Part shown: piece by piece, positions 1 through 64,000 of the stretch
Layout: every line of letters begins with the position of its first letter
Numbering within the stretch: the stretch's first letter is position 1
From: Candidatus Peregrinibacteria bacterium CG11_big_fil_rev_8_21_14_0_20_49_14
GTDB taxonomy: Bacteria; Patescibacteriota; Gracilibacteria; Peribacterales; Peribacteraceae
DNA length: 64,000 nt
Assembly: GCA_002787035.1 (NCBI GenBank)
Contig: PCVP01000012.1
Span: forward strand, 1-64,000
Direction of reading: 5' to 3'
Translations under genes and position numbers: made by a program
Notes under the pieces: generated by a model
Databases searched by the model: none
What the model saw: only the letters and a program-made list of their open reading frames with translations
What the model was told of the DNA's origin: nothing

Positions 1-29
1 ATCCCTTCCCTTAAAAGCGGTACCGCTCC

Positions 30-63
30 AGCGGAAACTTGTTTTCGCTTCGCGGTTTTTTTA
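30..63 (+). terminator. Probable intrinsic terminator of an upstream gene
   Basis: A nine-pair stem (30-38 with 41-49, one G-U pair) is followed within a few bases by a run of seven T from 56. No coding sequence is visible before it, so it probably ends a transcript that begins outside the window. Confidence 0.5.
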
Positions 64-146
64 TAAGTATGTGACTGCGTATTTCAGAGCAGTACTCGTT
101 TTGAAGGGCAATAAAGATTCTGTTTTTATAATAAAAAATCATCAGC

Positions 147-152
147 TATAAT
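147..152 (+). promoter_or_regulatory. -10 box TATAAT, leaderless start
   Basis: A perfect TATAAT lies 6 nt before the ATG at 159. Transcription would begin at or next to the start codon, and no Shine-Dalgarno sequence is present. Confidence 0.7.
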
Positions 153-158
153 TCTGTC

Positions 159-518
159 ATGAAAAAGAAGCTTCTTTACTGGATTCCCACAGGTCTGCTC
201 CTCTTTGCCATGGTGGGTTCTGCCGTGCAGTACTTTACGGATATTCCCGGAACATCCGAGGCATTCAATCAGTTGGGGTACCCCGCATACGTGCTCTACT
301 TCAATGGCGCCGCAAAAATATTGGGAGCAATTGCCATTGTCGCACCTGTCTCCAAAGTACTGAAAGAATGGGCCTATGCAGGATATCTCTACATCTTACT
401 GTTGGCTCTGCAAGCGCTCTATGTGAACATGCCTTTGCAACTTGCATCTGTTATGCTTGTGTTCGTAGGGCTCTGGGCACTTTCGTATTGGAGGTACAGA
501 ACGGACTATGCCAAGTAG
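159..518 (+). CDS. DoxX-like small integral membrane protein
   Basis: This 119-residue protein is almost wholly hydrophobic, with four predicted membrane helices (about residues 5-25, 45-65, 70-90 and 95-112). Length, helix spacing and the motif YPAYVLYFNGAAKILGA resemble the DoxX-like family. These proteins have no settled single function; some take part in redox or quinone-linked membrane processes. The neighbour on the other strand is a DsbB-type thiol oxidoreductase, which would suit a membrane redox role, but the two are convergent and not in one operon. The start is fixed by the TATAAT 6 nt upstream. Confidence 0.75.
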   Translation: MKKKLLYWIPTGLLLFAMVGSAVQYFTDIPGTSEAFNQLGYPAYVLYFNGAAKILGAIAIVAPVSKVLKEWAYAGYLYILLLALQALYVNMPLQLASVMLVFVGLWALSYWRYRTDYAK

Positions 519-570
519 TTCTCATACCGATGCATAAAAGAGTACATTCGTTTTGGTTGCTGCCATGCAG

Positions 571-1137
571 TTATTTGTACTTTCTCCGGGGGCGAATCAT
601 CAGTACGCTTCCAAGAATATTGAGCAAGAATGCCGTTCCTGCCATGAGGGGAATGGTGATGTAACCGTACTCAAATATGTATGTTGCACTGCACGAGACA
701 CCCGAAAGATCACAAGGCTTGAGAGGGTCATGCTCTGCGGGGTTGAGCATGGCTTTCCATTGTTCGACGTAGTGCTCACCGGACATGGCAATTCCGAGTA
801 AGGAGAGTACAAGAATATAGTAGGGGATAGTGGCGTCTTTTCTCCAGAGAGCCACGGCAATCAAAACAGCTTGCGGATACATGAAAATCCGCTGAATCCA
901 GCAATCTTTACATGGAGCAAACAGAGCTATCTCCGAGAAGTACAAACTGCCGGATGTCGCGACAGCAGCAACTATGATCATAAGAACTGTCGCATGATTT
1001 CCCACCCAATCCAACACACGCTTCGTTGCGGATATCTTAGCCAGTGACCCGATGAAACAGAGAATCAGAAATGAAGCAATAATTTGCCCCACTATCGTGA
1101 GAATCGCAAGCCCGCTTATGATGTCGTAGGGTTCCAT
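571..1137 (-). CDS. DsbB/BdbC-type disulfide bond formation protein
   Basis: A 188-residue polytopic protein with four main helices. It carries the redox pair CKDC (Cys76/Cys79) at the start of a helix and a second pair in PCDLSGVSC (Cys142/Cys149). This is the arrangement of DsbB/BdbC quinone-linked oxidases, which reoxidise a DsbA-like thiol oxidase outside the membrane. No DsbA-like partner is seen in the window. Many exported proteins here contain cysteines (for example the cohesin protein and the propeller protein), so substrates exist. Start: ATG at 1137 with TAAAAT 6 nt upstream. The family call is firm; the partner is unknown. Confidence 0.85.
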   Translation of the reverse strand: MEPYDIISGLAILTIVGQIIASFLILCFIGSLAKISATKRVLDWVGNHATVLMIIVAAVATSGSLYFSEIALFAPCKDCWIQRIFMYPQAVLIAVALWRKDATIPYYILVLSLLGIAMSGEHYVEQWKAMLNPAEHDPLKPCDLSGVSCSATYIFEYGYITIPLMAGTAFLLNILGSVLMIRPRRKYK

Positions 1138-1143
1138 ACGGGC

Positions 1144-1149
1144 ATTTTA
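1144..1149 (-). promoter_or_regulatory. -10 box TAAAAT, leaderless start
   Basis: Read on the minus strand, TAAAAT lies 6 nt before the ATG at 1137. No -35 of good quality is seen. Confidence 0.5.
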
Positions 1150-1226
1150 CTCTTACTCCAAGAAGGTTCGCTACTTGTTTTCGTTGAAGGTGGCGTATAG
1201 TATGCTCTGCTTTTAGATATTTGAAT

Positions 1227-1709
1227 ATGAAAATCGAACCGAACTACAATGCCAAAAGTTCCCATAAATTTCCCGCAGTGAATGCATTTTTTGCGTTCCT
1301 TATTCCCGTCGTTCGCTTTGCAACAAATCTTATTATCGTGGTACTTATAGTTGCGCTGCTTATTTTTATGACTACGGAAGTGTACGATGTCTTGCAGACT
1401 TCCTTTTTAGATCCAAAGGGCAGAAACTTTTTGCATGATGTGGCGTTCTTTCTTGTTTTTGTAAAAGCATTAAAAATTCTCACTTCCTATTTAGCAAGTT
1501 ACCGAGTATCTCTTAATTACATTATTGAAATTTCTATTATTGCCCCTGCGATAGAGATTATCTTCGCTCCGGATAAACACTCTCTTCCTTTGGTCATTGT
1601 TCTTGCGATCTTCAGTATTACAAATTTGGTTTTCTATATTTTTTGGTCGGATCGCATCATACAATTGGACGACAAGTTTGATGCGCGAAACATAAAGCAC
1701 CGCGTATGA
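1227..1709 (+). CDS. PsiE-like membrane protein (copy 1)
   Basis: About 160 residues with four predicted helices. The segment YIIEISIIAPAIEIIFAP is shared closely with the protein at 42872-43327 (YIVEISIIAPAIELLFA), so the two are paralogues. The pattern fits the phosphate-starvation-inducible PsiE family, integral membrane proteins of unknown biochemical function. A TTG six bases earlier (1221) is in frame, but the ATG at 1227 is the simpler start. About 210 bases of non-coding sequence follow, in which I see nothing clear. Confidence 0.65.
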   Translation: MKIEPNYNAKSSHKFPAVNAFFAFLIPVVRFATNLIIVVLIVALLIFMTTEVYDVLQTSFLDPKGRNFLHDVAFFLVFVKALKILTSYLASYRVSLNYIIEISIIAPAIEIIFAPDKHSLPLVIVLAIFSITNLVFYIFWSDRIIQLDDKFDARNIKHRV

Positions 1710-1919
1710 TTCCACAGCAGGGGAATAGAGGAGCATTCTTAGCGTACACACATTGTTTCATCTTTCAGATCTCTTACACATGCCTTGCGGTTGCAACTTA
1801 TTGAGCTCTCAAAACTGTAGTCTTCACTGGCTCGGACATGACAATCAATTCTATTGCGCAGAGAATTACCGGTGATTATTTAGTAGATTCTATGTTCTTG
1901 CATCGTGTGCATAGAAAGT

Positions 1920-2696
1920 TCACTCGCTCATATCGGTAAGAGGTCTTGTATCTTTGCCCACCTCATACCATGCGCAGAAACTTATTACCAATTCCTGTAT
2001 TTCCGAATGCAGCCTATCTATGGCATCTTCGTATGGCTCTAGCGTTTCTTCATTCATATAGACCGATCTCTTAATTTCTATTTGCACTCCCGGCGTACGC
2101 AGTCTGTTAGCATATGTGCCTAAAATGTATCTGCCTGGGTACGGATCGTTAATAGAGACTTCATATCCCAAATTTCGGAAATACTCTCGGAAGAAAAAAG
2201 TGGTTTCTGCGCCGCACGCTGAATATTGTCTGTTGCTTATAGATATATCGCATCTTTCCCTTCCGGGATCTATGTGTGCCGCAGCTCCTACCGATGCGTA
2301 TGAATGTCCGTCTATTATAAAATCCGCCTCACTCATTGCTGCAATAAATTCCGTATGGAAGGGTTGGTGAAATCTTGCGATCCAATCTTGCATAACTGCT
2401 TCTCTCGGATCGATTGCAAACGTATCGAACCCTTCGGCCAACGAAAGCATAATTACCCCCTCTGCTCGTTGGCGGTCTTCGGAATACAGTTCATCCGGTG
2501 CCCTGTTTACATCTCCGATAATACGAGAGTACCGAGCTTGTATTATTTGGGGTCCGGACACATTATAGATTCTGTCCGTATAGAGATCCAACTCTCTGTT
2601 CAGATGTAAATCGTTATGTGGAATGAGCATACGAATATCCTCCGGTATGTACGTAGAAGCATGTGGAATACTGATGAGAATTCGTTCGATCTTCAT
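1920..2696 (-). CDS. N-formylglutamate amidohydrolase-family protein
   Basis: About 258 residues. The family pattern is visible: SIPHAS near the N-terminus, RELDLYTDRIY, a mid-protein IIDGHSY that should supply metal ligands, and GYEVSINDPYPGRYI followed by GVQIEIKRSVYM. Members hydrolyse N-formylglutamate (HutG) or related N-acyl amino acids in the cytoplasm, usually with zinc. No histidine-degradation genes are nearby; the divergent neighbour at 2774 is a glutamate-cysteine-ligase-like enzyme, so a substrate among gamma- or N-acyl-glutamyl compounds is possible. An ATG at 2705 is also in frame. I prefer 2696 because TAGCAT lies 7 nt before it. Confidence 0.75.
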   Translation of the reverse strand: MKIERILISIPHASTYIPEDIRMLIPHNDLHLNRELDLYTDRIYNVSGPQIIQARYSRIIGDVNRAPDELYSEDRQRAEGVIMLSLAEGFDTFAIDPREAVMQDWIARFHQPFHTEFIAAMSEADFIIDGHSYASVGAAAHIDPGRERCDISISNRQYSACGAETTFFFREYFRNLGYEVSINDPYPGRYILGTYANRLRTPGVQIEIKRSVYMNEETLEPYEDAIDRLHSEIQELVISFCAWYEVGKDTRPLTDMSE

Positions 2697-2736
2697 GCTT
2701 GTCATGCTAACACACTGTGCTAGGGTAAAAAGGCGA

Positions 2737-2766
2737 TTGCAGTTCGCTTGCTCTGAGCAATATATT
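2737..2766 (+). promoter_or_regulatory. Promoter TTGCAG-18-TATATT
   Basis: A -35 TTGCAG (2737-2742) and -10 TATATT (2761-2766) are separated by 18 bp; the ATG at 2774 follows 7 nt after the -10 box, which predicts a leaderless transcript. Confidence 0.65.
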
Positions 2767-2773
2767 CGAGTGT

Positions 2774-4129
2774 ATGCACAATACGGAGATACTTACATCG
2801 GCGCACGATTTGGTTCGGCATTTTCAATCCATTAATCCCCAAGAAAATCTGTATGTTGGGATAGAGGTGGAAAAATCGGGTATATATCGCCATACATTGG
2901 ATTGTGTTCAGTATGATGGCGAAGGCGGATACATGGATGTCATGCAAAAACTTGTGGACGAACTTGGTTGGAAGATTGAGAGTCGTAACGAAGACGCCAT
3001 CTATGAGCTTTCACGAGGTGAGACAAGTATTACGACGGAAGTGGACGGTCGTCCGGAGCTCACGGGATCTCCGCAGAAATCTCTCCATGATTTGGCTCGT
3101 GAACTTCGTTTGCATGACAATGAACTGATTGAAATTGGCAACGTGTTCAATATCGCTTGGTTACCTCTCGGGTTACATCCTCTTGCATCCAACGATGACA
3201 TACGAATGCTGCCTAAACGTCGTTATGAGATTTTTATGGAACATGATAGTTCTGCTTGGATGCATACGTGGTTGAAACGTATGAACGGTATTCATTCCAA
3301 TTTGAGCTACACGGACGAAGAAAATCTTATAGTAAAAACTCAGACTGCATTCAGAGTACTCCCCATTGTCGCAGCAATGTTTGCCAGCAGCCCGTTTGAT
3401 TTTGGGAAGCCAAGTGGTTATATAAATACTCGTCGATATCTTACCAAAAAAGATCCTCCTGTTCCCACTGCTCTTCCCTCAACCATACTCGACGAAGACT
3501 TCTCACTGATGAAATGGATAGAGCATTATGTAGGTTTGCAGGTGTTGCTTATAAAAGAATCTGACGGAGCAGATATTCGTCCTGAAAATCTCACATTCTC
3601 TCAGTGGATATCCGAAGGATACGAAGGCAGATTCCCATCTGTATTTGATTTTGATCAACATGTAAAAACAATCTGGTCTGATCTTCGTTTACGACCTTCT
3701 TACATTGAAAATCGAGTCGCAGACAGTAATCCTTACCCTCTTGCAATGTCCCATGCTGCCCTTATGAAAGGCTTGCTGATGTCTTCGCAGAGTTGGAATA
3801 TGGTTAAGAAAATGACCAAAGGATGGACATATGAAGAAATACTGGATTTGGATATTCGTGCTTCCAAAGAGGGGTTATCTGCGACCATGCGAAACAGACC
3901 GTTGTTATCGTATGCGCAAGAATTAATCATAATAGCCAATGAGTCTTTGCATAGTTTTAGCAATACCGATGCATCGGATAACAATGAGAGTATATTTTTG
4001 GCTCCATTGAAGGAGCAGATACTCATTAAAGAAAAAAGTCCGTCAGAAGAGTTGCTGGAGTTGTGGGAAGGACCTTGGAATAAAGATGCTCGGCGCATTC
4101 TCGAATGGTGTGAGGAGGCACAGGGCTAA
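2774..4129 (+). CDS. Glutamate-cysteine ligase-like protein (GCS2/GshA family)
   Basis: 451 residues. Diagnostic stretches are GIEVEKSGIYR near residue 29, a glutamate-rich ELSRGETSITTEVDGRPEL near 78-97 that would coordinate Mg-ATP, GLHPLAS, and RRYEIFMEH near 150. This is the pattern of the plant/alphaproteobacterial glutamate-cysteine ligases and EgtA-like enzymes (GCS2 superfamily), which join glutamate to an amine with ATP. No GshB is present in the window, so the product may be gamma-glutamylcysteine or another gamma-glutamyl amide. It is divergent from the N-formylglutamate amidohydrolase-like gene, with 77 bp between starts. Family call good; substrate unproven. Confidence 0.75.
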   Translation: MHNTEILTSAHDLVRHFQSINPQENLYVGIEVEKSGIYRHTLDCVQYDGEGGYMDVMQKLVDELGWKIESRNEDAIYELSRGETSITTEVDGRPELTGSPQKSLHDLARELRLHDNELIEIGNVFNIAWLPLGLHPLASNDDIRMLPKRRYEIFMEHDSSAWMHTWLKRMNGIHSNLSYTDEENLIVKTQTAFRVLPIVAAMFASSPFDFGKPSGYINTRRYLTKKDPPVPTALPSTILDEDFSLMKWIEHYVGLQVLLIKESDGADIRPENLTFSQWISEGYEGRFPSVFDFDQHVKTIWSDLRLRPSYIENRVADSNPYPLAMSHAALMKGLLMSSQSWNMVKKMTKGWTYEEILDLDIRASKEGLSATMRNRPLLSYAQELIIIANESLHSFSNTDASDNNESIFLAPLKEQILIKEKSPSEELLELWEGPWNKDARRILEWCEEAQG

Positions 4130-4145
4130 AGTCGTCTGGCACTCC

Positions 4146-5729
4146 TTACTTTGGAGGCTTTTTACGAGGTGCGTGTTTGGTGCCAGAAAGAACAGAGAGT
4201 TTCTCCGTGCCTACCATACTCACATGGTTCATACCGGAAAGTATGTGTGCAAAATCCTGTGCTGAAGTCTCTGCTTTTACATAAAAACCATCTCCAAACT
4301 GTGCGTGTGTCTGACCATGAAAATGGATACTTGTTCCTATGCCGCACTCCACTGCATCGGTGAGCGTTATAACATCTCTTTCAGTATTTTCTGATCGGCG
4401 AAGGAAGAACATATATTTTCTATAGGGTGCTACGCCACTCTCGGGAATCTCAATACGCTCTCTACCAAGAATCTCTTCGAGTGTAAGCCATTTTCCTTCT
4501 ACTTCGAATAGAACACGCTCGTAGTTTCCTTCAAATCCTTCTGGTCTGCTACGCCACTCACACGCAAACGCTTCTTCATTTCGCACTGTTTTCTGCGGAA
4601 GATTTTGAGTGACTAAGTCCAGAACCATTGGAGTGTACTTTGCTTGTTCACGAATGATGAGAAGCCGCATGAGGTGTTCGCGTTCTGCCGCATACTGTTC
4701 TCCTTTTTTTCCTTTCGCCAGTTCCGGGTCGTACTCTATAAGCGGATAAGGGATAGTAAGTAGGGTAGCGCCGCCATCTAAGTCCGGCGTTACGTAGTGA
4801 AACGTACATCCGCTTGCCTCCGGATGTATTCCCTCCAATGCTTTCATTTCTGTTCGCCAGCCTTTGTTCAAAGGAAGAATGGACGGGTGCACATTGATTA
4901 CTTTTATTCCATGCTGTTGTAAAATTTCCGGAATACATTCATCCAGAATCAGTTTGAAGTTAGATAAAAAAACCACATCCGGACTTGCTTCCAGTATGCG
5001 AGGTAATAAGACTTCTCGGCAATACCTGGCCCGTTCTTGCTCGTTACCTTTGATTGCAGCCGCATCATACGCGGCATGCGTGTACAACATCTGGTCTGTA
5101 CATGGTCCGGTTGCAAAGAAATCCACAGTATCGGAGCCATCATCATGATGCTGTGGAAATATTTCACCGTATTCCCGTAAGTCTTCCATTCTTTGCAACA
5201 GATCAATTATCTGTTCATCTACTTCGTGGAAAGGGCTGATAATTGCGCTAAGTTGCAGAGATTCTGGCATTGCATTGGCATAGTCTACGACCGCACCTGC
5301 ATTGAACAGTTCACGATCCACTACCATTGCTACTCTTTTGGCGGGTGTTATGACATTGAGCAGTTGGTGTACCTCAGCTCTCAGGCACAGTGCCCACGTA
5401 GGAATTCCTGCCATTCCAAATCCTCTTCCTTGTTGCATTTTATTTGGTACGGCATCGTATATGTCTTTCATTGTTTCTCGTGTTCTGTGAAAGAGTTCCA
5501 GAAGCGCAGCTCTATTATCCCTATTCACAGACATGGCATCGAAACTCTTTTCGTTTGCCATCATCATGTCACCAAGGAATTGTGCATGGTCGGGCACCAT
5601 ACGAAAATGCATGGCTCCGGAGAATGCAAGTATCAATTGCTCAACGAGTTCTCGAGCAGGATTTGGTATACGTTCCAAGTACGCTTGCCGCTGTTCGCTG
5701 TGAAGTATTGCTTCTTGAAGAGAGGACAT
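4146..5729 (-). CDS. Large formyltransferase-domain protein, PurN-like core
   Basis: 527 residues. The middle (about 130-335) holds a formyl-transferase fold: DVVFLSNFKLILDECIP, then VINVHPSILPLNKGWR (Asn279, His281) and GCTFHYVTPDLDGG (Asp318). These match the Asn-His-Asp catalytic triad of 10-formyltetrahydrofolate-dependent transformylases such as PurN. A 130-residue N-terminal extension and about 190 residues after the core are not in PurN (about 200 residues), so the substrate may differ. purD, purF, folD and a folate-type transporter lie 20-25 kb away, and no ordinary purN is in the window. A GAR transformylase role is therefore plausible but inferred. Confidence 0.65.
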   Translation of the reverse strand: MSSLQEAILHSEQRQAYLERIPNPARELVEQLILAFSGAMHFRMVPDHAQFLGDMMMANEKSFDAMSVNRDNRAALLELFHRTRETMKDIYDAVPNKMQQGRGFGMAGIPTWALCLRAEVHQLLNVITPAKRVAMVVDRELFNAGAVVDYANAMPESLQLSAIISPFHEVDEQIIDLLQRMEDLREYGEIFPQHHDDGSDTVDFFATGPCTDQMLYTHAAYDAAAIKGNEQERARYCREVLLPRILEASPDVVFLSNFKLILDECIPEILQQHGIKVINVHPSILPLNKGWRTEMKALEGIHPEASGCTFHYVTPDLDGGATLLTIPYPLIEYDPELAKGKKGEQYAAEREHLMRLLIIREQAKYTPMVLDLVTQNLPQKTVRNEEAFACEWRSRPEGFEGNYERVLFEVEGKWLTLEEILGRERIEIPESGVAPYRKYMFFLRRSENTERDVITLTDAVECGIGTSIHFHGQTHAQFGDGFYVKAETSAQDFAHILSGMNHVSMVGTEKLSVLSGTKHAPRKKPPK

Positions 5730-5770
5730 CAGTTGTACAAAAGTATATAATCATAAATTACTATTAAAAT

Positions 5771-5800
5771 TTGTCAAATACCTCCCGTATATATCATACT
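5771..5800 (+). promoter_or_regulatory. Promoter TTGTCA-18-CATACT
   Basis: TTGTCA (5771-5776) and CATACT (5795-5800) are 18 bp apart; the ATG at 5808 begins 7 nt after the -10 box. Confidence 0.55.
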
Positions 5801-5807
5801 TACATGC

Positions 5808-6044
5808 ATGACTGAATCCCCTCCAGATCCCGAAACTGTAGCAGCTCTCATGGAAGGCTGGCTGGGGCCGGATGACGTGCAAGATCCCGCCGTGCGAACA
5901 GAGGCTCTGCTGGCTTCGCTTGCGCAGCCCGAAGATCTTGAAGATGTTCGCTTTGTTGCCCCTGTTCAGAGAGATCGCATCATAGATCTCATTATTCAAA
6001 AAGCTGAAAAAAGGGGGATACGGCTTCCGGAACAGAAGCTCTAG
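5808..6044 (+). CDS. Small acidic hypothetical protein
   Basis: 78 residues, soluble, acidic and proline-rich at the N-terminus (PPDPETVAALMEGWLGPDD), then helical with a basic tail (QKAEKRGIRLPEQKL). I do not recognise a family. The good promoter and leaderless start directly before it, and a stop that overlaps the convergent gene by only 4 bp, support it as real. Confidence 0.5.
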   Translation: MTESPPDPETVAALMEGWLGPDDVQDPAVRTEALLASLAQPEDLEDVRFVAPVQRDRIIDLIIQKAEKRGIRLPEQKL

Positions 6045-7942
6045 TTTCGTATTTGTTGCAGTGCGGAAAGTGCCTGTTTATTCTGCGGATCGTAACGTAG
6101 TACGGCTTCGAATTGTTCTATTGCTTCATCTTTTCTGTTGCGTTCATAGTACGCTATTCCAAGATTAATTCTCGCAGCTACGAAAGAAGGTTCCAGTGCA
6201 ACGGCACGCTCGTAGCTTGCCAATGCTTTTCCGGGACTGCCAAGTTTCGCATATGCAACCGCAAGATTAAAGTGGGCTTGCGGGAAGTGTGGCAATACCG
6301 CTATGGCATGCTCGTACTGTTCTATGGCTTTTTCTGTTTCACCAATTTTCATGTACAGCGCTCCCAAATTTACAGATACCTCCACATATGTCGGATCTGT
6401 CTCCAAAGCGAGTACGTACTCCTGTATTGCCCGAGAGGTATTTCCTTGTTCTGCAAGAAGTATGCCAAGTCCAAAATGAGCGGTTTTACTGTCAGGGTCC
6501 AGCGCAAGAGCTTTCTCGTATTCTGCAAGCGCTTCTTGCGTGCGTCCTTGTTTTCGCAAAGCGGCGCCAAGGTTACTCCTTGTGCGGGGATGGTCTCGTA
6601 TGGCTATGGCTTTTTCGTAGAGATCTATTGCAGTACCCAAATCTTCGTTTCGTCTATGGACGTTTCCAAGGTTGTTGTACGCGACATGTGAGTTGTTGTA
6701 ATGCTCAAGCACGTTCGTAAACAGTGATTCCGTGGAATTCCAAGTGAGAGATTGCATGTGCGACATCCATGCAAATACAAGAACAATTCCACCCGCTGCC
6801 GCAGTCACATATTTCGGCGAAAATTTTACGGCGAGTGTATTTACGACTCCAACCAAGAAAAAAATAATTCCTACGGATCCCGCATAGGCGTATCTGTCCG
6901 ATGCGAAATAGAAGTCCAAATCTCCCTTTGCAAAATTTATGAATGTCGGAGATATGGTGAGAAGAAAAAAGAAGAAACAGAAGAAAAATTCTCTCGATCT
7001 CTTTAAAGAAAAAAGAGCCAGTACCGTTAGTATCAGTACGCTAAGAAACGGAATGAGAAAATCCGGTGATGAGAGAGATATAGTGCCAACGTACGGATAC
7101 AGTACGGAGAGATGTATGGGTACCAAAAGCTTCTCTATGTAAAAGGCAGTGCTTTTAAAGGCCATGAGCATGGTTTCATAGGGGTGCGATCTCGACAGTA
7201 CGGATGTTTTTCCTACGATCGCTACGATTCCGAACACAATGCTCAGCGCAAAGTAGGGAATCTTTTCAAGAAGCATCTTTTTTCCAAAGGGTCTGTTCTC
7301 CCGGATATCTATGAGCAAAAGAAGTACGGGGAGGGTGGCAACGGTTACTTTTGCCATAAGGGCCAGCGCAAAAGACACAATGCTCAGACGTTTGTATTTG
7401 CCTGTCTCTCGGAAACGCACGTATCCGATGAGAGAGAGTAAAAAGAAGAAAGTCGAAAGAACATCCTTTCTCGCACTTGCCCATGCGACTGCTTCCGTAT
7501 GCAGCGGATGAATGGCAAAGAGCAGTGCGCAAAATACACCTACCCATCTACTGCGAGAAAGCAGGAGTGCAAACCATCCGAACAGAAATGCATTGCTTGT
7601 ATGGAGAAGAAGATTTGTGAGGTGATACATAACAGGCTTCGTGCCTCCTATGAGGTAATCAATCTGGTACGAGAAGAATGTAAGCGGTATGTACAGCTCA
7701 GGGTCGTAGGACGTGAATATTCTTTTTAGAGTGGAGAGATTTATCGCGCGTATTGCCGGATTATCGTAAATAAGAAGACCGTCATCCCACCGCACAAACT
7801 CGTGAAAAAGAGACCGGAAGTACACTGTCATTGTCAGGAGCAGAAGCAGTCCCGCAAACGCACCTATCATGCCACGACTTGGCAGTGGAGTGGGTGTATC
7901 GTGCAATGGAAAAGGAGAAATATCGTATAAAAATGTATTCAA
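6041..7942 (-). CDS. TMTC-like GT-C membrane protein with six TPRs (copy 1)
   Basis: 633 residues. The first 400 form about ten membrane helices with the TMTC-like landmarks RWDDGLLIYDNPA (an acidic pair in the first outer loop) and HPLHTEAVAWASARKDVLS. Residues about 415-630 are six tandem TPRs, each with NLG..Y...G....A...Y..A. Family relatives are GT-C glycosyltransferase-like proteins, and the TPRs probably bind protein partners or substrates. A paralogue lies at 50154-51809. The annotated start is a TTG touching the stop of the upstream VIT1 gene; an ATG at 7870 would remove 24 residues. Cotranscription with the transporter is likely. Confidence 0.7.
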   Translation of the reverse strand: MNTFLYDISPFPLHDTPTPLPSRGMIGAFAGLLLLLTMTVYFRSLFHEFVRWDDGLLIYDNPAIRAINLSTLKRIFTSYDPELYIPLTFFSYQIDYLIGGTKPVMYHLTNLLLHTSNAFLFGWFALLLSRSRWVGVFCALLFAIHPLHTEAVAWASARKDVLSTFFFLLSLIGYVRFRETGKYKRLSIVSFALALMAKVTVATLPVLLLLIDIRENRPFGKKMLLEKIPYFALSIVFGIVAIVGKTSVLSRSHPYETMLMAFKSTAFYIEKLLVPIHLSVLYPYVGTISLSSPDFLIPFLSVLILTVLALFSLKRSREFFFCFFFFLLTISPTFINFAKGDLDFYFASDRYAYAGSVGIIFFLVGVVNTLAVKFSPKYVTAAAGGIVLVFAWMSHMQSLTWNSTESLFTNVLEHYNNSHVAYNNLGNVHRRNEDLGTAIDLYEKAIAIRDHPRTRSNLGAALRKQGRTQEALAEYEKALALDPDSKTAHFGLGILLAEQGNTSRAIQEYVLALETDPTYVEVSVNLGALYMKIGETEKAIEQYEHAIAVLPHFPQAHFNLAVAYAKLGSPGKALASYERAVALEPSFVAARINLGIAYYERNRKDEAIEQFEAVLRYDPQNKQALSALQQIRN

Positions 7943-8692
7943 CTACAGAGCAACACCTACGATGCTCTTTAGCAGAACTCCCACAAAATAGGCTATGAAA
8001 GCACCGATAGCGCCTACGCTTACTATTTCCAGCGGACCGCGTATGAGACGCTCTCTCGTCACGGCACTTCTGGTAAGACCCAGAATAAACAGAGAGACAA
8101 AAGTTGAAACAATCGCGACTCTAAACCGTATGTCAGGATTCACTGTGAAAATATACGGAATAAGTGGAATGGAACCAAACAATACGAAGGAGCAGAAGGT
8201 CATTACACCGTGCAACACGGGTCGTGCCGAGCTTTCTTCTGTCATACCATGCTCACTGTGCATCATAAGATCCACCCACAGGTCTTCACTGGATGTAATG
8301 GCATCCAATGCTGCGGTAAGCTTTTCTCCTTTCAGACCTTTTTGTGTTAGGTACTCTCGTATTTCTTCTCGTTCCAATTCAGGATCTTCCTGTATTTCTT
8401 CCTGTTCTTCTTTTCGCAGTCTTTTGTACTGATCCAATTCGGATTTCAGCGAGAGGTACGCGCCCGTAGCCATAGACGATGCATCTGCAAACAAATTGGC
8501 AAGACCAAGAATAATAACCACGTATCGTGGCATACCGGCGCCCACGGTTCCTGCTACCACAGCGAATGTTGTGACGATGCCATCGTTGCCTCCGTAGACG
8601 ATATCGTGAATAAACGGACCAAGTCTGTGTCCATGTCGCTCACTGTTTTGATGTTCTCGCAGTGCTTTTTGCACATCTCTTTGTTGTTTCAT
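7943..8692 (-). CDS. VIT1/CCC1-family iron/manganese transporter
   Basis: 249 residues. The N-terminal [20 protein letters not shown] and a helix with [16 protein letters not shown] are the signature of vacuolar-iron-transporter/CCC1 proteins, which move Fe2+ or Mn2+ across membranes. A charged cytoplasmic insert (about residues 85-125, [18 protein letters not shown]) lies between helices 2 and 3 as in the family, where it helps bind metal. Three C-terminal helices complete the five-helix layout. Start supported by TATAGT 6 nt upstream. It is followed without a gap by the TMTC-like gene. Confidence 0.85.
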
Positions 8693-8698
8693 GACGCA

Positions 8699-8704
8699 AC
8701 TATA
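8699..8704 (-). promoter_or_regulatory. -10 box TATAGT, leaderless start
   Basis: On the minus strand TATAGT ends 6 nt before the ATG at 8692. Confidence 0.55.
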
Positions 8705-8781
8705 GCAGAGAGAATTCAGCAGTGCACCAAAGCAACGGCACTCCGTATTGTTTCACTTATTGAACAAATTATGTATTCAAT

Positions 8782-9732
8782 CTAGCGATATGCCTGCAAT
8801 GACTTTCGGGTCAGGAGAAGAATGCCCGCAACGCTGAGCATGAGTACCACCCATATTGCACCTCCTGTTTCGGGCTGATGCATGGGACGCTGAACGTCTC
8901 CTGCAAATGCGGGGGGATCGTACGTTTCTATCGGCGGGGTAGGGAGGTCATCGTATGCATATTCGGGCGTTCGAAGCGGTGCGACACTGGAGCCTACTTT
9001 GTACGGGTTCTGCGGAATACCACTGGCATTGACAGGGGGAAGATTCTCCTCAGGCTCATCTGCAGGCTCTTGTGTGTTTTGCAGTGTCGTCTGATCCAAC
9101 TGTAACTGACGCTGAATGGCATCGAGCAGAGACTGTTCCGCCACACTGAAGTTGCTCGCAGTGCCGTTATCCAGAGGGGGTTGTGTGAGGGCATTGGAGT
9201 TCTGAGAAGGTATGCCACCTCCTTGGCCGATAGTAATCGTTCCTGTGAGGTTCGGATCCGTCGGTGAGAAATACGTATATGTACCGTCTGCTACATCTTG
9301 TGGAATTTTGTAGTTTGCGCTGTCTCCCTGAAACAATGTCGGCGTATTGAGACAATCGCCGTTTCCTGCGCAGAGAGTATCTGAAATGATGTATTGTGGC
9401 ACTTGTCTTTTGTTTAGCCATGTAATTGTTTCTCCGCGATCAGCTGAAATCTCCAATGGAATAAGGCCTTCCTCAGTTATTTCTATCGTCTTGTTTTCTC
9501 CGGCAAGTTGACCGGTAAGGTTCTGAACCCCTTGGTAAAACAATGTCGTTGCTCCCACCACAAGCAGTATTCCAAATACGGCTGCAGGTCTGCGTGACAC
9601 TGTCATAGTGTGCATTTGCTTCTTCGCAGGTGGCGCTGTTTCCTCTTTTTGAGCGGAGGTGTTCACTGCCCTCACGGAAACGAGCATATCGTCCTCGTCC
9701 AGCGTATGCCAATCAGGATGAATATCACTCAT
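8782..9732 (-). CDS. Sortase-anchored cupredoxin-like surface protein
   Basis: 316 residues. Residues 1-48 are cytoplasmic and 49-67 a membrane helix. About 82-170 form a cupredoxin-like beta domain (IEITEEGLIPLEISADRGETITW ... YTYFSPTDPNLTGTITI) that lacks the usual Cys/His/Met copper ligand set and instead has a CAGNGDC pair. A Pro/Gln-rich linker follows. The C-terminus, QPETG (286-290) then a helix and RKSLQAYR, is a sortase-type sorting signal. The ATG at 9732 overlaps the cohesin gene stop by 8 bp, so translation is probably coupled; the reading frame upstream of it is shadow. Last gene of the dockerin-cohesin operon. Confidence 0.7.
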   Translation of the reverse strand: MSDIHPDWHTLDEDDMLVSVRAVNTSAQKEETAPPAKKQMHTMTVSRRPAAVFGILLVVGATTLFYQGVQNLTGQLAGENKTIEITEEGLIPLEISADRGETITWLNKRQVPQYIISDTLCAGNGDCLNTPTLFQGDSANYKIPQDVADGTYTYFSPTDPNLTGTITIGQGGGIPSQNSNALTQPPLDNGTASNFSVAEQSLLDAIQRQLQLDQTTLQNTQEPADEPEENLPPVNASGIPQNPYKVGSSVAPLRTPEYAYDDLPTPPIETYDPPAFAGDVQRPMHQPETGGAIWVVLMLSVAGILLLTRKSLQAYR

Positions 9733-11329
9733 GGAGAGACGATGGGTTGTGTATGGCAATAAGTTGACGACGAGATGCGAGCAATGTTCCCATGCCCGCG
9801 CAGAGAATAAAGAGCAGTGCGATAGTGGAAGATGTGCCTGTTTCTCCGGGTACGACCTGCTGACCATTCACTTCGGGAATAAGTTCATTTGGCACACCGG
9901 GTGCAACGATCACTTGGTTTTCTACCAGCGGTGCGGTGGAACTGCCCGGATTTCCAACCTCCACAGCCACTTCTTGGCTGAAGGCGCTTTCTTCATCCTG
10001 TGCATTTGCGGCACGAACGGCAATGTAATAGGTCGTGCCGACAGGAAGTGCTCTCAATATGAGACTGTTGAGCTCTTTATCCACTGTCTTTCGCTGAATG
10101 TATCTTCCTGTCGTTGTGCCGTAATAAATATTGTACGCCTTGAGAGAAGATGAATTGAGCTTGTCCCACGCAAGAAGTATGGAACTTCCTTCCGTAGTCG
10201 TTCGTACGTTTCGAACTTGGAGCAACGAAAACGGAGTCCTGTCTTCCGGCGCCGGAGGCTTCTCCATCGTCTGGTTATCATCGGTAGTGTCAGTCGGTGG
10301 TTGTGAGCCGCTGTCATCCAGCAGGCCGGGAATTTCCGCATTGTTACCGTCGTTGTTTTGATTTTCCACATCGGTGTTCGACTCATTCTGCTGATTTACA
10401 GGAGAAGCATTTGGATCTTCTGATTGTGGCTGTGAAGCGGGATCCACACAAATTCCTTCCACGCAGTTAAAAGTCCAACAGTCAGCATCTTCCAAACAGG
10501 CGCCGCCGTCCCAGGAGAGTTCCCGCGGCGCATCTTGCGGTGGAGGATTTTGAGCAGGCTGCTCTTTTTCGCCATTTCCAAGCAGGTTTTCGGCAGACGT
10601 ATTCTGCTGGGGTGGCGGAGGAGGCTCATTGCTATTTTGCTGACCGGGAGACTCTGCAAAAAGCACATGCAGGCCGCCTGGTTCTTCTCCGACGATGTAT
10701 TCATCGTTGCCATTTTCCTTCGCTGTCACGGCAGAGTGGCCGCCGCGTTGCACATCGTAAAAGCTGATGAATGTTCCGGATTCCGGAGCAATCTTTGCTC
10801 TCAGTTGTACTCGGGCAACAGCCAAATAGCCCGCTTGATTTACTCCCTCGGCATCGTTACTTGCTTCTATCATGGCGTATCCGTTTGCGTGGTCGAAATC
10901 GGATTCTCCGGGAGTGACCATGGGAAAGTTTGAACTGACTTCAATGCGAATGCCTTCGAAGACATTCGGATCATATGCCAGCCAAGATCGAACGTGATTT
11001 ATTGTCTGCTTGCTCGGATTTCGTACCGCGACATCGAAGTTTAACACGTCTCCGGCACGCATTGGTGATGTTTTGAGAGTCTGCGGATCTTCCACCTCGA
11101 ATGCAGGACAGTTATCGCTGCCCAAACTCACAAGTTCTTCTACATCGGGTACCGGTCCCAAAATAGTGTCCCGGTCCTCACTCTGCAGTTCACAATGAGG
11201 TCTGAAGTACAACATGGCATCCGGAGTTGCAGCAAGCGCTCCCAGAGGGGCGCTGAGCATACCTGTGAGCATTGCTGCAGATATGCTGCGTGCTACGAGC
11301 TGCCTGTGATGGCTGCGATACGAAGACAT
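9725..11329 (-). CDS. Cohesin-like and FN3 surface protein with sorting signal
   Basis: 534 residues. A signal peptide (about 1-35, ending LGALAATP) leads to a cohesin-like beta-sandwich at about 88-225 (AGDVLNFDVAVRNPSK, LAYDPNVFEGIRI, GYLAVARVQLRAKI). A low-complexity Pro/Gln linker follows, then a four-cysteine knot at 278-294 (CLEDADCWTFNCVEGIC), a second linker, and an FN3 domain at about 367-458. PGETG (494-498), a helix and RRQ form a C-terminal sorting signal. Cohesins bind dockerins, and the upstream gene encodes one. The open frame continues to 11716, but there it overlaps the dockerin gene in another frame, so I start at the ATG at 11329, before the signal peptide. Confidence 0.75.
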   Translation of the reverse strand: MSSYRSHHRQLVARSISAAMLTGMLSAPLGALAATPDAMLYFRPHCELQSEDRDTILGPVPDVEELVSLGSDNCPAFEVEDPQTLKTSPMRAGDVLNFDVAVRNPSKQTINHVRSWLAYDPNVFEGIRIEVSSNFPMVTPGESDFDHANGYAMIEASNDAEGVNQAGYLAVARVQLRAKIAPESGTFISFYDVQRGGHSAVTAKENGNDEYIVGEEPGGLHVLFAESPGQQNSNEPPPPPQQNTSAENLLGNGEKEQPAQNPPPQDAPRELSWDGGACLEDADCWTFNCVEGICVDPASQPQSEDPNASPVNQQNESNTDVENQNNDGNNAEIPGLLDDSGSQPPTDTTDDNQTMEKPPAPEDRTPFSLLQVRNVRTTTEGSSILLAWDKLNSSSLKAYNIYYGTTTGRYIQRKTVDKELNSLILRALPVGTTYYIAVRAANAQDEESAFSQEVAVEVGNPGSSTAPLVENQVIVAPGVPNELIPEVNGQQVVPGETGTSSTIALLFILCAGMGTLLASRRQLIAIHNPSSLHE

Positions 11330-11352
11330 GAGAAGAAGGAAGGTGTACCTGA

Positions 11353-11679
11353 TTACAGGGAGAGATCTCTGAGGATGCGAATTGCATCGTCTACTGTCAG
11401 AAGCCCATCTCCATTGGGATCGGCTTTGAGTTGCTGAGGGGTGGCCACTTGGTACCCTTGGGCAACTTCCAGGATTGCAATTGCATCCCGGACAGTAACC
11501 TCTCCGCTGCCATCGATATCGCCTGCAATCTGAGTGCTTCCTGCTTCTATGAGAGAAACAGGCTGCACTTCTCCTGCCGACTGTACCCCCAGTGCGAACG
11601 AGCTCACTACGGCGAGAGCGCTGAGCGTGAGCACATGTAAGTTCTGCCTGGAGGCAATGGTGCGGATATGTGTATACAT
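11353..11679 (-). CDS. Secreted stand-alone dockerin
   Basis: 108 residues: a signal peptide (about 1-35) and, at 52-107, a duplicated dockerin type I calcium-binding repeat, DIDGSGEVTVRDAIAIL and DPNGDGLLTVDDAIRIL. The acidic positions of each F-hand loop are intact. There is no catalytic or binding module, which is unusual; most dockerins are tails of larger enzymes. It lies 23 bp upstream of the cohesin gene on the same strand and presumably docks on that protein outside the cell. Start: ATG at 11679 with TATAAT 8 nt upstream. Confidence 0.85.
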   Translation of the reverse strand: MYTHIRTIASRQNLHVLTLSALAVVSSFALGVQSAGEVQPVSLIEAGSTQIAGDIDGSGEVTVRDAIAILEVAQGYQVATPQQLKADPNGDGLLTVDDAIRILRDLSL

Positions 11680-11687
11680 TTCTATGT

Positions 11688-11716
11688 ATTATAGGATATT
11701 TTGGCTTTTCTCTCAA
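11688..11716 (-). promoter_or_regulatory. Promoter TTGAGA-17-TATAAT for the dockerin operon
   Basis: On the minus strand, TTGAGA (11711-11716) and TATAAT (11688-11693) are exactly 17 bp apart; the ATG follows 8 nt after the -10 box. Confidence 0.7.
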
Positions 11717-11804
11717 TGTACCGCATGTTGACTTATCTGTAAAAAGATCTCCTGTATGTACAGTGATTTTTGCGCAATTTGCGGGTACGGTAGAGCCATC
11801 TTTT

Positions 11805-12773
11805 ATGTCTCAATTTCATCTTCTCATTGGTCCCAATTCCTTCGAGATATCCCAAGAAAGGCTTCGTTGGAAGCGCGAATTTCAAGAAAAGCATGGCCCG
11901 GAGAATCTTTCTGTACTCGACGGTCGGAAAATCACATTCCGTGATCTTATGGATGAAAGCGCGGTTGCCCCTTTTATCGCACAGAAGCGCTTGGTGATAG
12001 TGGAAGGAGTACCCAAGGGAAAAAAAGGGGATATTGCCGCATTGCAAGATGCAATACATCCGGATGTATTGGTGCTATTTACATTGGAGACTGAACCGGG
12101 ACGAAAGGAAAAACTTACAATTATTCAGAAAGAACTCAAAGAAGCTTCTCATGTAAAACAGTTTCCCATGAAAACCAAACATCAACTTTGTGCCTGGATA
12201 GACGAGTATCTTGCCAGACAGGGGTCTTCCGTCTCCTCCGAAACGAAAACGGTACTGCTTTCCATGATCGGTGAAGATCAGCAGCTTCTGTATCAGGAAA
12301 TTGCAAAAATAGCTCTGTATGCATCCGGCAGACAAATACAGCCCGATGACGTACGCAGTATGGTTGCGTGTTCGGCAGAACGTGAAGTGTGGTTGCTTAT
12401 GGACTTCCTCGGAGACGGTAACGTCGATGAGGCGTTGCGATACATACGTACTTTATTAGACAGAGGTTTCAGTCCTCATGCACTGTGGAGTATGTTCCTT
12501 TGGATGGTTTCTCTTCTGGTGCAGGTTGTGGCGTATGTGGAGGCCGGTGAAAAAAATCCCCGGAATATAGCCAAAGATCTGCATACCAATGAAGCGGGCA
12601 TACGAGCAATTCTCCCTTCGGCAAAAAAAATGAACAGAGATTTTCTCTTACGAATACTGGATATCGCCTTGGATGCGGATCTCGGATTAAAAACAGGTCA
12701 GTACAAGGAAACCGGTGAAGAACCCGAAGAGATTCTTGCTCTCATAGACAGGTCAATACTTTCTTTTGCCTAG
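11805..12773 (+). CDS. holA: DNA polymerase III subunit delta
   Basis: 322 residues from the ATG at 11805. The pattern HLLIGPNSFEISQERLRWKREFQ at the start, SVLDGRKITFRDLMDE, and RLVIVEGVPK fit the AAA+-like delta subunit that opens the sliding clamp within the clamp loader. The P-loop is absent, as expected for delta. The C-terminal third (AEREVWLLMDFLGDGNVDEAL, PHALWSMFLWM) matches the collar domain. In-frame sequence upstream of 11805 does not look like protein. It converges on a small gene with a 4-bp overlap. Confidence 0.85.
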   Translation: MSQFHLLIGPNSFEISQERLRWKREFQEKHGPENLSVLDGRKITFRDLMDESAVAPFIAQKRLVIVEGVPKGKKGDIAALQDAIHPDVLVLFTLETEPGRKEKLTIIQKELKEASHVKQFPMKTKHQLCAWIDEYLARQGSSVSSETKTVLLSMIGEDQQLLYQEIAKIALYASGRQIQPDDVRSMVACSAEREVWLLMDFLGDGNVDEALRYIRTLLDRGFSPHALWSMFLWMVSLLVQVVAYVEAGEKNPRNIAKDLHTNEAGIRAILPSAKKMNRDFLLRILDIALDADLGLKTGQYKETGEEPEEILALIDRSILSFA

Positions 12774-13171
12774 GCGTTTTCTATTTGATCCAACAGAGCG
12801 TCTGCCGCCGATTCATCGTTTATAGAGTACTGCGCTTCTGCAGATTCTCTTTCCGTTCTCTTCTCTCTGCGTTTCAGCTCCGTTTTGCGAATGAGTTCTT
12901 CCTGACCTATTTCCTGAATTTGCTTGGAGTACTTTTGGTCTATGGCTGCCAGTTGCTGTCGTTCATTCATAAGTATTCCGTTCAAATTTTCTATTTGGTC
13001 CGGAGTCATAATAGGGAGGATGTTAATCCAGTACTGCCGTTCCTCGTCATTCATGCTTTCGGAAGCAATGATAAGTTCTATGAGTTCGGGGAACTTCTGA
13101 CGAAGGTCGTCGGGAATAACCAAATTTTGCGTTTGACCTTGTCCCTGTGATTGAGCCGGAGGTTCAGCCAT
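12770..13171 (-). CDS. Coiled-coil hypothetical protein
   Basis: 133 residues. After a Gln/Pro-rich N-terminus (PPAQSQGQGQTQNLVIPDD) the protein is helical and charged, with a likely coiled coil at 70-115 (ERQQLAAIDQKYSKQIQEIG, KRREKRTERESAEAQ). No enzyme motif or membrane segment is seen, and I do not recognise the family. TACCCT 6 nt before the ATG is a weak -10. It lies 49 bp downstream of greA and may be cotranscribed with it. Confidence 0.6.
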   Translation of the reverse strand: MAEPPAQSQGQGQTQNLVIPDDLRQKFPELIELIIASESMNDEERQYWINILPIMTPDQIENLNGILMNERQQLAAIDQKYSKQIQEIGQEELIRKTELKRREKRTERESAEAQYSINDESAADALLDQIENA

Positions 13172-13220
13172 GTGTTCAGGGTACGTGGTTTTTCACGAGT
13201 GCTCAAGCCAAGCACTCCGC

Positions 13221-13724
13221 TTACGCCACCTTCAGTATTTCGTACTTCAGCTCTCCGCCCGGCGTTGACACTACGGTAACATCACCCTTTGCTTTGCCGA
13301 GAAATGCTTTTCCGATAGGGGACTCGTTACTGATTTTATGGTCAACAGGATCCGCTTCGGTGGAACCGACGATGGTGTACGTTTCGCAATCGTCTTTTCC
13401 GCTTTTGCTTTGCACTGTGACGGTGGACCCTATCTCTACCAATTTGCCGGAACGAGCATCTTTCTTATCTGCGATAATTCTGGCATTTTTAATCTTATTT
13501 TCCAGCTCAAGAATACGTCCTTCCACGAATGCCTGTTCGTTCTTGGCTTCTTCGTACTCGGAGTTTTCTGAAAGATCGCCGTAGGAAATAGCTTCTTTCA
13601 ATCTTTGTGCGACCTCTTGTCTGCGAACCTTCTTTAAGTATTCCAGTTCTTCTTTCAGCTTTTTCAAGCCTTCTTTGGTCACAAAAGTTTGATCTTCATC
13701 GAATATATTGTCGTCATCGGCCAT
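13221..13724 (-). CDS. greA: Transcription elongation factor GreA
   Basis: 167 residues from the ATG at 13724. The N-terminal coiled coil carries [20 protein letters not shown] and [20 protein letters not shown], the acidic tip that enters the RNA polymerase secondary channel and stimulates cleavage of backtracked transcripts. The C-terminal FKBP-like domain shows [22 protein letters not shown] and [18 protein letters not shown]. This is the standard layout with a short acidic N-terminal addition ([12 protein letters not shown]). In-frame codons upstream of 13724 are unlikely to be translated. Confidence 0.95.
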
Positions 13725-13804
13725 AAGAAATACGTTGGAAATAAGCCGCGGAATTGTACTGGATGGGTGCACAAACGGCAAGAATCTTATGGGTATTTCC
13801 TCGG

Positions 13805-16800
13805 TTACTGCTGCAGAAGGTCCGGCCAGCGCATTAAGGGCAAATTCTCGACATCTTCCTGGGCAAGAGCTTCAATGATACGTTTGGCCAATTGGACATT
13901 TGTAATAAGGGGTATTCCCTGATCCACCGTCATACGGCGAATGTAGTATCCGTCCGTTTGTTCCGTACCTGTTGAGTGCGTGGGGATATTGATTACCAGG
14001 TCTATTCTCTTTTTTTCAAGGTACTGGCGAATATTCGGATCTCTCGGCTCCGAAACTTTATGGAGAAGCGCAGATGGTATTCCTCTGGATTCAAGGAACT
14101 TATGGGTGCGGTTTGTGGCAAAGAAAGAGAATCCTTGTTCATGCAGAAGCTGAACGGCAGGAAGAAGATCCACTTTGTCTTCCAGTCGCCCCACTGTGAG
14201 AAGAATATTCTTTTTCGGAATGGAAAATCCCACTGCAATGAGTGAGTTTAACAGCGCTTGTTCCGCATTGCTTCCGAAGCATGCCACTTCTCCGGTACTT
14301 GCCATTTCCACACCCAAGCGGGGGTCCGCACCTTTCAGGCGACTGAAGCTGAACTGCGCTGCTTTTACCGCGACGTGGTCTAAGTCTATGGTCTGGTAGC
14401 GCTTCGATGTATCGGCCTTTCCCAGAAGAGCCTGCGTTGCGATGGTAATGAAATTTTCTCCCGTCACCTTACTTGCGAACGGAAAGCTTCTACTTGCTCG
14501 CAGGTTACATTCTATTACCTTTAATCTGTTGTGCTTTGCCAGAAGCTGAATGTTGAACGGTCCTGAAATACACAACTCTTCGGCAATCTTCTTCGCAATT
14601 TTTTTTACTCTTCTTAACGTGGCAAGTGTGACACGTTGAGGAGGCATAACCATTGTCGCATCACCCGAGTGCACTCCCGCATGTTCTATGTGTTCGGATA
14701 TCGCGTAAATGAGAAGTTCGCCGTTCTGTGCTACTCCGTCGAATTCAATTTCTTTCGCAGCGACTTCGAATTTGGAGATGACAATCGGGGCTTCTTTGTT
14801 TACGAATGCACTGCCCTGAATATATGTATCCAAATCTTCCTGGGAATGCACCACAGCCATGGATGCTCCCGAGAGCACATAGCTTGGTCTTACTATTACC
14901 GGGTATCCGACTTCGTTTGCAAAGTTCTCCGCGGACGGAAGTTCGGTAAATTCTTTCCACTCCGGCTGGTCTATGCCGTGCGTATCCAACAGGGAACTGA
15001 ATTTGTTACGGTCTTCTGCTTTGTCTATATTTTCCGGATCGGTTCCGAATATGTAGATTCCTCTGTCAGCGAGTTTACGCGCAAGTGAATTCGGAATTTG
15101 TCCGCCCATGGATACCACGACACCTTTCGGCTCGATGACATCGATAATGTCTCGCACTCGCTCTTCGGTAAGTTCTTCGAAGAAGAGAATGTCACACTCA
15201 TCGTAATCCGTACTGACTGTTTCGGGGTTACTGTTTATCATCACCACCTCGTACTTCTGTTTCTGTAATTCATGCACGGTCTGCACGCAGCACCAGTCAA
15301 ATTCCACGGAAGAACCTATGGAGTAAGGGCCGCCGCCAAGTACGATCGCTCTCTCCTGGTGTGCGGGTGTTGCGAAAGAGACATCGGATTCCGTTCCATG
15401 GTAGGTGACGTAAAGATAGTTTGTTTTGGCCGGGAATTCTCCCGCGAGAGTATCGATCTGCTTAACGATAGGCACGATGCCCTCGCGAATTCGCGCAGAG
15501 CGCACTTCTTCGGCATCCGTACCCGTAAGCCATGCGATGCCCGTATCTGAAAATCCCATTTTCTTCGCCGTTTTCATATCCTCGCCGGATGGAACCTTTT
15601 TCCCTTGTCGCATTTTTTTCGCATGCGTCGTGCATGCTTCTATTCTCTTTAAGAACCATTTGTCTATTCCCGTTGCAATGGCGACTTCCTCGGTGCTCCA
15701 TTCTCCCATGAGCGCATCTGCCAATGCGAAGAGTCGTCGAGGAGTAGGACGCTTTAGTTCGCCCGATACATCTTGTATTTCAAACGGATGAGGCAACAAT
15801 CCTTCGGCACCTATGTTTAACATGCGAATTGCTTTTTGCAGCGCTTCTTCGAAAGTTCTTCCCAACGCCATTACTTCTCCGACAGATTTCATTTCACTCG
15901 TTACCCGCTGAGAAACGAAGCGAAATTTCTGTAAATCCCACCGAGGCATTTTAACGGCAACGTAATCCAGTGAAGGTTCAAAATCCGCACATGTTACCTG
16001 TGTGATGGCGTTGGTGAGTTCCGGCAGTGTGTACCCAAGACCAAGCTTTGCTGCAACGAATGCAAGAGGATACCCGGTCGCTTTCGAAGCCAGTGCGGAA
16101 CTTCTGCTCAGTCGTGCGTTCACTTCTATCACTCTGTACGCGCGAGACCGAGGATCCAGTGCGTACTGAATGTTACATTCTCCCACAATACCAAGATGTC
16201 GTATGACTTTCAGAGCAGCCGAACGCAGCATTTGGTAATCTTCGTTATCCAACGTTTGGCTCGGTGCTATGACTATGGACTCACCGGTATGAATACCGAG
16301 CGGGTCCACATTTTCCATATTACATACGGTTATACAGTTATCGCATCGGTCACGTACCACCTCGTACTCGATTTCCTTCCATCCTGTGAGGTCTTCCTCC
16401 ACCAGAATTTGCGGTGATTCCACGAATGCGGTCTGCGCTATTTCTTTTAAGTCTTTCTCGTTCATTGCACGCCCGCTTCCTTTGCCCCCCAGTGCGAAAG
16501 CTCCTCTTATAATCACGGGGAATCCGATGTCTTTACCTGCTTGTAACGCTTCTTCCATGGTTTCACATGCGAACGAACGTGGAACGGGAATGTTTATTGT
16601 CTGCAGCTCTTTATTAAAGAGGGCGCGGTCTTCCGTTTTCTGAATACTGTCCACGGGTGTTCCAAGGACTGCAATATTGTTTTTTACCAAAATGCCGCTT
16701 TGCGAAAGTTTTATGCCGCAGTTGAGCGCAGTCTGTCCTCCGAAGCTCAGTGCAATACAGTCGGGCTTCTCCATTTCTATGATTCTCGTCACAAAATCCG

Positions 16801-17068
16801 GCACAACGGGGACGAAGTACACGCTGTCTGCCAGATTCCAACTCGTTTGATTCGTCGCAATGTTCGGGTTAATGAGAACAACCCGGTGTCCTTCTTCCTT
16901 AAATGCTTTTATCGCCTGGCTTCCCGAGTAGTCAAATTCACCCGCTTCACCTATCTTTAACGCACCGGATCCAAGCAGCAGAATTTTCTGCGGATTTCCG
17001 GATTTTAAAAAAACGTCTCTGCCGCCCCGGGAGGGCTCTGCAGAGCCTGCGTGCTGTTTCGTAATCAT
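13805..17068 (-). CDS. carB: Carbamoyl-phosphate synthase large subunit
   Basis: About 1087 residues from the ATG at 17068 (an in-frame start at 17107 is possible). Two ATP-grasp halves are visible: the first begins [24 protein letters not shown] and contains [11 protein letters not shown]; the second begins [20 protein letters not shown] and contains [10 protein letters not shown]. The C-terminal MGS-like allosteric domain starts near [14 protein letters not shown]. The enzyme makes carbamoyl phosphate from bicarbonate, ATP and ammonia. The glutaminase subunit carA and other pyrimidine genes are not in the window, so ammonia supply or a distant carA must be assumed. The [16 protein letters not shown] form differs from the commonest bacterial version. 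Confidence 0.93.
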
Positions 17069-17208
17069 GTTCCTGCCGAGGGTAGAGTAATACAACCGGT
17101 CGCACAAGTTCTTCCCCGACTTCGTTTCCCGTGCCTGTGAGCAAGTCTTGTCAATTGTGGTTTTTGCCTCCGATAGTTAGCCTTACGCTACCCCCTTCTC
17201 TTCTTTAC

Positions 17209-18063
17209 ATGCGCGCGTCATCCACGTTTTCAATACTTATTGTGCCGCTGGTATTTCTTCCGGCATACGGAGCGTTTGCAAGTGAGGATTTCGATTACCT
17301 TATGGGAGATCTGAAAAAATTTCAGAATGAATTGCAGATGCAACAACACAGTTCGGATATCGATTCGGATTCGCATAAAGATTCCTTGAGCGATGAACTG
17401 CTTCCCGGAACCGAGAGTGCGGGCGAAGAGAGAACACATCAGCGCACGTTCGATCCGTTTGTCTCGGTGCGCATAGACGGTGTACCCGTAGAGCTGAAAG
17501 ATGTTCCTTCGGATGCTTGGTTCGCCCCGTATGTGCGAGATGCGGCAGATAAAGGCATCGTATCCGGATACAGGGCTCAAAACGGGCTGCCTCTCGGTTT
17601 GTTCGGACCCGCTGACAACGTGACCATAGAGCAGCTTGCAAAAATTTCAGTGGAAGCTTCCGGAAAGAGTCTTGCAACATGTGCTCAAGGCACTCTGCAA
17701 AACAAGTCCGCCCTCGGCAGCTGGTCTGAGCAGTACATTCTTTGTGCGGAGCAACTGGGTTGGGCCGTATACAGCGACGGTTCGGTATTGGTGAAAAGGT
17801 CTGCTTCTCGTTCTGAGGTGGTAGTTACCGTCCTTCAGGCGTTCGATGTTCTGTTCGGTCGCGCACTGGGAGACGTATTTTCGGATGTCACTAATTCCAC
17901 GGAATTCAGTGGAGCAATAGAAAGAGCGGCATCCGACAACTTGGTCGCGGGGTATTCCGATACTTCGGGAAATCCGACGGGTGAATTTGGTCCGGCAGAT
18001 CCCGTAAACAGAGCGGAGATCGCCAAAATAATATCCTTGGCGCTACAGGTATACGCGCAGTAG
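17209..18063 (+). CDS. Secreted SLH-domain protein
   Basis: 284 residues from the ATG at 17209, chosen because it opens a clean signal peptide (about 1-24, ending AYGAFASED). Two SLH domains are visible: VELKDVPSDAWFAPYVRDA through GLFGPADNVTIEQLAKI, and LGDVFSDVTNSTEFSGAIE through FGPADPVNRAEIAKII. The segment between them may be a degenerate third. SLH domains bind cell-wall polymers or the S-layer and anchor proteins at the surface. No other functional domain is present, so it may act as a structural or accessory surface protein. Confidence 0.8.
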   Translation: MRASSTFSILIVPLVFLPAYGAFASEDFDYLMGDLKKFQNELQMQQHSSDIDSDSHKDSLSDELLPGTESAGEERTHQRTFDPFVSVRIDGVPVELKDVPSDAWFAPYVRDAADKGIVSGYRAQNGLPLGLFGPADNVTIEQLAKISVEASGKSLATCAQGTLQNKSALGSWSEQYILCAEQLGWAVYSDGSVLVKRSASRSEVVVTVLQAFDVLFGRALGDVFSDVTNSTEFSGAIERAASDNLVAGYSDTSGNPTGEFGPADPVNRAEIAKIISLALQVYAQ

Positions 18064-18066
18064 AAG

Positions 18067-19065
18067 CTACAGATTATGTCTGTGATGTTGACTCATGTGG
18101 TGTTTGTGCACCGTACTGTTCTTATGGACGCCAACGCGTTGCATCATGAGCACTCCGAGAACAATAAGTGTTGCTCCTGCGATTTGGTACAGGTGTATCT
18201 CTTCTTTGAGATACAGAGCGGCAAATATGATTCCTCCTGCAATTGCGAGAGTACTGAACATGGAAACTGTGGATACCTTCAGTGTGTCTATTGCTTCGTG
18301 ATAACTGTAAATTCCTAAAAATTTTGCGATAAATCCATAACAGAGCAGCGCTGTCATAAGTTCGGGAGGCATTGTGCGCAGCTCACTGAGTAACGTATTT
18401 TGCATGAAGACGGATACCGATACAAAGAAGGCCGACGCCAAAGATGCTCGCACAAAAATTATCACTTCCGGTGCCACGTCTGTCATATCTCGCTTTACGT
18501 ATGCTCCTCCGAATGAGTAGGCAACGGCAGAAAGCAGTACGAACGCATCGCCTTTGTTCAGTGCGATAGCCACACTGAATCCTTTCAGAGCCACACAAAC
18601 TATTCCCAGTACGATGACGCTGAGAGCGAGCATTTGGTACCTGGTAATTTTTTCGTGGAGAATGCATACGGAGAGAATGATGAGAAAAATCATTTCCGCC
18701 CTACTGAAGAGTTCCGCATTCACCGCGGTTGTAAGATGTAATCCTTTAAACCATAAGTACGGAGCAATAACCCCGCTCGTAAGACCAATGATGATAAGAA
18801 GAGTCAATTTCTTCGCGGGAATGCCCGCAATTTTTCGCAGTACGGGAAAGAGTCCGAAGGACATAATGACAAATAATCCGCCCATCATTTCACTCAGAAA
18901 GAGGAGAGAAAGAGGGGAGAATGCTGTTGTGAGCTGTTTTCCGAATACGGGGTACACCGAACCTGCCACTACCATGCATGTAAGGCTGATTCCCCCTACA
19001 ACTGCAGAATTTGTACGAGAGACATTTCTCTCTACCACCGGAAGTGTCAAAGCCAGTTCTTTCAT
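18067..19065 (-). CDS. EamA/DMT-family transporter
   Basis: 332 residues with about ten membrane helices in two EamA repeats (about 20-160 and 175-310). Typical stretches are GGISLTCMVVAGSVYPVFGK at the start, GVIAPYLWFKGLHLTTAVNAELF in repeat one, and KFLGIYSYHEAIDTLKVSTV in repeat two. Members export or import small metabolites such as amino acids or nucleotide sugars; the substrate cannot be read from sequence. The His-rich tail (HKNSTVHKHHMSQHHRHN) is unusual and could bind metal. TATATA lies 7 nt before the start. Confidence 0.8.
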   Translation of the reverse strand: MKELALTLPVVERNVSRTNSAVVGGISLTCMVVAGSVYPVFGKQLTTAFSPLSLLFLSEMMGGLFVIMSFGLFPVLRKIAGIPAKKLTLLIIIGLTSGVIAPYLWFKGLHLTTAVNAELFSRAEMIFLIILSVCILHEKITRYQMLALSVIVLGIVCVALKGFSVAIALNKGDAFVLLSAVAYSFGGAYVKRDMTDVAPEVIIFVRASLASAFFVSVSVFMQNTLLSELRTMPPELMTALLCYGFIAKFLGIYSYHEAIDTLKVSTVSMFSTLAIAGGIIFAALYLKEEIHLYQIAGATLIVLGVLMMQRVGVHKNSTVHKHHMSQHHRHNL

Positions 19066-19113
19066 GTGTTTGTATATATTATACTACAAATAAGCTATTT
19101 TGTGAAATCACGG

Positions 19114-19201
19114 TGGTGCCGCCGACTGGATTTGAACCAGTACGCCCTTAAGCGGGCAGGGGATTTTAAGTCCCCCGTGTCTACCATTCCACCACGGCGG
19201 C
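19114..19201 (-). tRNA. tRNA-Leu(UAA)
   Basis: On the minus strand the gene begins GCCGCCG, which pairs with CGGCGGC at the other end, followed by A and an encoded CCA. The anticodon stem GGGGA/TCCCC encloses the loop CTTAAAA with anticodon TAA. A long variable arm and GGTTCAAAT in the T loop fit a class II leucine tRNA. Confidence 0.97.
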
Positions 19202-19242
19202 TTGCTTCACGAGTATATACACAAACGGTAGCCTGAGCACAG

Positions 19243-20463
19243 CTAGATAGGCAGTGCCTCGAGATTCAGCTTCGGTGTTGCTTTCACGTACTGCTCACCC
19301 ACATCCAGAGGAGCCCCCGTAATGGGATCTATTTCTTCCGCACTGACAATAAGTCTGCGCAGTGTGGTACCCACGGGTGTGCATGTCATGAGAGTGGCCA
19401 TCCTTTTACTCACCGGCTGATCCAGCACATTTACATTTGTCGGTTTCACTTCTTCTTTCGAGCGAACGATATAGCGATATTTATCGCCTCCGTAGTACAC
19501 CCAGTATTCATCGTTCACTTCCAAGTCATTCAGTCTTGCAAAGACTGTTTTGTATTTTCCCGGTGACCATGGGTAGTACGAACTATGTCCTGTTACAAAG
19601 AAGTTTCCCGCTTGTCCCGGCCTTGCAGTTCCCGGGTAATGCACGACTCCCATCTGCAGTGCATCTTGAATGTTTCCTTCCAGACCTTCCCAGTCTTCGG
19701 CGAGCAATGCTTCGTATGACGGTGTGACCAACGGAATATTCAACCCCAGTTTCGGAATAATAATTCTGTTTTCAGGAGGTCCCACATTCGGCAAAAAACT
19801 CAACAAATCCCCGTTTGATGCTCCGGCAGTTGCCAGACTGGGACTACGTAACAGCTTCTCTTTCAGCGTGTTGTCTGTGGTATTGGCAACTGACTGCGAA
19901 GATTGAGCACGATCTATGGGGTTGATGTATGAGTGACCTATCTTCCAGAAACTTTCGTAGTTCAGCGTCACAAAAAGAAACACGAACAGTGCGGCAAATG
20001 TTCCCCCGAATCGTATGGTATCGAGTACAAACAGACTGAGCCTGCTGTATTGCTTTGTTGTATTGCTACGACGATGAATAATCCATACGGGTTGTGTAAG
20101 AAACTTCCACAATTCGGCAGCAGCTTCACGCAGTGTCATGGCAGATGCGGACGCGGTCTTTACACCTTCTTTGTAACTTGAGCGATACTGCTCCACTCCT
20201 TCTTGCAGAAAATTTTCTGTGAGTGAAAAAATCTTTGTTCTCGCATCTTGCCAGATACTTTGTGTACTTTCCATGTGCCTCGTCAGTCTGCTATGAGCCG
20301 GGGTGACTGTTTCTGTTGTGAGTGAAATTTCATTTTCTTCTTCGATAGTGGTCCACGCGTTCTCTTGCATGATGTGCTCCTCACCCCCCGAATTCGGCGG
20401 AAGAATAATATTCCCGTCTTCATCATACGATGCCCGGTGCTGGTGTTGAGGATCGAAAATCAT
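19243..20463 (-). CDS. Sortase with long cytoplasmic N-terminus
   Basis: 406 residues. About 150 N-terminal residues are hydrophilic, a membrane helix follows at 153-168, and the sortase beta-barrel covers about 228-380. The catalytic set is present: His293 in VTGHSSYY, Cys361 in MTCTPVGT and Arg369/370 in TTLRR. Such enzymes cut LPXTG-like signals and attach proteins to the envelope. The cohesin protein (PGETG) and cupredoxin-like protein (QPETG) encoded at 8782-11329 end in matching signals and are likely substrates. The 150-residue cytoplasmic part is longer than usual. TATAAT ends 3 nt before the ATG. Confidence 0.85.
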   Translation of the reverse strand: MIFDPQHQHRASYDEDGNIILPPNSGGEEHIMQENAWTTIEEENEISLTTETVTPAHSRLTRHMESTQSIWQDARTKIFSLTENFLQEGVEQYRSSYKEGVKTASASAMTLREAAAELWKFLTQPVWIIHRRSNTTKQYSRLSLFVLDTIRFGGTFAALFVFLFVTLNYESFWKIGHSYINPIDRAQSSQSVANTTDNTLKEKLLRSPSLATAGASNGDLLSFLPNVGPPENRIIIPKLGLNIPLVTPSYEALLAEDWEGLEGNIQDALQMGVVHYPGTARPGQAGNFFVTGHSSYYPWSPGKYKTVFARLNDLEVNDEYWVYYGGDKYRYIVRSKEEVKPTNVNVLDQPVSKRMATLMTCTPVGTTLRRLIVSAEEIDPITGAPLDVGEQYVKATPKLNLEALPI

Positions 20464-20574
20464 TGTATTATAACAGAACAGATGCTCTTTTGCACAGAAA
20501 AAGGACTAGATACTACCAGACAAGACTGGACCTATAAAGAGTATTTATTGTCTTATAGTAGGGCTATTCTCGAA

Positions 20575-21675
20575 TTAATGTATTGCGGATGCTATTCGAC
20601 CTCCTCCCAAAATTTCCTGCCCTTTGTATAGAACGATGGCTTGGCCGGATGCTATCCCTCTCACAGGAGTTACGAAGGTAAAAATTCCGGTATTTCCACT
20701 GTACTTCAACGTCCCCTTCCTTTTGGAACCAAGAGAACTTACTCGAGCCAATAATTCCACTTCTTGGCTTTCTCTAGGGCTCCACGAAATCCAATGAATA
20801 TTGTCCGCAGTCAGAGATTTCTTCATGTCTTTTCCGTTTTCAGCCACATAGACGGTATTTGTCTGACTGTCTTTTCTGCTCACATGCAGCGGTATGATTA
20901 GGCCTCCAATACCGAGCCCTTTTCTCTGACCGATAGTGTAAAAGGGCAAACCCTTGTGTGTTCCGACTTTTTTGTCGTCTTCCGTACGTATATCGCCGGG
21001 TTGGATGTCTTGAATATACCTTCGTAAAAACGCATTCGGATCTTTTTCCGGAAAGAAGCAGAGGTCCTGACTCTCTCTGTACTGTGCAGTCATAGGAACG
21101 TTGTACTTCTTCGCCATCTCAAAGATCTCTTCTTTTCGCATTCCTCCCAGCGGCAACAGGATGGAAGAGAGTTTCTCCTGTGTGAGTTCGTACAAATAGT
21201 AACTCTGATCTTTTTCGGCATCCGCTCCTTCCAGCAGAAGATGCCGCTGCGTGCCATTGGATTCGATTTCCGTGGCTATACGCGCGTAGTGACCGGTTGC
21301 GAGCTTCTCGCATCCAAGCTCCTTTGCTTTCTCAAGCAGAGTGCCGAATTTTATGGTTCTGTTACATGCGATACACGGATTCGGTGTTTCTCCTTTCTTA
21401 TGTGCATCCAAAAAGGGATCCACCACTTTCGTTTTGAATTCTTCTTCCATGTTCAGCACGTAAAAGGGAATTCCCAGTGTGTCGCATACGGACCGGGCTC
21501 TCTGAATGTGCTCGACGGAGCAACACTTCGTAGGAATGGCTCTTTGCACCACGGGAGCAAGAGGGTCTGTCCAAAGTTTCATCATTACTCCCACCAATTC
21601 GTGCTCTTGCTCGTGCAGCATGTGTGCAAGAACGCTTGAGTCCACACCTCCCGACATTGCAACCAGTATTTTCAT
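20575..21675 (-). CDS. mnmA: tRNA-specific 2-thiouridylase MnmA
   Basis: 366 residues from the ATG at 21675. The PP-loop SGGVDSSV near the N-terminus binds ATP; CIACNRTIKFG supplies the nucleophilic cysteine and ESQDLCFFPEKD the second catalytic cysteine. GTHKGLPFYTIGQRKGLGI belongs to the central domain. The enzyme thiolates U34 of Lys, Glu and Gln tRNAs. Length and motifs are complete. TACAAT lies 7 nt before this ATG, which decides the start over the long in-frame region upstream. Confidence 0.95.
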   Translation of the reverse strand: MKILVAMSGGVDSSVLAHMLHEQEHELVGVMMKLWTDPLAPVVQRAIPTKCCSVEHIQRARSVCDTLGIPFYVLNMEEEFKTKVVDPFLDAHKKGETPNPCIACNRTIKFGTLLEKAKELGCEKLATGHYARIATEIESNGTQRHLLLEGADAEKDQSYYLYELTQEKLSSILLPLGGMRKEEIFEMAKKYNVPMTAQYRESQDLCFFPEKDPNAFLRRYIQDIQPGDIRTEDDKKVGTHKGLPFYTIGQRKGLGIGGLIIPLHVSRKDSQTNTVYVAENGKDMKKSLTADNIHWISWSPRESQEVELLARVSSLGSKRKGTLKYSGNTGIFTFVTPVRGIASGQAIVLYKGQEILGGGRIASAIH

Positions 21676-21682
21676 CCGTATC

Positions 21683-21688
21683 ATTGTA
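21683..21688 (-). promoter_or_regulatory. -10 box TACAAT, leaderless start of mnmA
   Basis: On the minus strand TACAAT ends 7 nt before the mnmA ATG at 21675. Confidence 0.55.
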
Positions 21689-21732
21689 GTAATGCTACGT
21701 GTATTAGGGATAGTATTTCGGTGGTATTTGTA

Positions 21733-21738
21733 TACAAT
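21733..21738 (+). promoter_or_regulatory. -10 box TACAAT, leaderless start
   Basis: TACAAT lies 6 nt before the ATG at 21745. It faces the mnmA -10 box, so the 70-bp gap is a divergent promoter region. Confidence 0.55.
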
Positions 21739-21744
21739 GCTGGT

Positions 21745-22944
21745 ATGACTTGGACAGCTGAGCAGGCTCTGAAGCATTGGCAGAAGAAAGGACTTCTTAC
21801 AAAAGCGAAGGCTTCCGAACTCGCTGCTTCCCTCAAAGACAGTGATCACGCGGACGAGCATGGCATTCCGCGAGCTGTCGGTATTTTTGCGACTGTGGGA
21901 GCGGTATTGGTGGGGTTGGGAATCCTGCTGTTTATCGGCAGTAACTGGGCGGATATGACTCCGTTTCAGCGCATTGCAGTCCTTTTCTTGGGATACGCGG
22001 TTGTTGCAGCAGGAGCTTACGTTGCTGAAAATCATACATTCAATCGTACGTCGGAGGCTCTCTGGCTGCTTACAGACATTGTATTCGGAGCAAATATTAT
22101 GTTGCTGGCTCAGATATTCCATTTCTCTCTGACATACTGGCAAGGTCCGTTTTTGTGGATGCTCGGCACTCTCTCAATGGGATTTGCCAGGCAAGAGAAG
22201 GTACACGGTTACCTGGCGGTTCCTCTTGGTATTCTGGCTCTGGGTTGGGTAGGGAGCGGTGGCGGGCGCTTCTTCGGAGGACAAATGGAGTTTCTGGGAG
22301 AAAGCGACAATATTCTTCCTCTACTCTCACTCCTCGGTATGGGAATGGTATCCGCTTCTCTGCTCACACGAAGAAATGAAAAATTTGCATTTTTACACGA
22401 GGCACTGATGAGTTGGGGAGTATTGCTTGTTACGGTTCCTCTCATCGTCTCCAGTGCTGATTCCTCCATTCCTCAGGAAATGTACAAAATGACTGGTTCG
22501 GTGAAACAGTGGATAATCATTGGCTCCTCAGTTGCTCTGACTGTGGGGGCAATATTCCAAGGAGACATGAAGCGCTCCGAACTCCGAGGATACCTGTTGG
22601 TATTCTTGGCCCTGTTCGGTGCCTTATTGCTTCAGCGCGACGGACATTCCATGGTCGGAGACATCATGGAAAACAACGCCTTCCTCTACTTCCTCTACGT
22701 CTTGGTTCTTTTTGTACTTTCACTGTGGTCTGTATGGATGGGGGTGCTGTGCCAGAATGCTCGACTCTTAAACTACGGTATTGCTGCCGCTGCGATTATT
22801 ATTACCATTCAGTACTTCTCCTGGTCATTCCTTCTGTTGGACAAATCGTTGGCCTTTATTATCGGAGGTATACTTCTCATAGTCATGACCTTACTTATTG
22901 AACGCAAGAGAAAGAAATTGATTTCCACATTCACCGCATCATGA
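21745..22944 (+). CDS. DUF2157 membrane protein
   Basis: 399 residues. A soluble N-terminus (TAEQALKHWQKKGLLTKAKA) precedes about ten helices, beginning GIFATVGAVLVGLGILLFIG and SNWADMTPFQRIAVLFLGY, the DUF2157 signature. Function is unknown. Its stop overlaps the start of the GDYXXLXY gene by ATGA, and the two families commonly occur as a pair, so they probably work together in the membrane. Confidence 0.85.
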   Translation: MTWTAEQALKHWQKKGLLTKAKASELAASLKDSDHADEHGIPRAVGIFATVGAVLVGLGILLFIGSNWADMTPFQRIAVLFLGYAVVAAGAYVAENHTFNRTSEALWLLTDIVFGANIMLLAQIFHFSLTYWQGPFLWMLGTLSMGFARQEKVHGYLAVPLGILALGWVGSGGGRFFGGQMEFLGESDNILPLLSLLGMGMVSASLLTRRNEKFAFLHEALMSWGVLLVTVPLIVSSADSSIPQEMYKMTGSVKQWIIIGSSVALTVGAIFQGDMKRSELRGYLLVFLALFGALLLQRDGHSMVGDIMENNAFLYFLYVLVLFVLSLWSVWMGVLCQNARLLNYGIAAAAIIITIQYFSWSFLLLDKSLAFIIGGILLIVMTLLIERKRKKLISTFTAS

Positions 22945-23420
22945 AGCGTTCACTTGCACTAGCCATCGGCATACAGGTGATCATTATGATTGCCGTTCTT
23001 GTCCCACCTCTTCTCGTAAAAAATACGGGCACTCGTGTGTATCTGGAAACCAGAAGAGTCGACCCTCGTTCTCTGTTTCGAGGCGACTACGTCATATTGG
23101 ATTATCCCGTTGGAGATCAGGTTTCCGAAGACTTGAGAGATATGGCACGAGAAAACAACGCTCTGATTTATGTGACAGTTACAACCGACCGTCCCGCTAC
23201 GTTTGTTTCTGCGGGATTCGAAAAGCCGACATTACAAGAGGGTGAGGCGTGCCTGTCCGCAAGAGGGGAGTGGGGTTCTGTGGTGTTTCCTCAGATCTCT
23301 CAGTACTTTGTGCCTGAGGGGGAAGGAAAAGAAATAGAGCAAAACCTCAATTCCATGGTTGCCGAAGTGGCAACGACAACACGTTGCAATGCCGTAACGG
23401 TCAGCTTGCAGTCTCTGTAG
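22941..23420 (+). CDS. GDYXXLXY-family membrane-anchored protein
   Basis: 159 residues with one N-terminal helix (about 5-28) and an extracytoplasmic domain. RSLFRGDYVILDYPVGDQ carries the motif that names the family, and a later CLSARGEWGSVVFPQISQYF/VPEG segment also matches it. Function unknown. It starts inside the stop of the DUF2157 gene (4-bp overlap), so translation is likely coupled. Confidence 0.85.
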   Translation: MKRSLALAIGIQVIIMIAVLVPPLLVKNTGTRVYLETRRVDPRSLFRGDYVILDYPVGDQVSEDLRDMARENNALIYVTVTTDRPATFVSAGFEKPTLQEGEACLSARGEWGSVVFPQISQYFVPEGEGKEIEQNLNSMVAEVATTTRCNAVTVSLQSL

Positions 23421-23447
23421 TGGTCATGTCTTCCTTTTCATGCTTTC

Positions 23448-24512
23448 ATGATTGATAAGCTTCGTTCATTGGCGAGTGAGATAGACAAGCTCAATACGAA
23501 GATGAGAGATCCTGACGTTCTCTCCGATCCCAAAGAAATTGCACGTGTGGGGAAGCGAATCTCCGAATTGGAGCCGCTCGTCTCTCTTTTGAAGGAGTAT
23601 GATGCATGTCTTGCTGCCATAGACTTTGTACAAGAGGCAAAAGGAGACTCCGAAATGGAGGCCTTTGCAGAAGAAGAAGCCGATGCTGCTAAAATTCGAA
23701 TGTCTGAATTGGAAGAAGAAATGAAATTATTTCTTATTCCCAAAGACCCCGACGATGACAGGTCTGTTATTCTGGAAATACGGGCAGGAACGGGAGGGGA
23801 AGAGGCGGCGCTGTTTGCGGGTGAGCTTCTGCGCATGTATTTGCGTTTCGCAGAAGAGCAACACTGGTCTACGGAATTGCTTACCAAAGCAGATGCGGAA
23901 GGAGGAGGTATAAAAGAAGCTTCGTGTAAAATAGACGGAGTAGGAGCGTATGGAAACTTAAAGTATGAGTCCGGTGTGCACCGCGTACAGAGAATCCCCG
24001 CAACGGAAAGCAAAGGCCGCATTCATACGTCGGCCGCGTCCGTCGCCATTTTGCCGGAGGCCGAAGAGGTGGATATACACATTAAAGAGGAAGACCTTCG
24101 TATTGATGTGTTTCGCAGCAGCGGACCGGGAGGTCAGTCTGTTAATACGACAGATTCAGCTGTTCGTATAACGCACATACCCACGGGGCTTGTGGTAAGT
24201 TGCCAAGACGAAAAAAGTCAGCTGAAAAATAAAGTGAAAGGAATGGGTATTTTACGATCCCGTCTGTATGCGGCGGAGCAGGAGCGTCTTGCAAAGGAAC
24301 GTGGAGATATGCGCAGCGGTCAAATAGGAACAGGAGACCGCAGTGAAAAAATACGTACCTACAATTTCCCTCAGGATCGCGTGACAGATCACCGATTGGG
24401 CCAGAATTTCAGTAATCTTCCTTCCATTATGGAAGGGGATATTGGCGATATTATCGAACAGCTCAAACGTCATGATCAGGAGATGAAGCTCTCTGCCATT
24501 GCAGAGAGTTAG
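23448..24512 (+). CDS. prfA: Peptide chain release factor 1
   Basis: 354 residues. GPGGQSVNTTDSAVRITH holds the GGQ that triggers peptidyl-tRNA hydrolysis, and HRVQRIPATESKGRIHTSA holds the PAT tripeptide that reads UAA and UAG, which separates it from RF2 (SPF). Domain 1 coiled-coil and the C-terminal basic region are complete. No Shine-Dalgarno sequence precedes the ATG; the upstream stretch is pyrimidine-rich. It converges on the folate-type transporter gene with a 4-bp overlap. Confidence 0.95.
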   Translation: MIDKLRSLASEIDKLNTKMRDPDVLSDPKEIARVGKRISELEPLVSLLKEYDACLAAIDFVQEAKGDSEMEAFAEEEADAAKIRMSELEEEMKLFLIPKDPDDDRSVILEIRAGTGGEEAALFAGELLRMYLRFAEEQHWSTELLTKADAEGGGIKEASCKIDGVGAYGNLKYESGVHRVQRIPATESKGRIHTSAASVAILPEAEEVDIHIKEEDLRIDVFRSSGPGGQSVNTTDSAVRITHIPTGLVVSCQDEKSQLKNKVKGMGILRSRLYAAEQERLAKERGDMRSGQIGTGDRSEKIRTYNFPQDRVTDHRLGQNFSNLPSIMEGDIGDIIEQLKRHDQEMKLSAIAES

Positions 24513-25861
24513 GCAATTTCTCTCTTTCCCGGCTGCGGTTCCGCCGCAATGCTTTTTTCCATGGATGCACCCCTCCCTTCTCCCGTCGCTTGAATATCCG
24601 GAAGGAATCGTATGAGAGGCATTGGCAGGAAACTGGAGAGAATTGCTATCCAGAGCACTTTATCCAGATTTGCGTAGTTCGCTGCCAACTCACCCGTTGC
24701 TTGGCGGACATCGAATACGGTCACAAGCCACGCTCCGCCGAGATCGCTTACCGCAAGTCCGATATTCATGATACTGGCGAGAAGAGCGAACATAGTGGCT
24801 TCCACACCTTTGGGGCATACGCGTGCCACCAAGACCAGCAGAGGTAAGAATGCTATTTCACTCAGCGGTCCCGATATGAAGGTATCTGCCATGGCAAACA
24901 TTTTTGGACTCATGCCGAGGTACGAATACCATCCGTACACGAGTCCTATGCTGGGCAGCGAAAGCACAACACTGGCAATGATTATCCAAAAAAGCAGTTT
25001 TTTAAGCGAAACCGACAGAAGAAACTTTCTGAAAATTACGACACCGACAATGCCCATAGCATGACCTATGAGACTTAAGCGACCGAAGAACTCGGGTGTG
25101 AATTGCAGCTCATCTATCATAAAATAGCTCAGGGATCCTCCGCTGCTGGGTGTTGCTCGCCATATAAACAGGAAGATTGCAGACCACATGATTGCGGGAT
25201 TTATGGCATTTCGAATGCTTTGCCATGTTTCCCGCAGAGAAAATTTCAGTATTTCGCCAGGTCTTTCTGTAATAACCAGAGCGAAGGACGCCGTAAAAAG
25301 AGGGAGGATACCCGTGACCATATATACGTTTCTTGCGCCTATCATTTCCACCAGAATTCCAGATGCATAGGCGACCAGAAGTGCTCCCGTCATTATTGCG
25401 CCCCTGCAGATGCTCTGCAGTTTCCCTGCTTCCTTTTGATCGCGGCTTCTCTCGGCCACAATTCCGTCCACAATCACGTCTGCCAGAGCAAAACCCATAC
25501 CGGACACAAACAAAGCGGCAGCAGCACCCTTGAAGCTATGCACGAAGAGCGCGAGCGAGAAGTATCCCGCACTTCCAAGTAATCCAGCCAAAAAGAGGTA
25601 GGGTTTTCTGCGGAGTTTAAAGATAGGTTGCCTGTCTGAAAGGAAGCCGTAGATCGGTTTAATGCTCCAGGGGATGATGGAGATGGAACCAAGAAACTGC
25701 ATTTGCTGAATGCTGAGACTAAGATCCTCTTTGTAAAAGAATGTGGAGGCCACACTGGCAAGCCCTGTGGCACCGGCTATGAAGTAGACGAATGGAATGA
25801 GGATATTCGTGGCTTTATCTCGCATGCCGTGATAGTAACCTATTTCTAAAGTAGATATCAC
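24509..25861 (-). CDS. Folate-biopterin transporter (BT1/FBT) family protein
   Basis: 450 residues with about twelve helices. SIIPWSIKPIYGFLSD, FKLRRKPYLFLAG, FALADVIVDGIVAERSR and CPKGVEATMFALLASIMNIG are hallmarks of the folate-biopterin transporter branch of the major facilitator superfamily. It lies 23 bp after purD on the same strand, so uptake of folate for the transformylase steps of purine synthesis is a natural guess. The start is a GTG with TATAAA 6 nt upstream; an ATG at 25825 is an alternative. The short hydrophilic tail is acidic and basic mixed and not diagnostic. Confidence 0.8.
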   Translation of the reverse strand: MISTLEIGYYHGMRDKATNILIPFVYFIAGATGLASVASTFFYKEDLSLSIQQMQFLGSISIIPWSIKPIYGFLSDRQPIFKLRRKPYLFLAGLLGSAGYFSLALFVHSFKGAAAALFVSGMGFALADVIVDGIVAERSRDQKEAGKLQSICRGAIMTGALLVAYASGILVEMIGARNVYMVTGILPLFTASFALVITERPGEILKFSLRETWQSIRNAINPAIMWSAIFLFIWRATPSSGGSLSYFMIDELQFTPEFFGRLSLIGHAMGIVGVVIFRKFLLSVSLKKLLFWIIIASVVLSLPSIGLVYGWYSYLGMSPKMFAMADTFISGPLSEIAFLPLLVLVARVCPKGVEATMFALLASIMNIGLAVSDLGGAWLVTVFDVRQATGELAANYANLDKVLWIAILSSFLPMPLIRFLPDIQATGEGRGASMEKSIAAEPQPGKREIA

Positions 25862-25867
25862 TTACAA

Positions 25868-25873
25868 TTTATA
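25868..25873 (-). promoter_or_regulatory. -10 box TATAAA before the folate-type transporter
   Basis: TATAAA on the minus strand ends 6 nt before the GTG at 25861, within the 22-bp gap after purD, which suggests the transporter also has its own promoter. Confidence 0.45.
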
Positions 25874-25883
25874 TATTTGAGAT

Positions 25884-27209
25884 TTACGATCGCAGTTGTT
25901 CCATCGTAGTACTACGCTGAGACACCAGTTCATCTGTTCCGATATCCGCACGAAATCGAACAGGTCCTTGAACCTGCTCACAGAGTTGCTGTGCTATTTT
26001 TTCTGCTTCGGAAATCGTATCTGCTATGCCTACTATTCCCGCAGTGCGGGAACTGCCAAGAGCCAGAGAGCCGTCGTCGTTTTCCGTGATATCTCCGTAA
26101 TAAAGACGCGCGTTTTCTCCTATGTGGGGGAATGTAACCGTTTCACCTTTCTGATTTTTATTGTCGGGATACCCTTGCGGAGTGATGTACTTGCACACTG
26201 TTGCTTTGTGCTTGAATGTTACGAGATCTTCGGACAATTCTCCGGAAATCATGGCCGTACAGATATCCACAAAGTCCGACTGAAGAATCGGCAAAATATT
26301 GAGTGCTTCGGGATCTCCAAAACGAGCATTGTACTCTATGAGTCGCACGCCGTCTCTCACTGCGATAAATCCCCCGTAGAGAATGCCGCGAAAACCTTCT
26401 CCGCATTCTTTCTGCAATGCCGCTGCTGTGAGACGGTTTATCTCTTTCGCTCTTGCAATATCGGCGTCGGATAAGAAGGGGAGTGAGTGATTGGCATCGC
26501 TGTAGGTTCCCATACCACCGGTATTGGGGCCCGTATCTCCTTCAAACGCTCTCTTATGATCCTGCACCGCAGGCATGTCTGCCACTTGCGTACCGCTCAC
26601 AAAACTTAACAGGCTGAATTCCACTCCCACCAGCTTTTCTTCTATGACGACTTGTCCGCACTCTTCTATGCACTCCATTGCATATCGTACTCCGTCCTCC
26701 ACAGACGAGAGATGTTCACCGCTTATCTTCACTCCTTTGCCGCCTTTGAGGGCGTCGTATTTTACGACATATTCACCGCCTAATTCTTGAGCAATATATG
26801 TGTTCAGAATTTCGGGTTCAGCCCTATTAAACAAGCGAAACTTCGGTGATGCATATACGCCATTTCTCTCGAGAAGCTCTCGCGTAAACCCTTTGCTTGC
26901 CTCGATGCGAGCAAGGGATTTCTTCGGGGCAACCGTCGGGATTCCCATGTTCTCCAGGACATCGGCAAGGCCTGCCCCAATGGGATCGTCCGGACCAATG
27001 AAGGCGAATGCCGGCTTCGTTTTTTTTGCGATATCTGCGATGGCATCGAAGTCCATGATATCCATGACGTGCTGCTCATCTGCAATTCTTTTTATACCGG
27101 GATTCCCGGAAGGACTTACCGCGATAATGGAAGGTTTATGACTACTGCGAGACAGCGCTTCTGCTATGGCATGGCCACGAGCGCTACTGGTGATGAGAAG
27201 AATATTCAT
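25884..27209 (-). CDS. purD: Phosphoribosylamine-glycine ligase
   Basis: 441 residues of the ATP-grasp GARS family: NILLITSSARGHAIAEAL at the N-terminus, EYVVKYDALKGGKGVKI in the ATP-binding part, and GDTGPNTGGMGTYSDA, YNARFGDPEALNIL in the catalytic part. It makes glycinamide ribonucleotide, step two of purine synthesis. The purF gene lies 15 bp upstream on the same strand and the folate-type transporter follows. TACATT lies 8 nt before the ATG, so an additional start of transcription inside the operon is possible. Confidence 0.95.
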   Translation of the reverse strand: MNILLITSSARGHAIAEALSRSSHKPSIIAVSPSGNPGIKRIADEQHVMDIMDFDAIADIAKKTKPAFAFIGPDDPIGAGLADVLENMGIPTVAPKKSLARIEASKGFTRELLERNGVYASPKFRLFNRAEPEILNTYIAQELGGEYVVKYDALKGGKGVKISGEHLSSVEDGVRYAMECIEECGQVVIEEKLVGVEFSLLSFVSGTQVADMPAVQDHKRAFEGDTGPNTGGMGTYSDANHSLPFLSDADIARAKEINRLTAAALQKECGEGFRGILYGGFIAVRDGVRLIEYNARFGDPEALNILPILQSDFVDICTAMISGELSEDLVTFKHKATVCKYITPQGYPDNKNQKGETVTFPHIGENARLYYGDITENDDGSLALGSSRTAGIVGIADTISEAEKIAQQLCEQVQGPVRFRADIGTDELVSQRSTTMEQLRS

Positions 27210-27224
27210 AGGAAATCAATGTAT

Positions 27225-28733
27225 CTACACGAGTGCCATCATCTTTCCTCCTTCACCTTCATCTTCCGTAAGGTTGTCATCGAAACCTTTGCGAAGATCA
27301 TTCCTTCCGCAGCCGAGAGATTTTAGAAGCTGCGGTGTAACTTCAGGTGTCGGATAGTGTTTTGTAAAACAGCCGTCACTGAATTTCTTAATTTTAGGAT
27401 TTCCTCTTCTCACCGCTGCTCTCACATCCTCTATGGTCGCGTAGAAGAGTCCGTCCGCTCCGATAAATTTTCGTATCTCTTCTATGCTCTGATTTGCGGC
27501 AATCAGTTCGCTTGTTGTCGGAAGATCTATTCCGTACGGATCGGGTGAAATAATTGGCGGAGAACCCGAGGCAAAGTACACATTCTTCGCGCCGGCACCT
27601 CGTACGATCTCCACAATCTTCTTGCTGGTATTTCCCCGCACTATTGAATCGTCTACCAGAAGCACGTTGTTTCCTTTAAATTCAAGATCTATGGGGTGCA
27701 ACTTAAACTGCAAACTTCGCTTTCGTAGTCCCTGACCCGGCATAATGAACGTACGACCGATGTACCTGTTTTTCACAAAACCTTCGCGGTAGCGAATCTT
27801 CAGTTGGTCTGCCAATCCCGCTGCCATCGGTCGACCGGTATCCGGTACGGGTATCACAGAATCGATTTTTATTCCTGCCTTCTTAATTTGCTTTGCTAAG
27901 GATTCTCCCATGCGAACACGAGCCTTGTAGACGCTTACGCCGTCTATGACTGAGTCGGGAGCCGAAAGGTAGACCCATTCAAAGAGGCAGGGTCGCAGAC
28001 TTCCTTGCCTGCATATGCGGGAATGCAGCTTGTTTTTCCTATCGATGAACACGGCTTCCCCGGGTTGAATATCTCTAATAAATTCGAAATCCAGTGCTTT
28101 GAATGCCGCGTTTTCGGATGCGATAATGTACTCCTCTTTCATGCCGTATTTTCTTTTTCCGAGTTGCAGAGGACGTATGCCGTAGGGGTCTCGAAATCCC
28201 ACGATGCCATGCCCTCCTATGAGAGCAACTACTGAGTACGCACCTGTGCATTGTCTGAATACCGATTTCACCGCTCGGAACACGTGGTCCGGAGTGAGGT
28301 GCTTCGGTTTGGTTTTGCGAAGGGCAACTGAGAAGACATTGAGCAGTACTTCCGAATCCGAATTGGTATTGAGATGCATGTACTCCTCTTCGAGCAGTCT
28401 CTTACTGAGCATACGAGCATTCGTAAGGTTTCCGTTGTGAGCGAGTGCGATACCGAAAGGTGAATTGACGAAGAACGGCTGTGCTTCAAACTCACTGGCG
28501 CATCCCGCAGTGGGATACCGCACATGGCCGATTCCCATGCGACCTTTCAGTCTTCCCAGCGACTTCGTATGAAACACGTCGCGTACCGTTCCGTTTGCTT
28601 TTTTAAGATGAAATTGGTTGTCGTAGGTCATAATACCCGCCGCATCTTGTCCGCGATGCTGCAGAAGAATAAGTCCGTCGTAGAGATCTTGGATGACATC
28701 CTGATAGCCGGAGACTCCAATAATCCCACACAT
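27225..28733 (-). CDS. purF: Amidophosphoribosyltransferase
   Basis: 502 residues. The N-terminal nucleophile is Cys2 (MCGIIGVSGYQD, no propeptide visible), followed by LILLQHRGQDAAGIM of the glutaminase domain. The phosphoribosyltransferase part has NVLLVDDSIVRGNTSKK (PRPP loop) and YGIDLPTTSELIA. It makes phosphoribosylamine, the committed step of purine synthesis. First gene of the purF-purD-transporter run, 125 bp downstream of folD. No Shine-Dalgarno sequence and no close -10 are seen here, so its mRNA probably has a longer leader or comes from folD. Confidence 0.95.
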   Translation of the reverse strand: MCGIIGVSGYQDVIQDLYDGLILLQHRGQDAAGIMTYDNQFHLKKANGTVRDVFHTKSLGRLKGRMGIGHVRYPTAGCASEFEAQPFFVNSPFGIALAHNGNLTNARMLSKRLLEEEYMHLNTNSDSEVLLNVFSVALRKTKPKHLTPDHVFRAVKSVFRQCTGAYSVVALIGGHGIVGFRDPYGIRPLQLGKRKYGMKEEYIIASENAAFKALDFEFIRDIQPGEAVFIDRKNKLHSRICRQGSLRPCLFEWVYLSAPDSVIDGVSVYKARVRMGESLAKQIKKAGIKIDSVIPVPDTGRPMAAGLADQLKIRYREGFVKNRYIGRTFIMPGQGLRKRSLQFKLHPIDLEFKGNNVLLVDDSIVRGNTSKKIVEIVRGAGAKNVYFASGSPPIISPDPYGIDLPTTSELIAANQSIEEIRKFIGADGLFYATIEDVRAAVRRGNPKIKKFSDGCFTKHYPTPEVTPQLLKSLGCGRNDLRKGFDDNLTEDEGEGGKMMALV

Positions 28734-28858
28734 ATCAGCTTCTTGGAGGAGGGAATGTAGCGTAAGGCAAGCTCGCAGACAGTGAATCTAAGAGCCGATC
28801 TTTGCAGAAGGGTATTACCACAGAGACATTCTATAGAAGTATTACTGCGGCGCAAGTT

Positions 28859-29728
28859 TCAGAAGCTGTTTTCTGATTTTTCAGATTCCAATTGTCTCTG
28901 TTTTGCACGAACGCAATTTCGAATAAGGCTCGCCACAGTCATGGGACCCACTCCTCCGGGAACCGGAGTAATGGCGGAAGCTTTTTGAGAAACCGAATCA
29001 AAATCCACATCGCCCTTCAGGCCGGACTCCGTTTTCGTAATGCCGATATCCACAACCACCGCACCTTCTTTTACCATGTCGGCGGAAATGAGACCGGGCT
29101 TGCCAACCGCTACGGCAAGAATATCCGCTTCGCGCGTATGGCGAGCCAGATCTTTCGTATGAATATGGCATGTGGTGACTGTGGCATTACGGTTGAGAAA
29201 CATGGTACTCAGCGGTTTTCCCACGGTGTTACTGTGGCCCACGACCACCACGTCTTTTCCTTCTATTTCAATATCATAAAATGCAAGCAGCTGCATGACT
29301 CCGGAAGGAGTGGCGGGTGGCAGGTGTTCAAATTCTTTCGAGAGGAACATTTTTCCGAGATTGTACGCGCAGAATCCGTCGACGTCTTTCATGGGATTTA
29401 TCGCCCGAATGACCTGAGGCACATACTGCGAAAGGTGAACCGGCAACGGAAGTTGTACGATGAATCCTGTGACATCCGGGTTCGTATTCAGTTCTTCTAT
29501 GACAGCGAAGAGATCTTCCAACGTCGTATCGGCAGGAAGATGCCTGTGCTCGTGTCGCATGCCGACAGTATCGCAACTTTTCATTTTCTGTGCGATGTAG
29601 CTTGTACTGGCGGGGTCGTCTCCCACTTGCACTACGGTGAGTGACGGATTGAGCGAAGCAACATCTTTTTTAAGAGACTCAAGAAGAGCTTGCGATGCTT
29701 TGCGACCGTCGAGGAGAAGGGGAGTCAT
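28859..29728 (-). CDS. folD: Bifunctional methylene-THF dehydrogenase/methenyl-THF cyclohydrolase
   Basis: 289 residues from the ATG at 29728. VGDDPASTSYIAQKMKSCDT contains the cyclohydrolase Lys, TGFIVQLPLPVHL and FCAYNLGKMF the substrate site, and VVGHSNTVGKPLS the NADP-binding loop; PVPGGVGPMTVASLI closes the protein. The enzyme interconverts methylene- and formyl-tetrahydrofolate and so feeds transformylases. TATACT lies 6 nt upstream of this ATG, which decides it over the in-frame TTG at 29749. It follows tmk after 32 bp. Confidence 0.95.
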   Translation of the reverse strand: MTPLLLDGRKASQALLESLKKDVASLNPSLTVVQVGDDPASTSYIAQKMKSCDTVGMRHEHRHLPADTTLEDLFAVIEELNTNPDVTGFIVQLPLPVHLSQYVPQVIRAINPMKDVDGFCAYNLGKMFLSKEFEHLPPATPSGVMQLLAFYDIEIEGKDVVVVGHSNTVGKPLSTMFLNRNATVTTCHIHTKDLARHTREADILAVAVGKPGLISADMVKEGAVVVDIGITKTESGLKGDVDFDSVSQKASAITPVPGGVGPMTVASLIRNCVRAKQRQLESEKSENSF

Positions 29729-29734
29729 GGCTTG

Positions 29735-29740
29735 AGTATA
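29735..29740 (-). promoter_or_regulatory. -10 box TATACT, leaderless start of folD
   Basis: On the minus strand TATACT ends 6 nt before the folD ATG. Confidence 0.55.
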
Positions 29741-29760
29741 GAGACGCAAAGCAGGCTGTG

Positions 29761-30384
29761 CTACTCATGAAGATTCGTAATACTCTCTCGTGATATCGGC
29801 TCGAAATGTGCATGTACCTGTTGCCAGATGTATTCTGCAACTTCTTCTTTTTCTCCCGATGTATCGACAAACAATGCGGTCGGACTTTCCACTGCCTTGT
29901 ATCCTTCGTAGATTCTTCTCTGGAACAGCTCTGTTTCAAACTGGTCTTGTACCGCTCTTTTTCGTATGCGTTCCATGCACACATCTGCGGGAGGGAGGGT
30001 GATAATGGTGAGATCGGGCTCCGGGAAGGCTTTGTTTACAGCCTTGAGCCACTGAGCGGAAACTCCCGTAGCAGCACCGTAAATGATGGTGGAGAGGGAA
30101 TAACGGTCACAGATGACCGCTTTTCCGCTTCGCAGAGCGGGTTCTATGACTTCCTGCACATGCTGAGCTCTGTCCGCACAGAAAAGCAGCTGCACCGCTT
30201 CTGCAGGTGGCATGCTTTGCGAATGCAACAAAGACCGAATTTCTTTTCCAATAGCCCCTTCTGTAGGTTCCGCTGTGAGAAGCACGTCGTACTTTTCCCG
30301 TCGCATTCTCTCGGCAAGAAGCTGCGTATGCTTGGTGGTACCGCTTCCGTCGGGGCCTTCGAGAACAATGAATATACCTTTCAT
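29761..30384 (-). CDS. tmk: Thymidylate kinase
   Basis: 207 residues. The P-loop GPDGSGTTKHT near residue 10, AEPTEGAIGKEIR, CADRAQHV and the DRYSLSTIIYGAATGV segment are all typical of dTMP kinase, which makes dTDP from dTMP. In the usual P-loop the residue before Thr is Lys; here the order GSGTTKHT shows Thr-Lys swapped towards the K of the following turn, as in some dTMP kinases. It is the first minus-strand gene of the nucleotide/one-carbon run and is divergent from the Clp-like pair. Confidence 0.9.
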   Translation of the reverse strand: MKGIFIVLEGPDGSGTTKHTQLLAERMRREKYDVLLTAEPTEGAIGKEIRSLLHSQSMPPAEAVQLLFCADRAQHVQEVIEPALRSGKAVICDRYSLSTIIYGAATGVSAQWLKAVNKAFPEPDLTIITLPPADVCMERIRKRAVQDQFETELFQRRIYEGYKAVESPTALFVDTSGEKEEVAEYIWQQVHAHFEPISRESITNLHE

Positions 30385-30448
30385 AATTTATAGAGTTCAA
30401 ATACTACCCGAAATATGCTATAATCACTAGATATTTGAAACCAAATTC

Positions 30449-30865
30449 ATGTTAGGACTTCTAGAAATCATTTGGCTTCTTCCGGGACTTTTTCTTGGTT
30501 CATTCCTCCCGTGGTACTTTTTTGAGGAGCCGAAACACATCGTAAAAAATTACATCGCTTATGCTGCGGCATTTTTGGAGATAATTTCGATTCCGTTTCT
30601 GCTCAGAACGCTGGTGAGTCCATGGAAGAGTATTACGGACGAATACGAGGTGAAAGGCTTTAACTTCAGCGAACTTGCGCAATCGCTCACCCTCAATGTG
30701 ACTTCTCGTGTCATCGGATTCCTGTTTCGTAGCATCACGCTTGTCATAGGAATTGCCGCTCAAATTCTTCTGTTTTTGTTTTACCTTGCCTACTTCATAG
30801 CGTGGATTTTATACCCCGGCGTCCTTGTGGCGGCGATTGCTTACTTCACAAGCACCTCACTGTAA
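30449..30865 (+). CDS. Small membrane protein paired with Clp-like ATPase
   Basis: 138 residues with two hydrophobic regions, about 1-50 (WLLPGLFLGSFLPWYFFEEP and a second helix) and about 85-138. I do not recognise the family. It ends one base before the ATG of the Clp-like ATPase, so the two are one operon and translation is probably coupled. A role as membrane partner or adaptor of that ATPase is an inference from the layout. A TATAAT at 30419-30424 gives a leader of about 17 nt. Confidence 0.65.
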   Translation: MLGLLEIIWLLPGLFLGSFLPWYFFEEPKHIVKNYIAYAAAFLEIISIPFLLRTLVSPWKSITDEYEVKGFNFSELAQSLTLNVTSRVIGFLFRSITLVIGIAAQILLFLFYLAYFIAWILYPGVLVAAIAYFTSTSL

Positions 30866-33307
30866 ATGTCAGCAGTTACTTTTGATATTCGGCCGACACG
30901 AGCCTACACGGGACTCATACTACACAGAATTTTTGTGAGTCCGCTTTCTCTTGTGTTGTACGCGCTGCTTTTGGGGCCCTTGGTATTGCATGCAATGCTT
31001 ACCGAAGATTATTCCACGCTCTTTACCATTGCGTCTCTCATCGCATTTGGCGTGCATGCGGAGAGGAAATTCATAGAGAAGAAACTGATGCGTGACGACG
31101 AGCCCGTACTTTCGAGGTCTAACCTCGGATGCTACGTGACGTTCGATATTGTCAGACGCATTCACGGAAGAGGACATGTGACTCTTTCAAAACTTCTGGT
31201 TGCGGCTGCTTCCACTCCGCGAGGAGAGTTTATTCTCAGGCAGTTGGGAAGAGACAAGAAGCAGTTTCTCACTGCTTGCAAAGGAGGAGTGTCTTCCAAA
31301 GATTCCGTGCTCGATTTCATGCAATATGCGGTAGAGTCCGCTACGGAACTGGGAGAAAGGCGCATAGATGCGAATGCGATTCTGTTTTCCTTCTTTAAGA
31401 AAGAAGGTGTGTTTCGGACGTTCCTCAATGAATGCGACGTCTCGATTGAAGATGTACGCACCATTTTGAAATGGGAGTCTTTTCACAAAGAGGTGTCGCA
31501 CAAAGAATGGATACTTCACCCGCACCGATTGGTTCGTGCATTCGGATCTTTCGGAAGATCTTGGGTACAGGGGTATACCAATGATCTGGATCTTATTACC
31601 AATAATATCAGCGGACAGGTGGTATGGGACGGTGAGCACCGCGGTGTATTGATTCACGATGAGCAGCTCAAGCTTGCCGTACAGGTGCTTTCCAGAGCGA
31701 GTCAGCGTAATATTTTGGCCATAGGAAAAGTGGGCGCAGGTAAGCGTACCATGGTGCAGAACGTCTGCTACATGTTACGCAAACATGAACTGGAAAAAGG
31801 GTTGCCGCTTTCTCGGCACCTTGTGCTGAAAACCGAAGAATTGCTTTCGGGTTACAAAGAGCCGGATCAAATATTCCTTAAAGCTTTGAAGAAGGGGGAA
31901 GAATCGGGAAAGGTAGTGTTGATCATTGAAAATATTTCCATTCTTCTGCGTGCCGCAGATGCGAATCTTCGCAATGTGCTTACGAAGTTTCTGCAGTCCA
32001 AAAATGTCTCCATATTCGGAATTGTTGCCCCGGAAGACTATCACACATACGTGAAGTCCGACCCTGTTTTGGACGGACTCATGGAGAAAATATATTTGGA
32101 CGACACTTCCGACGACGAAACCATGGCAGTGTTGATGATGGAGTACTTCTCCCTGCATGAGAAGTACAAGGCGTTTGTTACATACCATGCATTTAAGTCT
32201 CTGCTGGCCCTTACCAAGCGATTTGTGGGAAAGGGTGCCATGCCGGGAAAGGCGGTGGACATACTGCGAGATGCAATCATCGCGGCGCGAGATGACCACT
32301 CCACGTACGTGGAAGATACTCATATGCGGAAAGCCATTTCTCTCAAGGCGCACATGGACATAAGCGAGGTATCGGGAGATGAGCGTCAGCGACTTTTGAA
32401 TCTGGAAGAAGCCTTGAAATCCAATATCATGGGACAGGAAGAGTCCATTCAGTCTCTGGTGAATACCTTAAAAAGAGCTCGCATGGATATAAATGCCGGC
32501 AAGAGGCCGCTCGGTACGTTCCTGTTCCTCGGTCCTACCGGTGTGGGAAAAACTCACACTGCTAAAACGTTGGCGAAAGAGTATTTCGGGTCCACCGACG
32601 CACTCATTCGTGTGGACATGAACGAGTATAGCAACGAGGACTCCGTATTCGGAATAATTGGAGATCCGAATCCGACGAAGGCATCCGAAGGATTTTTGAC
32701 CAAACAAGTCCAAGACAAACCGTTCTCTCTTATTCTTCTGGACGAAATTGAAAAAGCTCACAAGAAGGTTCTCAACCTCTTCCTGCAGATTTTGGACGAA
32801 GGAAAACTGACTGACAGTCGCGGCATCACCACGGATTTCCGCAACACCATCATTATTGCCACGTCCAACGCCGGAGCGTTGTTCATTCGTGACTTCATTA
32901 AAAAGAATGAAAACAAGAGCAAGGAGGAATTTAAAGAAGCGCTGATAGATACCATCCTACAATCGCAAATATTCTCTCCCGAGTTTGTGAACCGCTTCGA
33001 TGAAATTATTTTGTACTATCCGCTCTCCATAAAAAATGCCATTAAGGTCGCATTGGTTATGCTTGAAGACATCGTACGTGAAATAGCGGATAAGAAAGGC
33101 TACATAGTGCAGGTGGAAGAAGATGTGGTGATTGAAATAGTAAAAGAAGGGTATTCGGTCGAGTTCGGTGCTCGCGAAATGCGTCGCGTGATTCTGGATA
33201 TGATAGAAAACTTTCTGGCGGACTACCTTCTGCGCAACGACGTAAAGCGCGGTGATACCATTTTTATATCCCGAAAAGACATACTGAAGGACGAAAAATC
33301 GGAGTAG
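30866..33307 (+). CDS. Membrane-tethered ClpA/ClpB-like double AAA+ ATPase
   Basis: 813 residues. Two membrane helices lie at about 22-43 and 48-64. A Clp N-like helical region follows (LSKLLVAAAS...). The first AAA+ domain (about 260-480) is degenerate: its Walker A reads GKVGAGKR (287-294, Arg instead of Thr/Ser) and its Walker B ends LIIENIS. The second (about 515-740) is intact: GPTGVGKT (556-563), LILLDEIEKAH and FRNTIIIATSN, then a Clp D2 small domain. It is presumably a protein unfoldase held at the membrane. No ClpP gene is near. The protein upstream is its likely partner. Confidence 0.8.
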   Translation: MSAVTFDIRPTRAYTGLILHRIFVSPLSLVLYALLLGPLVLHAMLTEDYSTLFTIASLIAFGVHAERKFIEKKLMRDDEPVLSRSNLGCYVTFDIVRRIHGRGHVTLSKLLVAAASTPRGEFILRQLGRDKKQFLTACKGGVSSKDSVLDFMQYAVESATELGERRIDANAILFSFFKKEGVFRTFLNECDVSIEDVRTILKWESFHKEVSHKEWILHPHRLVRAFGSFGRSWVQGYTNDLDLITNNISGQVVWDGEHRGVLIHDEQLKLAVQVLSRASQRNILAIGKVGAGKRTMVQNVCYMLRKHELEKGLPLSRHLVLKTEELLSGYKEPDQIFLKALKKGEESGKVVLIIENISILLRAADANLRNVLTKFLQSKNVSIFGIVAPEDYHTYVKSDPVLDGLMEKIYLDDTSDDETMAVLMMEYFSLHEKYKAFVTYHAFKSLLALTKRFVGKGAMPGKAVDILRDAIIAARDDHSTYVEDTHMRKAISLKAHMDISEVSGDERQRLLNLEEALKSNIMGQEESIQSLVNTLKRARMDINAGKRPLGTFLFLGPTGVGKTHTAKTLAKEYFGSTDALIRVDMNEYSNEDSVFGIIGDPNPTKASEGFLTKQVQDKPFSLILLDEIEKAHKKVLNLFLQILDEGKLTDSRGITTDFRNTIIIATSNAGALFIRDFIKKNENKSKEEFKEALIDTILQSQIFSPEFVNRFDEIILYYPLSIKNAIKVALVMLEDIVREIADKKGYIVQVEEDVVIEIVKEGYSVEFGAREMRRVILDMIENFLADYLLRNDVKRGDTIFISRKDILKDEKSE

Positions 33308-33310
33308 AAA

Positions 33311-33778
33311 TTACTGAGCGACTGCGCTCAGCATTTCCTGAACATTCAGCGTGTAGGCAACGGTATCTTTTTCTCTGTACTGCCATAATACTTTCCCGTC
33401 CCGATACAGTGTGTAGCTGCGACGAAGCAGATCTCCCACACAGGGTGGCAGTGTTTTCTTCCCCTCTTCGTCGCTCAGTTTTCCTATGAGTCCGCGCATT
33501 TGAAAACTGCCGAAGTCGGACGCAAATTCCACGTTTGATTTCGCCCACTTCGAGTACCGTACCCATTCGTTGATGGCAAAAGGTTGGTCTGAGCAGACGA
33601 TGATAATTCTTCCCACCCCGGCATCTCGAAGCTCCGTGATGACGGAAAGAATTCCCGGAACGCATTGCTCGGTGCATGTTCCGCTGAACGCCGCGGGAAT
33701 GGTGACGATAAGAGACGTTCCTTCCAGTGACTCTATGTCGATGGGCTCATTGTTGGAGGCTGCGTAGACTGTTGTCAT
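33311..33778 (-). CDS. Peroxiredoxin-like protein (Prx5 type)
   Basis: 155 residues from the ATG at 33778. IPAAFSGTCTEQCVPGI (about 27-41) matches the Prx5-type active site, with Cys35 as peroxidatic residue and Cys39 where the family commonly has His. IIIVCSDQPFAINEWVR and EFASDFGSFQM continue the thioredoxin-like fold. It should reduce peroxides in the cytoplasm; there is no signal peptide from this start. It is convergent with the Clp-like gene and 14 bp after the SLH/propeller gene's end region on the same strand. Confidence 0.75.
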   Translation of the reverse strand: MTTVYAASNNEPIDIESLEGTSLIVTIPAAFSGTCTEQCVPGILSVITELRDAGVGRIIIVCSDQPFAINEWVRYSKWAKSNVEFASDFGSFQMRGLIGKLSDEEGKKTLPPCVGDLLRRSYTLYRDGKVLWQYREKDTVAYTLNVQEMLSAVAQ

Positions 33779-33792
33779 ACGAAAGGAAGAAA

Positions 33793-36414
33793 TTATTCGA
33801 CATCTATGCATCCGCATCCGCATTCATTGCTGAACGCTTTGGAGGAGTCTGCGCAGGAAAATCGGACCGTTGCACATGTTTCCGGATTGTCAGATACGTA
33901 GTGTACGCCTTCGTCTCCTTCGAGCGGACAGGCCTGAGCTCTGTCTGCGGAGGTGAAAGGAAGATCTCCCAAAAGATTCACATCGGATTCACTGTGGGCT
34001 TGCACACCGTACTCAGACACTGTAAAGAGGGAGTCTTTGATTCGAAGAATTCGTTCCACATTCTTGCCGTAAAAGTAACTGCCTGCTTTCAGGTAATCCT
34101 GTTGGTTGTAGTGACTGATTGTGCCCTTCAGAGTGAATCCTTGTTCCAGGCTGATACCGAATACGTACGCACCTTGGAAGACAGGCATGCCCCAAGAACT
34201 GCCCGGAGCACCCTGCTTCTGTTCTGCTGTCAGTTTGTGCACTTCCACGGGGAAGGCCAGAAGGTTTCTTTCTTTATCAAACAGGAGTGCCTTATGGTTA
34301 TGCAGCAGCGGACTGTCTGTTCCGCGGTCTCCGATACCGAATGTGTGAAGCTGCTTGGGATCCGAAGGGTCTGTGACATCGAACAGTGCTATTTTCATTC
34401 CCTGATACCATGCAAATTCTCCCTCCTTTGCTTCCTGCGCATCTTTGCCGAAGCCGAGAATGTGTGTTTCGTCGTACGGGTGAAGGTAGTCGCTGTATCC
34501 GGGAATTTTCAGTTTTCCGAGAATGGTCGGGTTCGCGGGATTTGAGAGATCCAACACGAAGAACGGATCGACCTTCTTAAATGTTACCAGGTAAGCGCGG
34601 TTCCCGATGAACCGTGCCGAATAGATTGTTTCTCCCGGCGCGATATCTTCTATTTTGCCCACATCTTCCAAATTCATATTCAGGACGTACACATTATTCT
34701 TTGATGGATTGCTCTGGTCCCACGACTGTCCCGTGGTTGTTGCTATGCGGAAGTTTCCGTCGTACTCGTCCATGGAGAATTGGTTCAGTACCCGACCGGG
34801 AACAGTTCCGTGTGCTTTCATTTCTATGCCGTTATCCGTAAAGGCAAAGCGATAGATACTTGTTTCTTCCGTGCTGGTTCCAACGGGACCTCTCCAGTGG
34901 TAGAGCCATTGATTGGCTGCAACGTAGAGGTTGGAAGTGGATGCGTAAATATTTTCGGCGCTGCCGAGCACCACTTCTCTCTTCACTTCTTTATCGGCAC
35001 TGTCTGTCGGGATAGTGGCGACAATAAGGTACTGAGGATTTTGCACATGAGGGAGAATAATGATGTCTCCGCATCTGCTCACAGCATGAGTGGAGCCGCC
35101 GAGTGCGGAGTCGCTGAATGATGGCAGCAGATCTCCTTCCAGCGGAACGGGAATGGGGTTGGGCACACGCCAGCGCACTCCTTCGTTCATCACAAGGTAG
35201 ATTCGAGATCCGATTTTTCTTGTGGAAACGGTGTTACCGTCGAATGAAAGCGTTCGCAGAGAAACGGGGTTGGACCTGTCTGCAATATCGTAGATACGAA
35301 CTTCGGTTTGCTGTCCGCCGTAAAATGCGGGCGCCATGATTCCGACTGCCATTTTGTTTGCGGCCGGATGCGTGGTTTTGTAAGAATTCCACGACGTTCC
35401 GAGCACAATGAGCTTGTCTCCGTCTATGTAGAGATCGTTCGGATTGAATTCGGAATCCTGCAGATCGATAGTGCTTACCACTTCCATGGAATTGGCGGGG
35501 TCCGTTCGTACGATACGCACTTTTCCGTTCAAGACGGCATAGATGTACGACCCGTCTGTTTTTACGATGTCGGACTCATCCACTCCTTCCACTTGCACGT
35601 TGGTTTCGGAGTAATCCATTTGAGATGCTCCCGCTTGCGGTGCCATGGAGGGAAGGGATTTCATTTGTGCCATTGGCATGGCAATGGCATCTTCCATTAT
35701 TCCGTAGTTGCCGTAGAAACCTCTGTTGGACTCTTCCGTAAACGCTTTGATGTCCGCACAGGAAGAAGCGCGTTGCGGAGTATCCGATGCCATGTTCACC
35801 ATGACCTCCGGGTACTTTACGTTTAAGTACCCCTTGCTCGGCTGATCTGTTTTGTCTTCGGTGAGTCTCCACATCATTTCTGCCATTTCTCCTCTGTTAA
35901 TGGTTTGTTCCAGCTTTTCCACCGAGAGAGGAATGGCATTGGAGTTTTCCAATGCTCGTACGAACGGCTCGTACCAGTCGGGTGAGTTTTGTTCCACATC
36001 CTGTTCGTAGGCGAGCGAGAGAATTTTCGATGCCTCGGCAAACGAAATGGATTTCTCCGGCTTAAAGAACCCGTTCGGGTATCCGTCTATGATTCCCTCC
36101 TTTTTTGCGGTGCATACGTAGCCAGCAAACCATTCGTCGGTTACATCCGGGAAACAGCGTGAACCTTCGCTCACTTTCCCTCTGCTCTCCATGACTATTT
36201 TCAGAAACTCCGCCCTGTTTATATGTGCGGTCGGCTTGAACGTACCGTCGTCGTATCCTTCTATTACACCCTTGTCCTTCAGAGCCTGTATGGCTGTGGA
36301 GTACGGGGTAATACCCTGGCGAACATCGCCGAATGCTTCGGCCGAAAGCGGACTGAATACGGTGGCGGTAAGTGAGAGAATACAGAGCGTCGCAGCGTGC
36401 TTTATTATCTTCAT
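33793..36414 (-). CDS. Secreted SLH and beta-propeller protein
   Basis: 873 residues from the ATG at 36414, which opens a signal peptide (MKIIKHAATLCILSLTAT..., cleaved near AEAFGD). Three SLH domains follow: FGDVRQGITPYSTAIQAL, CFPDVTDEWFAGYVCTA and a weaker DWYEPFVRALENSNAIPL. From about residue 230 comes the secreted beta-propeller type known from archaea and bacteria (DIVKTDGSYIYAVLNGKVRI, DKLIVLGTSWNSYK, PVEVHKLTAE). The C-terminal 40 residues are cysteine-rich (CPLEG, CATVRFSC, CGCGC) and likely disulfide-bonded. A surface-anchored protein, perhaps proteinase- or ligand-binding; activity is unknown. Confidence 0.8.
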   Translation of the reverse strand: MKIIKHAATLCILSLTATVFSPLSAEAFGDVRQGITPYSTAIQALKDKGVIEGYDDGTFKPTAHINRAEFLKIVMESRGKVSEGSRCFPDVTDEWFAGYVCTAKKEGIIDGYPNGFFKPEKSISFAEASKILSLAYEQDVEQNSPDWYEPFVRALENSNAIPLSVEKLEQTINRGEMAEMMWRLTEDKTDQPSKGYLNVKYPEVMVNMASDTPQRASSCADIKAFTEESNRGFYGNYGIMEDAIAMPMAQMKSLPSMAPQAGASQMDYSETNVQVEGVDESDIVKTDGSYIYAVLNGKVRIVRTDPANSMEVVSTIDLQDSEFNPNDLYIDGDKLIVLGTSWNSYKTTHPAANKMAVGIMAPAFYGGQQTEVRIYDIADRSNPVSLRTLSFDGNTVSTRKIGSRIYLVMNEGVRWRVPNPIPVPLEGDLLPSFSDSALGGSTHAVSRCGDIIILPHVQNPQYLIVATIPTDSADKEVKREVVLGSAENIYASTSNLYVAANQWLYHWRGPVGTSTEETSIYRFAFTDNGIEMKAHGTVPGRVLNQFSMDEYDGNFRIATTTGQSWDQSNPSKNNVYVLNMNLEDVGKIEDIAPGETIYSARFIGNRAYLVTFKKVDPFFVLDLSNPANPTILGKLKIPGYSDYLHPYDETHILGFGKDAQEAKEGEFAWYQGMKIALFDVTDPSDPKQLHTFGIGDRGTDSPLLHNHKALLFDKERNLLAFPVEVHKLTAEQKQGAPGSSWGMPVFQGAYVFGISLEQGFTLKGTISHYNQQDYLKAGSYFYGKNVERILRIKDSLFTVSEYGVQAHSESDVNLLGDLPFTSADRAQACPLEGDEGVHYVSDNPETCATVRFSCADSSKAFSNECGCGCIDVE

Positions 36415-36538
36415 GTAAAGGTGTTTGAAAAAGTAACCGAGGCAGTCTAGCAGAACACCGAAGACCAAGGATGAACATGCAGGCCCAATTTATTCTTTTC
36501 CTCTGCTACTGGCGGAGAAACATGAACAAAAAATGTGA

Positions 36539-38965
36539 TCAATACACGGGAATCACATGGTGCAATATGATGACAATGCACAGGATTGCAGTTACGAGCC
36601 ATCTGGAATGCAGGCATTTCTTCTGCCATGAATGAGGCAGAACATGTTGAATTGTCAGGAGATTGGCAATAAAAAAAGCGACTGCCAGTATGACGGGAGT
36701 AATGTAAATACCTTTGGATGAGTAGCACCAGATGCACGCATTTTTCCATACGTAGTACGTAAGAAGTGTGAATTGCACAACGCTGTAGGCAAGGAGCGAC
36801 ACGCCGAGAGCTATCCACACGGGGTCCGCTTTCTTCCGCACGGTCTGAATTACCAGTAAGAAGAGACTGAGAAGCAGGAGTGTGGGAATCACATATTGGT
36901 AGAACACGCTAATTTTTGTGGAGAATGCATTGGGAGTACCCAGTCCGTGGTCGCGAATCCAAAAGTCGTTCCACGCATCCGATAGTCGTGGCATTTCCCA
37001 GTCTCTCCAGTAGGGTTGTTCTTTGCGGGCTTGCGACCCCTTAAATAATTCCAGGAAATATGCCGTTTTGTCTTTCTCTTTTATTTCTTGTCCTCCCTGC
37101 ATTCTGTCCTCATAAAATTGTCCGTTATGGGGGAAGTAGGTTCCCTGTGTAAGGAAGTATCTCCAGTGGTAATACGGGAAAGCGAGTGCCACTCCCACCA
37201 CACTGATGAAAAGGGCATTGCGTACCGTGCGCAATGCCTCCGGAGATCTGCGCAGTATCTGCGAGAATCCGAAGGCACAAGCAACGATGACGGGAAGAGA
37301 AGCTATGAGGAGCCCGTTGAATTTAGTCATGAGACCGGCGAAGATCGTAAGAGCCAGCAGCGCCATTCGCACCTGTGTTTTCCTGTGACTTGCAGCCGGG
37401 TCCTTTTTCCCGAAGAGCATGATGGACAAATGCAGTGCAAAACACGTACACATGAAAATAATCATGTCTAAGTTTACGGATCTTGAGAGGAACACCATCA
37501 TGGGTATGCTCATTCCTCCGTACAGGAAAACAAGTCCGATGGGTTTTTGCAAAAGCCCGAGATACTTTACCGTTTGTCGTATGCAGAAAAATGCAATGAA
37601 GGATGTGAGAAGTGAGACGATTTTTGCGCTGAGCAGGAGCCCGAATCCGCTGTTGAGAAACGGTTCGGAAAGCAGGAATCCGAGCGGAGGGTGATAGCTG
37701 TAGAACATCTGGAACACTTCGCGATTTAGTATGTTTGAAACAGTGAAAAGATTCGCAGCAAGCACGTCCATGTGGTACCCCCAGTCCCATCCTTCATTGA
37801 TGCGCATGTGCACGAAGAACGACCAGAGCCGAGCGAGAATAAACGTACAGAGAAGCAGCAGTTCGCTTCGCCGGGAATCTGAAAAGAGAGAACGTTTGGA
37901 TTGTATGACCAGCAACAGCAGTATGAATGCGATAAGCAAGTACGGACGCAGCAGAGAATCTGCCATGGAGGGGCGCACCCGTACCAAGGTCGCTCCGTTC
38001 TCATTTTCCACTTCCATCTTCAGAGTATTTGTTCCGGTTTTAAGATACGCAGAGAGATCTATGGTGTCCCCGTACGGGAAGGGGCACAACGGAATATTGT
38101 CACTTTGCACCTCTATGGCATTCACCCATAACTTTACCAGACAGTCATCTATGGAGAAGTAGTATCGAGTGAAATGAACTCTGCGGAGATCCCATGTAGT
38201 TTCGACCGTGTACGTTTGCTCTTCGGGTGCGGTGGTATCGTACAGGTTGAGCGGCGGGGGAGTAATGTAGGTTTGTTCGCCTTCGTATGCGTACGAGAAC
38301 ATGCCTTGCTTTGGCAGGAAGCTTCGGAGCGGAAGGTACACAGCGAATAGCAATGTGGCAGCCAGTACTGCGACGGTGCAGATTACGGTGACACTGCGCC
38401 GTTTTTTGAATGTGGTTTCCAAAGTTCCGACTGTCTTTTTTATGGCTCTTCGCAGCGATCTGTATTCCATGGAATACCACAAAAGACTCACGATTCCCGC
38501 CAGCGCCAAAACAATTCCCAGAGGATCAAACATCCACGGCATCAGGTTTACCCCCACGCCTCCGCTTCTGTTTCGCATGTAGTACTGTACGGTATTGACG
38601 CCCGGAAGCAGGTGGTCGCTGAGATCTATCACCGTACCCCACGGCCAGTTGCAGATGGGATACCGTACGTTCAGAACGGGAACATCGTTGATGATAATGG
38701 AGTCCAGGCAGTCATCCACTTCTATGTAATATTTGGAAGGGCGCAGCGCATGAATCTGCATAACAGATTCAACGAAGTAGGGACCGGTCGGTGCTACGGG
38801 TATATGCAGAGGGTGCGTAAACGATTCGGATTGATTGCGAAGAATGAAATGATTTTCAACGAATACGGGCCTGGAATAGGCATACAGGTACGTAAGTCCT
38901 ACGAGGACGAAACAGAAGACGAGTGTTCTGTGTAAAAAAGGCGCCCACTTTTTTGGGTTCTGCAT
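36539..38965 (-). CDS. GT-C (PMT-like) membrane enzyme with duplicated outer domain
   Basis: About 808 residues. One helix (18-36) is followed by an outer beta domain with YYIEVDDCLDSIIINDVPV; then more helices and a second copy, RYYFSIDDCLVKLWVNAIEV, so the domain is duplicated. The last 450 residues form about ten helices with RINEGWDWGYHMDVLAANL and FYSYHPPLGFLLSEPFL, resembling the acidic-loop and substrate region of PMT/ArnT glycosyltransferases that use lipid-linked sugars. LTIFAGLMTKFNGLLI recurs in the truncated gene at the window end. An in-frame ATG at 38980 is an alternative start. Confidence 0.7.
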   Translation of the reverse strand: MQNPKKWAPFLHRTLVFCFVLVGLTYLYAYSRPVFVENHFILRNQSESFTHPLHIPVAPTGPYFVESVMQIHALRPSKYYIEVDDCLDSIIINDVPVLNVRYPICNWPWGTVIDLSDHLLPGVNTVQYYMRNRSGGVGVNLMPWMFDPLGIVLALAGIVSLLWYSMEYRSLRRAIKKTVGTLETTFKKRRSVTVICTVAVLAATLLFAVYLPLRSFLPKQGMFSYAYEGEQTYITPPPLNLYDTTAPEEQTYTVETTWDLRRVHFTRYYFSIDDCLVKLWVNAIEVQSDNIPLCPFPYGDTIDLSAYLKTGTNTLKMEVENENGATLVRVRPSMADSLLRPYLLIAFILLLLVIQSKRSLFSDSRRSELLLLCTFILARLWSFFVHMRINEGWDWGYHMDVLAANLFTVSNILNREVFQMFYSYHPPLGFLLSEPFLNSGFGLLLSAKIVSLLTSFIAFFCIRQTVKYLGLLQKPIGLVFLYGGMSIPMMVFLSRSVNLDMIIFMCTCFALHLSIMLFGKKDPAASHRKTQVRMALLALTIFAGLMTKFNGLLIASLPVIVACAFGFSQILRRSPEALRTVRNALFISVVGVALAFPYYHWRYFLTQGTYFPHNGQFYEDRMQGGQEIKEKDKTAYFLELFKGSQARKEQPYWRDWEMPRLSDAWNDFWIRDHGLGTPNAFSTKISVFYQYVIPTLLLLSLFLLVIQTVRKKADPVWIALGVSLLAYSVVQFTLLTYYVWKNACIWCYSSKGIYITPVILAVAFFIANLLTIQHVLPHSWQKKCLHSRWLVTAILCIVIILHHVIPVY

Positions 38966-39141
38966 GCGCAAAGAATGCAATTCTTCGCTTTAAAACGCAA
39001 ATGATGAGTGTTGCGCTATTCTGCGTAATTGTGGGCGGAGGTATGAAAATTTCTGTTTTGCTTTTCTCAGAAAGAAAAAGTACAGGATTATTGACACTTC
39101 ACGCCAAGGGATTACCATGTCGTACTTTCTGCATGTATGTT

Positions 39142-39465
39142 ATGAAAACCACCATAGCAGCCATCGTTTTTCTTCTCCTTACTCTGCCTGCCATCGCAAG
39201 TGCGGATGACCGGAACAGCACACATCCCTACGACGAACCAGAAAGAACAGTTCGCGGTTTGACACACAGAAACAACAAGCGCAGTTGGGGATACGCTGAA
39301 ATTCAACGATTGTACGCAAGCAGATACCGAACCACGACGCACATGTTGCATCCGTACTACAGAAGTCAGCCGTACGAGCGTTACGGCCGCATACCGGAGA
39401 GTCAATTTACATATTCGTACGATCGCTTTGCGAAAGAAGTGATACGTCCTGATCGCGTCTATTAA
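39142..39465 (+). CDS. Small secreted Tyr/Arg-rich protein
   Basis: 107 residues. A signal peptide (MKTTIAAIVFLLLTLPAIAS) is followed by a basic, tyrosine-rich mature part (RLYASRYRTT, HPYYRSQPYERYGR). No family recognised. The ATG at 39142 is chosen because the signal peptide starts there; another ATG lies 9 bases earlier. Its stop is 5 bases before the next gene, so the two are likely one unit. Confidence 0.55.
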   Translation: MKTTIAAIVFLLLTLPAIASADDRNSTHPYDEPERTVRGLTHRNNKRSWGYAEIQRLYASRYRTTTHMLHPYYRSQPYERYGRIPESQFTYSYDRFAKEVIRPDRVY

Positions 39466-39470
39466 TTTGC

Positions 39471-40157
39471 ATGTCTATGGATATGGCCAGACTCGGCGAG
39501 GTGTTCGACCTTCCGAGTGACGGTACCATATTTCAAGAAGTGTTAGAGAGATCAGTCGAAGAGATTTGCGTGACCATAGATGCAGAGTGCCGAGCTGTTT
39601 CCGTGGAATTGCATGATACGTTGATTTTGTACTCCGACATGTTGTACGACCAATACGGAGAAAACTATTTGTGCTGGCAACAAGAGCAGCAGGTGCAGTA
39701 TCGCGATGCCATTCATGCTCTCTTGGAGCAGGAGGAGTCCTTTGCTGCGCAAGCGGGAGATGTTGCCGGTAATTTGTCTCAGATAGAGCAAGAGCATAAT
39801 CCTCTCATTCGTGAATGGACACGTTGGTGCATAAAGAAGCGCAATGAATTTGAAGCGCTGCGCAAATTTTCCACGCTGAGTCGTACGATGAGGTTTGGCA
39901 TAGATGAATATGAAAAGAACGTGGACACAGATACAAAGATGCAGACACTGTTTGCTGTGGCGGCAGATCACTTCGAGGGGCTGCATGTTCCGGAAGATGT
40001 ACTGCACACACAAATGCAAAAAAGATGTGTGAATATGGCGAATCAGCTTTCCAATAAGCACAGTGCGCTTATGGGTACTTCTCGGAGTATTGCAAAATCC
40101 CTGCGCAGATCCTTTGATTTCTTCTACCCGAAGATGCCGGAGCGCTATAAGCCGTAG
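39471..40157 (+). CDS. Helical hypothetical protein
   Basis: 228 residues, soluble, mostly helical, with likely coiled-coil in the middle (QQEQQVQYRDAIHALLEQEE). No motif, signal or membrane segment is seen and no family is recognised. It follows the small secreted protein by 5 bases. TATTAA lies 5 nt before the first ATG, and two further ATGs occur within the first five codons. Confidence 0.6.
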   Translation: MSMDMARLGEVFDLPSDGTIFQEVLERSVEEICVTIDAECRAVSVELHDTLILYSDMLYDQYGENYLCWQQEQQVQYRDAIHALLEQEESFAAQAGDVAGNLSQIEQEHNPLIREWTRWCIKKRNEFEALRKFSTLSRTMRFGIDEYEKNVDTDTKMQTLFAVAADHFEGLHVPEDVLHTQMQKRCVNMANQLSNKHSALMGTSRSIAKSLRRSFDFFYPKMPERYKP

Positions 40158-40177
40158 ATCAGTAGGAAGCCGATATA

Positions 40178-40206
40178 TTGACAAATAAACACAAATATTA
40201 TATAAA
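40178..40206 (+). promoter_or_regulatory. Consensus promoter TTGACA-17-TATAAA
   Basis: TTGACA (40178-40183) and TATAAA (40201-40206) are 17 bp apart, the best sigma-70-like promoter in the window. The ATG at 40216 follows 9 nt after the -10 box, so the leader would be 0-3 nt. Confidence 0.8.
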
Positions 40207-40215
40207 TAACCTCCT

Positions 40216-41397
40216 ATGTATCTATCTCTCATACGAGGCAGGGCCATACATTCCGGCATTTTGTGCCTTTCGCTGCTCCTGTGCGCATTCTTGCCCGTTT
40301 CTTTGGCTCACGCAGAGGGGAGTTGGAGAAGGTACGACGACCCGAATTCGGGTCTGTCTGTACGATATCCTGCCTACTGGGGGCGAGATACGACAACCAA
40401 CCCCGCAGACCCCGAACTCGTTATGACATTCGCCGCTCCCATAACGAACGGCTTCATTATGAATTACCAGCCTGCGACGGTGGAAATGCGCGTGGTGCGC
40501 TCTCTTGCTTCCGCCACCACAGATATTCACGCTCTGGCAGACGGTTTTCAGCAGTACTACGTAGACAGGCCGCACATCTTCCGCGCATTTACAAGGACTG
40601 ACCTGGAAGTGCAGCAGCGTCCCGCGGCTCGGTTCTCCTACACCATGCTCGGAGACGACGGAACCATGTACGTGACCGAGACATGGCAGGCATTCGGAGA
40701 TACCGCAGTGAATTTGCGACTCAGTACGTACCAACTCTTTGGCGACAGGCAGCAGCACTACGAGTCCTTGTATACCGACATGCTGGAATCGCTCTACAGA
40801 AAAGGGGAGGGGAGTCTGACTGCCACAGACAATATGTTTCCTCTCGGTCGCATGTCGGAATTTGCCGACCCGCGCAGCAGAAGCAACATTCCAAGCAACG
40901 ATTTTACGAACACCTACCGCACCGCCGGAGGATTGCAGATTCTTTTTCCGCAAGACCGGAAGGCGCAGCCGATATACGACAATTACATTTCTTCCTCCGT
41001 GTATGTTGCGGGAACAAAAAAGAACGCTCTGCACTTTACGGTTACCATTACGGATCTGTATCAGGCGTTCATTGCGCAGGCAAGTGACTTCGCCGTGCGA
41101 AAGAGGCTGACGGAACAACCCGACAGTTTTTGGTTGAGTACCGTACGCGACGCGATAGTAGCGCGGTACGCCGAAACCGTACCTGACTTCACACTGCTCT
41201 CATCCAGAGACATTACCGTGGACGGCAATCCCGCCGTTGAGCTGGAATACAGAGGCAAAACGGGAGCAGGGGAGTTGGTGACACGCAGAGAAGTACTGAC
41301 TGTACATCGCAGAGTGCTTTACTCCTTTGTGTACGAAACGGGAACAACGGAAACGAGAACATTCGAGAAGATGGTGGATGCGGTACGATTGCCGTAG
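40216..41397 (+). CDS. Secreted protein with two PsbP-like domains
   Basis: 393 residues. A signal peptide (about 1-33, ending VSLAHAEG) leads to a PsbP/Mog1-like domain: WRRYDDPNSGLSVRYPAYWGRD, then ARFSYTMLGDDGTMYVTETW. A second, related domain follows about residue 230 (TAGGLQILFPQDRKAQPIYDN, AVELEYRGKTGAGE). Outside cyanobacteria such domains occur in exported proteins of unknown function. The gene stands alone behind a consensus promoter, so it is probably well expressed. Confidence 0.65.
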   Translation: MYLSLIRGRAIHSGILCLSLLLCAFLPVSLAHAEGSWRRYDDPNSGLSVRYPAYWGRDTTTNPADPELVMTFAAPITNGFIMNYQPATVEMRVVRSLASATTDIHALADGFQQYYVDRPHIFRAFTRTDLEVQQRPAARFSYTMLGDDGTMYVTETWQAFGDTAVNLRLSTYQLFGDRQQHYESLYTDMLESLYRKGEGSLTATDNMFPLGRMSEFADPRSRSNIPSNDFTNTYRTAGGLQILFPQDRKAQPIYDNYISSSVYVAGTKKNALHFTVTITDLYQAFIAQASDFAVRKRLTEQPDSFWLSTVRDAIVARYAETVPDFTLLSSRDITVDGNPAVELEYRGKTGAGELVTRREVLTVHRRVLYSFVYETGTTETRTFEKMVDAVRLP

Positions 41398-41476
41398 CAC
41401 CGTACTCAGTTGTGATGAGTTCTCATGGCCATATGTCGCTGAAAAACAGAATATTGCAAAAACATCATTATGTTCT

Positions 41477-41505
41477 TTGCTTATAAAGAGATATGATCTT
41501 AGAAT
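41477..41505 (+). promoter_or_regulatory. Promoter TTGCTT-17-TAGAAT
   Basis: TTGCTT (41477-41482) and TAGAAT (41500-41505) are 17 bp apart, and the ATG at 41512 lies 6 nt after the -10 box: the full promoter geometry of a leaderless gene. Confidence 0.7.
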
Positions 41506-41511
41506 TCTGCC

Positions 41512-42369
41512 ATGAGCGACAAAGAACCTGCATATAAAACATTTGCCCCCACAGAAAAGGAGCTTTACGAAGAGTTTGTCGATAAGAACACAGCAGAGAC
41601 GCTGGAGAATTTGGATGCCATGCGACCTGCACTGAAAATGTATCCGCAAGGATACCATCTCGTACGAGATGCCCTGTACGAAATGCCATACGTCGGAGAG
41701 GGTGGAACGGCACCGAAATCCAATGAAAAGTTTGATGCGTTCTATGCGAGAAGGATAGCTGACATTCTGTATTCATTTGCCCTCAGAATAAGAGCGGTAG
41801 GGTTTGAAGACGACTCACCCGAGATACTCAGCATGCAAAATGTGGATCTCAGCGCTGCACACGACGTATCGCCCGAGGCACCTCCCGAACCGGACAATGA
41901 GGCCATACGTGAAAGTTTTATGGATAACAGCGGCATTACGGACACGGACATAGCTGCACATGGTGACCGTGCGGACCAACGAGCAATAGACGAACAACAT
42001 GCGCAGTCCCGACACACGGACAGAGAAATTGCTTCTCAGGAAGCGGAGGAAGTGGCAGCTATTGTTAAAGAGCTTGGAGGGAAGATACGTATCGGCAATA
42101 TTTTTGGCGATGATGACGTGGAAGTGGAAGGCACGGGCGGAAGTGGGAGCGTACAGTTGGGTATGCTGTATTCCAGCGGCTCCAGCCTTGGGGGAGATAT
42201 GTGCGCACGTAATTGTGTACGACTTTTTTTCAACGCCGTGCTTCACGGTTCTAAAAAGAGATTCGGACTGGCTAAGCATTTGCAGATACTCACACAATAC
42301 GGAGAGATAACGCAGGCAGAAATAGATCTGCTCGTCGAAAAAATACAAGAGCAGGTTACTGCATTGTAG
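41512..42369 (+). CDS. Acidic hypothetical protein
   Basis: 285 residues, soluble and strongly acidic through the middle (PEAPPEPDNEAIRES). The N-terminal 90 residues and the C-terminal 60 (RLFFNAVLHGSKKRFGLAKH, TQAEIDLLVEKIQEQ) look globular. No family recognised. The promoter geometry makes this a confident gene of unknown role. Confidence 0.65.
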   Translation: MSDKEPAYKTFAPTEKELYEEFVDKNTAETLENLDAMRPALKMYPQGYHLVRDALYEMPYVGEGGTAPKSNEKFDAFYARRIADILYSFALRIRAVGFEDDSPEILSMQNVDLSAAHDVSPEAPPEPDNEAIRESFMDNSGITDTDIAAHGDRADQRAIDEQHAQSRHTDREIASQEAEEVAAIVKELGGKIRIGNIFGDDDVEVEGTGGSGSVQLGMLYSSGSSLGGDMCARNCVRLFFNAVLHGSKKRFGLAKHLQILTQYGEITQAEIDLLVEKIQEQVTAL

Positions 42370-42483
42370 CATTCGGTACGGAGAGATATTCGACTGAAAA
42401 CCTCCCGACTTTTTTGCAAAGTTTTCGAAGAAGGATATGTTATTTCTCCGGTCTTTTTTCATTACACCCCCAACAATAAGGAA

Positions 42484-42490
42484 AAGGAGG
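42484..42490 (+). promoter_or_regulatory. Strong Shine-Dalgarno AAGGAGG
   Basis: A perfect AAGGAGG lies 8 nt before the ATG at 42499. It is the only such site I found next to a start in this window, where other starts have none. Confidence 0.8.
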
Positions 42491-42498
42491 TGAACGCT

Positions 42499-42774
42499 AT
42501 GAAGACACTCGTCGTGGCTTCTGTTGTCATTCGGCAGGCGTCGTATTCCACTTCATCCGGCGAACCGATGGACTGGGAGGCGGTGCTTGCACCGCTGTTT
42601 CTTTACCTGGTGTTTCTGTCTTGCACGTACGGCTTGTACGACATGTGGAGGACTGCAATTGCCAATCGGGCATGTAATCCCACAGCCATTGTGTTGCTGA
42701 CTCTCTCGACTGCGACATATGCGGTTACGATAGTCGGCGGAGCATCTGCGCTTCTGACCGGCAAACTGTATTGA
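42499..42774 (+). CDS. Small two-to-three helix membrane protein
   Basis: 91 residues. Hydrophobic segments at about 27-48 (APLFLYLVFLSCTYGLYDMW) and 60-88 make this a small membrane protein. Family not recognised. It is singular in having a canonical ribosome binding site, so it is translated by a different route from its neighbours and may be highly expressed or recently acquired. The GTG at 42490 overlaps the Shine-Dalgarno sequence and is rejected as start. It ends just before a strong hairpin. Confidence 0.7.
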   Translation: MKTLVVASVVIRQASYSTSSGEPMDWEAVLAPLFLYLVFLSCTYGLYDMWRTAIANRACNPTAIVLLTLSTATYAVTIVGGASALLTGKLY

Positions 42775-42783
42775 CCGGCTTTT

Positions 42784-42805
42784 CGGTCGCGGGAACCCGC
42801 GACCG
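42784..42805 (+). terminator. GC-rich hairpin after the small membrane protein gene
   Basis: A perfect inverted repeat of ten base pairs (42784-42793 and 42796-42805) begins 10 nt after the stop at 42774. No T-run follows, so it is either a weak terminator or an mRNA-stabilising end. Confidence 0.5.
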
Positions 42806-42859
42806 ACCACCACCTATTTCTGTCGGAGATGGGTGGTTTGGTAAATGTATGGGACGCTG

Positions 42860-42865
42860 TATGAT
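42860..42865 (+). promoter_or_regulatory. -10 box TATGAT, leaderless start
   Basis: TATGAT ends 6 nt before the ATG at 42872, which decides that start over the earlier in-frame ATG at 42845. Confidence 0.55.
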
Positions 42866-42871
42866 TGCCGC

Positions 42872-43327
42872 ATGCAAAGAATTATCTCTCAATTGGACAA
42901 ACTCTTCTCGTTCTTCGTTTTTCTCGTCATCGTCATGTTGGCGTTGTATATGGCTCTCCGTATAGGAGTGGGAGCGGAGTACATGTTTAGCGGAGTTCTT
43001 TCGGGTGAACTGCTGGATCACGACGTGTTGGATATATTCAGCAGAAGAGCGCTGCATTCCATCGCCGAGATGATTATTCTTATAAAGGCGTACCGCATAC
43101 TGGTGTCGTACCTGAAGACTCACCATGTAAGCGTGGAGTACATCGTGGAGATTTCCATTATTGCTCCGGCCATAGAGCTGTTGTTTGCAGCGGAGTATTA
43201 CGACTCTGTTTCCAAAGTCGTACTGGCTGTGTTTGGTTTGTGTAATCTGTTTCTGTACTTATATTTCTTCGGCGCTGATCACGATGAAGAGTTGCATAAT
43301 GTGATGGGCAAGCACCGCACTAAGTAA
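42872..43327 (+). CDS. PsiE-like membrane protein (copy 2)
   Basis: 151 residues, four predicted helices, paralogous to the protein at 1227-1709. Shared are the helix-loop-helix FLVFVKALKIL/IILIKAYRILVSYL and the motif EISIIAPAIEL. The two differ in the N-terminus and in the hydrophilic loop after the first helix. Function unknown. It is followed by a terminator at 43403, so it is a single-gene unit. Confidence 0.65.
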   Translation: MQRIISQLDKLFSFFVFLVIVMLALYMALRIGVGAEYMFSGVLSGELLDHDVLDIFSRRALHSIAEMIILIKAYRILVSYLKTHHVSVEYIVEISIIAPAIELLFAAEYYDSVSKVVLAVFGLCNLFLYLYFFGADHDEELHNVMGKHRTK

Positions 43328-43402
43328 TGAATTGAGGGCACTTATTGAATTTGCATCTCACGTACTATGACGATTTTTTGCAATGTGTAACATACCGTAA
43401 CG

Positions 43403-43439
43403 CCGTCTCTTCCCTTGTGCCTGAGAGTCGGATTTTTTT
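43403..43439 (+). terminator. Intrinsic terminator between PsiE-like gene and glnA
   Basis: An eight-pair stem with one mismatch (43403-43410 with 43424-43431) is followed by seven T. It lies 75 bp after the PsiE-like stop and 129 bp before glnA, so it separates the two units. Confidence 0.65.
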
Positions 43440-43460
43440 GTTTTTGCAAAAAAATAGAGT

Positions 43461-43477
43461 TGTTCAAAATATGAACA
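43461..43477. promoter_or_regulatory. 17-bp palindrome TGTTC-N7-GAACA upstream of glnA
   Basis: A perfect five-base inverted repeat with a 7-bp A/T spacer sits 90 bp before the glnA ATG. Length and outer TGT...ACA match the frame of GlnR/TnrA operators, but the inner conserved A and T are C and G. Possibly an operator of an unidentified regulator. Confidence 0.4.
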
Positions 43478-43567
43478 GAACAACTTTCATCCACAACCGG
43501 CTGTGTACGTTTGCTGAGTGCCTGATGTAGAACACAGACATTCGATTCCATTTCATCATTTTTCATT

Positions 43568-45088
43568 ATGCCACCACCCACACATTCCCTTGTAGAAGCA
43601 GTAGCGAAGAATGCCGTGCAGCAGGAAATACAGCGAAGAGCAGCATCTGCGGATCTTGAATTTCTTCCCAAATTCTCCACAGTGGGAGAAGTGCTGGAGT
43701 TTGCAAAGAAGCAGGGAGTAACCATGCTCGACCTTACATTTACCGACGTTCCGGGAACACTGCAGCATACGTCGTGCCCTGTGCGACTGTTTAACGAAGA
43801 CAGCGTGGAAGAAGGATTCGGGTTCGACGGATCATCCATTCGAGGGTTTCAGGAAATTCAGGAGTCGGACATGCTCCTCATGCCCGATATCACCACTGCG
43901 TATTTGGATACCTTTTCGGCGGAGCCAACCATTTCGGTGTTGTGTGACGTGAAAGACCCCATAAAGGGAGACATCTACGCTTCCAGCCCGAGAACAGTTG
44001 CGTTGCGTGCCGTGGAATACCTGAAGTCCACGGGTATTGCAGATACGGTTTGCATGGGTCCCGAGCTTGAATTCTTTATTTTCGACCACGTGGAATACAG
44101 CCAGAGTCCCGGTGCCGGTTCGTATGCCGTGGATTCCGTGGAGGCAATTTGGAATACGGGCATGCGCGAAGACGGGGGAAATAAAGGATATAAAATTCGT
44201 CATAAAGAAGGGTATTTCCCCGGACCTCCCATGGACCGGCACCAAGATGTGCGTACCGCCATGGTTCGTGAGTTGGAACGTGCGAGAATAGAAATAGAAA
44301 GTTTCCATCATGAAGTCGCCACCGCGGGACAAGCGGAAATCGATATGAAATTCGATGACCTGCTCTCCATGGCGGATAAAGTGATGCGATACAAGTATAT
44401 CGTGCGTAACGTGGCGGCACGGTATGGCAAAACAGCGACATTCATGCCAAAGCCAATTCATAACGACAACGGAAGCGGTATGCATGTGCACCAGAGCTTG
44501 TGGTTGAACGGGGAAACGCTGTTTGCGGGAGACGAATACGCAGGCTTAAGTGACACTGCGTTGCACTACATCGGAGGAATTTTAAAACATGCCAACGCGC
44601 TTACGGCTTTTACAAATCCCACCACCAACAGTTACCGACGTCTCGTACCGGGATTCGAAGCACCTGTGAACTTCATCTACTCCGCACGCAACAGATCTGC
44701 CGCCATTCGTATTCCCATGTATTCACAGTCTCCAAAGTCCAAACGGGTGGAAATTCGTTTTCCGGACCCCACAGCAAACCCCTACCTTTCGTTCTCGGCA
44801 ATGCTGCTTGCGGGGTTGGACGGAATCCGTAATAAAACAGACCCGGGAGAAGCAACGGATAAAAACCTCTACTCGCTCTCGGATGCCGAGCTCGAAAAAA
44901 TACCTCACGCGCCGACATCCTTGGAAAATGCGTTGCAGGCTTTGGAGCAAGACCACGGGTTCCTTACGGACACAGGAGTGTTTGAAGAAGGGTTCATATC
45001 GTCGTACATCGCATTCAAGCGCTCCGAAATTGCCGAAGGCTATACTTTTCCCACGCCGTGGGAGTTCTACAGATACTTCGACGTGTAG
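43568..45088 (+). CDS. glnA: Glutamine synthetase type I
   Basis: 506 residues. Landmarks of GSI are GFGFDGSSIRGFQEIQESDM, MGPELEFFIFD, the ATP/glutamate segment HNDNGSGMHVHQSLW, FTNPTTNSYRRLVPGFEAPV and RSAAIRIPMYS. NLYSLSDAELEKIP contains the tyrosine of the adenylylation loop, so regulation of the GSI-beta type is possible though no glnE is seen. It makes glutamine from glutamate and ammonia. amt follows after 33 bp, giving an ammonium uptake and assimilation operon. About 25 extra N-terminal residues (MPPPTHSLVEAVAKNAVQQE) precede the usual start. Confidence 0.95.
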   Translation: MPPPTHSLVEAVAKNAVQQEIQRRAASADLEFLPKFSTVGEVLEFAKKQGVTMLDLTFTDVPGTLQHTSCPVRLFNEDSVEEGFGFDGSSIRGFQEIQESDMLLMPDITTAYLDTFSAEPTISVLCDVKDPIKGDIYASSPRTVALRAVEYLKSTGIADTVCMGPELEFFIFDHVEYSQSPGAGSYAVDSVEAIWNTGMREDGGNKGYKIRHKEGYFPGPPMDRHQDVRTAMVRELERARIEIESFHHEVATAGQAEIDMKFDDLLSMADKVMRYKYIVRNVAARYGKTATFMPKPIHNDNGSGMHVHQSLWLNGETLFAGDEYAGLSDTALHYIGGILKHANALTAFTNPTTNSYRRLVPGFEAPVNFIYSARNRSAAIRIPMYSQSPKSKRVEIRFPDPTANPYLSFSAMLLAGLDGIRNKTDPGEATDKNLYSLSDAELEKIPHAPTSLENALQALEQDHGFLTDTGVFEEGFISSYIAFKRSEIAEGYTFPTPWEFYRYFDV

Positions 45089-45121
45089 TCGTATTTTTCT
45101 TTTCTTCTTCCTTTCATCTCT

Positions 45122-46306
45122 ATGGATATCTCCGAACTTGCGTACTCGCTGGACACCGTGTGGGTTCTGCTGGCTGCGTTTCTTGTCTTCTTTATGCAAG
45201 CGGGATTCGCGTTGGTGGAAGCGGGTTTCACGCAGTCTAAAAATGCGGTGAATATCCTTATGAAGAACTTCGCGGACTTCACCATAGCCAGTCTGGTGTT
45301 CTTTTGCATGGGGTACGGCATTATGTTCGGTGCGGGCAACGGATTTATGGGCAAAGAATATTTCTTCCTGCATGGGCTTCAAAACGATGCCATTCCCGGT
45401 CTTGCATTCTTCTTGTTTCAAACGGTGTTTGCGGGAACCACTGCAACCATCGTTTCGGGTGCCATGGCGGAACGCACGAAGTTCGGCAGTTATCTTCTGG
45501 CATCTGCGATAATGACCGCGCTTATTTACCCCATCGTCGGGCACTGGACATGGGGCGGAGGATGGTTAAGTGACCTCGGGTTCATAGATTTCGCAGGCTC
45601 GGGAGTGGTGCATACCGTCGGAGGAGTAGCGGGATTGGCAGGTGCTATGTTGCTCGGGCCTCGTAAAGGTGCGTTTAACCCCGATTCCCACGTGCATAAA
45701 GGTCACAATGTCACCTTCGCGGGACTCGGTGTCTTTATTCTGTGGCTTGGCTGGTTCGGGTTTAACCCCGGCTCACAGGTGGCTGCCTCGGGTATGGAGA
45801 ACGCCAATGCCATAGCACTCATAGCTGTAAATACGAATCTCGCCGCAGCCGCCGGCTCGCTTTTGGGCATGCTGCTTTCGTGGATGAAACTCGGGAAACC
45901 AAACATAGGTATGACCCTAAACGGAGCACTGGCTGGCTTGGTTGCCATTACGGCGGGCTGTGCGTCTGTAACTCCTTTGGCTGCCATAGCTATAGGGGCA
46001 ATAGGCTCGGTGGCTATGTACGCAGGGGTTACGCTTCTGTGGAAACTGCGCATAGATGATCCCGTCGGTGCGGTCTCCGTACACGGCGTTGCGGGAATAT
46101 GGGGAGTGCTTGCGGTGGGACTCTTTGACCCTTCCGCAGATTTTGTGGTCCAGGCCACGGGAATCGTTTCCATTGTGGTATGGACAGCTCTTACATCCGT
46201 TGTGCTCTTCGGAGTCCTGAAAGCAACGGTCGGTTTGCGTGTTTCGGGCAGTGTGGAAGATGAAGGACTCGATACCCACGAGCATGGTGTGGTGGCGTAT
46301 GCGTGA
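45122..46306 (+). CDS. amt: Ammonium transporter
   Basis: 394 residues, eleven helices. The first helices hold WVLLAAFLVFFMQAGFALVE and QSKNAVNILMKNFADF; MYAGVTLLWKLRIDDPVG and SVHGVAGIWGVLAVGLFD carry the conserved pore histidine region of Amt/MEP. No long signal peptide precedes helix one. The protein brings ammonium in for the glutamine synthetase encoded just upstream. No GlnK gene follows, although glnK-amt is the usual pairing. A terminator follows at 46352. Confidence 0.95.
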   Translation: MDISELAYSLDTVWVLLAAFLVFFMQAGFALVEAGFTQSKNAVNILMKNFADFTIASLVFFCMGYGIMFGAGNGFMGKEYFFLHGLQNDAIPGLAFFLFQTVFAGTTATIVSGAMAERTKFGSYLLASAIMTALIYPIVGHWTWGGGWLSDLGFIDFAGSGVVHTVGGVAGLAGAMLLGPRKGAFNPDSHVHKGHNVTFAGLGVFILWLGWFGFNPGSQVAASGMENANAIALIAVNTNLAAAAGSLLGMLLSWMKLGKPNIGMTLNGALAGLVAITAGCASVTPLAAIAIGAIGSVAMYAGVTLLWKLRIDDPVGAVSVHGVAGIWGVLAVGLFDPSADFVVQATGIVSIVVWTALTSVVLFGVLKATVGLRVSGSVEDEGLDTHEHGVVAYA

Positions 46307-46351
46307 GAAAGAAAAGAGTGGAGTGGTGGACATACCGAAAATTGAACCACT

Positions 46352-46382
46352 AAAAACCCCCAACTTTCGTCAGGGGTTTTTT
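46352..46382. terminator. Bidirectional terminator between amt and groEL
   Basis: A-rich/GGGG-CCCC hairpin: AAAAACCCC pairs with GGGGTTTTTT across a 12-nt loop. The symmetric A and T runs let it serve both amt (plus) and groEL (minus). Confidence 0.85.
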
Positions 46383-46401
46383 AATGCCGTACAAGAGGGG
46401 A

Positions 46402-48042
<1,641 letters not shown>

Positions 48043-48077
48043 AGTGGAAAATGGGAAAAGTAGGTATCGAAATAAAA

Positions 48078-48404
48078 CTAGGCGACTTTGCCCAGTACGG
48101 AATCTAAGCGAAGAATCTTCACTTCGACGTCTTTGCCATTTTTGGCTTTCAGTTTTACGTCGTCACCGGCGTATTTGCCAAACAGCACTTTGTCGCCGAT
48201 TTTCAAGAATTCCTGAGGGTTCGGAACATCGCCGATTCCACCGGAACCGAGTGCGATGACTATTCCTTCGGAAGGCTTTTCTCCGTTGGCGGTATCCGGA
48301 ATGACAATACCGGAGGCGGTCACTTGCTCTTTCTCCATGGGGACAACAACGACGCGGTCTCCAAGGGGATCTATGCTCACTGCGAGTTTTGGAATGTCTG
48401 CCAT
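48078..48404 (-). CDS. groES: Co-chaperonin GroES
   Basis: 108 residues from the ATG at 48404. [40 protein letters not shown] (mobile loop and its flanks) and [16 protein letters not shown] match the heptameric lid of GroEL. About ten extra residues ([10 protein letters not shown]) precede the usual start. First gene of the groES-groEL operon. Confidence 0.96.
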
Positions 48405-48447
48405 AACGTAGAGAGAAGAAAAGGTATAAAACTGCACCGTAGTGCTG

Positions 48448-48498
48448 TTAGCAGTCTCAATAATAGAGTGCTAAGCACTCGGAAGTATAGAGTGCCAA
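48448..48498. promoter_or_regulatory. Two overlapping CIRCE operators upstream of groES
   Basis: The first is TTAGCAGTC-N9-GAGTGCTAA (48448-48474), one base from the CIRCE consensus TTAGCACTC-N9-GAGTGCTAA. The second, TAAGCACTC-N9-GAGTGCCAA (48472-48498), overlaps it by three bases and has two mismatches. They lie 44 bp before the groES ATG, the place where the HrcA repressor acts in other bacteria. No hrcA gene is in the window. Confidence 0.9.
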
Positions 48499-48607
48499 TG
48501 TTGCACGTCAAGAAATTTGTGGGTCAGTATTTTTCTGTTCGGTATCCTCGCTTGATACATTCATATGTTCCTTCGTATACTACTGCATGATCTTCCCCTC
48601 TAGTTTT

Positions 48608-50068
48608 ATGAAAAAAGGTACCTTGCGTTCTTTTTCCCTCGGATCTTTTGTGTGCGGACTTACCATAGGAGTAGTTGGTACGGCAGTCGGAGCAACGAGA
48701 ATGGGTTCTTCGGTATTCCCGGATGTTCCCGCAGGCTCGTACTACGACGAGGCGATAGGGGAGATGTACGGACTCGGAGTCATCACGGGATTTCAAGACG
48801 GAAAATTCAAACCGGATGACAATCTTTCGCGCGGGCAAGCGGCAGTGATGATGAAAAGGCTTCGTGATGAAATTATGGGTATAGAACCCACGACGTCGGA
48901 ATCCGATCGTTCCGGTTCCAGCAGTAGCAGAAGTTCACGATCTTCTTCTTCGCAGGCGGCGAGCAGTTCCAGTAGCAACAGTCCTCCTCCGGTGACGGTG
49001 AATGAATTCGGAAAACTGCGTTTTATAACCAACGCATACAAGCAAGAAGAAGATGACGGTTCTACCAACGTGACAGTTATTCGTACGGGAGGGGACAAGG
49101 GTATGATAACCGTTGATTATAAAATTATTGCCGGCACGGCGAAGCCGGACGAAGATTACGAGGCACAGGAAGGAACATTGATATTTCAGGACGGAGAGAC
49201 CAGTAAGTCATTCGATGTAAAAATACTCAATGACACCGATAACGAAGGTGATGAAGAGTTCACCATGGAAATAGATACTCCGACTGGTGGTGCGGAAATA
49301 ATCGATCCGAAAGTTGCCACATTTACCATCGAAGATGACGAGGGAGCGGGATCTTCCGATGCCACAAGTTCAACCAACAGTCCGGAAGAAGGTACGTTCC
49401 GCTACAGTGCGACGGAATACGCAGTCAGTGAGGTCGCGGGCAGCATCACTATTCGTGTGGAACGCATAGGAGGTGCGAAAGGTGCGGTAACTGTGGACTA
49501 TTCCATGACAGACGGTACGGCTAAGAGTGGTTCTGACTACACAAAAACAAGCGGCACTCTTAGCTTTGGTGACAGTGAGACGGTGAAGTCATTTTCCGTA
49601 GCGGTTTCAGACAACGCACAAATAGGAGGTGCGAAGACCGTGAACCTTGCCCTTGGCAACCCTACGGGAGGTTCTGTGTTAGATACCGAACGAAAAGTGT
49701 CGCTTCTTCGCATCGCAGATGACGAGGTTGCGACATTCGGTTCGGGAAGCATTCGCTTTACCGACAACGAATACGAAGTAGTGGAATCCGAAGGTTCAGT
49801 TGTAATTCTTGTAACCAGACAGGGTGGCTCCAAGGGTGTTGCTACGGTGCAATATAAAACATCCAATGGTACCGCTCATGAATCCACCGATTACAAGGAG
49901 GCCGAAGGCGTCCTTCGATTCGAAGATGGAGAAACAACAAAATCCTTTACTGTGGAGATTATAAAAGACGCCGCTTCGGATGTGGGTGAAACTGTGAATT
50001 TGAACTTAAGCAACGTTACAGGTGCGGGGATATCGTCTCCGTCATTCGCCACTCTTTGGATTTACTAG
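48608..50068 (+). CDS. Secreted SLH protein with three Calx-beta domains
   Basis: 486 residues from the ATG at 48608. A signal peptide (to about residue 30) is followed by a single SLH domain (VFPDVPAGSYYDEAIGEM, FQDGKFKPDDNLSRGQAAV) and a serine-rich linker. Then come three Calx-beta repeats of about 105 residues: NEFGKLRFITNAYKQEEDDG..., EEGTFRYSATEYAVSEVAGS... and GSGSIRFTDNEYEVVESEGS.... Each carries a G(T/V)A(K/T)..DY..(A/T).G.L.F.DGET(S/T)KSF core. Calx-beta domains bind calcium and occur in adhesion proteins, so this is probably a wall-anchored calcium-dependent surface protein. A strong terminator follows. Confidence 0.85.
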   Translation: MKKGTLRSFSLGSFVCGLTIGVVGTAVGATRMGSSVFPDVPAGSYYDEAIGEMYGLGVITGFQDGKFKPDDNLSRGQAAVMMKRLRDEIMGIEPTTSESDRSGSSSSRSSRSSSSQAASSSSSNSPPPVTVNEFGKLRFITNAYKQEEDDGSTNVTVIRTGGDKGMITVDYKIIAGTAKPDEDYEAQEGTLIFQDGETSKSFDVKILNDTDNEGDEEFTMEIDTPTGGAEIIDPKVATFTIEDDEGAGSSDATSSTNSPEEGTFRYSATEYAVSEVAGSITIRVERIGGAKGAVTVDYSMTDGTAKSGSDYTKTSGTLSFGDSETVKSFSVAVSDNAQIGGAKTVNLALGNPTGGSVLDTERKVSLLRIADDEVATFGSGSIRFTDNEYEVVESEGSVVILVTRQGGSKGVATVQYKTSNGTAHESTDYKEAEGVLRFEDGETTKSFTVEIIKDAASDVGETVNLNLSNVTGAGISSPSFATLWIY

Positions 50069-50080
50069 CACTGTGTACCT

Positions 50081-50119
50081 CAGCGGTTGGCAGGCAGTGT
50101 CTGCCAACCGCTGTTTGTT
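50081..50119 (+). terminator. Strong intrinsic terminator
   Basis: Thirteen perfect base pairs (50081-50093 with 50101-50113) around a 7-nt loop, followed by TTTGTT. It ends the SLH/Calx-beta transcript. Confidence 0.9.
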
Positions 50120-50153
50120 ACGACTCTTTGTCGTATTGCTCTAGACTGTGTTT

Positions 50154-51809
50154 GTGACTTCTGCGTATCTTCCGACACGGAAACAGGCACTTACTTGCGT
50201 TGCGCTGCTCGGAGCGTTGCTACTCCTTGTGTATGGCAGTGCACTGTCGTACCCGTTCGTTGCGTGGGATGACGGACTCCTCATCACCGAGAACGCCACC
50301 GCACACGGACTGTCATTTACGAATATCCGTAATGCGTTTACCACGTACGATCCTGAACTGTACATTCCGCTCACGCTGCTGACGTATCAGGTCGATTACG
50401 CAATTGCCGGTTTACATCCTTTTACTTACCACCTCGGGAATCTGGTACTGCACCTGCTCAATGTATCGCTGGTGTGCTGGTTCGTGTTTCTCCTCACTGG
50501 CCGCAGGTGGATAGCAGGTGTAACGGCGCTATTGTTTGCTGTTCACCCTCTCCATACGGAAGCTGTGGTGTGGGCGAGCGCCCGCAAAGACGTGTTAAGC
50601 ACTTTCTTCTTTCTCGCAACGCTCGTTACGTATCTTCTCTTCAGAAGATCCGATGTGCGCACGTGGTACAGGCGCAGCATTGTCCTGTTTCTTTTGGCAC
50701 TTCTTTCCAAAGTCATTGCCATTACCGCTCCCGTGGTCTTGCTGCTGCTCGACTGGCGAGAAGGCAGAAAAATAGATGCTGCAAACATACGAGAGAAGGC
50801 GCCGTACTTTCTGCTCTCCTTTGTATTCGGGCTCATTGCCATCGGCGGTAAGACGGGAAGCGACTCGTTGTTCCTGGAAAAAATTCTCATCGGCTCCAAG
50901 GCCGTTACGTTGTACCTTTCCAAGTTACTACTGCCCGTGCATCTTTCCGTTCTGTATCCGTACACGGCGCCCGTGTCGTTTGCGAATCCGGATTTGCTCT
51001 CGGCCTTCGCGTTGGTGCTTGTGCTTACGGCACTGGCATGGTGGAGCAAATGTAAGACAAGAGAAATTCTGTTCGGGTGGTTCTTTTTTCTGTTCACAGT
51101 ACTTCCGACATTCAGTAACTTCGCAAAAGGTGAAGACGTACTCAAAGATATTTACATCGGATCAGACCGGTATGCGTACATTCCGAGTATCGGAATTCTT
51201 TTCTTGTTTGCGTTGCTTTTTTCACGCTTGATAGACAAGAAGTCGCAGCTTTTTCAGGGAGCGTTGGCACTGCTGTTTGTCTTCTTTGCGTTTCTTGCGC
51301 AGAAGCAGGCGCAAACATGGAGCAGTACCGAAGCACTGTTTTCCAACGTGCTCACGCACTATCCGAATTCTCATCTCGCGCACAATAACTTGGGCACGTT
51401 ACTCTTTAGAAACGGTGAGTACGATGGGGCTTTTGCTCAGTATGAGCAATCGTTGGCAATTCGCCCAAACGGAGAAGCATACTACAATCTCGCTCAGTAT
51501 TACGATACCAAAGGTCAGACAATCAAAGCGATGGAAGCGTATCGCAGTGCTCTTGAGCATCGCCCCAAAGACACGAGTGCATTGGTGAATCTTGGCGTGT
51601 TGCAGATGCGATCGGGGCAATTGGAAGATGCGGTCTTAAACTTTTTAAAGGCTACGGAAACAGATCCGTTTTCATCCGTTGCATTTTACAACCTTGCTAC
51701 CGCATACGAACTGACAGATAACCCTGAAGAAGCACGAAAAGCGTACGAGAAAGTGTTGGAAATAGACCCGGAAGATACGGAGGTTTCAGAGAGGTTGCTC
51801 GCGTTGTAA
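50154..51809 (+). CDS. TMTC-like GT-C membrane protein with TPRs (copy 2)
   Basis: About 551 residues, clearly paralogous to the protein at 6041-7942: FVAWDDGLLITENATAH, HPLHTEAVVWASARKDVLS and SDRYAYIPSIGILF are shared, then four TPRs at about 410-545 (HLAHNNLGTLLFRNGEYDGA, GEAYYNLAQYYDTKGQTIKA and two more). The start is a GTG. I choose 50154 because TAGACT lies 6 nt before it; the GTG at 50148 is two codons earlier. Both copies probably have glycosyltransferase-like activity on the outer face of the membrane, by analogy only. Confidence 0.7.
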   Translation: MTSAYLPTRKQALTCVALLGALLLLVYGSALSYPFVAWDDGLLITENATAHGLSFTNIRNAFTTYDPELYIPLTLLTYQVDYAIAGLHPFTYHLGNLVLHLLNVSLVCWFVFLLTGRRWIAGVTALLFAVHPLHTEAVVWASARKDVLSTFFFLATLVTYLLFRRSDVRTWYRRSIVLFLLALLSKVIAITAPVVLLLLDWREGRKIDAANIREKAPYFLLSFVFGLIAIGGKTGSDSLFLEKILIGSKAVTLYLSKLLLPVHLSVLYPYTAPVSFANPDLLSAFALVLVLTALAWWSKCKTREILFGWFFFLFTVLPTFSNFAKGEDVLKDIYIGSDRYAYIPSIGILFLFALLFSRLIDKKSQLFQGALALLFVFFAFLAQKQAQTWSSTEALFSNVLTHYPNSHLAHNNLGTLLFRNGEYDGAFAQYEQSLAIRPNGEAYYNLAQYYDTKGQTIKAMEAYRSALEHRPKDTSALVNLGVLQMRSGQLEDAVLNFLKATETDPFSSVAFYNLATAYELTDNPEEARKAYEKVLEIDPEDTEVSERLLAL

Positions 51810-51848
51810 AAAATTTATAAAAGCTCTTGTAGAAGGCAAAAATATGAG

Positions 51849-51854
51849 TATATT
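51849..51854 (+). promoter_or_regulatory. -10 box TATATT, leaderless start
   Basis: TATATT ends 8 nt before the ATG at 51863, which supports that start. Confidence 0.5.
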
Positions 51855-51862
51855 TGGTCGCT

Positions 51863-52258
51863 ATGTCGACTCTTGAGAAGCGCGCATCGGACCTTGCAGA
51901 TGCAATAGAAACTTTGACAACCGGTCAGGAGGATCCTCGTGAGAATTTTGGATTATCTATGGATCTGGATGCTCTGCGACAGATAGCAGCAGGGAATGAT
52001 TCATTTGTAGATGCTTCGGGTTTTGTGCATGAAGCCGAGAAACGAGTCGGTCAGGTTCATGCAAGGCAGACACTGGAAGCAGCGGGTCTTTCGTATGCTG
52101 CAGAACTTCCCACTCGGTATGAAGTACGAAATATTCTGCGTACCAATGCGGGAATATCGGATGAAAGTCCCATAGAGGTGGCGGTACCGGGTGATCTGCA
52201 AGCTGCAAATGAGATGCGAGAATTACGGACTATGCTTCGTGAGATGCAGCAGGCTTAG
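51863..52258 (+). CDS. Helical hypothetical protein
   Basis: 131 residues, soluble, helical and acidic (EKRASDLADAIETLTTGQED). No family recognised. Its last 36 bases overlap the convergent racemase gene. Supported by the -10 box placed before the ATG. Confidence 0.55.
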   Translation: MSTLEKRASDLADAIETLTTGQEDPRENFGLSMDLDALRQIAAGNDSFVDASGFVHEAEKRVGQVHARQTLEAAGLSYAAELPTRYEVRNILRTNAGISDESPIEVAVPGDLQAANEMRELRTMLREMQQA

Positions 52259-52948
52259 GTGCGAAAATATTTCTTTGCAGGACGCATCTGCCAGTAGTTG
52301 TAAGCTGTCGAGAAGCGGTACGTTCGTCATGCTTTGCTTCAGCAGAATGGGCAGTTCGGTACAACCGAGTATCACGGCTTCCGCCCCCGCTTCTGCGAGA
52401 CTCTCCACTTCTTTTTGCAACGTAGTACGTTCTTGTTCTCCCGCTTTGCCCGCAATTACAGAGAGTATGCAGCGTACTACCTCTTCCTGCCCCGCGGTAT
52501 TCGGTATGCAAACCGAGATGCCATTTTGTTCCAACGGCTCTTTGTAGAGATTCGTATTCATCGTGGTTTTGGAACCAAGAAGTCCTATGCGAGAAATTCC
52601 ATTTGCCTTCCCCTCGGAAACCACGGCATCTACCATGGAAAGAAACGGAATGGAGACCGAAGATATACAGCACTCAGAGAGAATGTGCATGGTATTGCAC
52701 GTCATCACCAGAAAGTCAGCTCCCGCTTGTTCCAGCCTGCGTGATTCTTCTGCGAGCATTTGCCCCGCGCGCACTTCACTCTCTCTGTTTTCTATAAGAT
52801 CCGGAGCAGGGAGACTGCTGAGAACTATGCGTGGAAATTCATCATTCTTGCGAACGCCGTACGTTTCCGTGCAGTTGCGTACCACTAGGTCGAGGAATCG
52901 AACACTCGCCTGAGGGCCCATACCGCCGATGACACCGAGAGTTTTCAT
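52223..52948 (-). CDS. Aspartate/glutamate racemase-family amino-acid racemase
   Basis: About 241 residues from the ATG at 52948 (MKTLGVIGGMGPQAS). The two catalytic cysteines are present in FLVMTCNTMH and AVILGCTELP, about 112 residues apart, as in the Asp/Glu racemase superfamily, which includes broad-range enzymes such as YgeA and RacX. It could supply D-amino acids for the wall or for other uses. Upstream are a terminator and a leader peptide with Tyr-His-Tyr-Trp codons (53015-53074), so the gene looks attenuated. An ATG two codons earlier (52954) is an alternative. Confidence 0.8.
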   Translation of the reverse strand: MKTLGVIGGMGPQASVRFLDLVVRNCTETYGVRKNDEFPRIVLSSLPAPDLIENRESEVRAGQMLAEESRRLEQAGADFLVMTCNTMHILSECCISSVSIPFLSMVDAVVSEGKANGISRIGLLGSKTTMNTNLYKEPLEQNGISVCIPNTAGQEEVVRCILSVIAGKAGEQERTTLQKEVESLAEAGAEAVILGCTELPILLKQSMTNVPLLDSLQLLADASCKEIFSHLSLLHLTKHSP

Positions 52949-52962
52949 ATACATAGAAATAC

Positions 52963-52994
52963 AAAAAAAGAGGCTTCCCCCGGTCGGGGCAGCC
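52963..52994 (-). terminator. Leader terminator in front of the racemase gene
   Basis: On the minus strand GGCT-GCCCC...GGGGG-AAGCC forms a hairpin followed by TC and seven T. It ends 14 nt before the racemase ATG, so it acts in the leader of that gene. Confidence 0.8.
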
Positions 52995-53014
52995 GGCGTA
53001 TTACAGATATGCGC

Positions 53015-53074
53015 TTAGCTCCTCCTGTCGGGGGTTTGAGTTCTTACCCAGTAATGATACGCGCACAGATTCAT
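53015..53074 (-). CDS. Attenuator leader peptide of the racemase gene
   Basis: A 19-codon frame, MNLCAYHYWVRTQTPDRRS, starts 10 nt after a good -10 box. Codons 6-9 are Tyr-His-Tyr-Trp. Its CCCCCG (53029-53034) can pair with CGGGGG in the terminator 3' arm (52977-52982), which would stop the terminator forming. A ribosome held at codons 6-9 leaves CCCCCG free (read-through); one at the stop covers it (termination). This is the logic of classical amino-acid attenuation. Too short to prove by coding statistics; the case rests on the combined layout. Confidence 0.65.
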   Translation of the reverse strand: MNLCAYHYWVRTQTPDRRS

Positions 53075-53083
53075 TGCTTCCAC

Positions 53084-53111
53084 AGTGTACTTCATTGGTA
53101 GAAATTGTCAA
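53084..53111 (-). promoter_or_regulatory. Promoter TTGACA-16-TACACT of the racemase leader
   Basis: On the minus strand, consensus TTGACA (53106-53111) and TACACT (53084-53089) are 16 bp apart; the leader ATG follows 9 nt later. The rest of the gap to 53339 (about 230 bp) holds only the imperfect repeat at 53245 and a distant 7-bp inverted repeat. Confidence 0.75.
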
Positions 53112-53244
53112 TGTATGGCTTTGCAAAGCCAAGTAGTAATAGCTGCACAGAATGTACAAATCTCCCGCTGGACGTTTGTTGAATTCGTTACGCTCGGGTT
53201 CGTCTTACTGCGCTAAGATCCGTTCGCTTTAAGATAAACGTCTC

Positions 53245-53259
53245 GTCTTCTCCTTGGCA
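53245..53259 (+). repeat. Imperfect inverted copy of the tRNA-Leu 3' end
   Basis: GTCTTCTCCTTGGCA here matches 14 of 15 bases of the minus-strand sequence of the tRNA-Leu(CAG) 3' end, and is the inverted partner of the copy at 54138-54152. The two flank about 880 bp with two small genes. Confidence 0.5.
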
Positions 53260-53339
53260 GATATGGACATTCCGGATAGGTGTTTGTTGCTATTTATTCT
53301 GGAGCCGAGGGGTTTTCTGGTTATTACGGAATAATGTTT

Positions 53340-53594
53340 TTAATTAACTAAAACTTTTAAAAAGAATTCTCGGATTTCACTAGGAAAAATTTTTATTACG
53401 CTGGCAACAATTATTCCAGCTAAGGTTGCTATGATCCCAGCAACCTTCAACATAGTATTTCTCCTTTCGATTCGATCTTTTAAGACGTGTTCTCCATCTT
53501 TTCGTTCGGGTTGATTAGTTCCTTGTTCGGAAATGTACTCTCTAAGTTTTCTTATAGAGAGCCTTCGTATCCTTTGAGCTTCAGAATCAGTCAT
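53340..53594 (-). CDS. Small single-helix membrane protein
   Basis: 84 residues from the ATG at 53594. A basic helical N-terminal half (AQRIRRLSIRKLREYISEQG) is followed by one membrane helix (about 48-67, AGIIATLAGIIVASVIKIF). No family recognised. Base composition is more A/T-rich than the neighbours. It lies 40 bp downstream of the GIY-YIG gene on the same strand and inside the repeat-flanked segment. Confidence 0.5.
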   Translation of the reverse strand: MTDSEAQRIRRLSIRKLREYISEQGTNQPERKDGEHVLKDRIERRNTMLKVAGIIATLAGIIVASVIKIFPSEIREFFLKVLVN

Positions 53595-53635
53595 GTGTAA
53601 ATTAGAAACTTGTATGTGGTACATCTATTGTAAAC

Positions 53636-53887
53636 CTAACTCCACTCACCTTTAATCAGTTTCTCCTTCTTTTCTCGTGTCCAACCTTTGATCTGGATTT
53701 CGCGTTTGCGGGCAGCTGATTTTGTTTCAAGCGGATCGGAAATATACACAAAATGTGACAAACCTTGATCAAGCCCAAATTTTGCACCTTTGCCTCGCCT
53801 GTGATCAAGCAGCCGTTGCTCAGGATTTTGAGTAATTCCAGTATAGTACCTGCCAGTGCGAGCCAGTGCAATGTAGACATACCACAT
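53636..53887 (-). CDS. GIY-YIG domain nuclease, small YhbQ-like type
   Basis: 83 residues. WYVYIALARTGRYYTGITQN is the GIY-YIG motif and PEQRLLDHRRGKGAKF supplies the catalytic arginine region; the family length is about 80-100. Such proteins cut DNA, some in repair, some as homing endonucleases. It sits between two inverted copies of a tRNA-Leu 3' end, which would suit a role in mobility, but stand-alone copies are also common. Confidence 0.85.
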   Translation of the reverse strand: MWYVYIALARTGRYYTGITQNPEQRLLDHRRGKGAKFGLDQGLSHFVYISDPLETKSAARKREIQIKGWTREKKEKLIKGEWS

Positions 53888-54015
53888 AGCCTTAGGCTAA
53901 CTAGCTCCATCTCAAAAAGATTAGCTACAAAAGGGAATTATAAATTGCCACTTGAGGTTATGGTCTTCTGTTTGAGTTTTTCCAAGTTCTTCTCTTATAG
54001 AGAACGTCTTCTGGG

Positions 54016-54126
54016 CTCTTCGACTGCGCTGCTTCTCAGCTCCGCTCAGAGTCATTCGCCACGTCGAAGAGGTGGCCCGAGTCCGCCGAGGCGGACGAGG
54101 ACCATGAGCGAGGCGCCGAAGGCGCC
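54016..54126. repeat. Cluster of palindromes
   Basis: Three inverted repeats follow one another: CTCTTCGAC (54016-54024) with GTCGAAGAG (54063-54071), GTCCGCC/GGCGGAC (54081-54096), and GGCGCC/GGCGCC (54112-54126). The stretch is GC-rich with no gene, and resembles extragenic palindromic elements. The rest of the 53888-54254 gap holds the tRNA copy at 54135 and nothing else I can name. Confidence 0.6.
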
Positions 54127-54134
54127 GAGTCGAA

Positions 54135-54153
54135 TGGTGCCCAGGAGAAGACT
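54135..54153 (-). repeat. Direct copy of the last 19 bases of tRNA-Leu(CAG)
   Basis: TGGTGCCCAGGAGAAGACT is identical to 54255-54273, the CCA end, acceptor and T-stem side of the tRNA gene 120 bp away. The match ends abruptly, so this is a fragment and not a second tRNA. Such fragments are left by elements that integrate into tRNA 3' ends. Confidence 0.75.
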
Positions 54154-54254
54154 TGGATTCGTCTCGTCGCTTCGCTCCTCGCTCACCACAGGCTTCTCGT
54201 CTTCTCCATTCGCAGACAAAAAATTCTGGAATCTTGTTTGATGCTATTAGATTC

Positions 54255-54341
54255 TGGTGCCCAGGAGAAGACTCGAACTTCCACAGGATTACTCCTACAC
54301 GCACCTGAAGCGTGCGCGTCTACCAATTCCGCCACCTGGGC
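54255..54341 (-). tRNA. tRNA-Leu(CAG)
   Basis: On the minus strand the acceptor stem is GCCCAGG/CCTGGGC with discriminator A and encoded CCA. The anticodon stem CACGC/GCGTG holds loop TTCAGGT with anticodon CAG. A long variable arm and GTTCGAGTC T arm fit class II leucine tRNA. Confidence 0.97.
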
Positions 54342-54431
54342 ACATCGCATATTGACAACAAGGACCAAACACCTCCGTGGAGTGTGCCCGAAGAGTATAC
54401 GCACACCGCTATTCTGTGCAATCATAGAGTC

Positions 54432-56432
54432 ATGCAGTTTCGAAGCAGATACTCACGTACACAGGTGAGCACATGGAGCATAAGTGCTTTGCTTGTTTTC
54501 TCCGTACTCTGGCGTGGTGGCAAAAGTCTGGAATCCACCTGGGTTGCCCTTGGCGTCGCATCGCTGCTCACGTTGCTGTGGCACCAGTCACGACAGTCTC
54601 AGAAATCTGAAGACACGCTTCCCGTTGCGTTATGGGGGGCTTTCGTACTGCTCATCGTCTGGACGGCAGTCAGCTACCTTCTGTCCGTCTCGCAAAACTA
54701 CGGACTGGATGAAGTCTTAAGAACAGGTGCCATGGGCTTACTGTTCTTTTGGGTGGTGCGGTTCAGTACGCCGAAAGACAAGTGCACGGACAGTCCCTTT
54801 GTATGGCACATGATACGAGTCATTGGTTCGGTGACACTGCTTGCCTGCGGCATAGGGTTGCTTGTGTATGTGTTTCAGCCCGTGGACAGATTTGTAGGTA
54901 CGTTCTTCGATCACCGTTTTCATACGGACTACTGGCCCAATGCGTGGGCGGACTTCTTGCTGCTTGCGTGGCCCGTTGTGTACTACTGGTCGTTCCGCAC
55001 GTGGTCTTTCCGCACACTCAATACCATTACGGTCGTGGAGGTTCTGTGCAGAAGCATAGCGGTCGGTATTGTCATAGGATGTTTGGCTCTCAGTTATTCC
55101 AGAGGAGGAATGCTCACCTTCGGAGGGCAGCTATTTCTATGGTTTGCTCTGTATTACTTAAGCGCCCGCGAAGAGTTTCCCCGAAAGAAAGTCGCAAGTC
55201 TCGTCGTGCTGATTGCCGTGGTGGCGACCTCCGTTTTTTTCGGAGCGAACGTCCTGCGAAAAGATGTCTACGACGTGCAATCTGTCACTGAGAAAGTCAC
55301 GCTTACATCTTCCGAGGGTGCGTCTTCCGTTACGGAGCGTGTACAGTTCTGGACACAGGCATCTCAGCTTGCAGCGCAAAAGCCCCTGTTTGGCTGGGGG
55401 CCATACAGTTTCCGCTTCATGCAGCCACGCATGCAAACGAGCGTACTTGCCACGTCGGATCACCCGCACAATATCGTGCTGAAGTATGCGGCCGAAAGGG
55501 GAGTGCCCGCGGCACTGCTACTTCTTTTCATCATAGGGTTTGTTCTGCTGCGTGCCATTCGCCAAGAAGTCGCGGGAGAACGCACATGTGCGGAGCATTC
55601 TTCTCTCGGTGTGGTGCTCATTGTTTCTCTCAGCGGACTGTTCGTGCATAGCCTTTTGGATTACAATATGCAGTTTGTGGGAATAGCCGTGCTCTTTTGG
55701 TTGCTGCTTGGATTTTTGGCAGCCCGCACTTTTCACAACTCCCGCAGCTGCACACCAATCGTTTCCAAACTTATGGAGTACCTGTTGGTTTTTCTGCTGC
55801 TCATTTCTGCGGTATTGGAAGGAGGGTATTTGATCATTTCTTCTCTCGGTCGTCATGCGGAAGAACGAGGCGACACGCAGAAAGCGTTGCAGTGGTACGA
55901 AAAAGCCAAAGGAGAATGGTTCAGCCGAGATCTCCATTTGAGTCGTGCGGGATTGTATACGGAGCAGGGTAATACGGAGAAAGCACGTGAAGCCCTGAAA
56001 GACTACTTCCTGCAAAATACGGAAGATGCACGCGGCTGGAAGCGCCTTGGCGACATAGAGGCAGCAGAGAAAAAATACGATGAAGCGTTGCAGGCATACG
56101 ACACCGCATACTCACTCGGTCGCTTTAACGACATCAGCATTCTGGAAGGCATTGTGAATGTCTATCTCCTCTCAGACCGGTACGATGCCCTGAAAGAAAA
56201 GCGGCAGGAATACGAAACGCTTCTGCAGCACTTTGGAAACGCCATTGTGCTTAACACACATTTCATTGCTCTCTCGCCGAACGTGGAGTCGTTCATCGCT
56301 CTTTCCGAACGGTTTGCAAAGCTCTACCCTGATGAAGCTCCTCTCTACATAGTCCTTGCCGCAAAAGCGGACCATAATTCACAACTGGAAAGAGAGCGTA
56401 TAGCGGCACGACCTCCGGGATTCCTGTGGTAA
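54432..56432 (+). CDS. O-antigen ligase/polymerase-like protein with TPR tail
   Basis: 666 residues from the ATG at 54432 (in-frame sequence before it crosses the tRNA). About twelve helices cover residues 10-480, with the Wzy_C-type core CLALSYSRGGMLTFGGQLFL and FGWGPYSFRFMQPRM...SDHPHNIVLKYAAERGVPAAL. The last 170 residues are TPR-like (GDTQKALQWYEKAKGE, GRFNDISILEGIVNVYLLSD). Such enzymes join or polymerise lipid-linked glycans on the outer membrane face; some instead glycosylate proteins. No polysaccharide cluster surrounds it. Confidence 0.8.
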   Translation: MQFRSRYSRTQVSTWSISALLVFSVLWRGGKSLESTWVALGVASLLTLLWHQSRQSQKSEDTLPVALWGAFVLLIVWTAVSYLLSVSQNYGLDEVLRTGAMGLLFFWVVRFSTPKDKCTDSPFVWHMIRVIGSVTLLACGIGLLVYVFQPVDRFVGTFFDHRFHTDYWPNAWADFLLLAWPVVYYWSFRTWSFRTLNTITVVEVLCRSIAVGIVIGCLALSYSRGGMLTFGGQLFLWFALYYLSAREEFPRKKVASLVVLIAVVATSVFFGANVLRKDVYDVQSVTEKVTLTSSEGASSVTERVQFWTQASQLAAQKPLFGWGPYSFRFMQPRMQTSVLATSDHPHNIVLKYAAERGVPAALLLLFIIGFVLLRAIRQEVAGERTCAEHSSLGVVLIVSLSGLFVHSLLDYNMQFVGIAVLFWLLLGFLAARTFHNSRSCTPIVSKLMEYLLVFLLLISAVLEGGYLIISSLGRHAEERGDTQKALQWYEKAKGEWFSRDLHLSRAGLYTEQGNTEKAREALKDYFLQNTEDARGWKRLGDIEAAEKKYDEALQAYDTAYSLGRFNDISILEGIVNVYLLSDRYDALKEKRQEYETLLQHFGNAIVLNTHFIALSPNVESFIALSERFAKLYPDEAPLYIVLAAKADHNSQLERERIAARPPGFLW

Positions 56433-56433
56433 C

Positions 56434-57003
56434 TCAGGCGGTACGACGCTTCTCGTCTCCACTCCCGTCTTCTTCATCGCGTTCCAGTTGAAATAATTCT
56501 TTCGCACTTTTTCGTATCTCTCTCTCAGCTTCAGCTATTTCAATGGGCGTCATACCGTAGATTCCTGCCTGCTCATGCAGTGCCCGCAGTTGTGCTTCCA
56601 CCATTTCTTGTATGGAAAGAACGGGAGGGGAAAGCTTCGCTTCCAATGCGGCATTCAACTCTTCATCGTCCGCCAGTTCTCCTGTCAGTTGTTTTTCCCG
56701 TACCTCTTCTTCCAGCTCCATTGCCCATTCCCTTGCCTGGTCCAGAGTTATTTGTCCTTGTATGGCTTCTATGGTCAGGTTGAATTCTGCAGCTTCTATT
56801 TCTCCCACTTTCCACATGGCAGTGGCAAGACGGGTGGCAGTTTCAGCCATATCGCCATGTAATTCCATAGCCTCTTGGTCTGCCCGTGCATCTACGACGG
56901 GGTCGCCAAATTCTCTCATAAAGCTCAGCATTTCAGCCCTATCCGTAAACGATAGTTCATTCTCCTGTGGCCGCTCTCTAAAATCATCATCAAGGTGTGC
57001 CAT
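56434..57003 (-). CDS. Acidic helical hypothetical protein
   Basis: 189 residues, strongly acidic, helical, with likely coiled coils (WAMELEEEVREKQLTGELAD and the C-terminal AEREIRKSAKELFQLERDEE). No membrane segment or motif is seen and no family is recognised. It converges on the O-antigen-ligase-like gene with a 1-bp gap. Confidence 0.6.
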   Translation of the reverse strand: MAHLDDDFRERPQENELSFTDRAEMLSFMREFGDPVVDARADQEAMELHGDMAETATRLATAMWKVGEIEAAEFNLTIEAIQGQITLDQAREWAMELEEEVREKQLTGELADDEELNAALEAKLSPPVLSIQEMVEAQLRALHEQAGIYGMTPIEIAEAEREIRKSAKELFQLERDEEDGSGDEKRRTA

Positions 57004-57089
57004 ATTGGTCGCAAATCCTACTTATAAGTGCCAAATTAGTCAATGCGGATCCTGCAGATAAGCAGGTTTATTTTCCGGAAAGCATTGGG

Positions 57090-57095
57090 TACAAT
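57090..57095 (+). promoter_or_regulatory. -10 box TACAAT, leaderless start
   Basis: TACAAT ends 7 nt before the ATG at 57103 and overlaps the earlier in-frame ATG at 57094, which rules that one out as start if the box is used. Confidence 0.5.
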
Positions 57096-57102
57096 GCGCA
57101 CT

Positions 57103-57618
57103 ATGAAACGTACGATACTTCTGTTTTCGGCTCTTCTCCTTGTGTCTGCTTGTGTAAAGGAACCTTCTGATACAGTGGGAACCAACACCGAAGAATGGAC
57201 GGAGAAAGTGGAAGTTGCCATGCCAACCGGAGGAGACATAATAGACGATGCTCACGGTAAAGAGGTGTGGTTCGCCATTGGTCCTATGTCCGGTGTCGGC
57301 GACACTCCGGCAAACGGTGTGGCACAAGCTCACTACTTTGAAGACGGAAGCTACCTCCAGAATTTGAAAGTAAATATTAACCTAAGCGAAGACGGGTATT
57401 TTTACGAAGGATGGGTGGTGAGCGAAGACGGAAAAGATTGGATAAGTCTCGGGCACTTACAGGCACATTTCGGTGACGCACGACATGGAGTGCAGTTCCG
57501 CGGACAGCAGGACTTACGAAAGCATTTATACGTACGCGTTACACAGGAAGCGGATGACGGAGATCCTTCTCCCGGCGAAGTGGTTGCGGAGGGTCGGCTG
57601 AAGGTGACTCCTCGGTAG
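57103..57618 (+). CDS. Lipoprotein, single-domain
   Basis: 171 residues from the ATG at 57103. The signal ends in the lipobox LLVSAC, so Cys18 should carry lipid. The mature domain begins after an acidic linker and contains GKEVWFAIGPMSGVGDTPANG and EDGYFYEGWVVSEDGKDW, which looks faintly like the RskA/anti-sigma C-terminal fold; I would not rely on that. A surface lipoprotein of unknown role. Its last 80 bases overlap the convergent gene at 57539. Confidence 0.7.
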   Translation: MKRTILLFSALLLVSACVKEPSDTVGTNTEEWTEKVEVAMPTGGDIIDDAHGKEVWFAIGPMSGVGDTPANGVAQAHYFEDGSYLQNLKVNINLSEDGYFYEGWVVSEDGKDWISLGHLQAHFGDARHGVQFRGQQDLRKHLYVRVTQEADDGDPSPGEVVAEGRLKVTPR

Positions 57619-57835
57619 CATCTGCCACAGTTTCGCGGTATTTCGCACGATGCTCGCTACTGAGATCTTCTATGCGAACGCGCGGGAGGAGTATTTCCAA
57701 TGTCGTTTCTTGTTTCCCCAGAGAATTTATTCGGGTTGTTTCCGCATACATCCAAAAATTGGTACCGTCTGTGCAGGGAAACACTTTGTATCGCGTCGTA
57801 TTCTCATTGTGCGGCGGTGTTTCAACCGGTGTCAT
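57539..57835 (-). CDS. Small hypothetical protein behind a leader terminator
   Basis: 98 residues from the ATG at 57835. Mostly polar (YKVFPCTDGTNFWMYAETTR, then LGKQETTLEILLPRVRIEDL) with a proline-rich end. No family recognised. An intrinsic terminator ends 26 nt before the ATG, the same layout as at the racemase and synthase genes. The 80-bp overlap with the lipoprotein gene lowers confidence. Confidence 0.4.
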   Translation of the reverse strand: MTPVETPPHNENTTRYKVFPCTDGTNFWMYAETTRINSLGKQETTLEILLPRVRIEDLSSEHRAKYRETVADATEESPSADPPQPLRREKDLRHPLPV

Positions 57836-57860
57836 GGGAGAGTGAGTGAAAATAAAATAC

Positions 57861-57886
57861 AAAAAAGACCCTTCGTAGATGAAGGG
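57861..57886 (-). terminator. Intrinsic terminator with overlapping antiterminator
   Basis: On the minus strand CCCTTC-ATCTAC-GAAGGG is followed by TC and six T. The sequence TGCGCCCCTT (57882-57891) overlapping its 5' arm is fully complementary to AAGGGGCGCA (57923-57932), so two exclusive structures are possible. Confidence 0.8.
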
Positions 57887-57930
57887 GCGCAAGAAGTAAA
57901 AAATTCAGTGTTGTAATAAAGGTGCGCCCC

Positions 57931-57987
57931 TTAGCGGCAACACCAGGATGAAAGAGGAGAGCTGAAGAGGATGTAAGCACCGTTCAC
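57931..57987 (-). CDS. Candidate leader peptide with Trp-Cys-Cys codons
   Basis: An 18-codon frame from a GTG, MNGAYILFSSPLSSWCCR, whose stop codon lies in the antiterminator strand of the terminator at 57861. TATCTT ends 6 nt before the GTG and TGGACT lies 17 bp further up. The layout recalls attenuators, but stalling at the Cys codons would cover part of the antiterminator, so the logic is not clean. Confidence 0.35.
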   Translation of the reverse strand: MNGAYILFSSPLSSWCCR

Positions 57988-58082
57988 AACGCAAAGATAC
58001 TCCTCATTTTTTCCCGAGTCCAGATACTCAAATTTTCTCAGTCCTCAGGTGGTGCGATTGCACGGGAGAGGCGTTGGTTCAC

Positions 58083-58127
58083 TCACTGTTTCCTACGGTA
58101 CGCATGAGCGGGCTTGCGATGTCTCAT
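58083..58127 (-). other. Tiny basic open frame
   Basis: A 14-codon frame, MRHRKPAHAYRRKQ, begins 15 nt after the stop of the small hydrophobic frame at 58143, with AAGGA 4 nt before its ATG. Half its residues are basic. It may be translated after the first peptide, but it could be chance. Confidence 0.25.
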
Positions 58128-58142
58128 TTATCCTTCGTCCTC

Positions 58143-58250
58143 TTAGCCGAGGGCCGGAAGGGTCATCACCATGCTCAGAGTGAACGCGGTGATGAGTACG
58201 GCGTGCATAAGCACGATGTTAAATGAAACGCGGTGTGTGAATTGTTTCAC
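58143..58250 (-). CDS. Candidate 35-residue hydrophobic peptide
   Basis: Frame starting at a GTG: MKQFTHRVSFNIVLMHAVLI followed by TAFTLSMVMTLPALG. It has a basic head and one hydrophobic segment, so it would sit in the membrane or act as a signal-like peptide. Eleven residues are Ile, Leu or Val, and its end PALG recalls the synthase leader peptide. TATTAT ends 7 nt before the GTG. The 250 bp between this and the synthase stop hold nothing I can identify. Could be a small membrane protein or part of a leader. Confidence 0.4.
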   Translation of the reverse strand: MKQFTHRVSFNIVLMHAVLITAFTLSMVMTLPALG

Positions 58251-58257
58251 GTATACC

Positions 58258-58263
58258 ATAATA
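58258..58263 (-). promoter_or_regulatory. -10 box TATTAT before the 35-residue frame
   Basis: On the minus strand TATTAT ends 7 nt before the GTG at 58250. No convincing -35 is seen. Confidence 0.35.
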
Positions 58264-58510
58264 CTGGTTGTCGGAGAGGGGAGCAGTTTACGGGTAGGAA
58301 ATGTATTGTCCAGTGTTAGTTGGGTAAATTATGTGATCAAACATTCACAGGAGAGAAAACACTGTTTGTTGTCTACTATTAGCCAAAAAATGCCCCTTAA
58401 AAGTGAAGAAAAGCACACGGTCAATCTTGTATAAAAAATGTATACAAAAAAGTGAGAAATATGGGTAATTATCGTATGTAATTGGCTACCGAAAGCGCAA
58501 AAGTCCGAAT

Positions 58511-60220
58511 TTAAACGGAGGTCGGCACTCCGGAGGATTTACGCTGCACAGTGCACCAATGGTTCACTGCTTGCAGGCAAGATTTCAAACTGGCGTACGT
58601 GGCATCGGTGTCGTACCCGTATCCGTCCAATGCGTCTGCCCCTATGCGCATGCGTGCGAACCCCCACACGGTCGCATCTCTGCCCGGAGCACCTTCGCTG
58701 TCGGAAGCTTTCGCCGCCTCGTCTTCGTGCGTCACCGCACGCTCCACCCATTCTTCCACATCCACGGAGACGCCGTATTCGGCTTCCAGAATGCGACTGA
58801 GGCCCGCTACGAATGCAGATGTCGGACCGTCACCTTTCCCCTCAAGTACGAATGTATCGTCTCCCACTGTCATGGGTACGGTCACATGGACGATTTTTCG
58901 AGCTTTCTGTTTTGGTGCCCCCTTTTCTGTCGGTTTTTCATACCGGATTTCCACTTCGTCGAAGTCTTCTATACGCAAATGCAGAGGATCTCCGTTCCTC
59001 TTTGCTTCCCATGCGGTGGCATGGAGCAGCGAGTCCGTTACTCTTCCGCCGAGAAGTACCGCCATTTGGTAGGCATCTGCATTCGCATGTTCGAGCTGCG
59101 CATCCGACAGAGATACTCCTTGTGCTTCCAAAATTGCTTTGAGACCTTTGCGACCCGACTGGTCGCTGTAGACAAACGGCGTATCTATATCCACACCGAT
59201 ACGCTTGGGATCGTACGATGCGAACATGAACGGATTTTTCAGTATGCCGTCTTGGTGCATTCCTGCCGCTGTTTTATGACTGAATTGCCCATGACCAGGC
59301 ATATACGGAGAACGGGGGATGCGCAGTGCCAAAGATCCCAGACCCGAAAGGTCATCTAATTTCGTTAGACCCTCGTCCGTCAGGCCTTCCATGCGGGCAT
59401 GATCTTCGTACCGTGCCATTCCGTCTATGTGCGTATTGAGAATATACGTGGAGAGAGGCATGTTTCCGCTGCGCTCTCCTTCGCCGTTTATTGTGCCCTC
59501 CACCACGTTCATCAGCTTCCGTTTGGCCGCAAGAAGAGCTGTGGCAACGGCTATGCCGCGATCGTTGTGCAGGTGAACGCTCCAGTCGACCTTGTCGCTT
59601 CCGGGCGTTCCTTCCTGCAGCTCCTGCAGCAGATCCAAATATGCTTCGGGATCGTTCACGTGCCCGACGGTATCGGGTACGGAAATAATCGTCGCACCTT
59701 CTTCTATGAACGCCGCGCAGAGATCCAGCAGATACCCTATGTCTGCTCTCGTGGAATCTTCCAAATAGACCAGGAGGTCGTGTATGTCTTGCGACTTCGC
59801 GTGCCGAACGGACTCACGGAATACTTCCAGCATTCGAGATCTCTTTCCTTCTATCTGCTGGCCGGCCACCGAGCCGAATTTATCCATCTGAAAGTCGCTT
59901 ACTGAGGTGAGGAGGGCTATGCCTCTTCTCGCCGCAGGTTGTACGGTTTGCGCCACCAAATCTATTTCGGATTTCTTTGCTCTGGAAAATCCCAGTACGG
60001 AGGTCTGCGCTCGTTCTCTGTGATCTTGCGCTATGGCGCCGACAATGAGTCGGGACCTCGGGCCCGCTATGGGAATGCCCGCTTCCACAAAATGCATTCC
60101 AAAATCACTGGCCGCCAGAGCGTACTCGCGAAATTGATCTATTTGGTCATCTGGCTGAAAGCTCATGCCGGGTCGAATAACCTGGTTGCCGTCGCGGAGT
60201 GTCGTATCGAGTAGCTTCAT
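58511..60220 (-). CDS. 2-Isopropylmalate or (R)-citramalate synthase
   Basis: 569 residues from the ATG at 60220. The HMGL-like barrel shows KLLDTTLRDGNQVIRPGMSF, LEDSTRADIGYLLDLCAAFI, VHLHNDRGIAVATALLAAKR (HxH metal site) and VVEGTINGEGERSGNMPLS. The C-terminal 110 residues are the LeuA regulatory domain (LEGKGDGPTSAFVAGLSRIL, GYGYDTDATYASLKSCLQAV). Both LeuA and CimA share this layout, condensing acetyl-CoA with a 2-oxoacid. The leader upstream is rich in Ile codons and not Leu codons, which favours citramalate synthase (isoleucine route). No other ilv/leu genes are in the window. No Shine-Dalgarno sequence. Confidence 0.85.
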   Translation of the reverse strand: MKLLDTTLRDGNQVIRPGMSFQPDDQIDQFREYALAASDFGMHFVEAGIPIAGPRSRLIVGAIAQDHRERAQTSVLGFSRAKKSEIDLVAQTVQPAARRGIALLTSVSDFQMDKFGSVAGQQIEGKRSRMLEVFRESVRHAKSQDIHDLLVYLEDSTRADIGYLLDLCAAFIEEGATIISVPDTVGHVNDPEAYLDLLQELQEGTPGSDKVDWSVHLHNDRGIAVATALLAAKRKLMNVVEGTINGEGERSGNMPLSTYILNTHIDGMARYEDHARMEGLTDEGLTKLDDLSGLGSLALRIPRSPYMPGHGQFSHKTAAGMHQDGILKNPFMFASYDPKRIGVDIDTPFVYSDQSGRKGLKAILEAQGVSLSDAQLEHANADAYQMAVLLGGRVTDSLLHATAWEAKRNGDPLHLRIEDFDEVEIRYEKPTEKGAPKQKARKIVHVTVPMTVGDDTFVLEGKGDGPTSAFVAGLSRILEAEYGVSVDVEEWVERAVTHEDEAAKASDSEGAPGRDATVWGFARMRIGADALDGYGYDTDATYASLKSCLQAVNHWCTVQRKSSGVPTSV

Positions 60221-60240
60221 GGGAAAAAGAAAGTACAAAC

Positions 60241-60265
60241 AAAAAACCGAGCGCTGCGGGCTCGG
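60241..60265 (-). terminator. Attenuator terminator before the synthase gene
   Basis: On the minus strand CCGAGC (60260-60265) pairs with GCTCGG (60247-60252) around a 7-nt loop, followed by six T. It ends 20 nt before the synthase ATG. Confidence 0.85.
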
Positions 60266-60292
60266 GGTGAAGTGCTTTTATTCTTGTATCAG

Positions 60293-60361
60293 CTACCTCC
60301 TCACGCCGAGCGCGGGAATAATAATGGAGCTGATAATGGTGCTGCGAAGTCGCATTTCCAT
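60293..60361 (-). CDS. Ile-rich attenuator leader peptide of the synthase gene
   Basis: A 22-codon frame, MEMRLRSTIISSIII then PALGVRR. Codons 9, 10 and 13-15 are Ile. The stretch GCTCGG-C-GTGAGG (60299-60311) in its last third can pair with CTTCAC-CC-CGAGC (60260-60272), which includes the terminator's 5' arm. A ribosome waiting at the Ile codons leaves it free (antitermination); one at the stop covers it (termination). Stalling at the single late Leu codon would cover it, so the device should sense Ile. It resembles the ilv leaders of enterobacteria in having an Ile run before Pro. Confidence 0.75.
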   Translation of the reverse strand: MEMRLRSTIISSIIIPALGVRR

Positions 60362-60365
60362 ACAG

Positions 60366-60393
60366 ACTTTACTCTCAGGCTGAATGTTGTCAA
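60366..60393 (-). promoter_or_regulatory. Promoter TTGACA-16-TAAAGT of the synthase leader
   Basis: On the minus strand consensus TTGACA (60388-60393) and TAAAGT (60366-60371) are 16 bp apart. The leader ATG at 60361 begins 4 nt after the -10 box, so the second ATG at 60355 may be the real first codon. The -35 overlaps the stop of the upstream gene. Confidence 0.75.
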
Positions 60394-61397
60394 TCACTGT
60401 CGGATTCCGCTTTACTCTTTGCATAGAAGGTGACAATAACATCTTCCATTTCCGTTGACTCCAGCTGTACGCCCAAATGCACGTGAGTGTTGCTCTGCAG
60501 AAGTTCTCTCACATTACGTTCCACATTCTCTATCGCTTCGGGAGTGAAGTCCGCACGAAAGGCATCATAGGAATATATTTCATCAAACTTTTCCTCCCAG
60601 CCGTCCTCGTCCTTTTCTTCTCCCAGCGTCACGTTTTTAGGCTTCGGATTTCCCTTGGAGTAAAGCAGAGCTTTAAACCTTCGCAACGGATCTGCCGTAA
60701 ATTTATAGACATTGATTTTCCACGGATCGGATTTGTTCGTTTGCAAATACAGACGCAGCAGCCCCTCCTGCTCTATGAGTTGTTCCAGGTCTTCCCAAAC
60801 CTGATGTGCTCTCTCGATGCAAGACGACATTTCCACTTCTCTATAGTCATACAGCATTCTCGTTGTTGCACTGTAGTTAAATCGTGAATCTTTAAACACG
60901 GAGAGGGGCCGTATGCTGCCTTGGGTGGAAGGAAGTACGTACACATGTTCCGGAAGGGGAGTGCGCACATGTTGTAAAAATGCCAGGCCGTCTCTCGGGT
61001 AGCACGAAAGGTTATCTTCTATTTCATCCACAATACCCGGAATGGAACGCCCCTCACCAACGGGTTCTTCCGTAAGCCGGACAGGTTTTTCAATCGCGGT
61101 GTAAAACTTTCTGCTGTAGGCGTGTGCATTAGCCATGATCGTTAAAAGTTTCGGATCCCGTTGTGATGCATAGGCACACACAGTTTCAGGTTGTATGCCG
61201 TGAAAGTTCAGCGCTTCACGCAATGCATCTTTTCCGGAATCGGGATTATTCAGTGCGTCATGAAATCTACTCATGACACTGTGCTCCAAAAATCCGATAC
61301 TCTCGGGAGTAAGCTCCAGCAGGTTTTCATCGTGGCGTTTTTTTTCTGACTTCTGTCCTTCTTTTCTACCCGGATCATGTTGTTCGCTATCCATCAA
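60390..61397 (-). CDS. Hypothetical protein
   Basis: 335 residues, soluble. A charged N-terminal tail (DPGRKEGQKSEKKRHDENLL) precedes a mixed alpha/beta body (GLAFLQHVRTPLPEHVYVLP, WEDLEQLIEQEGLLRLYLQT, DPWKINVYKFTADPLRRFKA). No motif or family recognised. Its stop overlaps the -35 of the synthase leader promoter, but that promoter makes the genes separately controlled. Confidence 0.65.
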   Translation of the reverse strand: MMDSEQHDPGRKEGQKSEKKRHDENLLELTPESIGFLEHSVMSRFHDALNNPDSGKDALREALNFHGIQPETVCAYASQRDPKLLTIMANAHAYSRKFYTAIEKPVRLTEEPVGEGRSIPGIVDEIEDNLSCYPRDGLAFLQHVRTPLPEHVYVLPSTQGSIRPLSVFKDSRFNYSATTRMLYDYREVEMSSCIERAHQVWEDLEQLIEQEGLLRLYLQTNKSDPWKINVYKFTADPLRRFKALLYSKGNPKPKNVTLGEEKDEDGWEEKFDEIYSYDAFRADFTPEAIENVERNVRELLQSNTHVHLGVQLESTEMEDVIVTFYAKSKAESDSD

Positions 61398-61457
61398 CTA
61401 CTACAGTAGTACCGTTACTATATTTGTCAAAGAATAGCTCACAACCAACTTTCCTTC

Positions 61458-61463
61458 TACACT
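61458..61463 (+). promoter_or_regulatory. -10 box TACACT, leaderless start
   Basis: TACACT ends 6 nt before the ATG at 61470. Confidence 0.5.
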
Positions 61464-61469
61464 CCGTCT

Positions 61470-62198
61470 ATGAAGTCATACCGATATTACGATATTGTCA
61501 TGTCTGCGTTCGTTGCCACATTACTTGTGAGCAACATTACTTCTTCTGCGAAAATTGCTGATTTCGGCATATCTTTTCTGTCGTTGCCGCTTGTTTTCGA
61601 TGCAGGAACGCTCCTTTTTCCTCTCAGTTATATATTCGGTGACATTCTTACCGAGGTCTACGGGTATGCCAAAGCACGACGCGTAATCTGGACAGGATTT
61701 GCTTGTGCGGCACTGATGAGTGTGTATGTGTATCTGGTGGGAAAAATGCCCGGGGAATCGCAGTGGATGCAGTACGCCGGTGACGATGCGTTCGCGGCAA
61801 TTCTGGGCGGAGTCGGCTCAGGTGGGATTATTTTTGCCAGCTTGGCGGCATATTGTTGCGGGGAGTTCAGTAACTCATTCGTGCTCGCGAAAATGAAAGT
61901 TGCCATGAGCGGTCGCAGACTCTGGATGCGAACCATCGGTTCCACACTGGTGGGGCAGGCTCTGGATACGGCCGTATTTGTGCTCATTGCTTCCGCCTTC
62001 GGGGTGTTTCCTTGGGCCATCGCTCTGAGTCTCATTGTGGCAAACTTTATTTTCAAAGTTGGCATAGAAATACTGTGCACTCCGTTGACGTACTCCGTTG
62101 TCCGTTTCCTCAAAGCGGCGGAAAAAGAAGACTTCTTCGATACGAAGACGGATTTCAATCCTTTTCACCTGGGCGGCGGGGAGGTATACGACACATAA
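61470..62198 (+). CDS. Queuosine precursor transporter (YhhQ/VUT family)
   Basis: 242 residues with six helices. DAGTLLFPLSYIFGDILTEV and YGYAKARRVIWTGFA, then RTIGSTLVGQALDTAVFVLI, are the family signature. YhhQ-type proteins import queuine or preQ precursors for wobble-base modification of tRNA. No tgt or other queuosine genes are seen here, so a salvage role is inferred. Start supported by TACACT 6 nt upstream. Confidence 0.88.
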   Translation: MKSYRYYDIVMSAFVATLLVSNITSSAKIADFGISFLSLPLVFDAGTLLFPLSYIFGDILTEVYGYAKARRVIWTGFACAALMSVYVYLVGKMPGESQWMQYAGDDAFAAILGGVGSGGIIFASLAAYCCGEFSNSFVLAKMKVAMSGRRLWMRTIGSTLVGQALDTAVFVLIASAFGVFPWAIALSLIVANFIFKVGIEILCTPLTYSVVRFLKAAEKEDFFDTKTDFNPFHLGGGEVYDT

Positions 62199-62246
62199 AA
62201 TCTGCGGACGTACACTCGTATCACTGCGACGAAATGTGAACTTTGG

Positions 62247-62252
62247 TATACT
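62247..62252 (+). promoter_or_regulatory. -10 box TATACT, leaderless start
   Basis: TATACT ends 6 nt before the ATG at 62259. Confidence 0.55.
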
Positions 62253-62258
62253 GCACAT

Positions 62259-62519
62259 ATGCCTGATTCGAAACGTTGCCAAAGTTGTGGCATGCCTGTC
62301 GGAGCAGGATTTTTCGGTTCGGAAACAGACGGATCTCAAAACAGCGATTACTGCATTTTCTGCTACGAAAACGGTGACTTTACGGATGAAGATCTCTCGG
62401 CGGATGCCATGGTGGAAATTTCCGTCATTCACATGATGAGTGAGCTTGGAAAGTCCGAACGAGAAGCACGGAGCCTTGCTGAGTCTGTTATTCCGCAACT
62501 CAAACGCTGGAGAAGCTAG
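62259..62519 (+). CDS. Small zinc-ribbon protein
   Basis: 86 residues. CQSCGMPV and YCIFCYENGDF give a four-cysteine zinc ribbon, followed by a helical tail (DAMVEISVIHMMSELGKSER). It matches the putative zinc-ribbon family whose members begin with CQSCGMP; function unknown. The -10 box before the ATG supports the start. Confidence 0.8.
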   Translation: MPDSKRCQSCGMPVGAGFFGSETDGSQNSDYCIFCYENGDFTDEDLSADAMVEISVIHMMSELGKSEREARSLAESVIPQLKRWRS

Positions 62520-62572
62520 TCCTTTCTATTCTGTTTCAAGAAGGTATAGTTTGTGCGTCTTTCCCCCTTCTT

Positions 62573-62995
62573 ATGACCACAAGCGTTCTCAGTCTCAATT
62601 ACGCATCCATCGTCTTTTGTGCCGTGGCAAGTATGGTCATTGGCAGCATTTGGTACTCACCTGTGTTGTTTGGCAATGCGTGGATACGTATGAACGGTCT
62701 TACCGGCATGTCGAAACAAGACATGATGAAAGACGCACGCAAGGCATATGCAGTATCTCTGGCGTCCGCGCTAGTACTTGCGTATGTACTTTCCGTTTTT
62801 GCGAATCTCCTTGGCATCACAACCGTCGATGAGGGCATAGAAATGGGTGTGTGGTTGTGGGCGGGGCTTACGGCATCCACCATGGCAACGAACTACGCAT
62901 ACACGAAACGGCCGGTTGCATTGCTCTGCATAGATGCCGGATATTGGGGTGCCGTGGTGCTTACGATGGCCGGAATCCTTGCAGTGTGGCGTTAG
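62573..62995 (+). CDS. DUF1761 membrane protein
   Basis: 140 residues, four helices. YASIVFCAVASMVIGSIWYS and VLFGNAWIRMNGLT form the DUF1761 N-terminus, with the loop KQDMMKDARKAYAVSL before helix two. Function unknown. TATAGT lies 28 bp upstream, giving a leader of about 20 nt. It converges on the next gene with a 4-bp overlap. Confidence 0.8.
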   Translation: MTTSVLSLNYASIVFCAVASMVIGSIWYSPVLFGNAWIRMNGLTGMSKQDMMKDARKAYAVSLASALVLAYVLSVFANLLGITTVDEGIEMGVWLWAGLTASTMATNYAYTKRPVALLCIDAGYWGAVVLTMAGILAVWR

Positions 62996-64000
62996 GGCAT
63001 TACTTCCGATGTATGACTTATCAGTGCCAAAACAGCAGCGAGCTTCACGAAGCTCAATCCGCTCTTTCTGCCATGGAAGTACGTATGAAATTTCTCTGAG
63101 AGCGCACAAGACCCCACAGCGAAGATGTAGGCAATCCATACGATGGTAAGAGGGGAGTACTTCGCCTTGAATACTCTCCAGGGGAAATACGGGTTTTGAT
63201 AGCCAAAGTACAGATTGGCAAGAATAAATACGGCCGCACATCCGGTAAGAATCCATCCGAAATCAGAAAGCGGAGGCCCTCGTTTTCTTTGGTGCCACAG
63301 AAACGAAAACAGTCCGAACAGAAACACCGGAATGGTCGCATGTACCAGGATCTCGGGAACAAGTTTCAAAAGAGTGCTCTTGTGTCTCGCATCGTTCTTC
63401 CATACGTCATACCAAGTGTCGTACATGAGTGACGTTGTAATTTCATTCTTTCCCGCAAAATTTATGGTGGGTATCGTAATGAACTCCAGAATAATTTTTA
63501 ATTTGTGCTTGTCCCGTTCCATCTTCGCTGCTGCAAAATTTTTCGGTGTCAGCCATTCCATTGGGCTTGGAATCCAATCTCCCGTTTGTTTGTAGTACCG
63601 TACGTAGTAGTACGGCATTGCAGATACGCCTGCCATAGCACAGATGAGCAGTGCGGTGGCTATTTGCTTCGCTGCCACTTCTTTTTTCCACCGAACAAGA
63701 ATCACAATGAACGGAAAGCTGCAAAAGAGCAGACCTGTAAACTTTGTCATGAGTCCGATGAATAGCGTTCCGATCAACAATGCACATACGAAGAGCGTGT
63801 ACGTATTTCGCAGTGAGAAATCATCCTGATTCCAAAACAGATCTATGCTCAAATACAATGCCAACATTCCCAAAAAAAATACTTGTGAGTCGTATGTGCT
63901 GGCCATCGATAAATTCAATAGAATGGGCAGCAGCGCGATGGTGTACAGGAACGTGATACCCACGGGCGTGTAGAGTACGTCTATTTGTTTCAACAGTGCT
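62992..64000 (-). CDS. GT-C (PMT-like) membrane enzyme, N-terminus outside window
   Basis: At least 333 residues; the frame stays open to the window edge, so the start is missing. The visible part has about eight helices and resembles the C-terminal half of the protein at 36539-38965: LYLSIDLFWNQDDFSLRNTY, LFIGLMTKFTGLLFCSFPF (compare FAGLMTKFNGLLIASLPVI) and AMPYYYVRYYKQTGDWIPSP. It is probably a second lipid-linked-sugar glycosyltransferase. Confidence 0.65.
   Translation of the reverse strand, partial: ALLKQIDVLYTPVGITFLYTIALLPILLNLSMASTYDSQVFFLGMLALYLSIDLFWNQDDFSLRNTYTLFVCALLIGTLFIGLMTKFTGLLFCSFPFIVILVRWKKEVAAKQIATALLICAMAGVSAMPYYYVRYYKQTGDWIPSPMEWLTPKNFAAAKMERDKHKLKIILEFITIPTINFAGKNEITTSLMYDTWYDVWKNDARHKSTLLKLVPEILVHATIPVFLFGLFSFLWHQRKRGPPLSDFGWILTGCAAVFILANLYFGYQNPYFPWRVFKAKYSPLTIVWIAYIFAVGSCALSEKFHTYFHGRKSGLSFVKLAAVLALISHTSEVMP

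Follow-up and report, generated by a model that had tools for sequence, protein, structure and literature searches.

The window analysed here, a 64,000-nucleotide stretch of Patescibacteria DNA, carries on its minus strand a short isoleucine-rich open reading frame (ORF), an intrinsic terminator and a gene for a LeuA/CimA-like synthase. The question raised by this locus is whether the three elements form a ribosome-mediated transcription attenuator, and what such a device would control in a genome that apparently cannot make isoleucine. The reading defended below, with high confidence, is that of a three-hairpin attenuator tuned to isoleucine. No RNA or protein data stand behind it. Its basis is layout, conservation, cognate pairing and computed folding, while translation of the leader, pausing, termination and the transcriptional response are inferred.

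The open-access literature searched contained no paper on leader-peptide attenuation in Patescibacteria or the Candidate Phyla Radiation. The mechanisms by which these bacteria differentiate between the host-attached and the starved state have been called completely unknown in a review (PMC11665869). The attenuator of the window offers a concrete, conserved and testable starvation sensor.

Layout of the locus

The features are listed in the order of transcription, with the basis of each assignment in brackets.

60366–60393, minus strand: sigma-70-type promoter TTGACA-16-TAAAGT (sequence and promoter scan)
60293–60355, minus strand: leader peptide ORF from its preferred start, MRLRSTIISSIIIPALGVRR, stop TAG (spacing in relatives)
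60317–60337, minus strand: control codons, Ile 7 and 8 (60337–60332) and Ile 11–13 (60325–60317) (sequence; Ile run kept in 30 aligned loci)
60326–60334, minus strand: region 1, ATCAGCTCC, pairing with 60300–60288 as protector helix 1:2 (fold; swapped-arm test)
60299–60311, minus strand: region 2, antiterminator arm GCTCGGCGTGAGG, ending just before the leader stop (pairing)
60288–60300, minus strand: GGAGGTAGCTGAT, the 3′ section of region 2, which pairs with region 1 and includes the leader stop codon (fold)
60260–60272, minus strand: region 3, CTTCACCCCGAGC, pairing with region 2 and including the 5′ arm of the terminator (pairing)
60241–60265, minus strand: intrinsic terminator, hairpin 60265–60247 followed by T6 at 60246–60241 (sequence)
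58511–60220, minus strand: gene of a 569-aa LeuA/CimA-like synthase, ATG at 60220 (homology)

The order promoter, short ORF, intrinsic terminator and gene was confirmed for all features. An earlier note on this DNA, made from the sequence alone, had placed a TTGACA-16-TAAAGT promoter before the leader and a terminator 20 nt before the structural gene, and both are present. The −35 element occupies 60393–60388 and the −10 element, after a spacer of 16 nt, 60371–60366. The same arrangement, TTGAC[AT]-16-TAnnnT, was found in all 14 Ile-type loci measured. The terminator consists of the stem CCGAGC-loop-GCTCGG and the T6 tract, and about 20 nt separate its end from the gene. The promoter starts inside the stop codon of the upstream 335-aa ORF (60390–61397, minus strand), which thus ends right at the attenuator promoter and has no Pfam match.

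The extent of the leader had to be revised. Two candidate ATG codons, at 60361 and 60355, share the stop TAG at 60295–60293, and the first would give the peptide MEMRLRSTIISSIIIPALGVRR, the leader of 22 codons with Ile at positions 9, 10 and 13–15 that the earlier note had proposed. The start codon follows the −10 element at 7–13 nt, mostly 9–11 nt, in 14 homologous loci. The ATG at 60355 lies 10 nt from the −10 element and fits the relatives, whereas the ATG at 60361 lies 4 nt from it, at or before the transcription start; the second ATG is therefore preferred. As predicted from this spacing, the leader is probably MRLRSTIISSIIIPALGVRR, with 20 codons, on a near-leaderless transcript whose 5′ untranslated end is just a few bases long. 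No Shine-Dalgarno sequence was found before the leader ORF. Five Ile codons fall within codons 7–13 of the 20.

RNA structures and proposed mechanism

The minimum-energy fold of the leader RNA contains the protector helix (60334–60326 with 60300–60288) and the terminator together. The fold has a z-score of −3.3, and none of 200 shuffled sequences was as stable. The third pairing is the antiterminator, in which 60311–60299 (GCTCGGCGTGAGG) faces 60272–60260 (CTTCACCCCGAGC). Here 12 of 13 positions pair, one of them as G-U, so that the complementarity with the 5′ arm region of the terminator noticed earlier was borne out. The accompanying view that only two structures compete was not, because the protector helix is present besides the antiterminator and the terminator.

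The effect of a ribosome on this RNA was computed by masking the leader with a 12-nt downstream footprint. The probability of the terminator is 0.995 in the free RNA, 0.27 with the ribosome at Ile7, 0.018 at Ile11, 0.81 at Ile12 and again 0.995 at the stop codon. The loss of the terminator upon stalling was matched by 6–20% of shuffles in which the middle segment of the window sequence was rearranged. The evidence beyond chance for a switch in this single sequence is moderate, and the weight of the argument rests on the relatives.

An attenuator of this type is expected to meet six criteria, all of which are met here: an end-product codon run in the leader; a terminator between the leader and the gene; an antiterminator that excludes the terminator; a protector helix 1:2; formation of the terminator, by computation, when a ribosome at the leader stop conceals region 2; and a downstream gene for synthesis of the cognate amino acid, assigned by homology at 26 of 30 loci, with the substrate inferred for the window gene. 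A full pathway in the genome, the usual companion of such a switch though no part of it, is absent. The following mechanism is proposed. Transcription would start a few bases 5′ of the leader AUG, and a ribosome would load on the near-leaderless end. With ample charged tRNA-Ile, the ribosome would reach the UAG and cover region 2, the terminator 3:4 would form and transcription would stop near 60241. When isoleucine is scarce, the ribosome would stall on the Ile codons (by computation best at 7, 8 or 11) and disrupt the helix 1:2. Region 2 would then be free to pair with region 3, no terminator would form and the synthase gene would be transcribed. If no ribosome initiates, the helix 1:2 is predicted to form and the terminator to be kept.

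By analogy, the attenuator of the ilvBNC operon of Corynebacterium glutamicum comes closest in its near-leaderless start and its three hairpins. Transcription of that operon begins one nucleotide from the leader AUG, the peptide is MTIIRLVVVTARRLP, and terminator, antiterminator and anti-antiterminator hairpins are described (PMC11857589). The likeness, which also includes the short peptide rich in branched-chain residues, is one of layout and does not involve a sequence comparison. The differences are that ilvBNC is a branched-chain synthesis operon with Val and Leu control codons, whereas the window has a single first-step gene without a pathway, an Ile run and an unrelated lineage. The leaders ilvL, leuL, thrL and pheL of Escherichia coli likewise consist of a control-codon ORF, then a terminator, then a committed-step gene or operon. 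Unlike the leader of the window, the enterobacterial ilv, leu, thr and phe leaders have a Shine-Dalgarno site, and larger operons stand behind them. A weak likeness to the Rfam Trp_leader (RF00513) was found at 60326–60239, at 17.1 bits and below the cut-off of 41; the window is not a member of that family, which concerns a different amino acid. A T-box or another known riboswitch or leader was rejected as a candidate, as no Rfam 15 family was matched at its gathering score.

Conservation of the leader and of its pairings

A sequence model of the leader (match threshold E ≤ 1e-5) found it in 32 of the 74 genomes of the window's family and in one genome of another family. The gene that follows was examined at 30 loci: it is CimA at 12, IlvA at 10, the window gene or its relatives at 3, another LeuA/CimA-like gene at 1, and none of these at 4. 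Hence 26 of 30 loci precede a first-step enzyme of isoleucine synthesis or a relative of one, assigned by homology. CimA and IlvA are unrelated enzymes which both produce 2-oxobutyrate or its precursor for isoleucine. That one leader serves both is strong functional evidence. A CimA search over 353 genomes of the class showed that all 11 genomes of the family with a genuine CimA carry the Ile leader, and no Ile leader was found before CimA in the other examined families of the class. Short-ORF scans upstream of LeuA/CimA homologues also detected Ile-rich leaders outside the genus of the window. A protein search of genome contigs gave no match to the window gene, and one with the CimA alignment yielded distant phyla only. 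When 79 of these distant CimA genes were checked upstream with a lax Ile-ORF scan, there were 9 matches, which concern the ORF only and not the full architecture. A chimeric contig or contamination was considered and rejected, the genus relatives G001 and G002 having the same leader.

The pairings were compared between cognate and swapped arms at 14 loci. Cognate arms paired better for 1:2 and 3:4 (each 0 of 20,000 permutations) and for 2:3 (119 of 20,000, with region 3 including the loop); with a shorter region 3 without the loop there was no clear 2:3 signal. For 2:3, 76.7% of cells are paired in the alignment of 30 loci, as compared with 43–59% when the arms are slid. A leader whose Ile run or alternative pairings were not conserved in relatives had been named in advance as refuting the attenuator. 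This refutation did not materialize: the Ile leader is kept in 32 family genomes, and all three pairings are stronger in cognate than in swapped arms.

Covariation in the Ile type is modest, with 2:3 slightly above shuffles, and the 30-locus alignment is imperfect in its 3′ part. RNAalifold gave no useful structure on the first small Ile alignment because the 3′ part was misaligned. The motif GGCGUGAGGARGUAG is kept across genomes in differing reading frames, with the stop codon inside it, which argues that selection acts on the RNA. Also conserved among the loci is a GC-rich stem with a T tract behind it. In the sister leaders of the Leu type, 9 pairs of a 20-pair structure change on both sides as against 2.2 expected (0 of 500 shuffles). 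This covariation, an inference from aligned sequences, is taken as decisive for the predicted antiterminator helix of the Leu type.

Static folding with a masked ribosome predicts that 11 of 14 loci, the window included, lose the terminator at one or more Ile stalls, and that all 14 keep it at the stop codon. No clear switch was predicted in this way for G001, G002 and G054. In G006, G015 and G045 the antiterminator prevails in the absence of a ribosome as well, and the protector 1:2 is absent or weak. Conservation, cognate pairing and the compensatory changes of the Leu type together argue for classical ribosome-mediated attenuation in a lineage of the Candidate Phyla type.

The structural gene and the missing pathway

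Pfam assigns the 569-aa product HMGL-like and HCS_D2 domains as well as a weak LeuA_dimer match, and the positions invariant among 29 aligned homologues are conserved in it. Its gene is probably monocistronic, since no evident same-strand gene follows. By family models the protein is neither LeuA nor CimA. It reaches 100.7 bits with the citramalate synthase model TIGR00977 (curated cut-off 450), and 188.9 and 205.9 bits with the 2-isopropylmalate synthase models TIGR00973 and NF002086 (cut-offs 598.7 and 532). A citramalate-synthase-like role is indicated by the Ile leader and by the genus relative G002, in which the near-identical leader MQVLSISSSIIIIPALGVRR precedes CimA (344 bits). The gene is thus most likely a citramalate-synthase-like first-step enzyme, its substrate being inferred.

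The genome of the window (G000) is 98.6% complete. IlvC, IlvD, LeuC and PLP-dependent enzymes of the IlvA/TrpB family (PALP) were not found in it. Among the 74 genomes of the family, IlvD was detected in 1, LeuC/aconitase in 3 and IlvC in 1. One family genome, G051, is an exception as the only one with IlvC, IlvD and LeuC-type matches together. The earlier inference that a reduced genome keeps amino-acid attenuation stands as far as the conserved leader and its pairings go. What the control serves is not a working isoleucine pathway, however, since IlvC, IlvD and LeuC are missing; a first step is regulated here without the pathway to which it belongs. The bacterium is reduced and probably host-dependent. 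A Peribacteria-like group is inferred from the small genomes, from the 24 in-frame TGA codons in a CimA gene of one member of the class (G209) and from published Peribacteria, which have few amino-acid genes (PMC4736985).

Other leaders and orphan first steps

Ile is not the only amino acid with such a leader. The single-contig genome G030 was searched by tblastn with 38 E. coli enzymes of amino-acid pathways, and the clear matches were just LeuA, IlvA, DAHP synthase and a ProB-like kinase. Further matches were AroA (possibly MurA), HisH/HisF/HisA-like genes, and ThrA over a short length. IlvA, LeuA, DAHP synthase and the glutamate-5-kinase-like enzyme are first committed steps, each behind its own leader peptide.

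When the whole of G030 was scanned for the leader architecture, 7 loci emerged, as against 2 in the reversed sequence. An Ile leader precedes IlvA. A Thr leader, MSQRATTTTTTTTSR (G030:C1:615774, minus strand), stands immediately upstream of threonyl-tRNA synthetase. A Phe/Tyr leader beginning MAQRQSYFYGFFFTPY (G030:C1:816902, minus strand) is followed in an operon by an unknown 103-aa ORF and the orphan DAHP synthase; chorismate synthase was not found in this genome. A leader with some Pro codons precedes the ProB-like kinase, and a Met/His leader an operon with histidyl-tRNA synthetase. The remaining two loci are a Val leader and one without a clear assignment. The Leu leader of LeuA escaped the architecture scan, yet it is present. 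The assignments to Pro, Val and Met/His are weak.

In G000, about half of the genome was scanned. A Lys/Thr-rich leader, MQSSQPTKMLKTKKTSLHRKGGC (L306:19220, minus strand, contig C22), precedes a 549-aa aspartokinase-like gene, and aspartate-semialdehyde dehydrogenase was not found in this genome. The Leu-type leader MHQRxLLLGLxLLLLTAEGRLRA occurs in 55 family genomes, for example at G000:C22:20544–20638 (L082).

The Ile attenuator is apparently one of a set that covers Ile, Leu, Thr, Phe/Tyr and Lys/Thr, and possibly Val, Met/His and Pro. Such leaders annotate enzymes by the amino acid sensed. The pattern of first steps under leaders for their own end products is hard to dismiss, and it amounts to a paradox: end-product control of first-step enzymes where the genomes apparently cannot make the end product. 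One possible explanation is offered only as a speculation, and is rather unlikely to be right. The lineage may keep just the feedback-regulated first steps (CimA/IlvA, LeuA, DAHP synthase and the glutamate-5-kinase-like and aspartokinase-like enzymes), each behind its own end-product leader, to increase the amount of amino acids made by a host equipped with the later steps. Glutamate kinase and aspartokinase form labile products, so in that case the enzymes themselves might need to work within the host cell. If this were true, orphan first steps would push host pathways beyond the host's own feedback control.

Alternative explanations

The best surviving alternative, though with only about one chance in ten in the analysts' judgement, treats the attenuator as a relic, the pathway having been lost and the leader and first gene being functionless leftovers in decay. 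It would account for the absence of IlvC, IlvD and LeuC from almost the whole family and for the scores of the window protein far below the LeuA and CimA cut-offs. A decaying gene would not be expected to show intact reading frames and conservation at the invariant positions of the family alignment, nor a leader preserved over many genera with CimA and IlvA alternating behind it. Aromatic, Pro-type and Asp-family first steps moreover show the same pattern, and drift would not leave just first steps with matching leaders.

Far less probable is the reading of the short ORF as a chance occurrence or another small protein, with the hairpin as the terminator of the upstream gene and the synthase promoter further downstream. 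The upstream ORF does end at 60390, just before the leader, and a small protein has a precedent in peTrpL, a leader peptide acting in trans in other bacteria (PMC7298713). Against this, the promoter scan found no promoter-like site within 58400–60600 other than the one where the upstream ORF ends, and in genomes whose upstream genes differ the complete unit is again present before Ile first-step genes. Control of synthase translation instead of termination, suggested by the resemblance of AGGAGGU in region 2 to a Shine-Dalgarno sequence, can hardly be right, as this stretch has no suitably spaced start codon after it, the start of the synthase lacks a Shine-Dalgarno sequence and lies outside the hairpins, and the GC-rich stem with its T tract is conserved. 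The transcription attenuator thus remains the preferred reading.

Additional observations

Several features of the genomes were noted in passing. The CimA gene at G209:C62:70888–72459 contains 24 in-frame TGA codons, so that this genome probably reads TGA as sense. In G030, adjacent HisH- and HisF/HisA-like genes (G030:C1:1001157–1002587) occur without other his genes. A Lys-rich leader in G000, MQLSLLKQKKAKKTSHTGKDSC (L287:17602, minus strand, contig C3), precedes a 308-aa ORF with a weak formyltransferase match.

Among the Leu-type leaders L062–L091, 20 of 30 precede a fast-evolving ORF of about 55–170 aa that is not leuA. These ORFs mostly start about 20–55 nt past the terminator, and some have a [DE]RxMMRxxGIxV-like motif. 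In the Leu leaders L012, L022, L031, L068 and L081, in-frame repeat-like inserts lengthen the ORF without closing it; in L012, L022 and L031 the insert reads CCCTGAGC...GTCGAAGGG.
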